Of a DNA stretch of 37,609 nucleotides, positions 1 to 37,609 are shown piece by piece. The notes beneath the pieces were generated by a model. The model did no database searches, had not been told where the DNA came from, and saw only the letters and a list, made by a program, of their open reading frames with translations. Source of the stretch: an uncultured Thermomicrobiales bacterium. GTDB taxonomy: Bacteria; Chloroflexota; Chloroflexia; Thermomicrobiales; UBA6265. A program made the translations under genes and the position numbers. Each line of letters starts with the position of its first letter. Position 1 is the first letter of the stretch. Where the stretch lies: the NCBI GenBank assembly GCA_902806405.1, contig CADCWL010000055.1, positions 1 to 37,609 on the forward strand, in the 5' to 3' direction.

Positions 1-70
1 CGGCGAGCGCGAGGGCGGCAAGCGCCGCGACGACCAGGAGCGGTCTGACCGCGCACCCCATGCACCCCAT
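1..70 (-). CDS. Secreted or membrane protein, N-terminal fragment cut by window edge
   Basis: Only the first 23 codons lie in the window; the gene runs off the left edge. The peptide begins MGCMGCAVRPLLVVAALAAL and continues ALA, that is, a short start with one arginine followed by an alanine/leucine/valine-rich hydrophobic core, which is the shape of a Sec signal peptide or an N-terminal membrane anchor. A purine-rich GGGGGAG lies 3-9 bases upstream of the ATG at 70; an in-frame ATG at 61 is an alternative start. It lies downstream of the DUF421 gene on the same strand after 133 bases. The mature protein is not visible, so no function can be given. The signal-like composition is what is seen; the gene call is inference. 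Confidence 0.55.
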   Translation of the reverse strand, partial: MGCMGCAVRPLLVVAALAALALA

Positions 71-203
71 GGTCTCCCCCGATGCTCCTTTGCCGCGTCC
101 CCGCGAATCGCCGCGCGACCGCAACTCCGTTCGTGGTCAGGTCAGGTGGAGGGGGCAGGCGAGGATGACGCCGGCCGTCGCGCCCGGGTTCGATCCGGCG
201 GCG

Positions 204-734
204 CTACCCCGCCCGCCGCTCGGGCAGCGCCGGGGTCGGGCCGGCGACGACGACACTGATCCGGCCGTCCGCCTCCATGCAGGCCTGCTTGACCTCGGCG
301 AGCCGGTCGACGCCCTGCAGGCGGAGCTGGCTCATCAGCTCGTTCTCCGTCAGCAACTCCCGGCGCAGGTTGCGGCGGAGCAGGCGACCGTCGCGGACGA
401 GGGGCAGGGGATCGGGCCGGAGGACGCGCTCGGCGCCCGGGAAGCGGTAGCCGAGCCAATTCAGGGCGTGGCACCAGAAGACGAGGGTGGCGACGAGGAG
501 GAGGCCGTCCGGGATCGAGGTGTAGTCGTCGACCAGCGCGTTCTGGGCGGCGTCGGCGAGGAGGACGACGACGAGCAGGTCGGCGACGCCGAGGCCGCCC
601 GCCTCCCGCTTCAGGACGAGGCGGAGCAGCCCGAAGAGGGCCAGGTAGACCAGCGAGCCGCGCAGGACGATCTCGAGCAGGGGCGTGGTGGGGACCAAGA
701 TCCGGTCCCAGTCGGCGCCAACGAGCCAATCCAC
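204..734 (-). CDS. DUF421 (YetF-type) membrane protein
   Basis: A 176-residue protein with hydrophobic segments at about residues 17-37, 48-63 and 74-95, followed by a soluble C-terminal domain. This layout, and phrases such as LREL-like RRELLTENELMSQLRLQG and VKQACMEADGRISVV, match the DUF421/YetF family: three membrane helices followed by a small alpha/beta domain. The family's biochemical role is poorly known; members are linked to envelope stress and sporulation in Bacilli. The start is GTG at 734, since the first clean hydrophobic segment begins soon after; GGGAGG lies about ten bases upstream. It follows the short-chain dehydrogenase gene after 143 bases, in which a promoter-like sequence can be seen, so it may be transcribed alone. 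Confidence 0.82.
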   Translation of the reverse strand: MDWLVGADWDRILVPTTPLLEIVLRGSLVYLALFGLLRLVLKREAGGLGVADLLVVVLLADAAQNALVDDYTSIPDGLLLVATLVFWCHALNWLGYRFPGAERVLRPDPLPLVRDGRLLRRNLRRELLTENELMSQLRLQGVDRLAEVKQACMEADGRISVVVAGPTPALPERRAG

Positions 735-793
735 CGTTCAACAGCCTCCCGACGGCGGCACGAGCACGGGGGACCGGCACGGGCGGGAACGGA

Positions 794-823
794 AGGATAG
801 CAGCGATGGCTGTGTACGTACAA
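794..823 (-). promoter_or_regulatory. Candidate promoter of the DUF421 gene
   Basis: On the minus strand TTGTAC (823-818) is followed after 18 bases by TATCCT (799-794), preceded by TGC as in an extended -10 box. The -35 match overlaps a perfect ten-base palindrome TGTACGTACA at 813-822, which could instead be an operator. Matches to the sigma-70 consensus are partial (3/6 and 4/6), so this is a weak call. Confidence 0.3.
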
Positions 824-877
824 TCACTGGCGGCACGCGTCGTGGCGACGGACGCGGCACTCGGGAGGGCCAGGGGC

Positions 878-1621
878 CTACGGCCAGCTCGGCTCGGTGA
901 GGGGGGTGACGATGATCTCCTGCATCACCGACTCGGGGGGCATGCGGACGGCAAAGAGGATCGTGTTGGCGACGACGGCCGGGTCCTGGAGGCCGGCGGG
1001 GTCGGGGAGGGGGATTCCCTGCTCGACGAAGCGGTCGAAGAAGTGGGTCCGCATGCCACCGGGGATGACGGTGGTGACGCGAATGCCATCCGGCCTCCCC
1101 TCGACGCCGAGGCCGCGGCCGAAGCCGACGAGGCCGAACTTGGAGGCGTGGTAGGCGGAGGCGTTGCCCCAGGCGCGGACGGCGGCGGTCGAGGCGATGT
1201 TGACGACGTGGCCCGAACGCTGGCGGCGCATGGTGGGCAGGGCGGCCTTGGCGACGAGGAAGGGGCCGCGTAGGTTGACGGCGATCTCGCGGTCCCACTG
1301 CTCGACCGTGATCTCGTCGACCGAGAGCGTGTAGTCGACCGCGGCGCAGTTGACGACGACGTCGAGCCGCTCCCAGCGGGCGACGACCTCCGCGACGGCG
1401 GCGAAAACGGCCGCCGCGTCCCCCACGTCGCAGGCGACGGCGATCGCCTGCCCGCCCGCGGCCCCGATCTCGGCGGCGACCCGCTCCGCCGCCGCCCCGG
1501 CGACATCGAGGCAGGCGACGGCACTGCCCGCCGCGGCGAAGGCGCGGACCGTCGCCTCGCCGAGGCCGCTCCCCGCCCCCGTCACCAGCGCGACCTTGCC
1601 GCCCAGATCCCCGTCGGTCAT
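878..1621 (-). CDS. Short-chain dehydrogenase/reductase (classical SDR)
   Basis: A 247-residue NAD(P)-dependent oxidoreductase of the classical SDR family. The dinucleotide-binding motif TGAGSGLG is near residues 15-22, the NCAA (NNAG-like) motif near 90, a catalytic serine in the segment NIAS, and the catalytic pair Y157 and K161 in YHASK. The length is normal for the family. The ATG at 1621 has GGGAGGA a few bases upstream. It lies 84 bases downstream of a glycosyltransferase gene on the same strand, so it may belong to the glycan operon and act on a sugar or lipid-linked intermediate, but the substrate cannot be read from sequence. It is too short and of the wrong SDR type to be the heptose epimerase HldD. 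Confidence 0.9.
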   Translation of the reverse strand: MTDGDLGGKVALVTGAGSGLGEATVRAFAAAGSAVACLDVAGAAAERVAAEIGAAGGQAIAVACDVGDAAAVFAAVAEVVARWERLDVVVNCAAVDYTLSVDEITVEQWDREIAVNLRGPFLVAKAALPTMRRQRSGHVVNIASTAAVRAWGNASAYHASKFGLVGFGRGLGVEGRPDGIRVTTVIPGGMRTHFFDRFVEQGIPLPDPAGLQDPAVVANTILFAVRMPPESVMQEIIVTPLTEPSWP

Positions 1622-1705
1622 CTCTCGTCCTCCCTCGATCGTTCTGACGTCTCTCGATTCGGTCCCCGCTGCCGGCGCGGCGGAGTGGGGGCCCGCAAAA
1701 GGCCC

Positions 1706-3043
1706 CTACGGCCAACCCGAGTGGGCCGCGATGGCGAATCGATCGTCGGCGGGCGCGGGGACCGCCGGACGGCCGGTCGCCTCGATTTCCGGGATCGGGA
1801 GCCCGGCCAGGACCGCCGCGTAGAGCGCAGCGGTGCGCCCGGCCGTCCCGGCCCAGGTGAACTCCCGCTCGACCCTGGCGCGGGCGGCGCGGCCCATACG
1901 AGCGCATCGCGCCGGGTCGGCGAGGAACGCCCCGAGGCGCTCGGCCAGCGCGGCGGGGTCGCGGGGCGGGACGAGGGCGCCGGTCAAGCCGTCGACCACG
2001 GTGTACGGGATGCCGCCGACGGCGGCGCCGACGACGGGACGGCCGCAGGCCATCGCCTCGAGCGGGGTCAGACCGAACGGCTCGTACCAGGGGGTGGTGA
2101 CCGCGACGTCGCCGGCGCCGTACCAATAACGCAGCTCCGCCGGCTGCCGCCGACCGGCGAAGCGGACCCGGTCCGCAACGCCGAGCGACGCCGCCAACGC
2201 CCGCAGGACGCCGATCTCCGGGGTGGCGACGGGGTCCGGCGCGGCCGTCGCGCCGCCGACGACGAGCAGGAGGGGCGGCGGCGCGGTGCTGTGTCGGAGG
2301 AGCGCGACGGCGCGGACGACGTTGCCGACGTCTTTGCGAGGGAGGAGCCGGCCGACGTAGACGACGACCGGGCCGCCGCCGGCCCCCGCCAGACCAATCC
2401 GACGGCGCGCCGCGACCCGGGAGATCGGCCGGAAGGCGTCGACGTCGACGGCGGCCGGGACGAGGGCAACGCGGGACGGCGCCGCGCCGTAGCCGTCGAT
2501 CAGCTCCTCCCGCTCGCTCGGGCACTGGGCGACCAGGGCGTCGGCGGCGCGGGCGATCGCCGTCTCGACGGCGATCCGCTCCGGGGGGCTGGTGTCGGCG
2601 TCCCCCTGCTCCCGCCGCTTGGTCCGGCCGAGGGCGTGGAAGGTCTGGACGACCGGCGCGCCGAGCGCGCGGCGCAGCTCCAAAGCCACCCAGCCGGACA
2701 TCCAGAAGTGACCGTGGACCAGGTCCGGGTGGGCGCTGTCGCGGACGATGAAGGCGAGCAGGGCGTCGCGGAACGCCGGCATCAGCGGCCAGAGCGCATC
2801 CTTCGGCACCGGGTGGGGGGGGCCGGCGTCGAGGTTGACGATCCGTACCCCCGGCGCCCAGTCGACGACGGCGGGCGCGTCGGCGGCCTCGCGCCGGGTG
2901 AAGACGTCGACGGCGTGGCCGAGGTGGGCCAGGTGCCGCGCCAACTGGTCGACGGCGACGTTCTGACCGCCGGCGTCCGCCCCCCCGAGGAGGGCGGCCG
3001 GGCTGGCGTGCTCGCTGACGAGGGCGATGCGGAGACGCGCCAT
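1706..3043 (-). CDS. Family 4 glycosyltransferase (GT-B fold)
   Basis: A 445-residue GT4 enzyme that would transfer a sugar from a nucleotide sugar onto a glycan or lipid acceptor in the cytoplasm. The N-terminal half starts LRIALVSEHASP and carries the loop LLGGADAGGQN seen in sucrose-synthase/MshA-like GT4 enzymes. The C-terminal half has VVVYVGRLLPRKD at about residues 225-240 and the nucleotide-sugar E-x7-E motif EPFGLTPLE at E321-E329. The start at 3043 fits the family N-terminus although no clear Shine-Dalgarno sequence is seen. The gene follows the overlapping glycosyltransferase block after a 120-base gap. About 30 extra residues at the C-terminus, rich in Pro and Ala, look like a linker or tail. 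The donor and acceptor sugars are unknown. Confidence 0.9.
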   Translation of the reverse strand: MARLRIALVSEHASPAALLGGADAGGQNVAVDQLARHLAHLGHAVDVFTRREAADAPAVVDWAPGVRIVNLDAGPPHPVPKDALWPLMPAFRDALLAFIVRDSAHPDLVHGHFWMSGWVALELRRALGAPVVQTFHALGRTKRREQGDADTSPPERIAVETAIARAADALVAQCPSEREELIDGYGAAPSRVALVPAAVDVDAFRPISRVAARRRIGLAGAGGGPVVVYVGRLLPRKDVGNVVRAVALLRHSTAPPPLLLVVGGATAAPDPVATPEIGVLRALAASLGVADRVRFAGRRQPAELRYWYGAGDVAVTTPWYEPFGLTPLEAMACGRPVVGAAVGGIPYTVVDGLTGALVPPRDPAALAERLGAFLADPARCARMGRAARARVEREFTWAGTAGRTAALYAAVLAGLPIPEIEATGRPAVPAPADDRFAIAAHSGWP

Positions 3044-3163
3044 GCGAGCTATGAGCTCTGAACGCTGGGCGGTCGGCAGGTCACGCCGCGAGCGTGAGGG
3101 GTCAAAGCGACCATGGAAACCTCCTGGTGTCGCCGCGAGCGGGGAATGGCAGTGGTTGGTCGC

Positions 3164-4117
3164 TCATCGCTCAGAGCTCAGAACTCGCTCGAAGGCGGCG
3201 TTCCAGTCGCCGGCGAAGCGGTCGAGGCCGAAACGTTCGCGGGCGACGGCGCGGGCGTTGGCGCCGAGGGCACGGGCGTGGGTGGGGTCGGCGAGGAGGC
3301 GGCGCATGCGGTCGATCAGCCGATCGGGGTCGCAGGAGACGTAGCCGGTGACGCCGTCCTCGATCACGGTCGGCAACTCGGTGGTGGCGAGGGCGACGAC
3401 CGGCATCCCGATCGTCATCGCCTCGACCACGGCCAGGGGAAGACTGGTGTAGCGCATCGGGCTGAAGAGGAAGCGATAGGCGGCGACGCGGCGATGTAGA
3501 TCGCGGTACGGCACGTCGCCGAGGCCGCCGAACGCCTCCGTTCCCATGCCGGCGGCGTCGAGCGGGACCGCCTCGCGCGCGGCGAGGAAGAGGTCGTGGC
3601 CGGCGACCCGAGGGCGCCTCTGCATGCCGTTGGCGACGACGACGCCGCGGGGGAGATCGCCGCGGTAGGAGACGGCGGGGTCGATCGCGACCGCGTGCTC
3701 GACGACGACGGTCGGCGTCCGGCCGGTGTCCCACATCAGGCGGTTGTAGTGGGTGACGTGGACGAGGAGGGTCCGGGGGTCGTCGACGGGGTGGCGGGTG
3801 GCGACGGCGTCCGGCCGGGGGGTGTTGTGCTCGAGGTAGATCTGGGGCAGGCGGCGCTGCGCGGGGCTCAGGATCTCGGCGGCGTCCTCGATCCGGTTCT
3901 TCGGCGTCTGGTAGACGACGAGGTCGAGGTCGAGGTCGCGGACGCGCTCGGCGGGGACCTCGTGGACCCGGTCGGGGAGGTCGAAGGTGGGGCCGCGGCC
4001 CCCGTACCCCTCGGGGCGATCGGGCTTTACGGGGAGGTACCAGTCGTGGTCGATGCGGGCGAGGGCGTTGAGGTAGCTGCCGTGGATATGCCAGATCAGG
4101 ATCTTCAGACGGCGCAT
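3164..4117 (-). CDS. Short family 4-like glycosyltransferase
   Basis: A 317-residue protein beginning MRRLKILIWHIHGSYLNALA. The C-terminal half carries a GT4-type nucleotide-sugar site: FLFSPMRYTSLPLAVVEAM, then IGMPVVAL, a DGVTGY loop and a terminal helix typical of GT-B enzymes. The N-terminal acceptor domain is shorter than usual and contains QTPKNRIEDAAEI and LEHNTP, so the acceptor may be unusual. The ATG at 4117 was chosen because it lies inside the end of the preceding family-9 gene (13-base overlap), as expected for coupled translation, and because upstream residues in this frame are low-complexity Arg/Pro shadow sequence. It is the last gene of the tightly overlapping block and likely adds a sugar to the heptose-containing glycan (inference). 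Confidence 0.85.
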   Translation of the reverse strand: MRRLKILIWHIHGSYLNALARIDHDWYLPVKPDRPEGYGGRGPTFDLPDRVHEVPAERVRDLDLDLVVYQTPKNRIEDAAEILSPAQRRLPQIYLEHNTPRPDAVATRHPVDDPRTLLVHVTHYNRLMWDTGRTPTVVVEHAVAIDPAVSYRGDLPRGVVVANGMQRRPRVAGHDLFLAAREAVPLDAAGMGTEAFGGLGDVPYRDLHRRVAAYRFLFSPMRYTSLPLAVVEAMTIGMPVVALATTELPTVIEDGVTGYVSCDPDRLIDRMRRLLADPTHARALGANARAVARERFGLDRFAGDWNAAFERVLSSER

Positions 4118-5265
4118 CGGTGCTCCAAGGGGGCGGTGGCGGCGGCGCTCCGCTCCGGTCGGGGCAGGGACGCGGCGATCTCTTCGGCTCCGGGAAAACG
4201 CGGGGCGGCGTCGAGAGATGCAAGGCACGCGCCGAGCACGGGGGCGACCGGGAGGGCGGCGAGGGCGGCGGCGCGGTCGGCGGCGGGGTCGGCGAGGGCG
4301 AGGGCATCGACGACGCGGTGGCGGGCGCGGTCGAGCGGCGCCCACCGCGCGGGGCGGGAGGGGCCGAAGAGGACGACGCTCGGGGTGCCGGCGGCGGCGG
4401 CGAGGTGGGAGGCGCCGGTGTCGTTGGTGACGAGGAGGTCCAGGCGGGCGACGACGGCGGCGAAGGCGCCGAGGTCGGTGGCGCCGGCGAGGTCGAGGGC
4501 CGGGGCGCGCATCGCACCACGGACGGCGGCGGTCAGATCCCGCTCGGACGGGACGCCGGTGAGGACGACGCGGACTCCACGGCGGTCGGCGAGGGTGTCG
4601 GCGAGGTCGGCGAAGCAGGCCGGGGGCCACCGGCGGGCGGGCTCCTTGGCGCCCGGGTGGAAGCCGATCAGGGGGCCGGCTCCGGTGGCCGGCGCAAGGA
4701 GGTCGGCAGCGTGGGTGTCCTCGGCGGCGGTCCGGGGCCACTCTGGGCGGGCGTCGTCGGTTGAGGCGCCGAGGGCGGCGACGAGGCGGAGCCAGCGCCG
4801 CGTCTCGTGCTCGTCGTCGCACCAAGGGAGGATGAGGGTGAGGCGACGGTCGGACTCGGCCCCGTAGCCGAGGGTGGCGCGGGCGCCGAGGGCGACGGCA
4901 ACGCCGTTGCTGACCTGGCCGCTGCCGTGCATCTGGAGGGCGAGGTCGTAGCCGTGCGCGCGAGCGCGGGTCAGAAAGGCCTCCGTTGCCTCGGGCCGGT
5001 CCGGGACCTCCGGCAAGCCGGGGAAGCCCGGGAACGACTCGAAGCGGTCGAGGGAGGGGAGGCGGGCGACGAGGTCGGCCGCCCAGGGGAGGCCGATCAG
5101 GGTGATCTCGGCCGCGGGGAAGCGGCGGCGAAGCGCGCGCAGCGCCGGGGTGGCGCAGAGAAGGTCGCCGAGAAAGAGGGCGCGGAAGACGGCGATCCGG
5201 CGCGGCTCGCGGTCGAGCGGGAGGGCGGGGGGCGACGTCGCAACGACCGGCTCGGAGGTCGTCAT
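4105..5265 (-). CDS. Family 9 glycosyltransferase (ADP-heptosyltransferase-like) 1
   Basis: A 386-residue GT9 protein. The N-terminal domain starts RRIAVFRALFLGDLLCATPA, the family signature in which an alpha/beta strand leads into a GD(L/V)L loop. The C-terminal domain carries VTNDTGASHLAAA and VVLFGPSRPARW, the conserved TNDTGxxH motif of ADP-heptose:LPS heptosyltransferases. It uses the ATG at 5265, which overlaps the stop of the upstream gene by four bases; the open frame further upstream is Pro/Arg-rich shadow. Unlike the two following family-9 proteins it lacks the four-cysteine segment near the C-terminus. Cytoplasmic transfer of an ADP-activated heptose to a glycan is the expected reaction, given HldE and GmhA in the same operon; the acceptor is unknown. 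Confidence 0.9.
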   Translation of the reverse strand: MTTSEPVVATSPPALPLDREPRRIAVFRALFLGDLLCATPALRALRRRFPAAEITLIGLPWAADLVARLPSLDRFESFPGFPGLPEVPDRPEATEAFLTRARAHGYDLALQMHGSGQVSNGVAVALGARATLGYGAESDRRLTLILPWCDDEHETRRWLRLVAALGASTDDARPEWPRTAAEDTHAADLLAPATGAGPLIGFHPGAKEPARRWPPACFADLADTLADRRGVRVVLTGVPSERDLTAAVRGAMRAPALDLAGATDLGAFAAVVARLDLLVTNDTGASHLAAAAGTPSVVLFGPSRPARWAPLDRARHRVVDALALADPAADRAAALAALPVAPVLGACLASLDAAPRFPGAEEIAASLPRPERSAAATAPLEHRCAV

Positions 5266-6359
5266 GGCGAGGCGCTCGTGGGCACGTCGGCGCCCAGCGC
5301 ACGGCCCGCCCCGGTCGCCAGCAGCGTCTCGGCCTCGGCGACGACCTCCGCCGCGGGGATGTCGAGGCAGGGGAGGCCGATCGGGCAGTCGAAGCGGTAG
5401 CAGGGGTGGCAGGGGGTCGGGCGGCGGAGGAGGCGGGACGACGTGACCCGCGGGCGCCACTGCGCCTCGAGGTCGGTGCCGGCGTAGAGGGCGAGGACGG
5501 GGGTGCCGACGGCGTCGGCGAGGTGCATCGGCAGGGTGTTACCGCAGACGACGAGCGCGGCCCGCGCGACCAGGGCCGCGTACTCGGGGAGCGTCGTGCC
5601 GCCGACGAGCGTACCGGCCCCCGGGGCGGCGGCGACCACCTCCGCCACGGTCGCCGTCTCCCGCTCGACGCCGGTGACGAGGACGGGCCAGCCTCGGTCG
5701 ATCAGGTCGCGGGCGGCGGTGCCGGCCCGCGCCGCCGGGTAGCGCCGAGCGCGGGCGCTGGCGCCGGGGTGGAGGAGGACAAAAGGGCGATCGGGCGGGA
5801 GGCCGGCGCGGCGGAGCAGATCGGGGACGTTTCGCCGGGCCTCCTCCGTGATGGCAACGGCGAGGCGGCGGTCGACGGCGGGGAAGCCGACGCTCTCGAC
5901 GAGGCGGAGGTTGCGCTCGACCTGGTGGAGGTCGTCGGGGGCGCCGCGCAGCTCCGTCGTCAACGTCGCGCCGCCGAACTCCTTCGACTCGCCGGCGCGG
6001 AGGGGGATGCCGGCGAGGTAGCAGACGTAGGCGGGAACGTGCGGCGTCTGGCTGAAGGAGGTGAAGATGAGGGCGGCGTCGAACCCCCGGACGGCGAGGA
6101 GGTCGATCAGCTCGCGCTCCCGCCCGGGGTCGAACGGGGGCGGGTTGAGCTGCTGCCAGAGCGGGCTCCAGACCAGGACGTCGTCGACCCAGGGCAGCAG
6201 GGCCGCCGCCGCGGCGCCGCCGGGGGTCGCGAGAAGGGTGACGCGCGCCGCGGGTGAGGCCTCCTTCACCGCTCGCAGCGCCGGGCCAAGCATGACGACG
6301 TCGCCGGCGTTGTCGAGGCGGACGGCGAGGAGGTTGCGGGCGGCGAGCCAGGGGGTCAT
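5262..6359 (-). CDS. Family 9 glycosyltransferase (ADP-heptosyltransferase-like) 2, with four-cysteine motif
   Basis: A 365-residue GT9 protein starting MTPWLAARNLLAVRLDNAGD, with the typical VRLDNAGDVVMLGPA loop at about residues 12-27. The C-terminal TNxTxPMH-like motif is CGNTLPMHLADA. Near the C-terminus it has C317-x2-C320-x4-C325-x5-C331, a possible metal-binding or disulfide cluster found in some members of this family. The last 30 residues are Ala/Gly-rich and probably disordered. ATG at 6359 overlaps the upstream stop by four bases, and its own stop overlaps the next start by four, so translation is coupled on both sides. It likely adds a heptose or a related sugar, working with the two sister genes. 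Confidence 0.9.
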   Translation of the reverse strand: MTPWLAARNLLAVRLDNAGDVVMLGPALRAVKEASPAARVTLLATPGGAAAAALLPWVDDVLVWSPLWQQLNPPPFDPGRERELIDLLAVRGFDAALIFTSFSQTPHVPAYVCYLAGIPLRAGESKEFGGATLTTELRGAPDDLHQVERNLRLVESVGFPAVDRRLAVAITEEARRNVPDLLRRAGLPPDRPFVLLHPGASARARRYPAARAGTAARDLIDRGWPVLVTGVERETATVAEVVAAAPGAGTLVGGTTLPEYAALVARAALVVCGNTLPMHLADAVGTPVLALYAGTDLEAQWRPRVTSSRLLRRPTPCHPCYRFDCPIGLPCLDIPAAEVVAEAETLLATGAGRALGADVPTSASP

Positions 6360-7570
6360 CGGGGCAGCCCGCGGGACGCGGCCCTGACCAGGGTCGCCGG
6401 GCGCGGGCCGTCGGTGGTGACGGACCGGGGCAGCGCCCCGCGCCCAGCCCCGTCAACAGCGCCGGTTTCCTGCAGCAATTCGGCCGCGGCGTCAACGACC
6501 TCGTCGGGTGCGACCAGCCGCAGGCACTCGTGGCCGTAGGGGCAGACACGGCTATAGCAGACGCGGCAGGGGACGTCGCGGTTGAGGAGGCGGTGGGGAA
6601 CGCGCCAGGGACCCCACCGCTCCGGGGGGTCGGTCAGGGCGAAGAGGGCGGCGACGGGGGTCTTGACGGCCGCCGCGACGTGCATCGGACCGGTGTTGTT
6701 GGTGACGACGAGGTCGGCGGCCTCGATCAGGGCACAGAAATCGGCGAACGACAACTCCCCGGCGCAGGGTCGGGTCGCGGCGCGGGCCGCCGGGGAGAGC
6801 GCCCCGTGCAGCGCGGCGACCAGATCCCGCTCGCCGGCGACGCCGGTGAGGACGACCCGAGCGCCGAGGCGCGCGACCAAGCCCTCGACGACGTGGGCGT
6901 ACCCCTGCCAGGGGTAGGTCCGGGCGGGCATGGTGCAGCCGGGGTGGAGGACCACGAGGGGTCCGCCGGGGTACCCGTCGCGGGTCTCGCCGCCCGCCAA
7001 CCAGGCCCGCGCTCGGTCCCGCGCGTCGCCGGGGACGCGCAGGACCAGATCGATCTCGTCGGTGGCAAGGCCGACGGCGCCGACCAGGTCGAGGCCGCGC
7101 TCGACCTCGTGCATCGGCCGCTCGGGGTGGCGGTGGCGGGTCGTCAGCAGGGAGCCCGGACCGTCGACGGAGGCGGCGAGACGGAGCGGGATATCGGCCA
7201 GGTAGCAGAGGTAGGCGGCCGGGAGCGGGCTCTGGCGGAAGGAGGTGAAGACGATCGCGCCGTCGAAGCGGCCGGCGCGGACCGCCTCGATCGCCCGGCG
7301 CTCGCGGTCGCTGTCGTGGGGTAGCTCCTGCCAGGGGTCGACCCACGGCGCCCGGTGGACGATGACGTCGTCGACGTCGGGGTTGAGGCGGGCGGCCTGC
7401 GCGCCGACGGGGCCGGCGAGGAGGGTGATCCGGGCGCGGGGCAAGGAGGCGCGGACGGCGTGGATCGCCGGGGTCGTCACCAGCACGTCGCCGAGGTTGT
7501 CGAGGCGGACGACGAGGACGCGACGGGCCGACCGCCACCGCTCGTCGATGCCGGTTGGGGAAACGCTCAC
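6356..7570 (-). CDS. Family 9 glycosyltransferase (ADP-heptosyltransferase-like) 3, with four-cysteine motif
   Basis: A 404-residue GT9 protein. RRVLVVRLDNLGDVLVTTPA near residues 16-36 is the family N-terminal signature, and VVTNNTGPMHVAAA the C-terminal one. It shares with its downstream neighbour the segment C335-x2-C338-x4-C343-x5-C349, followed by an extra tail of roughly 55 residues. The ATG at 7570 overlaps the end of hldE by four bases. It is clearly paralogous to the next gene, which suggests local duplication followed by divergence into sequential transferases. Reaction expected: transfer of heptose from the ADP-heptose made by the upstream enzymes; the acceptor is not known. Confidence 0.91.
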   Translation of the reverse strand: MSVSPTGIDERWRSARRVLVVRLDNLGDVLVTTPAIHAVRASLPRARITLLAGPVGAQAARLNPDVDDVIVHRAPWVDPWQELPHDSDRERRAIEAVRAGRFDGAIVFTSFRQSPLPAAYLCYLADIPLRLAASVDGPGSLLTTRHRHPERPMHEVERGLDLVGAVGLATDEIDLVLRVPGDARDRARAWLAGGETRDGYPGGPLVVLHPGCTMPARTYPWQGYAHVVEGLVARLGARVVLTGVAGERDLVAALHGALSPAARAATRPCAGELSFADFCALIEAADLVVTNNTGPMHVAAAVKTPVAALFALTDPPERWGPWRVPHRLLNRDVPCRVCYSRVCPYGHECLRLVAPDEVVDAAAELLQETGAVDGAGRGALPRSVTTDGPRPATLVRAASRGLPR

Positions 7571-9075
7571 GGGGTGGCCCCGAGGGCGCCGTCGTGGACG
7601 AGGGCGGCGATGCGGGCGATGACGTTGGTTGTGCTCCGGCCCTCGACGAGCGACAGAATCTCGATCCGGGCGCCCACCTCGCGGGCCGCGTCGGCCTCGG
7701 GCAGCGTCTCGGCGGTGTAGTCGCCCCCCTTGACGTGGACATCGGGGCGCAGGGCGCGGAGCGTCTCGGCCGGGGTGTCCTCGTGGAAGAGGATGGCGGC
7801 GTCGACCGGGTCGAGGGCGGCGACGAGGGCCAGGCGGTCGCGCTCGTGGTTGATCGGCCGGGTCGGGCCCTTGAGGCGGCGGACGCTGGCGTCGCCGTTG
7901 ACGCCGACGACGAGGAGGTCACCAAGCGCCCTGGCGCGCCGAAGGAGCTGGACGTGGCCGGCGTGGAGGATGTCGAAGACACCGTTGGTGAAGACGATCG
8001 TCCGCCCCGCGAAGCGCTCGGCGTCGAGGCGGGCGGCCAGCTCCTTGAGAGAGAGGGGGGCGGCCTGGTCGTCGAGGCTGGCGCGGCGGAGCAACTCCTG
8101 GTAGGGGACGACCGAGGTGCGGGGACGGGTGATCGCGATCGCCGCGGCGTCGATCCCGATCCGCGTCGCCTGGGCGGGGTCGGCACCGGCGGCAAGGGCG
8201 AGGGCCAGCGCGGCGGTGAAGGAGTCGCCAGCGCCGACGTCGCCGGCGCGGGGGACGGGGTGGACGGGGAGGTGGGTCAGGCTCCCCGCCCGATCGAGGA
8301 GGAGGACGCCGTCGGCCGCCATCGTCACGGCAACGTGGTCGGCATCGAGCATCGCCCGCAGGCGGCGGGCGACCCCCTCGGCGGCGACGAGGCCCACCGC
8401 CGGGGCGGCCGCGGCGCTTGGGTCGACGGCGCGCTCGGCCTCCCGCAGGTTCGGGGTGACGATCGTTGCGCCGGCCCGGCGGAAGCGGGCGATCTCCTTG
8501 GCGTCGACCGCGAGCGGGACGGGCCGGCTCCGCCGCAGGTTTCGCAGGCGGTCGATCACCGCGTCGGAGGCAACGCCGTAGCCGTAGTCGGCGACGACGA
8601 CCAGGTCGCAGCGCGGGAAGCCTTCCTCGACGTGGGCGAGGAGACGATGGCGGCCGGCGGCGGAGCAGTCGCGACTTTCCCCCTCGTCGAAGCGGACGAC
8701 GTACTGGCCGTCGGCGAGGACGCGGAGCTTGTGGAGGGTCTCGACCGCCGGGTCGACGACGAGCCAGCGGTCGTCGACGCCCCGCTCGCGGAGGGCGACG
8801 CGGAGGAGCGCTCCGGCCGGATCATCGCCGACGAGGCCGACGAAGACGACTTCGGCGCCGAGCGCGGCGAGGTTGGCGGCCGCGTTGGCGGCGCCGCCCG
8901 GCGTCCGCGCCTCGGCCGCCTTGCGGACGACCGGGACGGGGCCCTCCTTGCAGAGGCGGGTCGCGGTCCCCTCCAGGTAGCTGTCGAGCATCGCGTCGCC
9001 GATCACCAGGGCGCGCAGGCCCCGGAAGCCCCGGACGACGTCGACGGTGGAGGACGAGGAGGAACGATCAGCCAT
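7567..9075 (-). CDS. hldE: Bifunctional heptose-7-phosphate kinase / heptose-1-phosphate adenylyltransferase
   Basis: A 502-residue two-domain enzyme. Residues about 15-325 form a ribokinase/PfkB-type kinase (GDAMLDSYLEGTATR near the start, VGAGDSFTAALALA with the catalytic Asp near the end) that would phosphorylate heptose-7-phosphate at C1. Residues about 350-490 form a nucleotidyltransferase with TNGVFDILHAGHVQLL; the HxGH pair is H371 and H374. It would form ADP-heptose. Length and domain order match HldE (RfaE). The ATG at 9075 is preferred over the longer open frame because upstream residues are Ser/Arg/Pro shadow and because it overlaps the gmhA stop by eight bases. It makes the donor for the family-9 transferases downstream. 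The pathway also needs GmhB and usually HldD, which are not in this window. Confidence 0.95.
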   Translation of the reverse strand: MADRSSSSSTVDVVRGFRGLRALVIGDAMLDSYLEGTATRLCKEGPVPVVRKAAEARTPGGAANAAANLAALGAEVVFVGLVGDDPAGALLRVALRERGVDDRWLVVDPAVETLHKLRVLADGQYVVRFDEGESRDCSAAGRHRLLAHVEEGFPRCDLVVVADYGYGVASDAVIDRLRNLRRSRPVPLAVDAKEIARFRRAGATIVTPNLREAERAVDPSAAAAPAVGLVAAEGVARRLRAMLDADHVAVTMAADGVLLLDRAGSLTHLPVHPVPRAGDVGAGDSFTAALALALAAGADPAQATRIGIDAAAIAITRPRTSVVPYQELLRRASLDDQAAPLSLKELAARLDAERFAGRTIVFTNGVFDILHAGHVQLLRRARALGDLLVVGVNGDASVRRLKGPTRPINHERDRLALVAALDPVDAAILFHEDTPAETLRALRPDVHVKGGDYTAETLPEADAAREVGARIEILSLVEGRSTTNVIARIAALVHDGALGATP

Positions 9076-9727
9076 CGGCGTTCGGCCCGGTCGCCGCCAG
9101 TTCCGCCTCGACGACATCGCAGAGAAGGTGGAGGAGGACGACGTGGATCTCCTGGGCGAGCGGGGTGTCGGTGACCGGGACCCGGAGGGCGAGGTCGGCC
9201 AGCCCGGCAAGGCGGCTGGGGGCAGCGGCGGTGGCGGCGACGACGGTCATCCCCCGCTCGCGGGCCGCGAGCGCCGCGCGGACGACGTTCTCCGACTCGC
9301 CGCTGGTGCTGAAGGCGACCAGGACGTCCCCAGGTCGGCCGAGGGCGCGGATCTGGCGGGCGAAGACCTCGGCGTAACCGTAGTCGTTGGCGAGGGCGGT
9401 CAAGACCGCGCCGTCGGAGCAGAGGGCGAGAACGGGCAGCGGGGCGCGTTCCCGCTTGAAGCGGCCGACCAGCTCGGTGGCGAGGTGCTGCGCCTCGGCG
9501 GCGCTGCCGCCGTTGCCGGCGACGAGCACCTTGCCCCCGGCCCGGAGCGCCTCGACGAGCACCGCGGCGATGCCGGCGAGGACGTCCGGCCTGGCCCGCA
9601 CCCCGTCGAGGGCGGCACCGAGGGCGGTCGCCCGCGCGGCGAGCGCGGCGGCGAGCGGCGCCCGATACCGCGCCGCCGGCGCAACGGAGGGCGGCAGGTC
9701 GACGACGTCGAGCTGGCTCACCTGCAT
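9068..9727 (-). CDS. gmhA: Sedoheptulose-7-phosphate isomerase (phosphoheptose isomerase)
   Basis: A 219-residue SIS-domain protein that would convert sedoheptulose-7-phosphate to D-glycero-manno-heptose-7-phosphate, the first committed step of activated heptose synthesis. GNGGSAAEAQHLATE at residues 71-85 holds the metal/active residues H81 and E85. FSTSGESENV is the SIS phosphate-binding loop. Near the end, AQEIHVVLLHLLCD holds Q192 and H200, matching Q172 and H180 of the Escherichia coli enzyme in spacing. The ATG at 9727 gives a family-typical length; an in-frame ATG at 9799 would add 24 residues. It is the first gene of the minus-strand glycan operon and overlaps hldE by eight bases. Confidence 0.93.
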   Translation of the reverse strand: MQVSQLDVVDLPPSVAPAARYRAPLAAALAARATALGAALDGVRARPDVLAGIAAVLVEALRAGGKVLVAGNGGSAAEAQHLATELVGRFKRERAPLPVLALCSDGAVLTALANDYGYAEVFARQIRALGRPGDVLVAFSTSGESENVVRAALAARERGMTVVAATAAAPSRLAGLADLALRVPVTDTPLAQEIHVVLLHLLCDVVEAELAATGPNADG

Positions 9728-9799
9728 CCAAACGCCCCCCCGACTCCCCAACCGCGCGAACCGCTCCGCCAGAGCGGTGCCTCCGAGGCACCGCGCCAT

Positions 9800-10029
9800 G
9801 CTACCGATCGCCAGGGGGTCCCGTCGTTGGGCAACGGCCTAAGCGTTCGTCCGTTCTTTCTGTCTCTTCTTAGGCAAACGCACACTTCGCATGCCGGTGG
9901 GACGCGTGCCCTCACTGAGCAGGGGAGATGGAGGCGGAGCCGGGGGACGTCCCTTGCTCCTCTCCTTCCCGCAAGGGCGGGGGAGATGCTGGTCGCATTC
10001 GGCTCCGATCCAGGCGGACCGGGGCGGCC
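9800..10029. other. Intergenic gap upstream of gmhA
   Basis: No coding sequence is supported here. The segment must hold the promoter of the gmhA-led operon, but I see no convincing -35/-10 pair. A pyrimidine-rich stretch on the plus strand (9847-9871) lies about 120-145 bases upstream of the gmhA start. A small hairpin CCCGC-aagg-GCGGG at 9968-9981 follows the end of the regulator gene without a T tract, so it is only a possible terminator. Confidence 0.4.
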
Positions 10030-11253
10030 TCAAGCGGCGTCGGCGGCCAGGGCGCGCAGCACGAGGGCGAGACGGATCTGGACGGCGTCGTCGAAGCGGC
10101 GGGGGTCGAGGCCGGTCAGCGAGGCGACCTTGGCGAGGCGGTAGGCGAGGGTGTTGCGGTGGATGGCGAGGCCGGCGGCGGTGGCGGCGGGACCGCGGTC
10201 CTCCTCGAAGAAGGCGTCGAGGGTCCGGAGGAGTTCGGGCTCGTGGTCGAGCGGGCTGAGGAGGTGGGTCGCGAGGTCGACTTTGGTTCGCTCGTCGGCG
10301 AGTCCGACGAAGGCGGCGATGCCGAGACCGTCCAGACAATGGACCCGGTTCTGGCCGTGAACGCGGCGGCCGAGGAGGAGGGCGGCGCGGGCGTCGTCGT
10401 ACGAGCGGGCGAGGCCGGGAATGCCCGGGTGGTAGCGGCCGATGCCGACGTTGACGACGGCGCCGGTGTCGTGGCGGAGGCGGGCGAGGAGGGCGCGGCC
10501 GGCGCGCTTGAGGGCGACGAGGTTCGCCCAGGAGGCACCGGCCGGCTCCGGGTCGCCGTCGTGGTCGACCCAGCTCGCCAGGTTCTTGGAGTCGCTCGCC
10601 TTAAGGACGGCGACTTCGCCGTCGCCGCCCGCGACGCAGATCGTGTCGTCGGGCAGGTGGAAGAAGCCGACGACGCTGGCGACGACGAGCTGGGAGCGGC
10701 GCCGGACCTCGGTTTGGGATGGCACGGCGTCTGGGGCCACACCGCGGACGAAGGCGGCGGCGTCGATCAGGACGACGGCGCGGGGCGGGGCGAGGTCCAT
10801 GCCGAGCAACTTGGCGTCGCGGAGGACGGCCGCCTGGTCCCCGGCGGCGCCGTGGAGCAGGTCGTAGATGAACTTGTTGCGCGCCTCGGGCTGATGCGGG
10901 AGGCGATCAACGACGGCGACTTGGGTGACGACGAGATCGACCAGGGCCTGGGCGAGCCGGGGCGGGATGGCGTCCTCGCCGGGGAGCGGCGCGTCGACGA
11001 TCACCTCGCCCGCGTTGGCCGTGCCGCCGGCTGTGGCGTCGAGGCGGAGCGGGACGCGGATGTCGGTCGTCCCGCCGTCGCTGGCCCCCTCCTCGGGCCG
11101 GCGGCCGACGAGGTCGGGGTCGCTGCTGGCGACGACGACGCCGCGGTCGTCGACGACGCGAACGCGGGCGCGAAGCAGCTCCGCGGCGCGCTCCGTCACG
11201 GCACCGGCGATCCGTTCGAATTCGGCGCGGTGGGTGATACCGTGGAGTGCCAC
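10030..11253 (-). CDS. CdaR/PucR-family transcriptional regulator
   Basis: A 407-residue DNA-binding regulator. Residues about 5-130 resemble the sugar-diacid recognition domain of CdaR (AELLRARVRVVDDRGVVVAS, DPDLVGRR). The middle carries a GGDEF-like segment ending in ARSYDDARAALLLGRRVHG. Residues about 340-395 are the PucR C-terminal helix-turn-helix with LAIHRNTLAYRLAKV and a terminal FDDAVQIRLALVL helix. Full-length CdaR is near 385 residues, so the size fits. CdaR-type proteins activate genes for glucarate, galactarate or glycerate use. It lies on the same strand as, and 549 bases downstream of, the sugar ABC importer and could regulate that importer or the kinase/FAH pair beyond it (inference). 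Confidence 0.9.
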   Translation of the reverse strand: MALHGITHRAEFERIAGAVTERAAELLRARVRVVDDRGVVVASSDPDLVGRRPEEGASDGGTTDIRVPLRLDATAGGTANAGEVIVDAPLPGEDAIPPRLAQALVDLVVTQVAVVDRLPHQPEARNKFIYDLLHGAAGDQAAVLRDAKLLGMDLAPPRAVVLIDAAAFVRGVAPDAVPSQTEVRRRSQLVVASVVGFFHLPDDTICVAGGDGEVAVLKASDSKNLASWVDHDGDPEPAGASWANLVALKRAGRALLARLRHDTGAVVNVGIGRYHPGIPGLARSYDDARAALLLGRRVHGQNRVHCLDGLGIAAFVGLADERTKVDLATHLLSPLDHEPELLRTLDAFFEEDRGPAATAAGLAIHRNTLAYRLAKVASLTGLDPRRFDDAVQIRLALVLRALAADAA

Positions 11254-11802
11254 GGGCGAGACCTCGATTCCGTGATTTGGGCGGAGAGGCGGCCCTCACC
11301 ACCGAGCCCCTCGCCCTCGCACCGCCAGGGGGTCCGACCCGGGCGGGCGAACGCGGCCTGGGTTGCGCGGACCAGTTCCGCTATGCTCTTACCACGACCG
11401 GGCGGCGATCGTCGCCCCCCAGAGACGGCCGGGCCCGCGATCGCCCCGATTCCGACGCTCCGCCGGCCAGGGCCGCCGGCGGCGGCCGGGGGCGGTGCAG
11501 GCGGGGGCAGCAAGCGCCGTGTCCGCGTACGGGAGGTGCCGGGGACGTGGTTGATGCCGACAGCGCGGGGTTGGACCCGGCACGGCCGGGGCGCGCGCTG
11601 TACGGGAAGGACGATCGGCGGAGAGGACGTCGAACCGTCGCTCGAACTCCGCCGGAACCTCGTCGACCACAGCCGCGGTCTGAAGTGCGGGAATGAACCG
11701 CGGCAAGCCGGCGCCGAGCCGCGCCGGGCGGTCGTCCGGAACGCCCATCGTGCCGGAAGGGCGGAGGAGCGACGGCCTCACCGCGGCTTCCGCCTCCCCG
11801 CC
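11254..11802. other. 549-base intergenic region between importer operon and regulator gene
   Basis: No gene is supported: reading frames across it on both strands are Arg/Pro/Ala-rich and lack family motifs. It contains the end of the importer transcript and must contain the promoter of the CdaR-type regulator. The segment around 11279-11345 is made of CCCTC-rich sequence of the kind often found as degenerate intergenic repeats in GC-rich genomes. I do not see a strong terminator or a consensus promoter. Confidence 0.5.
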
Positions 11803-12756
11803 TCAGTATTCCCAGCTCTGCTTGAGCAACCGCGACTGCGCCAGCGTGACGACCAGGATGATGGCGAAGAGGGCAATCCCCATCGCCATGCCGTAGCCGA
11901 GGTCGAGCTCCTCGAACGCGGTGGCCCACTGATAGATGGCGACGACGGTGGTCGAGTTGGCGGGGCCGCCCGGGGGCGAGTTCTCGCCGACGCTGCTCAT
12001 GATGAAGATCGGCTCGAAGACCTGGAGGGTGTTGATGATCCCGGTCACGAGGACGAGGATCGTCGTCGGCCGCAGGAGCGGCACGGTGATCTGCCAGAAG
12101 ATCGGCCAGCGGCTGCCGCCGTCGACCTTTGCCGCCTCGTAGAAGGAGCGGTCGATCCCGTTCAGCCCCGCCATGAAGAGGACCATGGTGACGCCGAGGC
12201 TCTTCCAGAGGGTGTAGAAGACGATCGACGCCAGCGCCTGGGAGGGGGACTGGAGGAAGCCGAGCGTCGGCAGCCCGGCCAGCTCGAGCAGTTGGTTGAA
12301 GAGGCCGAGCGTCGGCTGGTAGAGCCACTTGAAGATCAGGGAGGTGGCGATCACCGACGTCACCACCGGCAGGAAGTAGACCGTGCGGAAGAAGCTCTTG
12401 AGCTTGCCGCTCGCCTCGATCGCCAGCGCCAACCCCAGGCCGCAGGCGATCTGAAGCGGCAGGTACATGGCGGCGAACTGGAGGGTGTTGACGAGCGCCG
12501 TGATGAAGATCGAGTCGTTGACGAGCCTGGCGTAGTTGCGCAGGCCGACGAACTGACGGTCGGGGCTGAACGCCCGCCAATCGGTGAAGCTGCCCCAGAG
12601 CCCGTTCAGCACAGGGTAGATCCAGAAGACGAGGAAGAGGAGCGCCAGGGGTACCAGCGTCGCGTAGACGAACCGCCGCTGCGCCGCGTTGCGACCACCC
12701 TTGCGCGGCGGGCGCCCGCTCACGGCGCGGAGCGGTACGGTGCCGACCTGTGCCAT
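11803..12756 (-). CDS. Carbohydrate ABC transporter permease, MalF type
   Basis: A 317-residue inner-membrane permease. About 28 basic N-terminal residues precede the first helix (FVYATLVPLALLFLVFWIYP, residues 29-48), and several more hydrophobic segments follow. The cytoplasmic EAA loop that contacts the ATPase starts at E207 (YEAAKVDGGSRWPIFWQITV). Length and topology match MalF/UgpA-type subunits of sugar importers (CUT1). It is the last gene of the binding protein - permease - permease operon, 55 bases after the MalG-type gene. No ATPase gene is adjacent, as is common in CUT1 systems that share one ATPase. The imported sugar cannot be read from the sequence. Confidence 0.93.
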   Translation of the reverse strand: MAQVGTVPLRAVSGRPPRKGGRNAAQRRFVYATLVPLALLFLVFWIYPVLNGLWGSFTDWRAFSPDRQFVGLRNYARLVNDSIFITALVNTLQFAAMYLPLQIACGLGLALAIEASGKLKSFFRTVYFLPVVTSVIATSLIFKWLYQPTLGLFNQLLELAGLPTLGFLQSPSQALASIVFYTLWKSLGVTMVLFMAGLNGIDRSFYEAAKVDGGSRWPIFWQITVPLLRPTTILVLVTGIINTLQVFEPIFIMSSVGENSPPGGPANSTTVVAIYQWATAFEELDLGYGMAMGIALFAIILVVTLAQSRLLKQSWEY

Positions 12757-12811
12757 CGACTCGTGCCTCCCAGACCCGATCCTGGCGGCCTCGTCCGACC
12801 CCGGACCGCGC

Positions 12812-13753
12812 TCAGCCCTTCAGCCCGCTTAGCGCGATCCCCTCGATGAACTTGCGCTGGGCGAAGGCGTAGACGACGAGGACGGGGATGACCGAGACCA
12901 ACGACCCGGCGGCGGTGGCGCCGACATCGGTCCCGACGCGGCCGCGGAACTGCGCCAGCCCGAGCGGCAGCGTGTAGAGGTCGGGCTCGTTGAGCACGAC
13001 CAGCGGCCAGAGAAAATTGTCCCACTGGGCGATGAAGGTCAGGATCGCGAGCGCGGCCAGCGCCGCTTGGGAGAGCGGGATCACGATCCGGCAGAAGATG
13101 CCGAACTCCGACGCGCCGTCGATCCGGGCCGCGTCGAGCAGGTCGCTGGGGATGGACGAGATGAACTGGCGCATCAAGAAGATACCGAACGGGTTGACGG
13201 CGACCGGCACGATCAGCGCCCAGTAGGTGTTGATCCAGCCGAGCCGCGACATCAGGGCGTACGATGGAATGATCGAAACCGTAAAGGGAATCATCATCAT
13301 GCTGAGGACGACCCAGAAGAGGCGGTCCCGGCCCGGAAAATCCATCTTGGCAAACACGTAGCCAGCCGCCGCGCTCGTGAGCAGGGTGAGCAGGGTGATC
13401 GAGGTGGTGACGAAAAGGCTGTTGCGGAAGAAGACGGGGAAGCTGCCGGTGGTCAGGTCGTTCAGCGACCGCCAATGATCGAGAGTGAACGCCTCGGGCC
13501 ACCAGGTCGGGGGGAACGCGAGCAGCTCCTGGCGCGGCTTCAGCGAGGTGATGGCCATCCAGTAGAACGGCCCGATCATCGCCACCGAGCCGAGGCCGAG
13601 CAGGAGCCAGAGGAGGTAGCGAGTCGGCGCCGGGCGCCGCCGCCGGGCGAGCGCCGGCTCCTCGGCGGCCGCAAGCGGCGTCCGGCCGCCGGCCAGCGCC
13701 GACGCCGGACCGACGGCGTGACCGGCGACGGCCTGCGTCGATCGACTGGTCAC
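12812..13753 (-). CDS. Carbohydrate ABC transporter permease, MalG type
   Basis: A 313-residue permease. After about 45 residues rich in Arg, Ala and Pro comes the first helix (YLLWLLLGLGSVAMIGPFYW), then the MalG-type periplasmic segment TSLKPRQELLAFPPTW. The EAA-like loop begins at D207 (DAARIDGASEFGIFCRIVI). The GTG at 13753 was chosen because AGGAGA lies seven bases upstream and the longer open frame is low-complexity. It would pair with the MalF-type protein to form the membrane channel of a CUT1 sugar importer. It lies 178 bases downstream of the binding-protein gene, a gap that contains runs of G and C but no clear hairpin followed by T. Confidence 0.93.
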   Translation of the reverse strand: MTSRSTQAVAGHAVGPASALAGGRTPLAAAEEPALARRRRPAPTRYLLWLLLGLGSVAMIGPFYWMAITSLKPRQELLAFPPTWWPEAFTLDHWRSLNDLTTGSFPVFFRNSLFVTTSITLLTLLTSAAAGYVFAKMDFPGRDRLFWVVLSMMMIPFTVSIIPSYALMSRLGWINTYWALIVPVAVNPFGIFLMRQFISSIPSDLLDAARIDGASEFGIFCRIVIPLSQAALAALAILTFIAQWDNFLWPLVVLNEPDLYTLPLGLAQFRGRVGTDVGATAAGSLVSVIPVLVVYAFAQRKFIEGIALSGLKG

Positions 13754-13931
13754 GACCGCCTCTCCTGCTCTGCCGACCGAACTCCCGGTCTCCGGGACGG
13801 GCACTCCGGGCCGCAGACCGCCCCTTGGGGGCGTGCCCCATCGCTCCGGTGGGGCCGCCGGTGCCGAACCCGCCGGTGCCCGGCGGCCCCCAGGGGACGA
13901 CGGGGCGCCCCCTCGCACCCCCACCGTCCGC

Positions 13932-15311
13932 CTACGCGGGGGGCTTATAGGCGCGCTCCGTGAAGAGGCGCGGCTTGCCGGACTCCTTGAGCGCCGCGTT
14001 CATCTGCTCCGTAGCCGTGTCGAGGGCCGCTTTCGGGGCGGTCTTGTTCAGGATCACCTCGTCGAACATCGTCCGCCAGATCTGCTCGGCTTCGAGCGGG
14101 CGCTCGCCGTAGTTGATGCGGTACGGCAGCGTCTCGGCCTGCGTGGCGATGCTCCGACCGAGGTCGTTCTGGACGATCTCCGGGTTGCCGACGAGGGCCT
14201 GCTTGTCGGGCGGGCCGTTCGAGATCAGCGCCCACCGGACGCGCTGCTCGTCGGTACCGAGCAGGTCCTTGATGAAGGCGAAGGCGACGGCCTGGACCTC
14301 GGGCGCGGCTTTGGTGAAGACGCAGACGCCTTCTTCGGGCGTCATCAAACCCCAGGCCGGGGTCGGGCCGCCGCTAAAGGTGGGCGTGACGGCCGTGGAC
14401 CACTGGTCGGTGATCTCGGGGTAGTCGGCCTCCCAACCGGAGCCGGTGTAGCCCTGGCTGATGTACATCGCGGCAACCCGGTTGCCCCAGGCGTCGAACA
14501 TGCCGAGGAAGTCCGGGTTGTCGACCTTGTGGGTGTGGTAGACGTCCTGGATCATCTGCAGCGCCTGGACCCCCTGGTCGGAGTTCCAGAGCGCCTGGGT
14601 GCCGTCCTCGCTCCAGAGGAAGCCGCCCTGCTGGTAGACCATCGTCGTCCAGATCCACTCGCGAGAGTAGTAGTGATTGAGCGTCCAGCCGGCCTGCTCG
14701 ATCCGGTCGCCGTTCCGCTTGGTCAGTTGCACGGCCAGCTTCATGAAATCGTCCCAGCGGCGGGGGATCTGCTCCGGCCCGATCCCTTGCTCCTCCAGCA
14801 GCGGGAGGTGGAAGTAGACCTGGTCGGTGTAGTTGGCGAAGACGGAGGTGTAGATGTTGCCGGTCTTGGGGTCGCGGTTGAACGGCGTGCTGATCAGTTC
14901 GTCGTAGGCGAAGAGGTCGGCCGGGTACGGCGCGAGCACGCCGGCGCGCTGGAGGTCGACGCGCCAGTTGAAGTGGACGTTGGCGAAGGGCGGGCCTTCG
15001 CCGGCCGTCGCCGCCGTCAGCAGTTTGGTCCCCGCGTCCTCGTACCCCTGAACGGTGGTCTTGACCGTCACGTCGGGGTGCTTCGTCTTCCACTCCTGGA
15101 TCAGCGCATCGACCGCGGCTTGGCGAGCGGCGAACTCCCAGTCCCAGAACTCGACCTCTCCCTTGTACGCGAGGTCGGCCGGTGCGGCCTGGCGGGACGG
15201 CCTCCGCAGGGGTGCCGCCACCGAGCGGCCCGGCAACGCCAGGTGCGCGGCGACGACGCCCCCGACCGAGACTTGCAGCATCCGGCGGCGGCTCAGGTTC
15301 CGTTCCTTCAT
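13932..15311 (-). CDS. Carbohydrate ABC transporter substrate-binding protein with Tat-type leader
   Basis: A 459-residue extracellular solute-binding protein (family 1, sugar type). The leader MKERNLSRRRMLQVSVGGVV carries a twin-arginine motif (S7-R8-R9-R10) followed by a hydrophobic stretch; there is no lipobox cysteine. The mature domain starts near residue 48 with VEFWDWEFAARQAAVDALIQ, a typical strand-and-helix opening for these proteins, and has HPDVTVKT, WTTMVYQQGGFLW and a C-terminal helical region. The ATG at 15311 is set by GGAGGAGA at 15318-15325. It would deliver a sugar to the two permeases downstream. The ligand is unknown; aromatic residues (W, Y) are abundant, as expected for sugar binding. 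Confidence 0.93.
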   Translation of the reverse strand: MKERNLSRRRMLQVSVGGVVAAHLALPGRSVAAPLRRPSRQAAPADLAYKGEVEFWDWEFAARQAAVDALIQEWKTKHPDVTVKTTVQGYEDAGTKLLTAATAGEGPPFANVHFNWRVDLQRAGVLAPYPADLFAYDELISTPFNRDPKTGNIYTSVFANYTDQVYFHLPLLEEQGIGPEQIPRRWDDFMKLAVQLTKRNGDRIEQAGWTLNHYYSREWIWTTMVYQQGGFLWSEDGTQALWNSDQGVQALQMIQDVYHTHKVDNPDFLGMFDAWGNRVAAMYISQGYTGSGWEADYPEITDQWSTAVTPTFSGGPTPAWGLMTPEEGVCVFTKAAPEVQAVAFAFIKDLLGTDEQRVRWALISNGPPDKQALVGNPEIVQNDLGRSIATQAETLPYRINYGERPLEAEQIWRTMFDEVILNKTAPKAALDTATEQMNAALKESGKPRLFTERAYKPPA

Positions 15312-15317
15312 GCCAAC

Positions 15318-15325
15318 TCTCCTCC
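15318..15325 (-). promoter_or_regulatory. Ribosome binding site fixing the sugar-binding-protein start
   Basis: GGAGGAGA on the minus strand, six bases before the ATG at 15311. It rejects the much longer open frame that begins at 15743. Confidence 0.8.
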
Positions 15326-15378
15326 GTGGGGCGTCCGAGGCGGCGCAGAAGCTCGCGTTCTGCGTCCTCCGCAATCGA

Positions 15379-15400
15379 CGGCGGGCGACCATGCCCGCCG
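15379..15400 (-). other. Leader hairpin upstream of the sugar importer operon
   Basis: A perfect eight-base stem CGGCGGGC / GCCCGCCG encloses a six-base loop. It begins 68 bases upstream of the binding-protein start and would lie in the 5' leader if transcription starts further up. It may be an mRNA structure or an operator; the sequence alone does not decide. Confidence 0.4.
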
Positions 15401-15876
15401 CCTTACCCCCGCTCCCAGACGCCGGCCGTAAATCCGGGCTCGTGCCGCGCAGGGGAGGCAGCGCGCCGGCGGGAGGGAGGACGGGTGCGACCGACGACGT
15501 GGCGCGTGCCGGGTGGTCCGATCCGCCGCGTGCGCCGATGGCACCGGTGGTGGGTTCGTGTCGGCTACCCGGAACGTGGGCGGAAACCCGCTCCCGCAGG
15601 ATTGTCGTCGGAACCCGAACGCGCATCCAGCCGTTGAGCGAGGGCGACGGTATCGGGGGCGACCTCCCTTGCGCACGACCCGGCACGAGCAGACCGGGAC
15701 GGCTGGTAGCGCGCGCTTCGACGGGGTCGACCTGCCCGCTCACCGCACACGGGTCGGTCCTCGTTGGGGTGCAGATGGGCCGCCTCGGACGCCTTGTTCC
15801 CGCGTCCCGACGCCCTCCCCCAAGCTGCCGTACGGCCGAAGCTGGTCGTCGCCGGGCACGGTGGCGGCACGGGCCG

Positions 15877-15911
15877 CTAGCCGGAGGCGGCTGCTGACGA
15901 GATCCGGCTAG
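15877..15911. repeat. Inverted repeat CTAGCCGGA / TCCGGCTAG
   Basis: A perfect nine-base inverted repeat (15877-15885 and 15903-15911) with a 17-base spacer, 225 bases downstream of the sugar-kinase stop and about 570 bases upstream of the importer start. There is no T tract on either side, so it is not a classical terminator; it could be an operator for a dimeric regulator or part of a long leader. Confidence 0.4.
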
Positions 15912-16135
15912 TGGGCGGCGGGCGTCTGACTAAGAATCGGCAGCTCAACGGGGTGCCGCGCTGGACCGGGCGCCTCGGGAAGCCTTCGGGAAGCCGCCGT
16001 GCGCGCTGCTCCCCGTGCCGCGGGCCCGAACGCAGGGCCGGGCGCTCCGTTCGTGGCCACCGCACCTGTGCCCGGCCGGCACCGACCGCGTCGGGCGACC
16101 GACGCCGGCGGGATCGACGGGCGCGCAGCTCCCCG

Positions 16136-17101
16136 TCAACGGATCCGCGCGGCCAGGAACGCGTCGACCGCTGCCGCATCCGGGTAGGTGCGCGCGCCCG
16201 TCTGGGAGACGATGAGGGCGGCGAGGGCGCAGGCGAAGCGGAGGCGGCGCACGGGCGGCCAGCCGCGGCGGCGGGCATAGAGGTAGGCGACGTCGAAGGC
16301 GTCGCCGGCGCCGACCGTGTTGACGGCGTCGACGGCGAAGCCGGGGACCTCGATCCGCGCCGCGCCGCGGGCGTAGACGGCGCCGGCGGCGCCCCGCTTG
16401 AGGACTGTCTCGTCCGCCCGACTTTCGACCAACTGTAAGGCGTCTTGCCAGGCGGGGGCGCCGGTCAAGGCCGTGAGCTCCTCGGCGTTGGGGAGATAGA
16501 CGTCGACGGTTTCGAGGAGGGCGAAGGTGTCGCGGCGGGTCGTCTCCCCCCAGCCGGTCGGGTCCCAGCTCGGGTCGAAGGCGACGAGCTGGCCGCGATC
16601 GCGGAGGCGCCGGGCATAGGGAAGGACGTCGGCCGTCGAGAAACGGGGGAGGATGTAGGTGCCGCCGAGGAGGACCTCGGCGCACGCCGCGACGCGGGCG
16701 TCGTGGCGCTCGGCAACGTCGACCCCCATTCGCGCATGGGCGCCGACGGTGGAGAGGATGGCGCGGCGGCCGCCCGTCCCGACGAAGACGATGCCGAGGG
16801 GAGTCTCCTCCTCCGGCAGGACCTCGACGCCCGCGGCGTCGACGCCGACAGCGGCCAACTCCGCCATCATGAAGCGGCCGAAGACGTCGTCGCCGAGCGT
16901 GGAGACGACGATCGGCTCCACGCCGAGGGCGCGGGCGACGAGGAGCGCGTGGCCGGCGGTGCCGGCCACCTCGAGCCGGGCCGACCCGACGATCAGCTCC
17001 TCGTCCCAGGTGGGGAAGCGCTCGACGGTCTGGACCCACTGGTCTGGGTTGAGGTTGCCCACGATCGCCAGCGGGGCATCGGCGCCGCGGCCAGCGATCA
17101 C
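16136..17101 (-). CDS. PfkB-family carbohydrate kinase
   Basis: A 321-residue ribokinase-type sugar kinase. The N-terminal half has LAIVGNLNPDQWV and the second signature-like VNTVGAGDAFDVAYLYARR near the end, with the catalytic base D267 in GAGD. VAGTAGHALLVARALG takes the place of the usual GGxxxN substrate loop. DPSWDPTG and YLPNAEELTALTG are typical of the family's middle section. The GTG at 17101 forms a GTGA overlap with the stop of the upstream FAH-family gene, so the two are translationally coupled. Substrate unknown; 2-keto-3-deoxy sugar acids, ribose and fructose are usual possibilities. The pairing with an FAH-family enzyme points to sugar-acid breakdown (inference). Confidence 0.9.
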   Translation of the reverse strand: MIAGRGADAPLAIVGNLNPDQWVQTVERFPTWDEELIVGSARLEVAGTAGHALLVARALGVEPIVVSTLGDDVFGRFMMAELAAVGVDAAGVEVLPEEETPLGIVFVGTGGRRAILSTVGAHARMGVDVAERHDARVAACAEVLLGGTYILPRFSTADVLPYARRLRDRGQLVAFDPSWDPTGWGETTRRDTFALLETVDVYLPNAEELTALTGAPAWQDALQLVESRADETVLKRGAAGAVYARGAARIEVPGFAVDAVNTVGAGDAFDVAYLYARRRGWPPVRRLRFACALAALIVSQTGARTYPDAAAVDAFLAARIR

Positions 17102-18000
17102 CCCTCGATCATCCGGTTGCGCAGCCGGCCAAGGCCCGCGACCTCGACCTCGACCTCGTCGCCGGGCTTCATCCACTGCTTCTCGGCCATCCCGAGGATC
17201 ACGCCCTCGGGGGTTCCCGTGGAGATCACGTCGCCGGGCTCCAGGGGGAAAAACCGACTGGCGTAGCTGACGACCTCGGCGACGCCGAAGATCAGGTCGG
17301 CGGTCGAGGAGTCTTGCCGCAGCTCGCCGTTGAGCCAGCACCGGACACGCATCGCCCGCGGGTCCCCGGCCTCGTCGGCGGTCACCAGGTAGGGGCCAAG
17401 CGGGAAGAACTTGTCGAGCGTCTTGCCGAGCAGCCACTGGGTGGTGCGCGTCTGCAATTCGCGGGCGCTGACGTCGTTGGCGGCGCAGTAGCCGAAGACG
17501 TGGTCCAGCGAGTCGGCCTCGGCGACGTTCCGCGCGGTGCGGCCGATCACCACCGCCAGCTCCGCCTCGTAGTCGTACTGGGTGGCGACCGGGGGGAGGG
17601 GGACCTCTTCCCCGTGGCCGGCGAGGGTGTTGGCGAACTTGGAGAAGAGGACCGGGGTCTCGGGGATCGGCATCCCCGACTCCTCGGCGTGGCGCCGGTA
17701 GTTGAGGCCGACGCAGACGATCTTGCCCGGGCGGGGCACGCAGGGCGCGAAGCGGAGGTCGTCCTCCCGGCGCAGCCAGGCCGGGTCGGCGTGGCCGGCC
17801 TCGCCGGCCCGCCGCACCAGATCCTCGACGGCCGATCGGGCGGCTCCACCGCCGGCAAGGAGCTCGTCCATGCCGCGCGGGGCCGGACCACTCGCCCCGG
17901 TCCCCAGCGCCGCCCCGGCGGCCGCCACGTCGACCACGCCGCGGTCGGTCTTCACGCCGAGGCGGGCCTCGTCCCCGTCCCAAAACGCCAGCAGGATCAT
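17098..18000 (-). CDS. Fumarylacetoacetate-hydrolase-family protein
   Basis: A 300-residue FAH-family enzyme. The N-terminal 90 residues form the usual small domain (RLGVKTDRGVVDVAAA). The catalytic domain begins PGKIVCVGLNYRRHAEESG with H104 and E107. The divalent metal ligands are E145 and E147 in YEAELAVVIG and D176 in ANDVSAR. GDVISTGTPEGV is the conserved C-terminal loop. Members hydrolyse or decarboxylate beta-diketo acids, and some dehydrate 2-keto-3-deoxy sugar acids. The ATG at 18000 has GGAGGGG upstream. It leads a two-gene unit with the PfkB kinase. Given the CdaR-type regulator nearby, a sugar-acid pathway seems more likely than aromatic breakdown, but this is inference. Confidence 0.92.
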   Translation of the reverse strand: MILLAFWDGDEARLGVKTDRGVVDVAAAGAALGTGASGPAPRGMDELLAGGGAARSAVEDLVRRAGEAGHADPAWLRREDDLRFAPCVPRPGKIVCVGLNYRRHAEESGMPIPETPVLFSKFANTLAGHGEEVPLPPVATQYDYEAELAVVIGRTARNVAEADSLDHVFGYCAANDVSARELQTRTTQWLLGKTLDKFFPLGPYLVTADEAGDPRAMRVRCWLNGELRQDSSTADLIFGVAEVVSYASRFFPLEPGDVISTGTPEGVILGMAEKQWMKPGDEVEVEVAGLGRLRNRMIEG

Positions 18001-18300
18001 CCGTGCCCCTCCGTCCGTACACACTTCACCGACCGCGATGCTCCATGATCGCATCCCGTCGCGGGTGCCGCGCGACGAAATCGCCGCTCCCCCACGACGG
18101 GCGCCCGCGGCCGTGCGACGGGCCGATCGGGAGGAGGCCGCACGGGTACGTCGATGTCCGCGCCAGGCTGGTTTGGGGAGCGTCATTCGGGATCGCCGAC
18201 GCCGCGCTGACGCGGGGTCGAGGATCCCGCGCTGAGCCGACAAAGCCGATCGGGGGCTGGGCACGGGGGCGAGCGGGACGTCGTCGAAACGGCCCGCTCA
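18001..18300. other. 300-base intergenic gap upstream of the FAH-family gene
   Basis: No gene is supported. It holds the promoter region of the FAH/PfkB pair on the minus strand and the downstream end of the 2-hydroxyacid dehydrogenase gene's upstream neighbourhood, together with repeat copy A. I see no consensus promoter boxes. Confidence 0.45.
18212..18268 (+). repeat. Two-hairpin intergenic repeat, copy A (diverged)
   Basis: GGGGTCGAGGATCCC, then GCTGAGCCGACAAAGCC, a short hairpin-forming stretch and GGGCTGGGCACGG. The order and sequence match copies at 23704 and 28611. It lies in the gap between the 2-hydroxyacid dehydrogenase stop and the FAH-family gene. It is the most diverged of the three copies and its second stem is partly broken. 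Confidence 0.6.
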
Positions 18301-19380
18301 TCAGTAGAGGCGCCGCTTGTCGAGCACGGGGGCCATGAGGTCGATCTCCCCGTCCAGGTAGTGGGCGAGGTTCCGAAGAAAGAGGTCGGTCAGCTTCGCG
18401 TTCTCCGTGTCGGCGGTGCTGGCCGAGTGGGGGCTGACCAGGACGTTCGGCAGGTCCCAGAGGGGAGAGTCGGGAGGCAGCGGCTCGGCGCGGAAGACGT
18501 CGAGCGCCGCGAAGCCGACGCGCCCCTCCCGCAGGGCGTCGATCAGCGCGTCCTCGTCGACCACGGCGCCGCGGGCGATGTTGACCAGGACGGCGCCCGG
18601 CTTGAGGGCGGCGAGCTCGGCGCGGTCGATCAGCCCGTCCGTCTCCGGAGTGTGGGGCGCGCAGAGAACGAGGCAGTCGGCGCCGGCCAGCAGCGCCGGC
18701 AGCTCGGCGCGGGCGAAGAGGCGGTCGACGCCGAGCGCGGCAGCGCGGGCCGGATCGTTGTCGCGCGCCGTTGCCCAGACGGTCATCCCGAACGCGCGGG
18801 CGACGAGGGCGACCTCGCGGCCGATCCGACCGGGGCCGACGATCGCCATCACCCGTCCGCGCAGCTCGCCGGCGTGGAAGCGCTGCCAGCGGTGGGCGCG
18901 CTGCTCGGCCTGGAGGTGTGCGAGGCGCTTGGCATGAAAGAGCAGCGCGGCGAAGACGAACTCGGCGAGGGGCTGGGCGTGGACGCCGCTGGCGGTCGTC
19001 ACGATCAGGTCGCTCTCCTGGAGGCCGAGTCGCTTGACGTACTGGCCGACGCCGGCCGAGGTCGTCTGCACCCAGCGCAGGTTCGGCGAGAGCTCCAAGG
19101 GGCCGGCCGTCTCGCCGACGGCGAAGTCCCAGAGGACCTCGGCCCGCCCCAGCTGGCGGCGCCACTCGGCCTGCTGCTCCGGGGTGCGGCGCCAAGCGGG
19201 GTCGCCGCCGTGGTCGGCGGCGTAGCGGGGCGGGGGCAGCAGGTCGGGACGGTAGACGAGCTCGACGCGGTCGGGGTGGGCCGCCGCGATGTGGCCAGCG
19301 TGCTCCGGCTCCAACGGCGAGGTGATCATGGCGACGAGCTTGCCGCTTCGCCGAATCGGGTCGTCCTTGCTCGCCGCCAC
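18301..19380 (-). CDS. D-2-hydroxyacid dehydrogenase
   Basis: A 359-residue NAD(P)-dependent reductase of 2-keto acids or oxidase of D-2-hydroxy acids. The Rossmann motif VGPGRIGREV has its glycines at 182-187. The catalytic residues lie in VNIARGAVVDEDAL (Arg), the DVFRAEPLP segment (Glu) and SPHSAS (H318). Family length is 310-350; this start gives a slightly longer N-terminus. The GTG at 19380 has GGGAGGG upstream; an ATG at 19329 would give 342 residues and is a real alternative. The gene is divergent from the peptide importer operon that starts at 19741. A role in hydroxypyruvate, glyoxylate or sugar-acid metabolism is likely but not shown. Confidence 0.88.
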   Translation of the reverse strand: MAASKDDPIRRSGKLVAMITSPLEPEHAGHIAAAHPDRVELVYRPDLLPPPRYAADHGGDPAWRRTPEQQAEWRRQLGRAEVLWDFAVGETAGPLELSPNLRWVQTTSAGVGQYVKRLGLQESDLIVTTASGVHAQPLAEFVFAALLFHAKRLAHLQAEQRAHRWQRFHAGELRGRVMAIVGPGRIGREVALVARAFGMTVWATARDNDPARAAALGVDRLFARAELPALLAGADCLVLCAPHTPETDGLIDRAELAALKPGAVLVNIARGAVVDEDALIDALREGRVGFAALDVFRAEPLPPDSPLWDLPNVLVSPHSASTADTENAKLTDLFLRNLAHYLDGEIDLMAPVLDKRRLY

Positions 19381-19740
19381 CGCTCGTGCCCTCCCCGATG
19401 ACCGTCCATCGTCCACGCCCCGAGACGGTCGCACGAGGGGGAGGCTTTATCAAGTCCGGGTCAAGGTGATGGGCATCGGTCGCCGCCCGCGCCGCGCGGC
19501 GCTGCCAAGGGCCACCATCCCGGTCTCCTCGCCCTCGCCCACGGGCACAGACCGATCCCGTTGACACGATCTGTTGCGCCCCTTACCCTGCCGGGCAGGA
19601 CACCCAGCACACGCAGAACCGGGGCGGAGCGCAGCTCGTCGTCCCGGCGGCCCCGATTGGGGGCGCCGGAGCGCGCGACGGGCCATCTGTCGGGCCGATC
19701 GGCGCCGCCGACCGACGGGAGTGGCGGAGGAGGAGACTCG
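19381..19740. other. 360-base divergent intergenic region
   Basis: It separates the minus-strand dehydrogenase from the plus-strand peptide importer and must contain promoters for both. A good plus-strand promoter-like sequence lies at 19561-19589 (listed separately). On the minus strand only an isolated TTGACC is seen at 19464-19459 with no -10 box at proper distance. No other structure is evident. Confidence 0.5.
19561..19589 (+). promoter_or_regulatory. Candidate sigma-70-type promoter of the first peptide importer
   Basis: A perfect -35 box TTGACA (19561-19566), a 17-base spacer and TACCCT (19584-19589), which matches TATAAT at three of six positions. It would give a leader of about 145 bases before the ATG at 19741. 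The second peptide importer has the same arrangement, which supports the call. Confidence 0.55.
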
Positions 19741-21483
19741 ATGGCAGCAGCAGGCGAGGGGGGCCGGGTGGTTCTCCCAAAGCGGACGGTTTCCCGCCGC
19801 GCGTTCGTGGCCGGCTCCGCCGGGGTCGCCGCCCTCGCGGCGACGAGGTTGGACGCGATGGCCGCGGCGGGTGGGGCGCGGCCGGGATCGGCGCGGCTCC
19901 TGCGGCCAGCTGCGCAGGCGGGCGGCACGCTGACGTACGGCCTGAGCGGAGACTTCGACGAGAAGCTCGACCCGCAGGGCACCAACTTCGACACGACGAT
20001 CCGCGTCACCCTCAACATCTGCGAGCCGCTGGTCTGGATGCCGGCGGCGACGGAGATCGTGCCGAATCTGGCCGACTCGTGGGAGGTCTCGCCCGACGGG
20101 CTGGTCTACACCTTCCGACTGCGCCAGGGCGTCACCTTCCACGACGGCACCCCCTTCAATGCCGCAGCGGTCCAGTTCACCTTCGACCGTGTCGTCGAGC
20201 TCGACAGGCTCACGGCGACCGCCGCGCCCGGCACGACCCCTGTCGCCGACCCGGCGACGGTGCTGACGCCGGGGCAGTCGTACAACCAGCTCGGACCGTA
20301 TGAGCGGTCCGAGATCGTCGACGACCACACGATTCGGGTCGTCTTGAGCCGCCCGTTCACGCCGTTCCTTTCGGGCCTCAACGGTTACCTCGGGATCGTC
20401 TCGCCGACGGCGGTGCGGACGATGGGCCTGGCCGAGTTCAACCGCGCCCCAGTCGGCACCGGACCCTACATGTTCGGGGAGTGGGTCGAGCAGGACCACG
20501 TCACCCTGCTCCGGAATCCGAACTACGTCGGTGGCTCGCCGGTGTTCACGACCCAGGGCCCGCCGGCGTTCGACGAGATCATCTACCGGATCATCCCCGA
20601 CGCGGCGGTGCGATCCGGGACGCTAATCTCCGGGGAGACGCAGTACATCGAGGAGATTGACCCCCTCCAACTCGAGGACGTCCGGGCCAACCCGGACCTG
20701 GAGGTGGTCGAGCGGCCACAGCCCGGCTCCGGCTGGATCCTGCTCTTCAACCTGGCGCGCGAGGACAAGCCCCAGACCGAGCCGGCGGTCCGCCAGGCGC
20801 TGTCGTTCGCCGTCGATAAGGAAGCGTTCAACCAGGCCGTCTTCGGCGGCACCAACGTGCCGGCGGCCAGTCCCCTGATGCGGCCGACCTTCGGCTACGA
20901 GCCGCGGACGGAGGGGCTCTACTCCTACGACCCGGAGCGGGCCGCGAGCATGCTCGACGCGGCAGGCTGGGTGCTCAACGGCGACATCCGGGAGAAGAAC
21001 GGCCAGCCGCTGGCCCTGGTGCAACCGATCATCGACCGGCCGCAGGACAACGCGATGACGACCTTCCTCCAGGGCTCCTTCCGGGAGATCGGGGTCGATC
21101 TCCAGGTCGAGCCGCTGGAGTTGGCGGCGGCGCGCGAGCGGCGCATCGCCGGCCTCTACGACGTGGGGATGCTCTGGTTCTCCTACGCCGATCCGGACAT
21201 CCTGCGGGCCATCTTCCACTCCGAGAACATCGGCGCCTACAACCGCGCCAACTACAGCAACCCCGAGATCGACCGGATGCTCGACGAGGCCGCGGCCAGC
21301 AGCGACCCGGAGGTCCGCGCCCAGCTCTACTCGCAGATCCAGCTGCGGGTGTTGGAAGAGGCGGTGACGATCCCGCTGGCCGACAGCGTGGTCTACAACG
21401 CCAAGCAGCGCCGCCTCCAGGGCGAGATCCTCGACTACCTCGCCTCCTACGTTTGGATGAACGACGCCCGGTTCGCGGAGTAG
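19741..21483 (+). CDS. Peptide-type ABC transporter substrate-binding protein with Tat-type leader (first importer)
   Basis: A 580-residue family-5 solute-binding protein (DppA/OppA type). The leader has a twin-arginine motif (S18-R19-R20-A-F) and a hydrophobic stretch, with no lipobox cysteine. The mature part opens GGTLTYGLSGDF near residue 61, followed by NICEPLVW, LADSWEVSPDGLVYTFRLRQ and VTFHDGTPFNAAAV, all typical of the family. C-terminal motifs include YSYDPERAASMLDAAGW and ADPDILRAIFHSENIG. The ATG at 19741 is fixed by GGAGGAGGAG upstream; the open frame before it is Arg/Pro-rich. It should bind a peptide or another di/oligomeric solute outside the cell for the two permeases downstream. 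Confidence 0.94.
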   Translation: MAAAGEGGRVVLPKRTVSRRAFVAGSAGVAALAATRLDAMAAAGGARPGSARLLRPAAQAGGTLTYGLSGDFDEKLDPQGTNFDTTIRVTLNICEPLVWMPAATEIVPNLADSWEVSPDGLVYTFRLRQGVTFHDGTPFNAAAVQFTFDRVVELDRLTATAAPGTTPVADPATVLTPGQSYNQLGPYERSEIVDDHTIRVVLSRPFTPFLSGLNGYLGIVSPTAVRTMGLAEFNRAPVGTGPYMFGEWVEQDHVTLLRNPNYVGGSPVFTTQGPPAFDEIIYRIIPDAAVRSGTLISGETQYIEEIDPLQLEDVRANPDLEVVERPQPGSGWILLFNLAREDKPQTEPAVRQALSFAVDKEAFNQAVFGGTNVPAASPLMRPTFGYEPRTEGLYSYDPERAASMLDAAGWVLNGDIREKNGQPLALVQPIIDRPQDNAMTTFLQGSFREIGVDLQVEPLELAAARERRIAGLYDVGMLWFSYADPDILRAIFHSENIGAYNRANYSNPEIDRMLDEAAASSDPEVRAQLYSQIQLRVLEEAVTIPLADSVVYNAKQRRLQGEILDYLASYVWMNDARFAE

Positions 21484-21560
21484 CGGGCGATCGATTCGCC
21501 GCCGGACGGCGGCCGCTGCTCCAATGCGCTCACGCTCGGGAACGTGCGCACCGTCTCTCC

Positions 21561-21633
21561 GTCATCCCGAGGAACGAGGGATCCCTCCCACGCGGCCTTC
21601 CCGGTGGAGAGATTCCTCGTTCCTCGGGATGAC
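21561..21633. repeat. 73-base palindromic element between binding protein and permease genes
   Basis: Two perfect 19-base arms, GTCATCCCGAGGAACGAGG (21561-21579) and its complement CCTCGTTCCTCGGGATGAC (21615-21633). Pairing continues inward with seven of the next nine positions matching, leaving a small loop. Neither arm encodes anything recognisable. It looks like a REP- or MITE-like non-autonomous repeat; as RNA it would fold into a long hairpin that could reduce readthrough from the binding-protein gene to the permeases, or protect the upstream mRNA. Only one copy is in this window. Confidence 0.75.
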
Positions 21634-21735
21634 AGCGTAGCGGACGTTGGACCGCCGAAGCAGGCCGGTCCTCGAAGACTCGGCGGCGATCGGCAACCCA
21701 AGACTCGCAACTCACGGCTCATCGGGTGGCCCCTT

Positions 21736-22659
21736 ATGACGACCTTCATCCTGCAGCGGCTGGCCCAGGCGATTCCGGTGCTGCTCGGGATCACGCTCTT
21801 CACCTTTCTGATGAGCCACTTGGTGCCGGGCGATCCGGTCCAGATCTTCGCCGGGGAGCGGGAACTCTCCCCGGAGCGGGCGGCGCAGGTCCGGCGGCAG
21901 TACGGGCTCGACCGGCCGCTCTGGGTCCAGTACCGCGACTACATGGCGGACCTGGCGCGGGGCGATCTCGGTCGCGGGCTGCACAGCCAGCGGCCGGTCT
22001 GGGAGACGATCCGGGAGGCGCTCTTGCCGACGATCCAGCTGACGCTGGCCGGCCTGGTCGTTGCCGTCCTCCTCGGCGTGACGCTTGGGGTCCTGGCGGC
22101 GATCTTCCGCAACAGCTGGATCGACACCGGGGCGATGGTCGTGGCGCTGATCGGCGTCTCAATGCCGATCTTCTACCTCGGGCTCCTGCTCCTCTTTGCC
22201 TTCTCGTTCAACCTCCACCTCTTCCCGGCGACCGGGACCGGCGGCTGGCGCTACCTCGTCCTGCCGGCGGTCGCGGTCGGCTTCGCCTCGTCCGCCTACA
22301 TTGCTCGCCTGGTCCGATCGTCGATGCTGGAGGTGCTGGGGCAGGATTACGTCGTCACGGCGCGGGCGAAGGGGGTCGTGGAGCGGCTCGTCGTCGTCCG
22401 GCACGCGTTGAAGAACGCGCTGATCCCGGTCGTCACATTCCTCGGCATTCAACTGGCCGGACTGCTGACCGGTGCCGTCGTCACCGAGACGGTCTTCTCC
22501 CGCCCCGGTCTGGGGCGGGTGGCGGTGACGGCGATCGGCAACCGAGATTTTCCGTTGATCCAGGGGACGGTCCTCGTCGCGGCGGTGATCTACGTGGTGG
22601 TCAATCTGATCGTCGACCTGTCGTATGCCGTGATCGACCCCAGGATTCGGTATGGGTGA
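21736..22659 (+). CDS. Peptide-type ABC transporter permease, DppB type (first importer)
   Basis: A 307-residue membrane protein starting MTTFILQRLAQAIPVLLGIT, the characteristic opening of DppB/OppB permeases. FLMSHLVPGDPVQIF and YGLDRPLWVQYRDYM form the family's periplasmic segment. The EAA-type ATPase-contact loop is near residues 206-225 (VTARAKGVVERLVVVRHALK), followed by ETVFSRPGLGR and VDLSYAVIDPRIRYG at the C-terminus. About five to six helices are predicted by eye. The ATG at 21736 matches the family start; the frame upstream spans the palindromic element and is not coding. Its stop overlaps the start of the next gene by eight bases. Confidence 0.94.
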   Translation: MTTFILQRLAQAIPVLLGITLFTFLMSHLVPGDPVQIFAGERELSPERAAQVRRQYGLDRPLWVQYRDYMADLARGDLGRGLHSQRPVWETIREALLPTIQLTLAGLVVAVLLGVTLGVLAAIFRNSWIDTGAMVVALIGVSMPIFYLGLLLLFAFSFNLHLFPATGTGGWRYLVLPAVAVGFASSAYIARLVRSSMLEVLGQDYVVTARAKGVVERLVVVRHALKNALIPVVTFLGIQLAGLLTGAVVTETVFSRPGLGRVAVTAIGNRDFPLIQGTVLVAAVIYVVVNLIVDLSYAVIDPRIRYG

Positions 22660-23587
22660 GGCGGGGAGCGCCTTGCGCGTCACTGACGCCGCACGAAGGC
22701 CGGCCGCCCGGGCGACGCCGCCGCTCGGCCGCCAGGTTCGCTCGCGGGGGTTGGCGGAGGACGCCCTCCGTCGCCTCTGGCGCAACCCCGGCGCGGCCGC
22801 CGGGGCGGTGACGCTCGCGGTGATGATACTGCTCGCGGTCTTCGCCCCGGTGGTCGCCCCGTACGACCCAATCGAGCAGGACTCGCAGGCGATCCGGGCC
22901 GCACCGAGCCTCGACCATCCCTTCGGAGCGGACGCCTTCGGGCGCGACATCTTCTCTCGCGTGTTGTACGGCGGGCGGAAGTCGCTGCCGGTCGGGCTGA
23001 TCGCGGTCGCGATCGCGGCGGTCGTCGGCGTTGCCCTCGGCCTGGTGGCCGGCTACTACGGGCGGTGGGTCGACGGGGTGGTGATGCGGGGCGTCGACCT
23101 GATGCTCGCCTTCCCGGGGATTCTGCTGGCGATGGCGCTGGTCGCGATCCTGGGGACGAGCTTGTTCAACTTGATGCTCGCCGTCGGCATCGCCTCGATC
23201 CCGGAGTACACGCGCGTGGTGCGGGGGACGACCCTGAGCGTGCGCGAGACCGAGTACGTGACGGCGGCGCGGGTGATCGGCGCCCGCGACCGCGCGATCG
23301 TGCTGCGGCACATCCTGCCGAACGTGCTGCCGCCGATTATCGTGCTGGTGACGCTCGGCATCGCCGGCGCGATCATCCTCGGCTCGACCCTCTCGTTCCT
23401 CGGGTTGGGGATCAAGCCGCCGGAGCCGGAGTGGGGCAACATGCTCTCCGACGGACGGTCGATGATGCGCCACTTCTGGTGGGTCTCGTTCTTTCCGGGG
23501 CTGGCGATCATGCTGACGGTCCTTGCTATCAACCTCCTCGGGGATGGGCTGCGCGACGCGCTCGACCCGCGCCTACGGAACCGGTGA
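22652..23587 (+). CDS. Peptide-type ABC transporter permease, DppC type (first importer)
   Basis: A 311-residue permease. About 45 cytoplasmic residues are followed by the first helix (AAGAVTLAVMILLAVFAPVV), then the DppC signature FGADAFGRDIFSRVLYGGRK and SLPVGLIAVAIAAVVG. The ATPase-contact loop is VTAARVIGARDRAIVLRHIL, and WGNMLSDGR with LNLLGDGLRDALDP-like sequence closes the protein. It overlaps the upstream permease gene by eight bases. No DppD or DppF ATPase gene follows; after 234 bases the next gene is a peptidase-like protein. The ATPases must therefore come from elsewhere in the genome if this importer works. Confidence 0.94.
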   Translation: MGEAGSALRVTDAARRPAARATPPLGRQVRSRGLAEDALRRLWRNPGAAAGAVTLAVMILLAVFAPVVAPYDPIEQDSQAIRAAPSLDHPFGADAFGRDIFSRVLYGGRKSLPVGLIAVAIAAVVGVALGLVAGYYGRWVDGVVMRGVDLMLAFPGILLAMALVAILGTSLFNLMLAVGIASIPEYTRVVRGTTLSVRETEYVTAARVIGARDRAIVLRHILPNVLPPIIVLVTLGIAGAIILGSTLSFLGLGIKPPEPEWGNMLSDGRSMMRHFWWVSFFPGLAIMLTVLAINLLGDGLRDALDPRLRNR

Positions 23588-23703
23588 AGCGGGGACGGCG
23601 GGTGGTGACCTCTGGCGCCGAGCGGGCACCACGCGGGGTCAACCACGCTTCTAGCCGACTGTCGGCCGCACCGCATCACCTCCAGCGCCGCCTTGGCGTC
23701 GCC

Positions 23704-23758
23704 CGGGGTTGAACCCCCGCGCTGAGCCTACGAAGCCCCTCGCGGGCTGAGCACGAAG
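23704..23758 (+). repeat. Two-hairpin intergenic repeat, copy B
   Basis: GGGGTTGAACCCC can form a small hairpin, then GCGCTGAGCCTACGA leads into AGCCCCTCGCGGGCT, which forms a second hairpin, ending TGAGCACG. The same order is found at 18212 and 28611. It follows the end of the first peptide importer operon by about 115 bases and could act as a structured 3' end. Confidence 0.65.
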
Positions 23759-23780
23759 GCCGCCTCCCTCGGCGCGCCCT

Positions 23781-23798
23781 ATGTCGGATGGCCGACAT
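23781..23798. promoter_or_regulatory. Dyad ATGTCGG-n4-CCGACAT just before the peptidase gene
   Basis: A perfect seven-base inverted repeat with a four-base spacer, ending six bases before the AAGGAGG ribosome binding site (23804-23810) of the DUF885-like gene. Its position suits an operator for a dimeric repressor or a hairpin that limits translation. No regulator gene is adjacent, so this is a candidate only. Confidence 0.45.
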
Positions 23799-23821
23799 CC
23801 ATTAAGGAGGGGACTCTGTCC

Positions 23822-25018
23822 ATGCTGAGCGACGTCACCCTCGACTACGCCGAGGAGGTGGCCGCCGCGCTGCTCGGGCTGGACTCCCTCTACGGGGCGG
23901 AGCGGGGCATGGACGCCGCACCCGGCGCCGACATCGACCGGCTCGTGGTCCTGAACCTCTCAACCGGGCTCGTGCCGGAGCCGTTCGCCGCCTACGCCGA
24001 CGCGCGGGCGCGGTTCGGGGAACTGGCGGCGAGGACGGCGGCGCTGCCGGAGCCGGACCGGCGGCTCTACTACCGGCAGGCGTGCGAGAGCGCGATCGCC
24101 TTCGCGACGTGGCGGGACGGCGGGCTGCCCTTCCCGGAGCAGATCGCCGGCTTCCTCCACGTGCCGGCCGCGCCGGCGAGCGAGGCCGAACTGGCGGCGC
24201 TGAGGGCGGCGATGGGCGGCGTACTGGCCGAACTCGGCGACACTGGCGACCTCGAAGCGCGGTTCACCGCCTGGGAAGCGCGGCAGCGGGTGCCGGCGGA
24301 CGAGGTGCAAGGGGTCCTCAACGGGCTGCTGGACGAGGCGTGGGATCGGACGGCGGAACGGTTCGGCATCCCCACGGACAAATCGGACGGGATGCGCGTC
24401 GAGACCGTTCGCGGCGTTCCCTACAACGCGATGTGCGACTTCGGCCGTCGCCTGATCCGCCTCAACGTCGACCCGACGCTGACCCGGCCGGGGCTGAAGC
24501 ACCTCGCCGTCCACGAGGGGTACCCCGGCCACTACCTGCAGTTCATCCGGCGTCAGGTCGGCTACGGGGCGGGGCGGGTGCCGGCCGACGCGCTCCTCTC
24601 GGTCGTCAACACCGCCAACTCCTCGACCTTTGAGGGGATCGCTGACGTCGGAATGGATGTCGTCGGCTGGGCGAAGGAGCCGGACGACCGCCTGGCGGCG
24701 CTCCTCGCCCGCTACCGCTCGGGGCTCGGCACCCGCGCCGCCTGGCGCCTCCACGCCGAGGGATGGGCGCCGGACCGGGTCCACGACGAACTGCGGCGCG
24801 ATGCGCTGACCGGTGGCGAGGGGTGGGTCGCCACCCGGATGCGCTTCGTCTCCAAGCCGGACCGGGCGGCCCTGATCTGGTCGTACTGGTGGGGCGAGCC
24901 AAGCGTCGGCGCGGTCTGGGCACGGGTGCGGGACGACCGGGCACGGTGGGCGGGTTACGTCTCCTACGTGTATGACCGGATGCACTCGACGCAGAGCGTG
25001 GCGATGTTTGGGCTTTGA
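23822..25018 (+). CDS. DUF885-like metallopeptidase, short form
   Basis: A 398-residue protein. The centre holds VHEGYPGHYLQ with H231, E232 and H237, the HE-x4-H metal-site pattern of the DUF885 family (usually HEAYPGHHLQ). A downstream glutamate, E271 in STFEGIADVGMD, could be the third ligand. The protein is much shorter than typical DUF885 members (about 550-600 residues), with the N-terminal region reduced. No signal peptide is seen, so it should be cytoplasmic. AAGGAGG fixes the ATG at 23822. Its position after a peptide-type importer suggests hydrolysis of the imported compound, but no substrate is known for this subgroup. Peptidase activity is inferred from the motif alone. Confidence 0.75.
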   Translation: MLSDVTLDYAEEVAAALLGLDSLYGAERGMDAAPGADIDRLVVLNLSTGLVPEPFAAYADARARFGELAARTAALPEPDRRLYYRQACESAIAFATWRDGGLPFPEQIAGFLHVPAAPASEAELAALRAAMGGVLAELGDTGDLEARFTAWEARQRVPADEVQGVLNGLLDEAWDRTAERFGIPTDKSDGMRVETVRGVPYNAMCDFGRRLIRLNVDPTLTRPGLKHLAVHEGYPGHYLQFIRRQVGYGAGRVPADALLSVVNTANSSTFEGIADVGMDVVGWAKEPDDRLAALLARYRSGLGTRAAWRLHAEGWAPDRVHDELRRDALTGGEGWVATRMRFVSKPDRAALIWSYWWGEPSVGAVWARVRDDRARWAGYVSYVYDRMHSTQSVAMFGL

Positions 25019-25370
25019 CACGGACGTCGGGTGGGCACCGAGGCATGGGGACCGTCCGCCAAGGGGCCGCGGACGCTACGGTCGTCGGCCGGATTTTGGA
25101 CGACCACCCTCACACGAACCGCCGCCGCGACGAGAGAGCGAAGGGGGGGAAGATCCCGAGCGCGCCGTCGGGACCTGGGCCGGCTGTCGGCGTGTTCGAG
25201 AGCGTGCTCGGGCATCGCACGCCGATGGTCCGAATCCCGTCCCCGTCCGTGGGTGGGGAAGCATGTACCCCCGTCCCCTCTCCTCGGGGAGGATGGCGTC
25301 CGGCCGAGCGCCGAGACCGGCTGATCCGCCTGTGCTGTCCGCGGCGGGTCGGGCGACCCGACCTGTCTTG
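25019..25370. other. 352-base gap between convergent genes
   Basis: No gene is supported. It lies between the 3' ends of two converging peptidase-like genes and should contain their terminators. A perfect seven-base stem with a two-base loop, CGGGTCG-gg-CGACCCG, is at 25345-25360, 11 bases beyond the stop of the minus-strand gene; on the plus strand it is followed by a mixed CCTGTCTTGCT stretch. It may serve as a bidirectional terminator, though the T tracts are poor. Confidence 0.45.
25345..25360. terminator. Possible bidirectional terminator hairpin
   Basis: CGGGTCG / CGACCCG stem of seven perfect pairs with a two-base loop, lying between convergent genes and close to the stop of the minus-strand DUF885 gene. 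There is no true T run, so the call rests on position and stem quality. Confidence 0.35.
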
Positions 25371-27116
25371 CTAGGCCATGGCCGTCCCAACCGGGGTCTC
25401 CCGAGCAAGCATCGACGCGGCGATGAGCGGGACAGGGATCGCGCCGTAGCTCAGGAAGCGGTCGTGGAAGGCGCGGAGGGAGAAGGCAGCACCGTCGCGG
25501 TCGGCGTTCGTGCGGCGGAGGTCGTGGATGGCGTCGGTGCCGATGAGATACATCATGGCGGCGCCGGGGAACATCGAGTTCTTGACCGCCTCAGCATGGG
25601 ACGCGGCCGGGGGCATACCGATCTCTCGCTCGTAGAAGGCGGCGGCTTGGTCGAGGGTAAGGGCGCCGGTGTGGAGGGCGACGTCGACGACGGCGCGGCC
25701 GGCCATGCGGACGCGGCTCTGCTGCTCCGCGAGCGATTGGAGCGGGGTGAGGAAGCCGATCTCGTCCATCAGGTCGGTGGCGTAGCAGGCCCAGCCTTCG
25801 ACCAGCGTGCCGGCGCAGAAGAGGGCGAGGCGGGAGGCGCTGTCGACCCCGGCGATCCGTCCGATCCGCGAGTCGGCGCGGAAGGCGTGCCAGTTCTGGA
25901 CATGGTGGCCAAGGCCACCGTGGTGGACGACGTGGTTCAGCGCGATCACCGAGTCGTTCGCGGCGCGGAGTCGCCGTTCCTGTTCGGCGGGCGGTATCCC
26001 CGGCTCGACCGGCGGGACGAGGTAGCGGTGGACCTCATGCCGCCCGAACGGCGGGGGGCAGCGGTAGGGAAGGTAGTAGAGGCCGGCCGCCGCCTCCCGA
26101 TCGGACGGCGGGATGGGGACGTAGGCGATCGGGTGGTCCGGCCACGAAAGAAGGTCGTGGTCGAGCGCGGCTTGGCGGGCCGCTTCCCAGACCTCCGCGT
26201 AGGCCCGGTAGTAACCCTCGACGGTCGGGTGGCGATCGGCCAACCCGGCAAGGAGTTCCTCCGGCGTCCGTGACGGGTCGATCTCCCGTGCTCGCTCCAC
26301 CAGGGTCGCCCGGTGGCGCTCCAGCGCCGCCTGGGCGTACGCCTCGACCCAGGCCGCGTCGTGCCCCGACGTCAGGCAGTGGCCGCGGGCGAGGTAGCGG
26401 TCGAACGCTTCGCGGCCGCAGGCGTAGGCGTCGGACGAACGCGGGAGCAGATCCTGCTCCAGCCGGGCGGCGTGCTCGGCGAAGGCGGCGCGGGCGATCT
26501 CGGCGGCGGCAAGGAAGCCGGGCGCGTCGATACCGCGCTCGGCGGCGAGGATGCGGAGGCCATCTCGAAAGTAGGTGACGCCGGAACGGGCCTCGCGGAT
26601 AGCCTGCTCCGTCCAGGCGACGGGCGCCTCCCGGAGGTTGGCGCGGGCTTGGGCGAGGAAGCCCGGCAGGGCGTTCATGCGGGCGATCGCGGCCTCGGCC
26701 CGCTCGGCGAGCGGCTCGGTGTCGCGGAGGAAGAGCCCGAGGACGGAGAAGACGGCTTCGCCGGTGTAGAGGGCGGGGTTGCCGCGGTGGAAGTGCGGCG
26801 CAGCGTCCTCCCAGAGCTGGATCTCGAGGAAACCGTCCGCCAGGAGGAGATCGTGGCGCCGTGCCTCGGGGAGACCGGCGGTCGGGATGGACGCGAGCCG
26901 GGCGCGCAGATCCCGCATTTCGGCGGCCGTGCGGGCGGAGCCCTCTGGAGAGAAGTCGGGCAGGGCGTGGTCGTGCTCGTGGACGCCGACGAAGGTGGCG
27001 TTGACGGGGCGGCAGCGATAGTAGTGGGCGAAGAAGTCGTCGAGCCAAGCGTCGCACGCCCGGCGGGCGGCCGGGTCCGGGTCTGGTGCGCGGTGGGGGA
27101 CGGCGGCGTCTGCCAT
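25371..27116 (-). CDS. DUF885 family protein with altered metal motif
   Basis: A 581-residue protein of normal DUF885 length. ACDAWLDDFFAHYYRCRPVNAT at the start, WTEQAIREARSGVTYFRDGL, and YATDLMDEIGFLTP after EGWACY (E440) are recognisable family landmarks, as is the C-terminal PGAAMMYLIGTDAIHDLR. At the place of the metal motif HE-x2-PGHH the sequence is HHGGLGHH (residues 398-405): the glutamate expected next to the first histidine is histidine 399. Catalysis may therefore be lost or changed. No signal peptide is present. The ATG at 27116 has GGAGAG upstream. It converges with the short DUF885-like gene; the two are not close paralogues. Confidence 0.85.
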   Translation of the reverse strand: MADAAVPHRAPDPDPAARRACDAWLDDFFAHYYRCRPVNATFVGVHEHDHALPDFSPEGSARTAAEMRDLRARLASIPTAGLPEARRHDLLLADGFLEIQLWEDAAPHFHRGNPALYTGEAVFSVLGLFLRDTEPLAERAEAAIARMNALPGFLAQARANLREAPVAWTEQAIREARSGVTYFRDGLRILAAERGIDAPGFLAAAEIARAAFAEHAARLEQDLLPRSSDAYACGREAFDRYLARGHCLTSGHDAAWVEAYAQAALERHRATLVERAREIDPSRTPEELLAGLADRHPTVEGYYRAYAEVWEAARQAALDHDLLSWPDHPIAYVPIPPSDREAAAGLYYLPYRCPPPFGRHEVHRYLVPPVEPGIPPAEQERRLRAANDSVIALNHVVHHGGLGHHVQNWHAFRADSRIGRIAGVDSASRLALFCAGTLVEGWACYATDLMDEIGFLTPLQSLAEQQSRVRMAGRAVVDVALHTGALTLDQAAAFYEREIGMPPAASHAEAVKNSMFPGAAMMYLIGTDAIHDLRRTNADRDGAAFSLRAFHDRFLSYGAIPVPLIAASMLARETPVGTAMA

Positions 27117-27305
27117 CTCGATCTCTCCGTCTTTCGGTGTCCGCCGGAACGATGGAAGCCACCGCCCGAGGCCCTGATCGCCTCCGTGCCTCGCAAGACC
27201 GGCCGACACGGTCCCGGCACGGGGCTGACGACGCCGCGCCGAACCCATCAGAGCCCCCACGGGGACTGGGGACGGAGACGCCGCGGGTGGTCTCGAAACG
27301 GGGTC

Positions 27306-28439
27306 TCAGCGCGGCAGCGGCAGCTCCGTCCAGCGGCGCTCGCGGAATGAGATCTCGACGGCGTTGATCACCTCCTGGACCCATGCTCCATCGTCGAAGT
27401 TGCCTTCGTTCTTGTCCGTCTCGGTGGTCAGCTCGTCCAGAAAGTCCTTGATCAGGTTGGCGTAGAAGAGGGTGCGCCAGCTCTCCCGCGCGCTGCCGCC
27501 GGCCGGGTAGAAGCGGGCGGGAACCTCCTGTTGCTTGAACTCGACGTCGTCCGGCCGGGCTGTCTTGATCGTCTCGGCGACGCCGAACTCCTCGACTAGG
27601 CGGACGATGATCGCGCCGGCCGAGCCGTAGAGCCGGACCTCGATGCCAGGGTAGTTGCCGACGGTGACGTAGCTGGTCTGGATCGAGCCGATGACGCCGT
27701 TGGCGAACTCGCCGATGAAGATGTCGCCATCGTCGATGTTCATCCGCATCGTCGTGCCGGTGGCGCGGACCATCCGCTCCGGCACGAAGTTGCGGAGGGT
27801 GCCGACGACGCTGGCGAGGTCGGCGCCGACCATCCAGCGGGCGATGTCGATCACCGGCGCGCCGTAACCTTCCAAAGAAGAGACCTGGATCTGGGATTGG
27901 TCGGCGTTGACGTCGACCTGCCGCAGCGGCGTCTTGGGGTCGATCCACTGCGAGTTCTGCTCGTAGGCGTTGTAGATGTACGGCTCGCCGCAGAAGCCCT
28001 GGTCGACCAACTCCCGCATATAGCGCATTGCCGGCGCGTAGCGGAAGGTGAAGCCGAGCTTGGTCTTGAGGCCGCGGCTTCGCGCCAGCTCGGCGGCGCG
28101 CGCGGTCTCGCGGAAGTCGAAGGCGACCGGCTTCTCGCAGAGGACGTGCTTGCCGGCCCCGAGCGCGGCGGTTGCCAGATCGAAGTGGGTCGCGCTTGGG
28201 GTGCAGACGTCGACCACGTCGACGTCCGCCCGCTCGATCACGGCGCGGTAGTCGGTGGCGACGGAGGGGATGCCGAAGTCGGCGGCCGCCTTCTTCGCCA
28301 GCGCCTCGTCGACGTCACAAACCGCGACCAGCTCGCAGCGCGGGTCCCGCGCCCAACCCGGCAGGTGCGCGAAGTTCGCCCAGGTGCCGGCCCCAAGGAC
28401 CGCCACCCGCACCGGGCGCCCGGCGATGGGACCCACCAT
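27306..28439 (-). CDS. Gfo/Idh/MocA family oxidoreductase
   Basis: A 377-residue NAD(P)-dependent oxidoreductase of sugars or cyclitols. The Rossmann domain begins VRVAVLGAGTWANFAHLPGW with the GxGxxx motif near residues 16-21. VDVCTPSATHFDLATAALGAGK leads to the catalytic segment CEKPVAF with E102-K103-P104. The C-terminal substrate domain carries LGFTFRYAPAMRYMREL and GAPVIDIARWMVG, where D and the HW-like position normally sit (here the usual His is Arg). The ATG at 28439 has GGGAGGA upstream. It stands 189 bases upstream of the DUF885 gene on the same strand and could be cotranscribed. Substrate unknown. Confidence 0.9.
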   Translation of the reverse strand: MVGPIAGRPVRVAVLGAGTWANFAHLPGWARDPRCELVAVCDVDEALAKKAAADFGIPSVATDYRAVIERADVDVVDVCTPSATHFDLATAALGAGKHVLCEKPVAFDFRETARAAELARSRGLKTKLGFTFRYAPAMRYMRELVDQGFCGEPYIYNAYEQNSQWIDPKTPLRQVDVNADQSQIQVSSLEGYGAPVIDIARWMVGADLASVVGTLRNFVPERMVRATGTTMRMNIDDGDIFIGEFANGVIGSIQTSYVTVGNYPGIEVRLYGSAGAIIVRLVEEFGVAETIKTARPDDVEFKQQEVPARFYPAGGSARESWRTLFYANLIKDFLDELTTETDKNEGNFDDGAWVQEVINAVEISFRERRWTELPLPR

Positions 28440-28523
28440 GCCCGTCGTTCCTCCCCGACGGGGCCGGTTCGCGCCGGCCCACGCCTCTCAATCCCCGATT
28501 CCGTCGCCGCCTTGTGGAGGGGC

Positions 28524-28552
28524 ATCGTCCGGCACGCGGGGGGCCGTGTCAA
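28524..28552 (-). promoter_or_regulatory. Candidate promoter of the Gfo/Idh/MocA gene
   Basis: On the minus strand a perfect TTGACA (28552-28547), 17 bases, then GACGAT (28529-28524), a three of six match to the -10 consensus. It would give a leader of about 78 bases. The -35 match is good, the -10 poor. Confidence 0.35.
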
Positions 28553-28610
28553 CCGGAACCTCGGGGCGTTCCGAGCGCCGGGTCCAAGCCCTCCTGACCC
28601 CACGCCGGCG

Positions 28611-28669
28611 AGGGGCTGAAGACCCCTCGCTGAACCGACGAAGCCCCTCCCGGGGCTGAGCACGGGTCG
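28611..28669 (+). repeat. Two-hairpin intergenic repeat, copy C
   Basis: AGGGGCTGAAGACCCCT forms a first hairpin, then CGCTGAACCGACGA leads into AGCCCCTCCCGGGGCT, a second hairpin, ending GAGCACGGG. It aligns base for base over most of its length with copy B at 23704. Here it lies between divergent promoters rather than after a gene, so it is not simply a terminator. Confidence 0.65.
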
Positions 28670-28784
28670 GGGCGGTCCGGGGATCAGCCGGCGACCGCAT
28701 TGGACGGCCCGGTCCCGGTCCCCCTCCCGTACACTCGCCCGGCCCGGCCGGTCGGCACTGCCACGAACGCGCGAAGGAGTCCCG

Positions 28785-29612
28785 ATGACCGCCAGCTTCG
28801 ACTTCTCTAACAGGGTCGTGGTCGTGACCGGCGCGGCGCGGGGGATCGGGCGGACGATGGTCGGCCGCTTCGCGGCGGCGGGGGCGGCGGTGGTCGCCGC
28901 CGACCGGGACGAGGCGGGACTGGCCGAGACGTGCGCGGGGCTGCCGGAGGCAGGGGTGGCGGAGATCGTCGGGGACGTCGGCGTCGAGGAGGACGCGGCG
29001 CGGATCGTCGCGGAGGCGGTACAGCGGTTCGGTAGGCTGGACGTCTGCGTCAACAACGCGGCGGTGGCCCCGCACGCCGCGCTGCTGGAGGAGCGGGCCG
29101 AGGTCTGGGATCGGGTCTACGCGGTGAATTGCCGGGGTACGTTCCTGATGACGCGGGAGGCGGCGCGGGCGATGATCGCCGGCGGATGGGGCGGACGGAT
29201 CGTCAACTTCTCGTCCGGGGTCAGCCGACGGGGTTCGCCGGGGGCGGCAGCGTACGCCTCCAGCCGGGCGGCGGTCGAGGCCTTCTCGCGGGTCGCCGCG
29301 GTCGAACTGGCGCCGCACGGAATCTTGGTCAACACCGTCAGCCCGGGGCTGATCGACACCCAGCCGAAGCCGCTGCCGCCGACGATGGCCGAGGCGCTGG
29401 GCCGGCGCATCCCGGCGCTGCCGCTGGCGCGCGCCGGCAACCCTGACGAGGTCGCCTCGGTCGTCCTCTTCCTCGCCTCGGACGCCGCCGGCTACGTCAC
29501 GGGTGCGACCTGGAGCGTGGATGGCGGGGCCGGGATCGGGACCCGGCCGACCGGCCCCATCGTCGACGACGACCCACGCTACGACTGGGTGACGGGTCGC
29601 TGCCCACGATGA
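28785..29612 (+). CDS. Short-chain dehydrogenase/reductase with Tyr-x3-Arg active site
   Basis: A 275-residue classical SDR. VVVTGAARGIGRTMV near residues 12-26 binds the dinucleotide, CVNNAAV is the structural NNAG-like motif, VNFSSGVS holds the catalytic serine region, and the C-terminal SVDGGAG closes the family fold. The active-site segment is YASSRAAVEAF, with Y157 but arginine 161 where almost all SDRs have lysine. AAGGAG precedes the ATG. It is followed by the second peptide importer after 321 bases and is divergent from the Gfo/Idh/MocA gene. It may be an active enzyme with altered proton relay or a non-catalytic relative; substrate unknown. Confidence 0.9.
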   Translation: MTASFDFSNRVVVVTGAARGIGRTMVGRFAAAGAAVVAADRDEAGLAETCAGLPEAGVAEIVGDVGVEEDAARIVAEAVQRFGRLDVCVNNAAVAPHAALLEERAEVWDRVYAVNCRGTFLMTREAARAMIAGGWGGRIVNFSSGVSRRGSPGAAAYASSRAAVEAFSRVAAVELAPHGILVNTVSPGLIDTQPKPLPPTMAEALGRRIPALPLARAGNPDEVASVVLFLASDAAGYVTGATWSVDGGAGIGTRPTGPIVDDDPRYDWVTGRCPR

Positions 29613-29657
29613 CCTCGCTCTATCGACCTTTTCGCTCGGGTGTGCGCCCCGCAAGGT

Positions 29658-29669
29658 TCAATTAATTGA
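29658..29669. promoter_or_regulatory. A/T-rich perfect palindrome TCAATTAATTGA
   Basis: Twelve bases, fully self-complementary, ten of them A or T, in a strongly GC-rich genome. It is about 160 bases upstream of the promoter candidate of the second peptide importer and 45 bases after the stop of the short-chain dehydrogenase. It may be an operator or an UP-like element for an unmapped promoter. Confidence 0.4.
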
Positions 29670-29829
29670 CGTGCAGCCACCCATCCCGATGGCCCCGTCC
29701 CGTTGCGCGGGAGGCGCGCCTTCATCGACCAGGAGCGATTGCACCAAACCTCCGCCATTGCCTCTTGGCCGCCTTTCACCCCACTACCCTAGCCTCCCCG
29801 ATGGGGCGGGCGCACGGGGGCTTCGGTCG

Positions 29830-29858
29830 TTGACAGCCCAAGTGGACGATGGTAGCGT
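29830..29858 (+). promoter_or_regulatory. Candidate sigma-70-type promoter of the second peptide importer
   Basis: TTGACA (29830-29835), a 17-base spacer and TAGCGT (29853-29858), with TA and final T matching the -10 consensus. The predicted leader is about 70 bases. The same -35 box and spacer length precede the first peptide importer. Confidence 0.55.
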
Positions 29859-29933
29859 CCCCAACAAGACGCCGTCGGACGGTTCGTCGCCTCTGTGCGA
29901 ATCGGTCGCCGGCGTAACGGAAGGAGCACCCCG

Positions 29934-31640
29934 ATGGCGGAAACAGGCGCGGTTGCGATCCGGAGTCTTCTCGCCGATGCGGCCAGCGGCCGGTACTCCC
30001 GTCGCGAGCTGATGCGTCGCGGGCTCGGACTCGGTCTGTCGATTGCGGTCATCGGGCAGATCCTCGCCATCGGCGGCGCCGCGGCACCGCGCCGTGGCGC
30101 CCTCGCACCGCGGGCGCAGGAAGCTCCGACGCCGGGCGGGACGCTCACCCTCGGGTACAGCAGCGAACCGCCGACGATGGATCCTCGCGTGTCCGGAGCC
30201 ACGCACGCCTGGAGGCTCTTCTACAACATCTTCGACCCCCTGGTGGTCTTCGACCAGGCCACGGGCGATTTCCTCCCAGGACTGGCGACGTCGTGGACGA
30301 TGTCCCCCGACGGATTGATGTACACCTTTACCTTGCGCGAGGGCGTCAAGTTCCACGACGGTACCCCGTTCGACGGTGAGGCGGTCCGATTCACGTTTGA
30401 CAGCATCCTCGAACCGGAACTCAAGTCCCTCACCGCGATCGGCTACCTCGGCCCCTACGAACGAACGGAAGTGGTCAACCCGTTCACCATCAACGTTCAT
30501 TTCCGAGAGCCCTACGCCCCCTTCTTGAACAACCTCGCCCACAGCGTCCTGTCGCCGGTCTCGCCGACGGCGGTCGCAAAGCTTGGGCAGGATTTCGGAC
30601 GCAGCCCGGTCGGGACCGGCCCTTTCATCTTCAAGGATTGGCAGCAGCAGGTCTCGATGACGTTGGTGCGGAATCCCGAGTACAGCTGGCCGATTAGCGG
30701 CTACCAGCACGAGGGGCCCGCCTATCTCGACGAGGTCGTCGTCCGGTTCATCCTTGAGCCGACGACCATGCTGGGAACGCTCCAGAACGGCGAAACCGAC
30801 ATCGTCGACGCGGTCCCGCCGCAGGAGGTCGAACAACTCCAGGGCAACGGCGACTTCCAGATGCTCATGCCCGAGGTCCCAGGCTCACCGCAGATCCTGC
30901 CGCTCAACGGTGCCAAATCGCCCACGGACGAATTGCCGGTTCGGCAGGCGATTCTCCACGCCACGGATCGGGACACGATCATCGACACCCTCTGGTACGG
31001 CACGCGCAAGGCCGCCAAGGGGCCGCTCTCGTCGCCGACGGTCGCGTACAACCCGGCCATCGAGTCGATGTATCCGTACGACCCGGAACGCGCCGCGGCG
31101 CTGTTGGATGAGGCCGGGTGGACGCCGGGTGCCGACGGCATTCGGGAGAAGAACGGGCAGCGGCTTCGGCTGGAGTACCTAACGTTCAGCGGGGTCCAAG
31201 GGCAAGCCGGGGAGCTGATCCAGGCATACCTCCTTGAGGCCGGGATGGAGGTGAACCTGCAGCAAGTCGAGTACGCGGCGATGGCCGCGGCCTTCCTTGC
31301 CGGCGACCACAACATCGCCCGGGTCTACTTCTCGCACACCGATCCGGTCGTACTGAGCACCCTCTACCACTCCCGGAACATCCCGGGCACCAACTTCAAC
31401 CGGACGATGAAGCCCGACCCCGAGCTCGACCGGCGGCTCGACGCGGCGACGGCCGAGCTGGACCCCGAGCGGCGGCGCCAAATGTACGTCGAGATCCAGC
31501 AGTACATCATGGATCAGGCGTTGATGATTCCGCTCTGGGAGGAAGTTGTGCTCTGGGGAGCCAGCTCCTCCGTTCAGGGCGTCCACTTTCAGCCGCTCGG
31601 CGGTGTCTGGCTCTACGACGTCTGGAAGCAACAGGGGTAA
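29934..31640 (+). CDS. Peptide-type ABC transporter substrate-binding protein with Tat-type leader (second importer)
   Basis: A 568-residue family-5 solute-binding protein. The leader is long: about 20 residues, then the twin-arginine motif YSRRELMRRG (R23-R24) and a hydrophobic run; there is no lipobox cysteine. The mature part has GGTLTLGYSSEPPTMDPRV near residue 67, LATSWTMSPDGLMYTFTLRE and VKFHDGTPFDGEAV, the family core. The C-terminal half has YPYDPERAAALLDEAGW and SHTDPVVLSTLYHSRNIPG. AGGAG at 29922-29926 fixes the ATG. It resembles the first importer's binding protein in architecture but is clearly diverged, so the two should have different ligands. Downstream RraA and gamma-glutamyltransferase genes hint at a gamma-glutamyl compound (inference). 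Confidence 0.94.
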   Translation: MAETGAVAIRSLLADAASGRYSRRELMRRGLGLGLSIAVIGQILAIGGAAAPRRGALAPRAQEAPTPGGTLTLGYSSEPPTMDPRVSGATHAWRLFYNIFDPLVVFDQATGDFLPGLATSWTMSPDGLMYTFTLREGVKFHDGTPFDGEAVRFTFDSILEPELKSLTAIGYLGPYERTEVVNPFTINVHFREPYAPFLNNLAHSVLSPVSPTAVAKLGQDFGRSPVGTGPFIFKDWQQQVSMTLVRNPEYSWPISGYQHEGPAYLDEVVVRFILEPTTMLGTLQNGETDIVDAVPPQEVEQLQGNGDFQMLMPEVPGSPQILPLNGAKSPTDELPVRQAILHATDRDTIIDTLWYGTRKAAKGPLSSPTVAYNPAIESMYPYDPERAAALLDEAGWTPGADGIREKNGQRLRLEYLTFSGVQGQAGELIQAYLLEAGMEVNLQQVEYAAMAAAFLAGDHNIARVYFSHTDPVVLSTLYHSRNIPGTNFNRTMKPDPELDRRLDAATAELDPERRRQMYVEIQQYIMDQALMIPLWEEVVLWGASSSVQGVHFQPLGGVWLYDVWKQQG

Positions 31641-31715
31641 GCGGCGGGGGCGGGGGCGCCGCAGATATCGACGCCCTCGCTCCAACGCAGCGGTTCGGCC
31701 GAGGGAGGGATCGCC

Positions 31716-32660
31716 GTGCTGTCGTACGCTCGAACGCGGCTGCTCCTGACCGTGCCCGTTCTCATGGGCGTCTCGGTTCTGACCTTTATGATTCTTCACC
31801 TGATTCCGGGCGATCCGGCGCAACTGCTGCTCGGCGACATGGGCGGTGGATCCGCCTCCGGCGACGTTTCCGACGCGGCATACGAAAACCTGCGTCGAGA
31901 ACTCGGGCTCAACGACCCCCTGCCCGTCCAATACGCGAACTACGTCGCGGATGCCGTCCGCCTCGACTTCGGCCGCTCGTTCCAGACCAACCGCCCCGTC
32001 AGCCACTCGATCCGGGAGGTACTCCCCTACACCCTGCAACTGACGGTGGTCGGCCTCGGCCTCGCCATCGTCATCGGAGGTGTCCTGGGTGTCGTCGCCG
32101 CCTTGCACCGCAATTCCTGGATCGACAACGCAACGATGGCGCTCTCGCTCGTGGGCCTGGCGATGCCCAGCTTTTGGCTCGGGTTCATCCTGATCCAAAT
32201 CTTCGCGCTCCGCTTCGGGTGGTTGCCCAGCACCGGGACCGGCGGGTTCTCCTCCGTGGTCCTGCCCGCCGCAACCCTCGGCCTCGTCGCCTCCGGGGTG
32301 ATTGCCCGGTTGGTCCGCTCGACGATGCTTGAGGTCTTGCGCCAGGAGTACGTCGTCACCGCCCGGGCGAAGGGGTTGCGGAACCGGGTGGTGATCCTGC
32401 GCCACGCCCTCCGCAACGCCTTGATCCCGGTGGTGACCATCGTCGGATTGCAGTTCGGCGCGCTTCTCTCCGGAGCCGTCATCATCGAGACCGTCTTTGC
32501 CCGTCGCGGCCTCGGGCGGCTCGCCGTCGAGGCGATCCTGCGACGCGATTACCCGATGGTCCAGGGAACCATCCTCGTCGCCGCCGTCGGCTATGTAGTC
32601 GTCAACTTGGCCGTCGACCTCTCGTACGCCTGGCTCGACCCTCGCATTAAGTACGGCTAG
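31716..32660 (+). CDS. Peptide-type ABC transporter permease, DppB type (second importer)
   Basis: A 314-residue permease starting with GTG at 31716, behind GAGGGAGGGA. The opening MLSYARTRLLLTVPVLMGVS and the segment LIPGDPAQLLLGDMGGG are DppB-like. The insertion GGGSASGDVSDAAYENL before the ELGLNDPLPVQYANYV motif is slightly longer than in the first importer's permease. The ATPase-contact loop is VTARAKGLRNRVVILRHALR, followed by ETVFARRGLGRLAVEAIL and a C-terminal VDLSYAWLDPRIKYG. It lies 75 bases after the binding-protein gene and eight bases before the next permease, consistent with one transcript. Confidence 0.94.
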   Translation: MLSYARTRLLLTVPVLMGVSVLTFMILHLIPGDPAQLLLGDMGGGSASGDVSDAAYENLRRELGLNDPLPVQYANYVADAVRLDFGRSFQTNRPVSHSIREVLPYTLQLTVVGLGLAIVIGGVLGVVAALHRNSWIDNATMALSLVGLAMPSFWLGFILIQIFALRFGWLPSTGTGGFSSVVLPAATLGLVASGVIARLVRSTMLEVLRQEYVVTARAKGLRNRVVILRHALRNALIPVVTIVGLQFGALLSGAVIIETVFARRGLGRLAVEAILRRDYPMVQGTILVAAVGYVVVNLAVDLSYAWLDPRIKYG

Positions 32661-32668
32661 GGGTTTGC

Positions 32669-33571
32669 ATGGCGATGCAACGGAGCTTACCCGCCGGCGC
32701 CGCCTTGCTCCGCGCCGAGGCGGCCACGACACCGAACCATCGTCGCGGGCTCTTCCGGGATCTCCTGCGCAACTCCGGGGCGGTGATCGGCGTCGCGCTC
32801 CTGCTCGTCGTGATCGGGGCCGCGGTCGCCGCCCCCTACATCACCCGCTATGACCCCATCAAGATCAACCCTCCCGACCGCATCCAGGCCCCGAGCCGGG
32901 AACACTGGCTCGGTACCGACCAGTTCGGCCGCGACATCTTCACGCGGGTGGTTTATGGGGCGCGCATCTCGCTGCCGGTCGGGTTGATCGCGGTCGTTAT
33001 CGCATCCCTTGTCGGGACGCTGCTCGGCCTGCTGGCGGGCTACTACGGTCGCTTCCTCGACGCGATCGTGATGCGTTTGATCGACACCATGCTCGCGTTT
33101 CCCGGGATCCTGTTGGCGCTGGTCGTGGTCGCCATCCTCGGCGCGAGCCTGCCGAACGTGATGATCGCCGTCGGCGTGGGCGAAATTCCCCGGTACACGC
33201 GGCTCGTCCGGGGTTCCGTCCTCTCGGCGCGGGAGGCCCTCTACGTCGACGCCGCGCGGGTGACCGGCGTCCGCGATGCGACAATCCTCTACCGCCACAT
33301 TCTGCCGAACGTCGTTGGCCCGATCGTCGTCCTTGCCACCCTCTCGGTCGGCACCGCCATCCTCGCCGCGGCCGGCCTCTCGTTCCTCGGGCTCGGCGCC
33401 CAGCCACCGCGCCCCGAGTGGGGCTCGATGCTCGCCGACGGTCGCCAGTTCCTCAGCAGCCAGTGGTGGATCGCGACCATGCCCGGCCTCGCCATCGCCC
33501 TCACCGTGCTGGCGGTGAACATGGCCGGCGATGGGCTGCGCGACGTCCTCGATCCCCGGCTCCGCGTTTGA
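32669..33571 (+). CDS. Peptide-type ABC transporter permease, DppC type (second importer)
   Basis: A 300-residue permease. Residues about 35-57 form the first helix (AVIGVALLLVVIGAAVAAPY), followed by the DppC signature LGTDQFGRDIFTRVVYGARI and SLPVGLIAVVIASLVG. The ATPase-contact loop is VDAARVTGVRDATILYRHIL, and GDGLRDVLDPRLRV closes the protein. The start used is the ATG at 32669, with a second in-frame ATG two codons later; the ribosome binding site is weak, suggesting coupling to the preceding gene. It is a clear paralogue of the DppC-type gene at 22652. No ATPase genes follow; an RraA-family gene comes next. Confidence 0.94.
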   Translation: MAMQRSLPAGAALLRAEAATTPNHRRGLFRDLLRNSGAVIGVALLLVVIGAAVAAPYITRYDPIKINPPDRIQAPSREHWLGTDQFGRDIFTRVVYGARISLPVGLIAVVIASLVGTLLGLLAGYYGRFLDAIVMRLIDTMLAFPGILLALVVVAILGASLPNVMIAVGVGEIPRYTRLVRGSVLSAREALYVDAARVTGVRDATILYRHILPNVVGPIVVLATLSVGTAILAAAGLSFLGLGAQPPRPEWGSMLADGRQFLSSQWWIATMPGLAIALTVLAVNMAGDGLRDVLDPRLRV

Positions 33572-33618
33572 AACCGGAGGACCTAGGGAAGCAAGCACAC
33601 GACGGAGGAGCGGAGACT

Positions 33619-34314
33619 GTGATCGTCGTCAACGACCAACCGCCCGCAACGCTAGCGCCCGACCTGCTTGATCGGCTCCGTCGTATCCCGCCGGCGACGA
33701 TCGGACACGTCCTGGCGTTCGGCTTTATGGACGTGGCCCTGCGGCCGATCGGCCGACGCGGCTTCGCCATCTGCGGGCCGGCGACGACCGTGCGGACGAT
33801 GGCGATCGATAGCACCGTCGTCCACAAGGCGATCGACGTGGCCGCGCCCGGCAACGTCCTCGTGATCGACCGCACCGGCGACACCAAACACGCCTGCTGG
33901 GGCGAGATGACGTCACTGGCGGCCCACGTCCGCGGCCTCGCCGCGACCATCGTCGACGGGCCGGCGACCGATGTCGTCGAGATCGAGGAGATGGGCTACC
34001 TCGTCTTCAGCCGCGGCGTCTCGCCGATCACCACGCGGTCGCTCGCCCAGTTCGGCGAGATCAATACCGTCGTTCAGTGCGGTGGCGTCACCGTCGCGCC
34101 CGGTGACATCGTCCTCGCCGATGACAACGGCGTCCTGGTGCTGCCGCCCGATCAGGTCCCGGCCCTCGTCGAGCGGTGCGAGCCGATCGCCCAGCGCGAG
34201 CCGATCACGCGGCAACGCCTCCGATCCGGCGAACCACTTGCCGAACTGTCGGGCGCGAACCGGAAGATCGAGGCGGCGGTGGCGGCTCAGGCACCGGGCG
34301 GCGCCGGGCACTAG
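33619..34314 (+). CDS. RraA-family protein (aldolase / demethylmenaquinone-methyltransferase-like fold)
   Basis: A 231-residue protein of the RraA family. ATIGHVLAFGFMDVALRPIG resembles the N-terminal region, GPATTVRTM is the conserved strand, GEMTSLAAHVRG holds G95-E96, and RGLAATIVDGPATD holds R105 and D113, the positions used for substrate and divalent metal in RraA-type 4-hydroxy-4-methyl-2-oxoglutarate/oxaloacetate aldolases. ADDNGVLVLPP is the C-terminal signature. The GTG at 33619 has GGAGGAG upstream; the frame before it is shadow of the permease gene. Family members are aldolases, decarboxylases or RNase E inhibitors. In this operon a small-molecule lyase role is likelier than RNase control (inference). 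Confidence 0.88.
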   Translation: MIVVNDQPPATLAPDLLDRLRRIPPATIGHVLAFGFMDVALRPIGRRGFAICGPATTVRTMAIDSTVVHKAIDVAAPGNVLVIDRTGDTKHACWGEMTSLAAHVRGLAATIVDGPATDVVEIEEMGYLVFSRGVSPITTRSLAQFGEINTVVQCGGVTVAPGDIVLADDNGVLVLPPDQVPALVERCEPIAQREPITRQRLRSGEPLAELSGANRKIEAAVAAQAPGGAGH

Positions 34315-34359
34315 CAACGATCTCCGCGTGCGACAGCACGGGGCACGAGAGAGGGCCGC

Positions 34360-36072
34360 ATGACCCAGACGAGCCAAGCGACGACCCTCCGCGTCTCGCG
34401 CGATCTTGCCGTCGGCAAACACGCGATGGTCGCGACCAAGCATCCGTGGGCGACGCAGGCGGGCCTCGACATTCTGGCGCGGGGCGGCAACGCGGTCGAT
34501 GCCGCCGTCGCCGCCGCCTTCGCGATCGGAGTGGTCGAACCCTGGATGAGCGGGATCGGCGGGGTCGGCTTCATGACGATCCAGACGGCCGACGGCCGCC
34601 GCGCCGTCGTCGACTATTTCGGCCGGGCGCCGCTCGCCGCCACCCCGGACATGTACGAACTGGTCGACGGTCCAAGCACAAGCGTCGTCGGCTTTGGTGG
34701 CGTCCGTGACCAGGCGAACGCCTACGGACCGCGATCGGTTCTCGTTCCGGGGATGGTCGCCGGGATGGCGCTCGCCCTCGAGCGGTTCGGCACGATCGGC
34801 TTGGACCAGGCGAGCGCGTCCGCGATCGACTTCGCCGAGCGCGGCTTCGAGGTCGACTGGTACCGGGGCATGTTGCTCGCATCGCAGCAGGCGGTGATCC
34901 GTCGTGACCCCGAAACCGAGCGGATTTTCCTCCGCAACGGCGTTCCCCCGGCGCCGCTCTTCGGCCAGCCGACCCCGCTGCTGCCGCAGCCCGACCTCGC
35001 GCGGACCCTCCGTCGCATCGCCGACCAAGGCCCGGCCGGCTTCTACGGCGGCGAGGTCGCCGAGCGGATCGCAACCAGCCTCCGCGACGGCGGCGGCATC
35101 CTCTCGATGGACGACCTCGCCGGTTACCAACCGACCGTGGTCGACCCGCTCGTGCTGGCGTATCGCGACGCCGAACTGGTGCTCCTCCCGTTCCAGGCGG
35201 GCGGCATCACCATCGGCGAAGCGTTCAACATCCTCGACGGCATGGACCTGCGCTCCACGGGCCATAACTCCTCGGCGACGCTGCACCGCGTCGCCGAGGC
35301 GAGCCGACGGGGGTATGCCGACCGGTTCGCCTACGTCGGTGATCCAGACTATGTTTCGACCGATTGGGACCGCCTCGCCTCGCCCGCCTACGCCACCGAG
35401 CGGCGTGCCGAGATCGACCCGTCCCGGGCATCGACCCCCGGGCCTGGCGCGGGCATTTCACGCCCCCCGAGCACGGCAGCCATGGATGCCCCACGCCCCG
35501 CCGCCGACGGGGGGTGCACGACCCACCTGTCGATCGTCGATCGGGACGGCACGATGGTCTCCGTCACCCAGACGCTGACCTTGATCTTCGGCTCCGCGGT
35601 GACGGTCCCCGGCACCGGTGTGCTGCTCAACGACAGCATGAACCTGTTCGACCCGGTCCCCGGCCGGGCCAACTCGATCGCCCCCGGCAAACGGCCCGCG
35701 TCGAGCATGGCCCACGTCGTCGCCGTCCGCGACGGCACCCCGGTCCTCGCGCTCGGCGCCCCCGGAGGCCGACGTATCATGGACACGTGCCTCCAGGTGG
35801 CGTTGAATGTCCTCGAGTTCGGGATGGACATCCAAGCAGCCTGCTCGGCACCCCTGATCGACTGCGCGGGATCGGAACTGCTCGTGGACGACCGCATCGA
35901 CCCAGCCGCGCGCGACGCGCTGCGGGCCATGGGGCACAACGTCGTCGATGCCGAGGTCTCGTTCTCGCCGCGGATCTTCGCGAGCCCGACGGGTGTGGCG
36001 GTCGATCCCGCGACCGGGCTCCGCTACGGCGGCGCCGACCCCTTCGGTGCAGGCATCGCCGCCGGCTCATAA
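34360..36072 (+). CDS. Gamma-glutamyltransferase-family protein without signal peptide
   Basis: A 570-residue Ntn-hydrolase of the gamma-glutamyltranspeptidase family. HPWATQAGLDILARGGNAVD and GIGGVGFMTIQ form the typical large-subunit start. The self-cleavage site is GGC|TTHLSIVD, with T387 as the expected nucleophile of the small subunit. KRPASSMAH and GAPGGRRIMD are the conserved substrate and oxyanion segments. The N-terminus has no signal peptide, whereas classical enzymes are exported; this one should act in the cytoplasm, on a compound brought in by the ABC importer encoded just upstream. The ATG at 34360 follows GAGAGAGGG. Some family members are acylases or hydrolyse other amides, so glutathione is only one possible substrate. 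Confidence 0.92.
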   Translation: MTQTSQATTLRVSRDLAVGKHAMVATKHPWATQAGLDILARGGNAVDAAVAAAFAIGVVEPWMSGIGGVGFMTIQTADGRRAVVDYFGRAPLAATPDMYELVDGPSTSVVGFGGVRDQANAYGPRSVLVPGMVAGMALALERFGTIGLDQASASAIDFAERGFEVDWYRGMLLASQQAVIRRDPETERIFLRNGVPPAPLFGQPTPLLPQPDLARTLRRIADQGPAGFYGGEVAERIATSLRDGGGILSMDDLAGYQPTVVDPLVLAYRDAELVLLPFQAGGITIGEAFNILDGMDLRSTGHNSSATLHRVAEASRRGYADRFAYVGDPDYVSTDWDRLASPAYATERRAEIDPSRASTPGPGAGISRPPSTAAMDAPRPAADGGCTTHLSIVDRDGTMVSVTQTLTLIFGSAVTVPGTGVLLNDSMNLFDPVPGRANSIAPGKRPASSMAHVVAVRDGTPVLALGAPGGRRIMDTCLQVALNVLEFGMDIQAACSAPLIDCAGSELLVDDRIDPAARDALRAMGHNVVDAEVSFSPRIFASPTGVAVDPATGLRYGGADPFGAGIAAGS

Positions 36073-36907
36073 GCCAGACAGACCTTGGCGGCATCTCGAT
36101 GTGCGGCATTGTCGATTGGCCGGCAGGACCGCGGGGAATGCTGGTGACGGTCCCTTGATGTAGCCCAACAACGAGCCGACGCTCTCGCGGCGCCACCGCC
36201 CGGTGCCATCGAAAGCCATCTCGCTTGGCCTAGCGCCGCCGCCAGCCGGCGTTCCTTGAAGCTGTAGAGGTGAAGTGCCTCGTGGTCAGGGGCCGATCCC
36301 TCTTCCCACCACGACGCGACGAGGCAGCGGTCCTTACCCGGGCACTGTCACGTCCGTCGGTCCGCCTCACCGCGGCCGGGGTCGCCTCCGGGCGACGGTG
36401 TGGGCAACCCGCCACCTAAGGGCCTCATGATGAATACGCTGAGAGCCATCGACCCCCGATTCGTCGAATGCTTCGCGCTCGCGGTTATTCGTTTCGGGGC
36501 CTGGGACGTCGCGGCGACGCATGGGAGTCGCTCGAGCGCCGCCGCGTCCAGTAGCACCTGGCGGGAGAGCGATGACCGGAAGTTCGGGAGGCGGCGCATG
36601 CAATGGCGCTGTGCTGCGCTGGACCGACCGGGACGTGGAGACCGACCGAGGTGCCGAGCAGCGACCACATCGTCCGTCGAGGCTGAGGTCGCGGACCCGA
36701 CGTGGATCGCTCCCAGCGTTGCATTCCGACGCCCGGCTCGGTGGTCATCGCCGAGGCCCCACCTTACTGACTGCCTCGCCGAACCGGTTCGCCAGCGTCG
36801 CGCCGCAGGCGGCGAAGGTCGGTTGCGTACGCGGCGTCGGATCTCCCCGAACGGGTGCGGCGCCGATCCCGACAGCGAGCAGCACACGAGCGGCGACGTC
36901 GTCCGCG
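36073..36907. other. 835-base region without a supportable gene; possibly decayed
   Basis: Reading frames here lack motifs, and codon third positions are visibly less GC-rich than in neighbouring genes. On the minus strand, positions about 36215-36340 encode a plausible but unrecognised peptide (KDRCLVASWWEEGS, then HEALHLYSFKERRLAAALG) bounded upstream by a stop, so it may be the remains of a gene. No terminal inverted repeats, target duplications or transposase motifs were found. It follows the end of the gamma-glutamyltransferase gene and may mark an old insertion or deletion site. Confidence 0.45.
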
Positions 36908-37017
36908 GTCCGCTACGACGCCGAGATCAGCGCGCTGCTCGTCCCCTTCGGCAAGCACGTCTGCACCGGCGTCCGCCCCAGGTGCTCGACCTGCCCCGTC
37001 CTCGGCATGTGCCGGCA

Positions 37018-37057
37018 GGTGGGGGTGGCGTCGCGGCGGTGGGGGTGGCGTCGCGGC
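37018..37057 (+). repeat. Perfect 20-base tandem duplication
   Basis: The unit GGTGGGGGTGGCGTCGCGGC occurs twice without interruption (37018-37037, 37038-37057). Because 20 is not a multiple of three it changes the reading frame at the end of the endonuclease III remnant. It looks like a slippage or recombination event in G-rich sequence. Confidence 0.9.
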
Positions 37058-37074
37058 AACCCCGTGCACGCGGC

Positions 37075-37108
37075 AGCGCCGCCCCCGCGTGCCGGCGGGG
37101 GCGGCGCT
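37075..37108 (+). other. Strong G/C hairpin
   Basis: A perfect 14-base stem AGCGCCGCCCCCGC / GCGGGGGCGGCGCT with a six-base loop. There is no T tract after it, so it is not a standard intrinsic terminator by itself; it stands 100 bases before one. Confidence 0.6.
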
Positions 37109-37188
37109 CACGCGGAGACGACAAGCCGGGCGGGGGTTGCATCGGCCGCCCGGCCGCCCGGCCGGGGTTGCTTCGAGATGCGGGATAG

Positions 37189-37609
37189 GCAGCCGCGACA
37201 AACGCAGGCACCCCCCCGCCGGTGGCGGGGGGGTGCTCGTGTTTGCTTGTTCTGCAGCTTTAGGAGAGGAGGGTTCCGGGTCCGTGCCGGGGGGGCGCGG
37301 GCACGATGCGCCGCCGCTACCCTCCGCGACACGCGCGAGGATCGCGCGACCGGCCGGCGGCGAACGGCCGCCGCCTTAATCGCGCACGCAATGGGGGGCC
37401 GGGCCTCCCCGCCCCCCGCCCGCGTGCCGCACACCGAGACGCATACCCGCGACCGCCGCCGGGGCCCGCACGCCGCATTTGCGGAGTGCCCGCCCTCGAC
37501 CATTAGGACGGCTCGGCTCCGGTCGGTCGCCCGCCTTCCACCCGCCGCCTATCGACCCGGTCGTCTGCCGGGGGTCTTACCTGTCGAAACAGTGGGGAAG
37601 CTCGTCTTG
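37189..37609. other. 421-base tail without a supportable gene
   Basis: Apart from the terminator hairpin at 37208-37252 I see no gene. Frames on both strands are low-complexity Arg/Pro/Ala/Gly and lack family motifs. The last 40 bases are slightly less GC-rich and may belong to the promoter region of a gene beyond the right edge. Confidence 0.45.
37208..37252 (+). terminator. Strong rho-independent terminator
   Basis: A perfect 13-base stem GCACCCCCCCGCC / GGCGGGGGGGTGC (37208-37220 and 37224-37236) with a GGT loop, followed by a T-rich stretch TCGTGTTTGCTTGTTCT. It fits the end of a plus-strand transcript that once included the endonuclease III gene. Confidence 0.8.

Follow-up and report, generated by a model that had tools for sequence, protein, structure and literature searches.

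Three copies of a two-hairpin element lie in the window, by which we mean the whole stretch of 37,609 nucleotides analysed here, from an uncultured Thermomicrobiales bacterium. All three are intergenic, and each shows the order hairpin 1, linker GCTGAnCCnACnAAGCC, hairpin 2 and then GAGCACG or GGGCACG, just as a sequence-only reading of this DNA had described. The exact pattern GCTGANCCNACNAAGCC occurs in the window only at 18231, 23721 and 28629, always on the + strand. Copy 1 (18210-18267, +; covariance model match 58.6 bits, E 8.6e-8) consists of hairpin 1 with arms at 18211-18216 and 18226-18231, the core GCTGAGCCGACAAAGCC at 18231-18247, and hairpin 2 with arms at 18244-18247 and 18255-18258. 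Both of its flanking genes are on the − strand, so copy 1 is antisense to both. Copy 2 (23700-23757, +; 66.3 bits, E 2.7e-9) occupies the spacer between an OppC-type permease gene on the left, which ends at 23587, and a DUF885-like gene on the right, which starts at 23822; its hairpin 1 arms are at 23704-23708 and 23715-23719, its core at 23721-23737, and its hairpin 2 arms at 23734-23738 and 23744-23748. Copy 3 (28608-28666, +; 75.1 bits, E 4.9e-11), the best preserved of the three, lies between divergent genes for a MocA-type oxidoreductase and an SDR protein. Its hairpin 1 arms at 28611-28615 and 28623-28627 can be extended outwards, and they are followed by the core at 28629-28645 and hairpin 2 arms at 28642-28647 and 28652-28657. 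The genes neighbouring the three copies are mutually unrelated.

Read on the − strand, copy 3 carries the tetranucleotide TCAG (CTGA on the + strand) at 28630-28633, 5' of hairpin 1, where it may be the equivalent of a GTAG guide, and again at 28656-28659, 5' of hairpin 2, with the same putative role. Given this second TCAG foot, the unit is two tagged hairpins arranged head-to-tail. When folded as DNA and compared with shuffled sequences, copy 3 gives a z-score of −3.7 and copies 1 and 2 about −0.7; as RNA, the scores are −1.3, −2.5 and −3.5 for copies 1, 2 and 3, respectively. Copy 1, with its DNA z-score of only −0.7, is decayed. By themselves, the three copies constitute modest evidence, and no proof, of structure.

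Two further features of the window were noted. The contig stops partway through a bacterial 23S rRNA gene, within the gene's 3' end (37484-37609, − strand). In addition, a Thermomicrobiales contig, L208, has a 2-hydroxyacid dehydrogenase gene and a DUF885-like gene side by side, whereas an oligopeptide ABC transporter cluster lies between them in the window (18292-25018). Synteny between this contig and the window is rearranged at the element copies. For one protein, the nearest named match, at 72% identity, comes from an uncultured Thermomicrobiales bacterium, which points to a Thermomicrobiales-like member of Chloroflexota as the probable source.

A divergent family of hairpin pairs

A search of the whole source genome for the core pattern, allowing up to two mismatches, returned 32 matches versus 19 for a reversed-pattern control, and inspection by eye left about 20 true, divergent copies. 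We used 18 of these to build a covariance model, which found 37 copies at E<0.01 on both strands of the 4.6 Mb source assembly, 19 of which had not been used in the model (best new copy, 62.5 bits). Similarity among the source genome's copies, as judged by blast, is mostly confined to the limits of the model, and the unit is thus about 58-60 bases long. Six copies (L044, L045, L048, L052, L053 and L059) belong to a longer variant in which similarity extends up to about 160 bases, some of them with outer imperfect inverted repeats; in L052 these are TCGGGTGATCGCCG on the left and GCGATTACCCGGATTCCGGA on the right. Weaker inverted (+/−) pairs of the element are found on contigs C205 and C256 of the source genome.

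Are the hairpins maintained as structures? The sequence-only reading had taken compensating changes in the arms to mean that structure is selected. On the three window copies the case is weak, since copy 3 alone folds well as DNA; across relatives it is strong. Among 106 copies of relatives, the two helices contain 99 double-changed cells versus 34 in shuffles, double changes occur in nine of the ten pairs, and 85% of cells are paired versus at most 60% in slid controls. Because these sequences were aligned by fitting them to the model, the alignment is biased towards the structure; compensatory changes, however, such as AGTCCC/GGGACT in place of AGCCTC/GAGGCT, do not arise from the fitting. 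The hairpin arms thus covary strongly among relatives. Within the source genome the same count is marginal (8 double-changed cells versus 3.4 in shuffles), with slid controls scoring nearly as high; one contributing factor is that some copies have hairpin 1 out of register by one base. Hairpin 2 forms a mean of 4.6 of six pairs there, compared with 3.7 in controls, and the hairpins of the source genome's copies are often broken.

On the − strand, the usual tetranucleotide ahead of each hairpin is TCAG. This foot is present at hairpin 1 in 20 of 30 copies from the source genome and 60 of 106 from relatives, and at hairpin 2 in 12 of 30 and 55 of 106, respectively. Variants include TGAG and CCAG; GTAG appears in only a few of the relatives' 106 copies. 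The TCAG foot sits where REPs carry their GTAG guide (PMC8266576), and by this analogy TCAG may act as a guide.

Y1 transposase genes beside the element

The element is present in 15 of the 41 sampled genomes, including the source, at E<=0.1; at this threshold the other 26 have no copy. When the same genomes were searched with the Y1_Tnp profile (PF01797), many of the best-scoring genes proved to lie directly beside element copies. For example, in G012 a Y1 gene (C35:6097-6447) is located between copies at 5954-6014 (+) and 6595-6655 (−). By the covariance model, copies lie on both sides of the Y1 gene at seven loci (L089, L091, L093, L094, L095, L108 and L111; L095 is the weakest) in six genomes from several genera: G012, with two such genes, G002, G038, G010, G015 and G018. 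In all seven, the copy upstream points the same way as the gene and the one downstream is inverted. A model-free test, in which the 350 bases upstream were aligned to the reverse complement of the 350 bases downstream, gave inverted flanking repeats above all shuffles for 15 of the 16 IS200-like Y1 genes of the order. The exception, L117 (G005:C28:222066-225416), is a subclass-1.2-like Y1 gene with long direct repeats on both sides (direct score 133) and no inverted flanks. A class-2 Y1 gene, L098, likewise gave no inverted flanking repeats in this test. Phylum-wide, inverted flanks that exceed all shuffles, some of other makes, accompany 13 of the 28 genes that could be tested, and many of the flanks listed have a hairpin-CGAAG-hairpin layout; one family of these genes, f16, is mostly without inverted flanks. 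The association across the phylum is common, not universal.

What kind of transposase is this? The order-level proteins are about 140-150 residues long, are encoded at low copy number, and contain the motifs DH[VI]H, WQ and Y[IV]xNQxx[HR]H, the penultimate H often being R. They score above the NCBIfam cut-off for IS200 and below that for REP_Tyr_transpos, and they match ISHp608 TnpA and related TnpA chains in the PDB at E 1.4e-18 or better. Judged by motifs, they carry the signature of TnpA_Y1 subclass 1.2, which was published as DH[IV]H, WQ and Y---Q--HH, mainly in Cyanobacteria and Bacteroidetes, and without REPs (PMC6006769). In the source genome, whose assembly is 91% complete, no transposase was found with Pfam PF01797, one relative's protein or a 10-protein alignment.

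In the source genome the family looks like an inactive relic: a transposase was not found, the copies are divergent, with stems often broken, and no pair among 30 copies is more than 85% identical. In G038, where a transposase is present, the median identity to the nearest copy is 93%. G017, which has 24 copies but no Y1 gene, resembles the source genome. Adjacent +/− pairs of copies, or inverted doublets, occur in G008, G012, G017 and others. Copies flanking the G038 transposase gene match that genome's own dispersed copies best (one at 0.95 versus at most 0.77 elsewhere), the match between flanking and dispersed copies in G012 is weak, and the flanking copy in G008 resembles G012 copies, not its own dispersed ones. 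One syntenic spacer measures 60 bp without the element in G024 and 262 bp with a copy in G012, a member of the same genus; the flanks are too diverged to place the junction, and the difference is consistent with either insertion or deletion. Two further loci had lost synteny, and the search for empty sites yielded no clean junction at base level. We therefore infer mobility from dispersal, doublets and the REPtron layout.

Could the copies instead be what is left of the ends or interior of a classical IS200/IS605 insertion sequence, and not a REP-like repeat in their own right? In favour of this idea, the associated protein belongs with IS200 in type, and hairpins bound the gene that encodes it. 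However, dispersed copies of about 58 bases number in the dozens, whereas each genome has only a few Y1 genes, most of them different from one another, and the similarity among copies mostly stops at the element's edges; we regard an origin as insertion sequence debris as highly improbable. One genome, G164, with 13 matches at 1e-15 or better, has many IS200-like genes of equal score, as for a true insertion sequence, in contrast to the low-copy REPtron-like genes.

Placement of the copies and the proposed mechanism

Genes were called with a simple codon-usage caller trained on window genes confirmed by Pfam. As the sequence-only reading had claimed for the window, copies lie between genes: 29 of 30 are outside predicted genes and the remaining one overlaps the end of a gene, against a coding fraction of 76% at the copy loci and 83% in the window. 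Of the copies between genes on the same strand, 10 are sense and 11 antisense; four others are in divergent spacers, three in convergent spacers and one at a contig edge. Because orientation is unbiased genome-wide, the common orientation of the three window copies, correctly observed in that reading, is due to chance and does not hold as a pattern; copies occur on both strands, and copy 1 runs antisense to its neighbours. The near-equal sense and antisense counts also make a cis-acting RNA unlikely. Placement thus argues against a cis-regulatory or small-RNA module, and a scan of Rfam, at the gathering score and at E<=10, gave no credible family match. With random orientation and no Rfam match, neither the mRNA-stability element nor the small-RNA-like module that the sequence-only reading had entertained finds support. 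Where copies are transcribed, they may have a secondary RNA effect.

Hairpins maintained by the host to end or stabilise transcripts would fit the GC-rich, intergenic character of the element, and such action is known as a secondary role of REPs (PMC3733652). Yet the element has no T-run and no orientation preference, its hairpins are often broken in the source genome, and the bracketing of transposase genes would be left unexplained; we consider this explanation very improbable. A cis-regulatory or riboswitch-like leader controlling the downstream gene, suggested by the two ordered hairpins with their conserved linker and by copies 2 and 3 lying 65 and 119 bases before a + gene, is largely at odds with the orientation test (in which copy 1 and roughly half of those in same-strand spacers came out antisense), with copies between convergent genes, with the unrelated window neighbours and with an Rfam trace limited, even at E 10, to a far sub-threshold malK-III, and has next to no likelihood.

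We propose, with high confidence, that the repeat, about 58 bases long, is a non-autonomous mobile DNA element of the REP/BIME type and is mobilised by a subclass-1.2 Y1 transposase. On the − strand, the element reads as two head-to-tail hairpins, typically with TCAG at each 5' foot, joined by the conserved linker. A small HuH/Y1 transposase (IS200-like, subclass 1.2) would recognise the folded single strand, cut it beside the hairpins and move copies into new, mostly intergenic sites. The element is thus most likely parasite-like, spread by an IS200-like transposase, rather than a gene-control RNA. A non-autonomous mobile element was among the possibilities raised by the sequence-only reading, and it is the one favoured by the dispersed intergenic copies, the covarying arms and the inverted copies bracketing the transposase gene in relatives. 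Against it we count the failure to find a transposase in the 91% complete source assembly or a precise empty site, the weak or absent flank matching in G012 and G008, and the rarity of GTAG. More tentatively, and on balance, we favour the broader hypothesis that IS200-like HuH/Y1 proteins of subclass 1.2 constitute a REPtron system in their own right across Chloroflexota; its repeat would consist of two hairpins with TCAG feet, and the arms would diverge together with each lineage of the transposase.

Comparison with known systems

In the broad sense, the element has the properties of a REP: it is short, palindromic, extragenic and present in many copies, with inverted doublets; a Y1 gene flanked by the repeat, as in a REPtron, is found in relatives, not in the source genome. 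It departs from classical GTAG REPs in two respects: TCAG dominates in place of a GTAG or GTGG foot, and the transposase has no RAYT-type, NP-ending Y motif. The family is REP-like and in general of a known kind, but its particular form, with two tagged hairpins, a TCAG foot and a subclass-1.2, IS200-like enzyme, is undescribed in the papers searched, which cover the literature in part; within that same partial coverage, nothing beyond PMC3733652 and PMC6006769 bears on Chloroflexota REPs linked to IS200-like proteins. This would account for an intergenic repeat that is conspicuous in Thermomicrobiales-like genomes and might be mistaken for a riboswitch or small RNA.

One close parallel is with the REP/BIME/REPIN repeats and class-2 RAYT (TnpA_REP) proteins of known REPtrons. 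There too the repeats are short, palindromic and intergenic, number in the tens and form inverted doublets, a low-copy Y1 gene has inverted flanking copies, and a tetranucleotide stands at the hairpin foot. Here, however, two hairpins in head-to-tail order make up the unit, with TCAG instead of GTAG, and the transposase, below the REP_Tyr_transpos cut-off, has an IS200-like Y...Q motif. The GTAG-23 REPs of Thermomicrobium roseum (PMC3733652) belong to the same bacterial group and are largely clustered; compared by description only, they differ in being defined by a GTAG tag. Like the ends of IS200/IS605 elements (subclass 1.1), which are hairpins recognised by an HuH/Y1 TnpA with a guide tetranucleotide on their 5' side, the element has a tetranucleotide 5' of its hairpins, but it does not travel together with the transposase as one unit, and solo copies dominate. 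Finally, the transposases resemble TnpA_Y1 subclass 1.2 in motifs, size and low copy number, and they differ from its published members in belonging to Chloroflexota and in being bracketed by REP-like elements. For a subclass of transposases listed without REPs in the published survey (PMC6006769), the element provides a likely substrate and a role, and it suggests that REP-like systems exist beyond the class-2 RAYT lineage.
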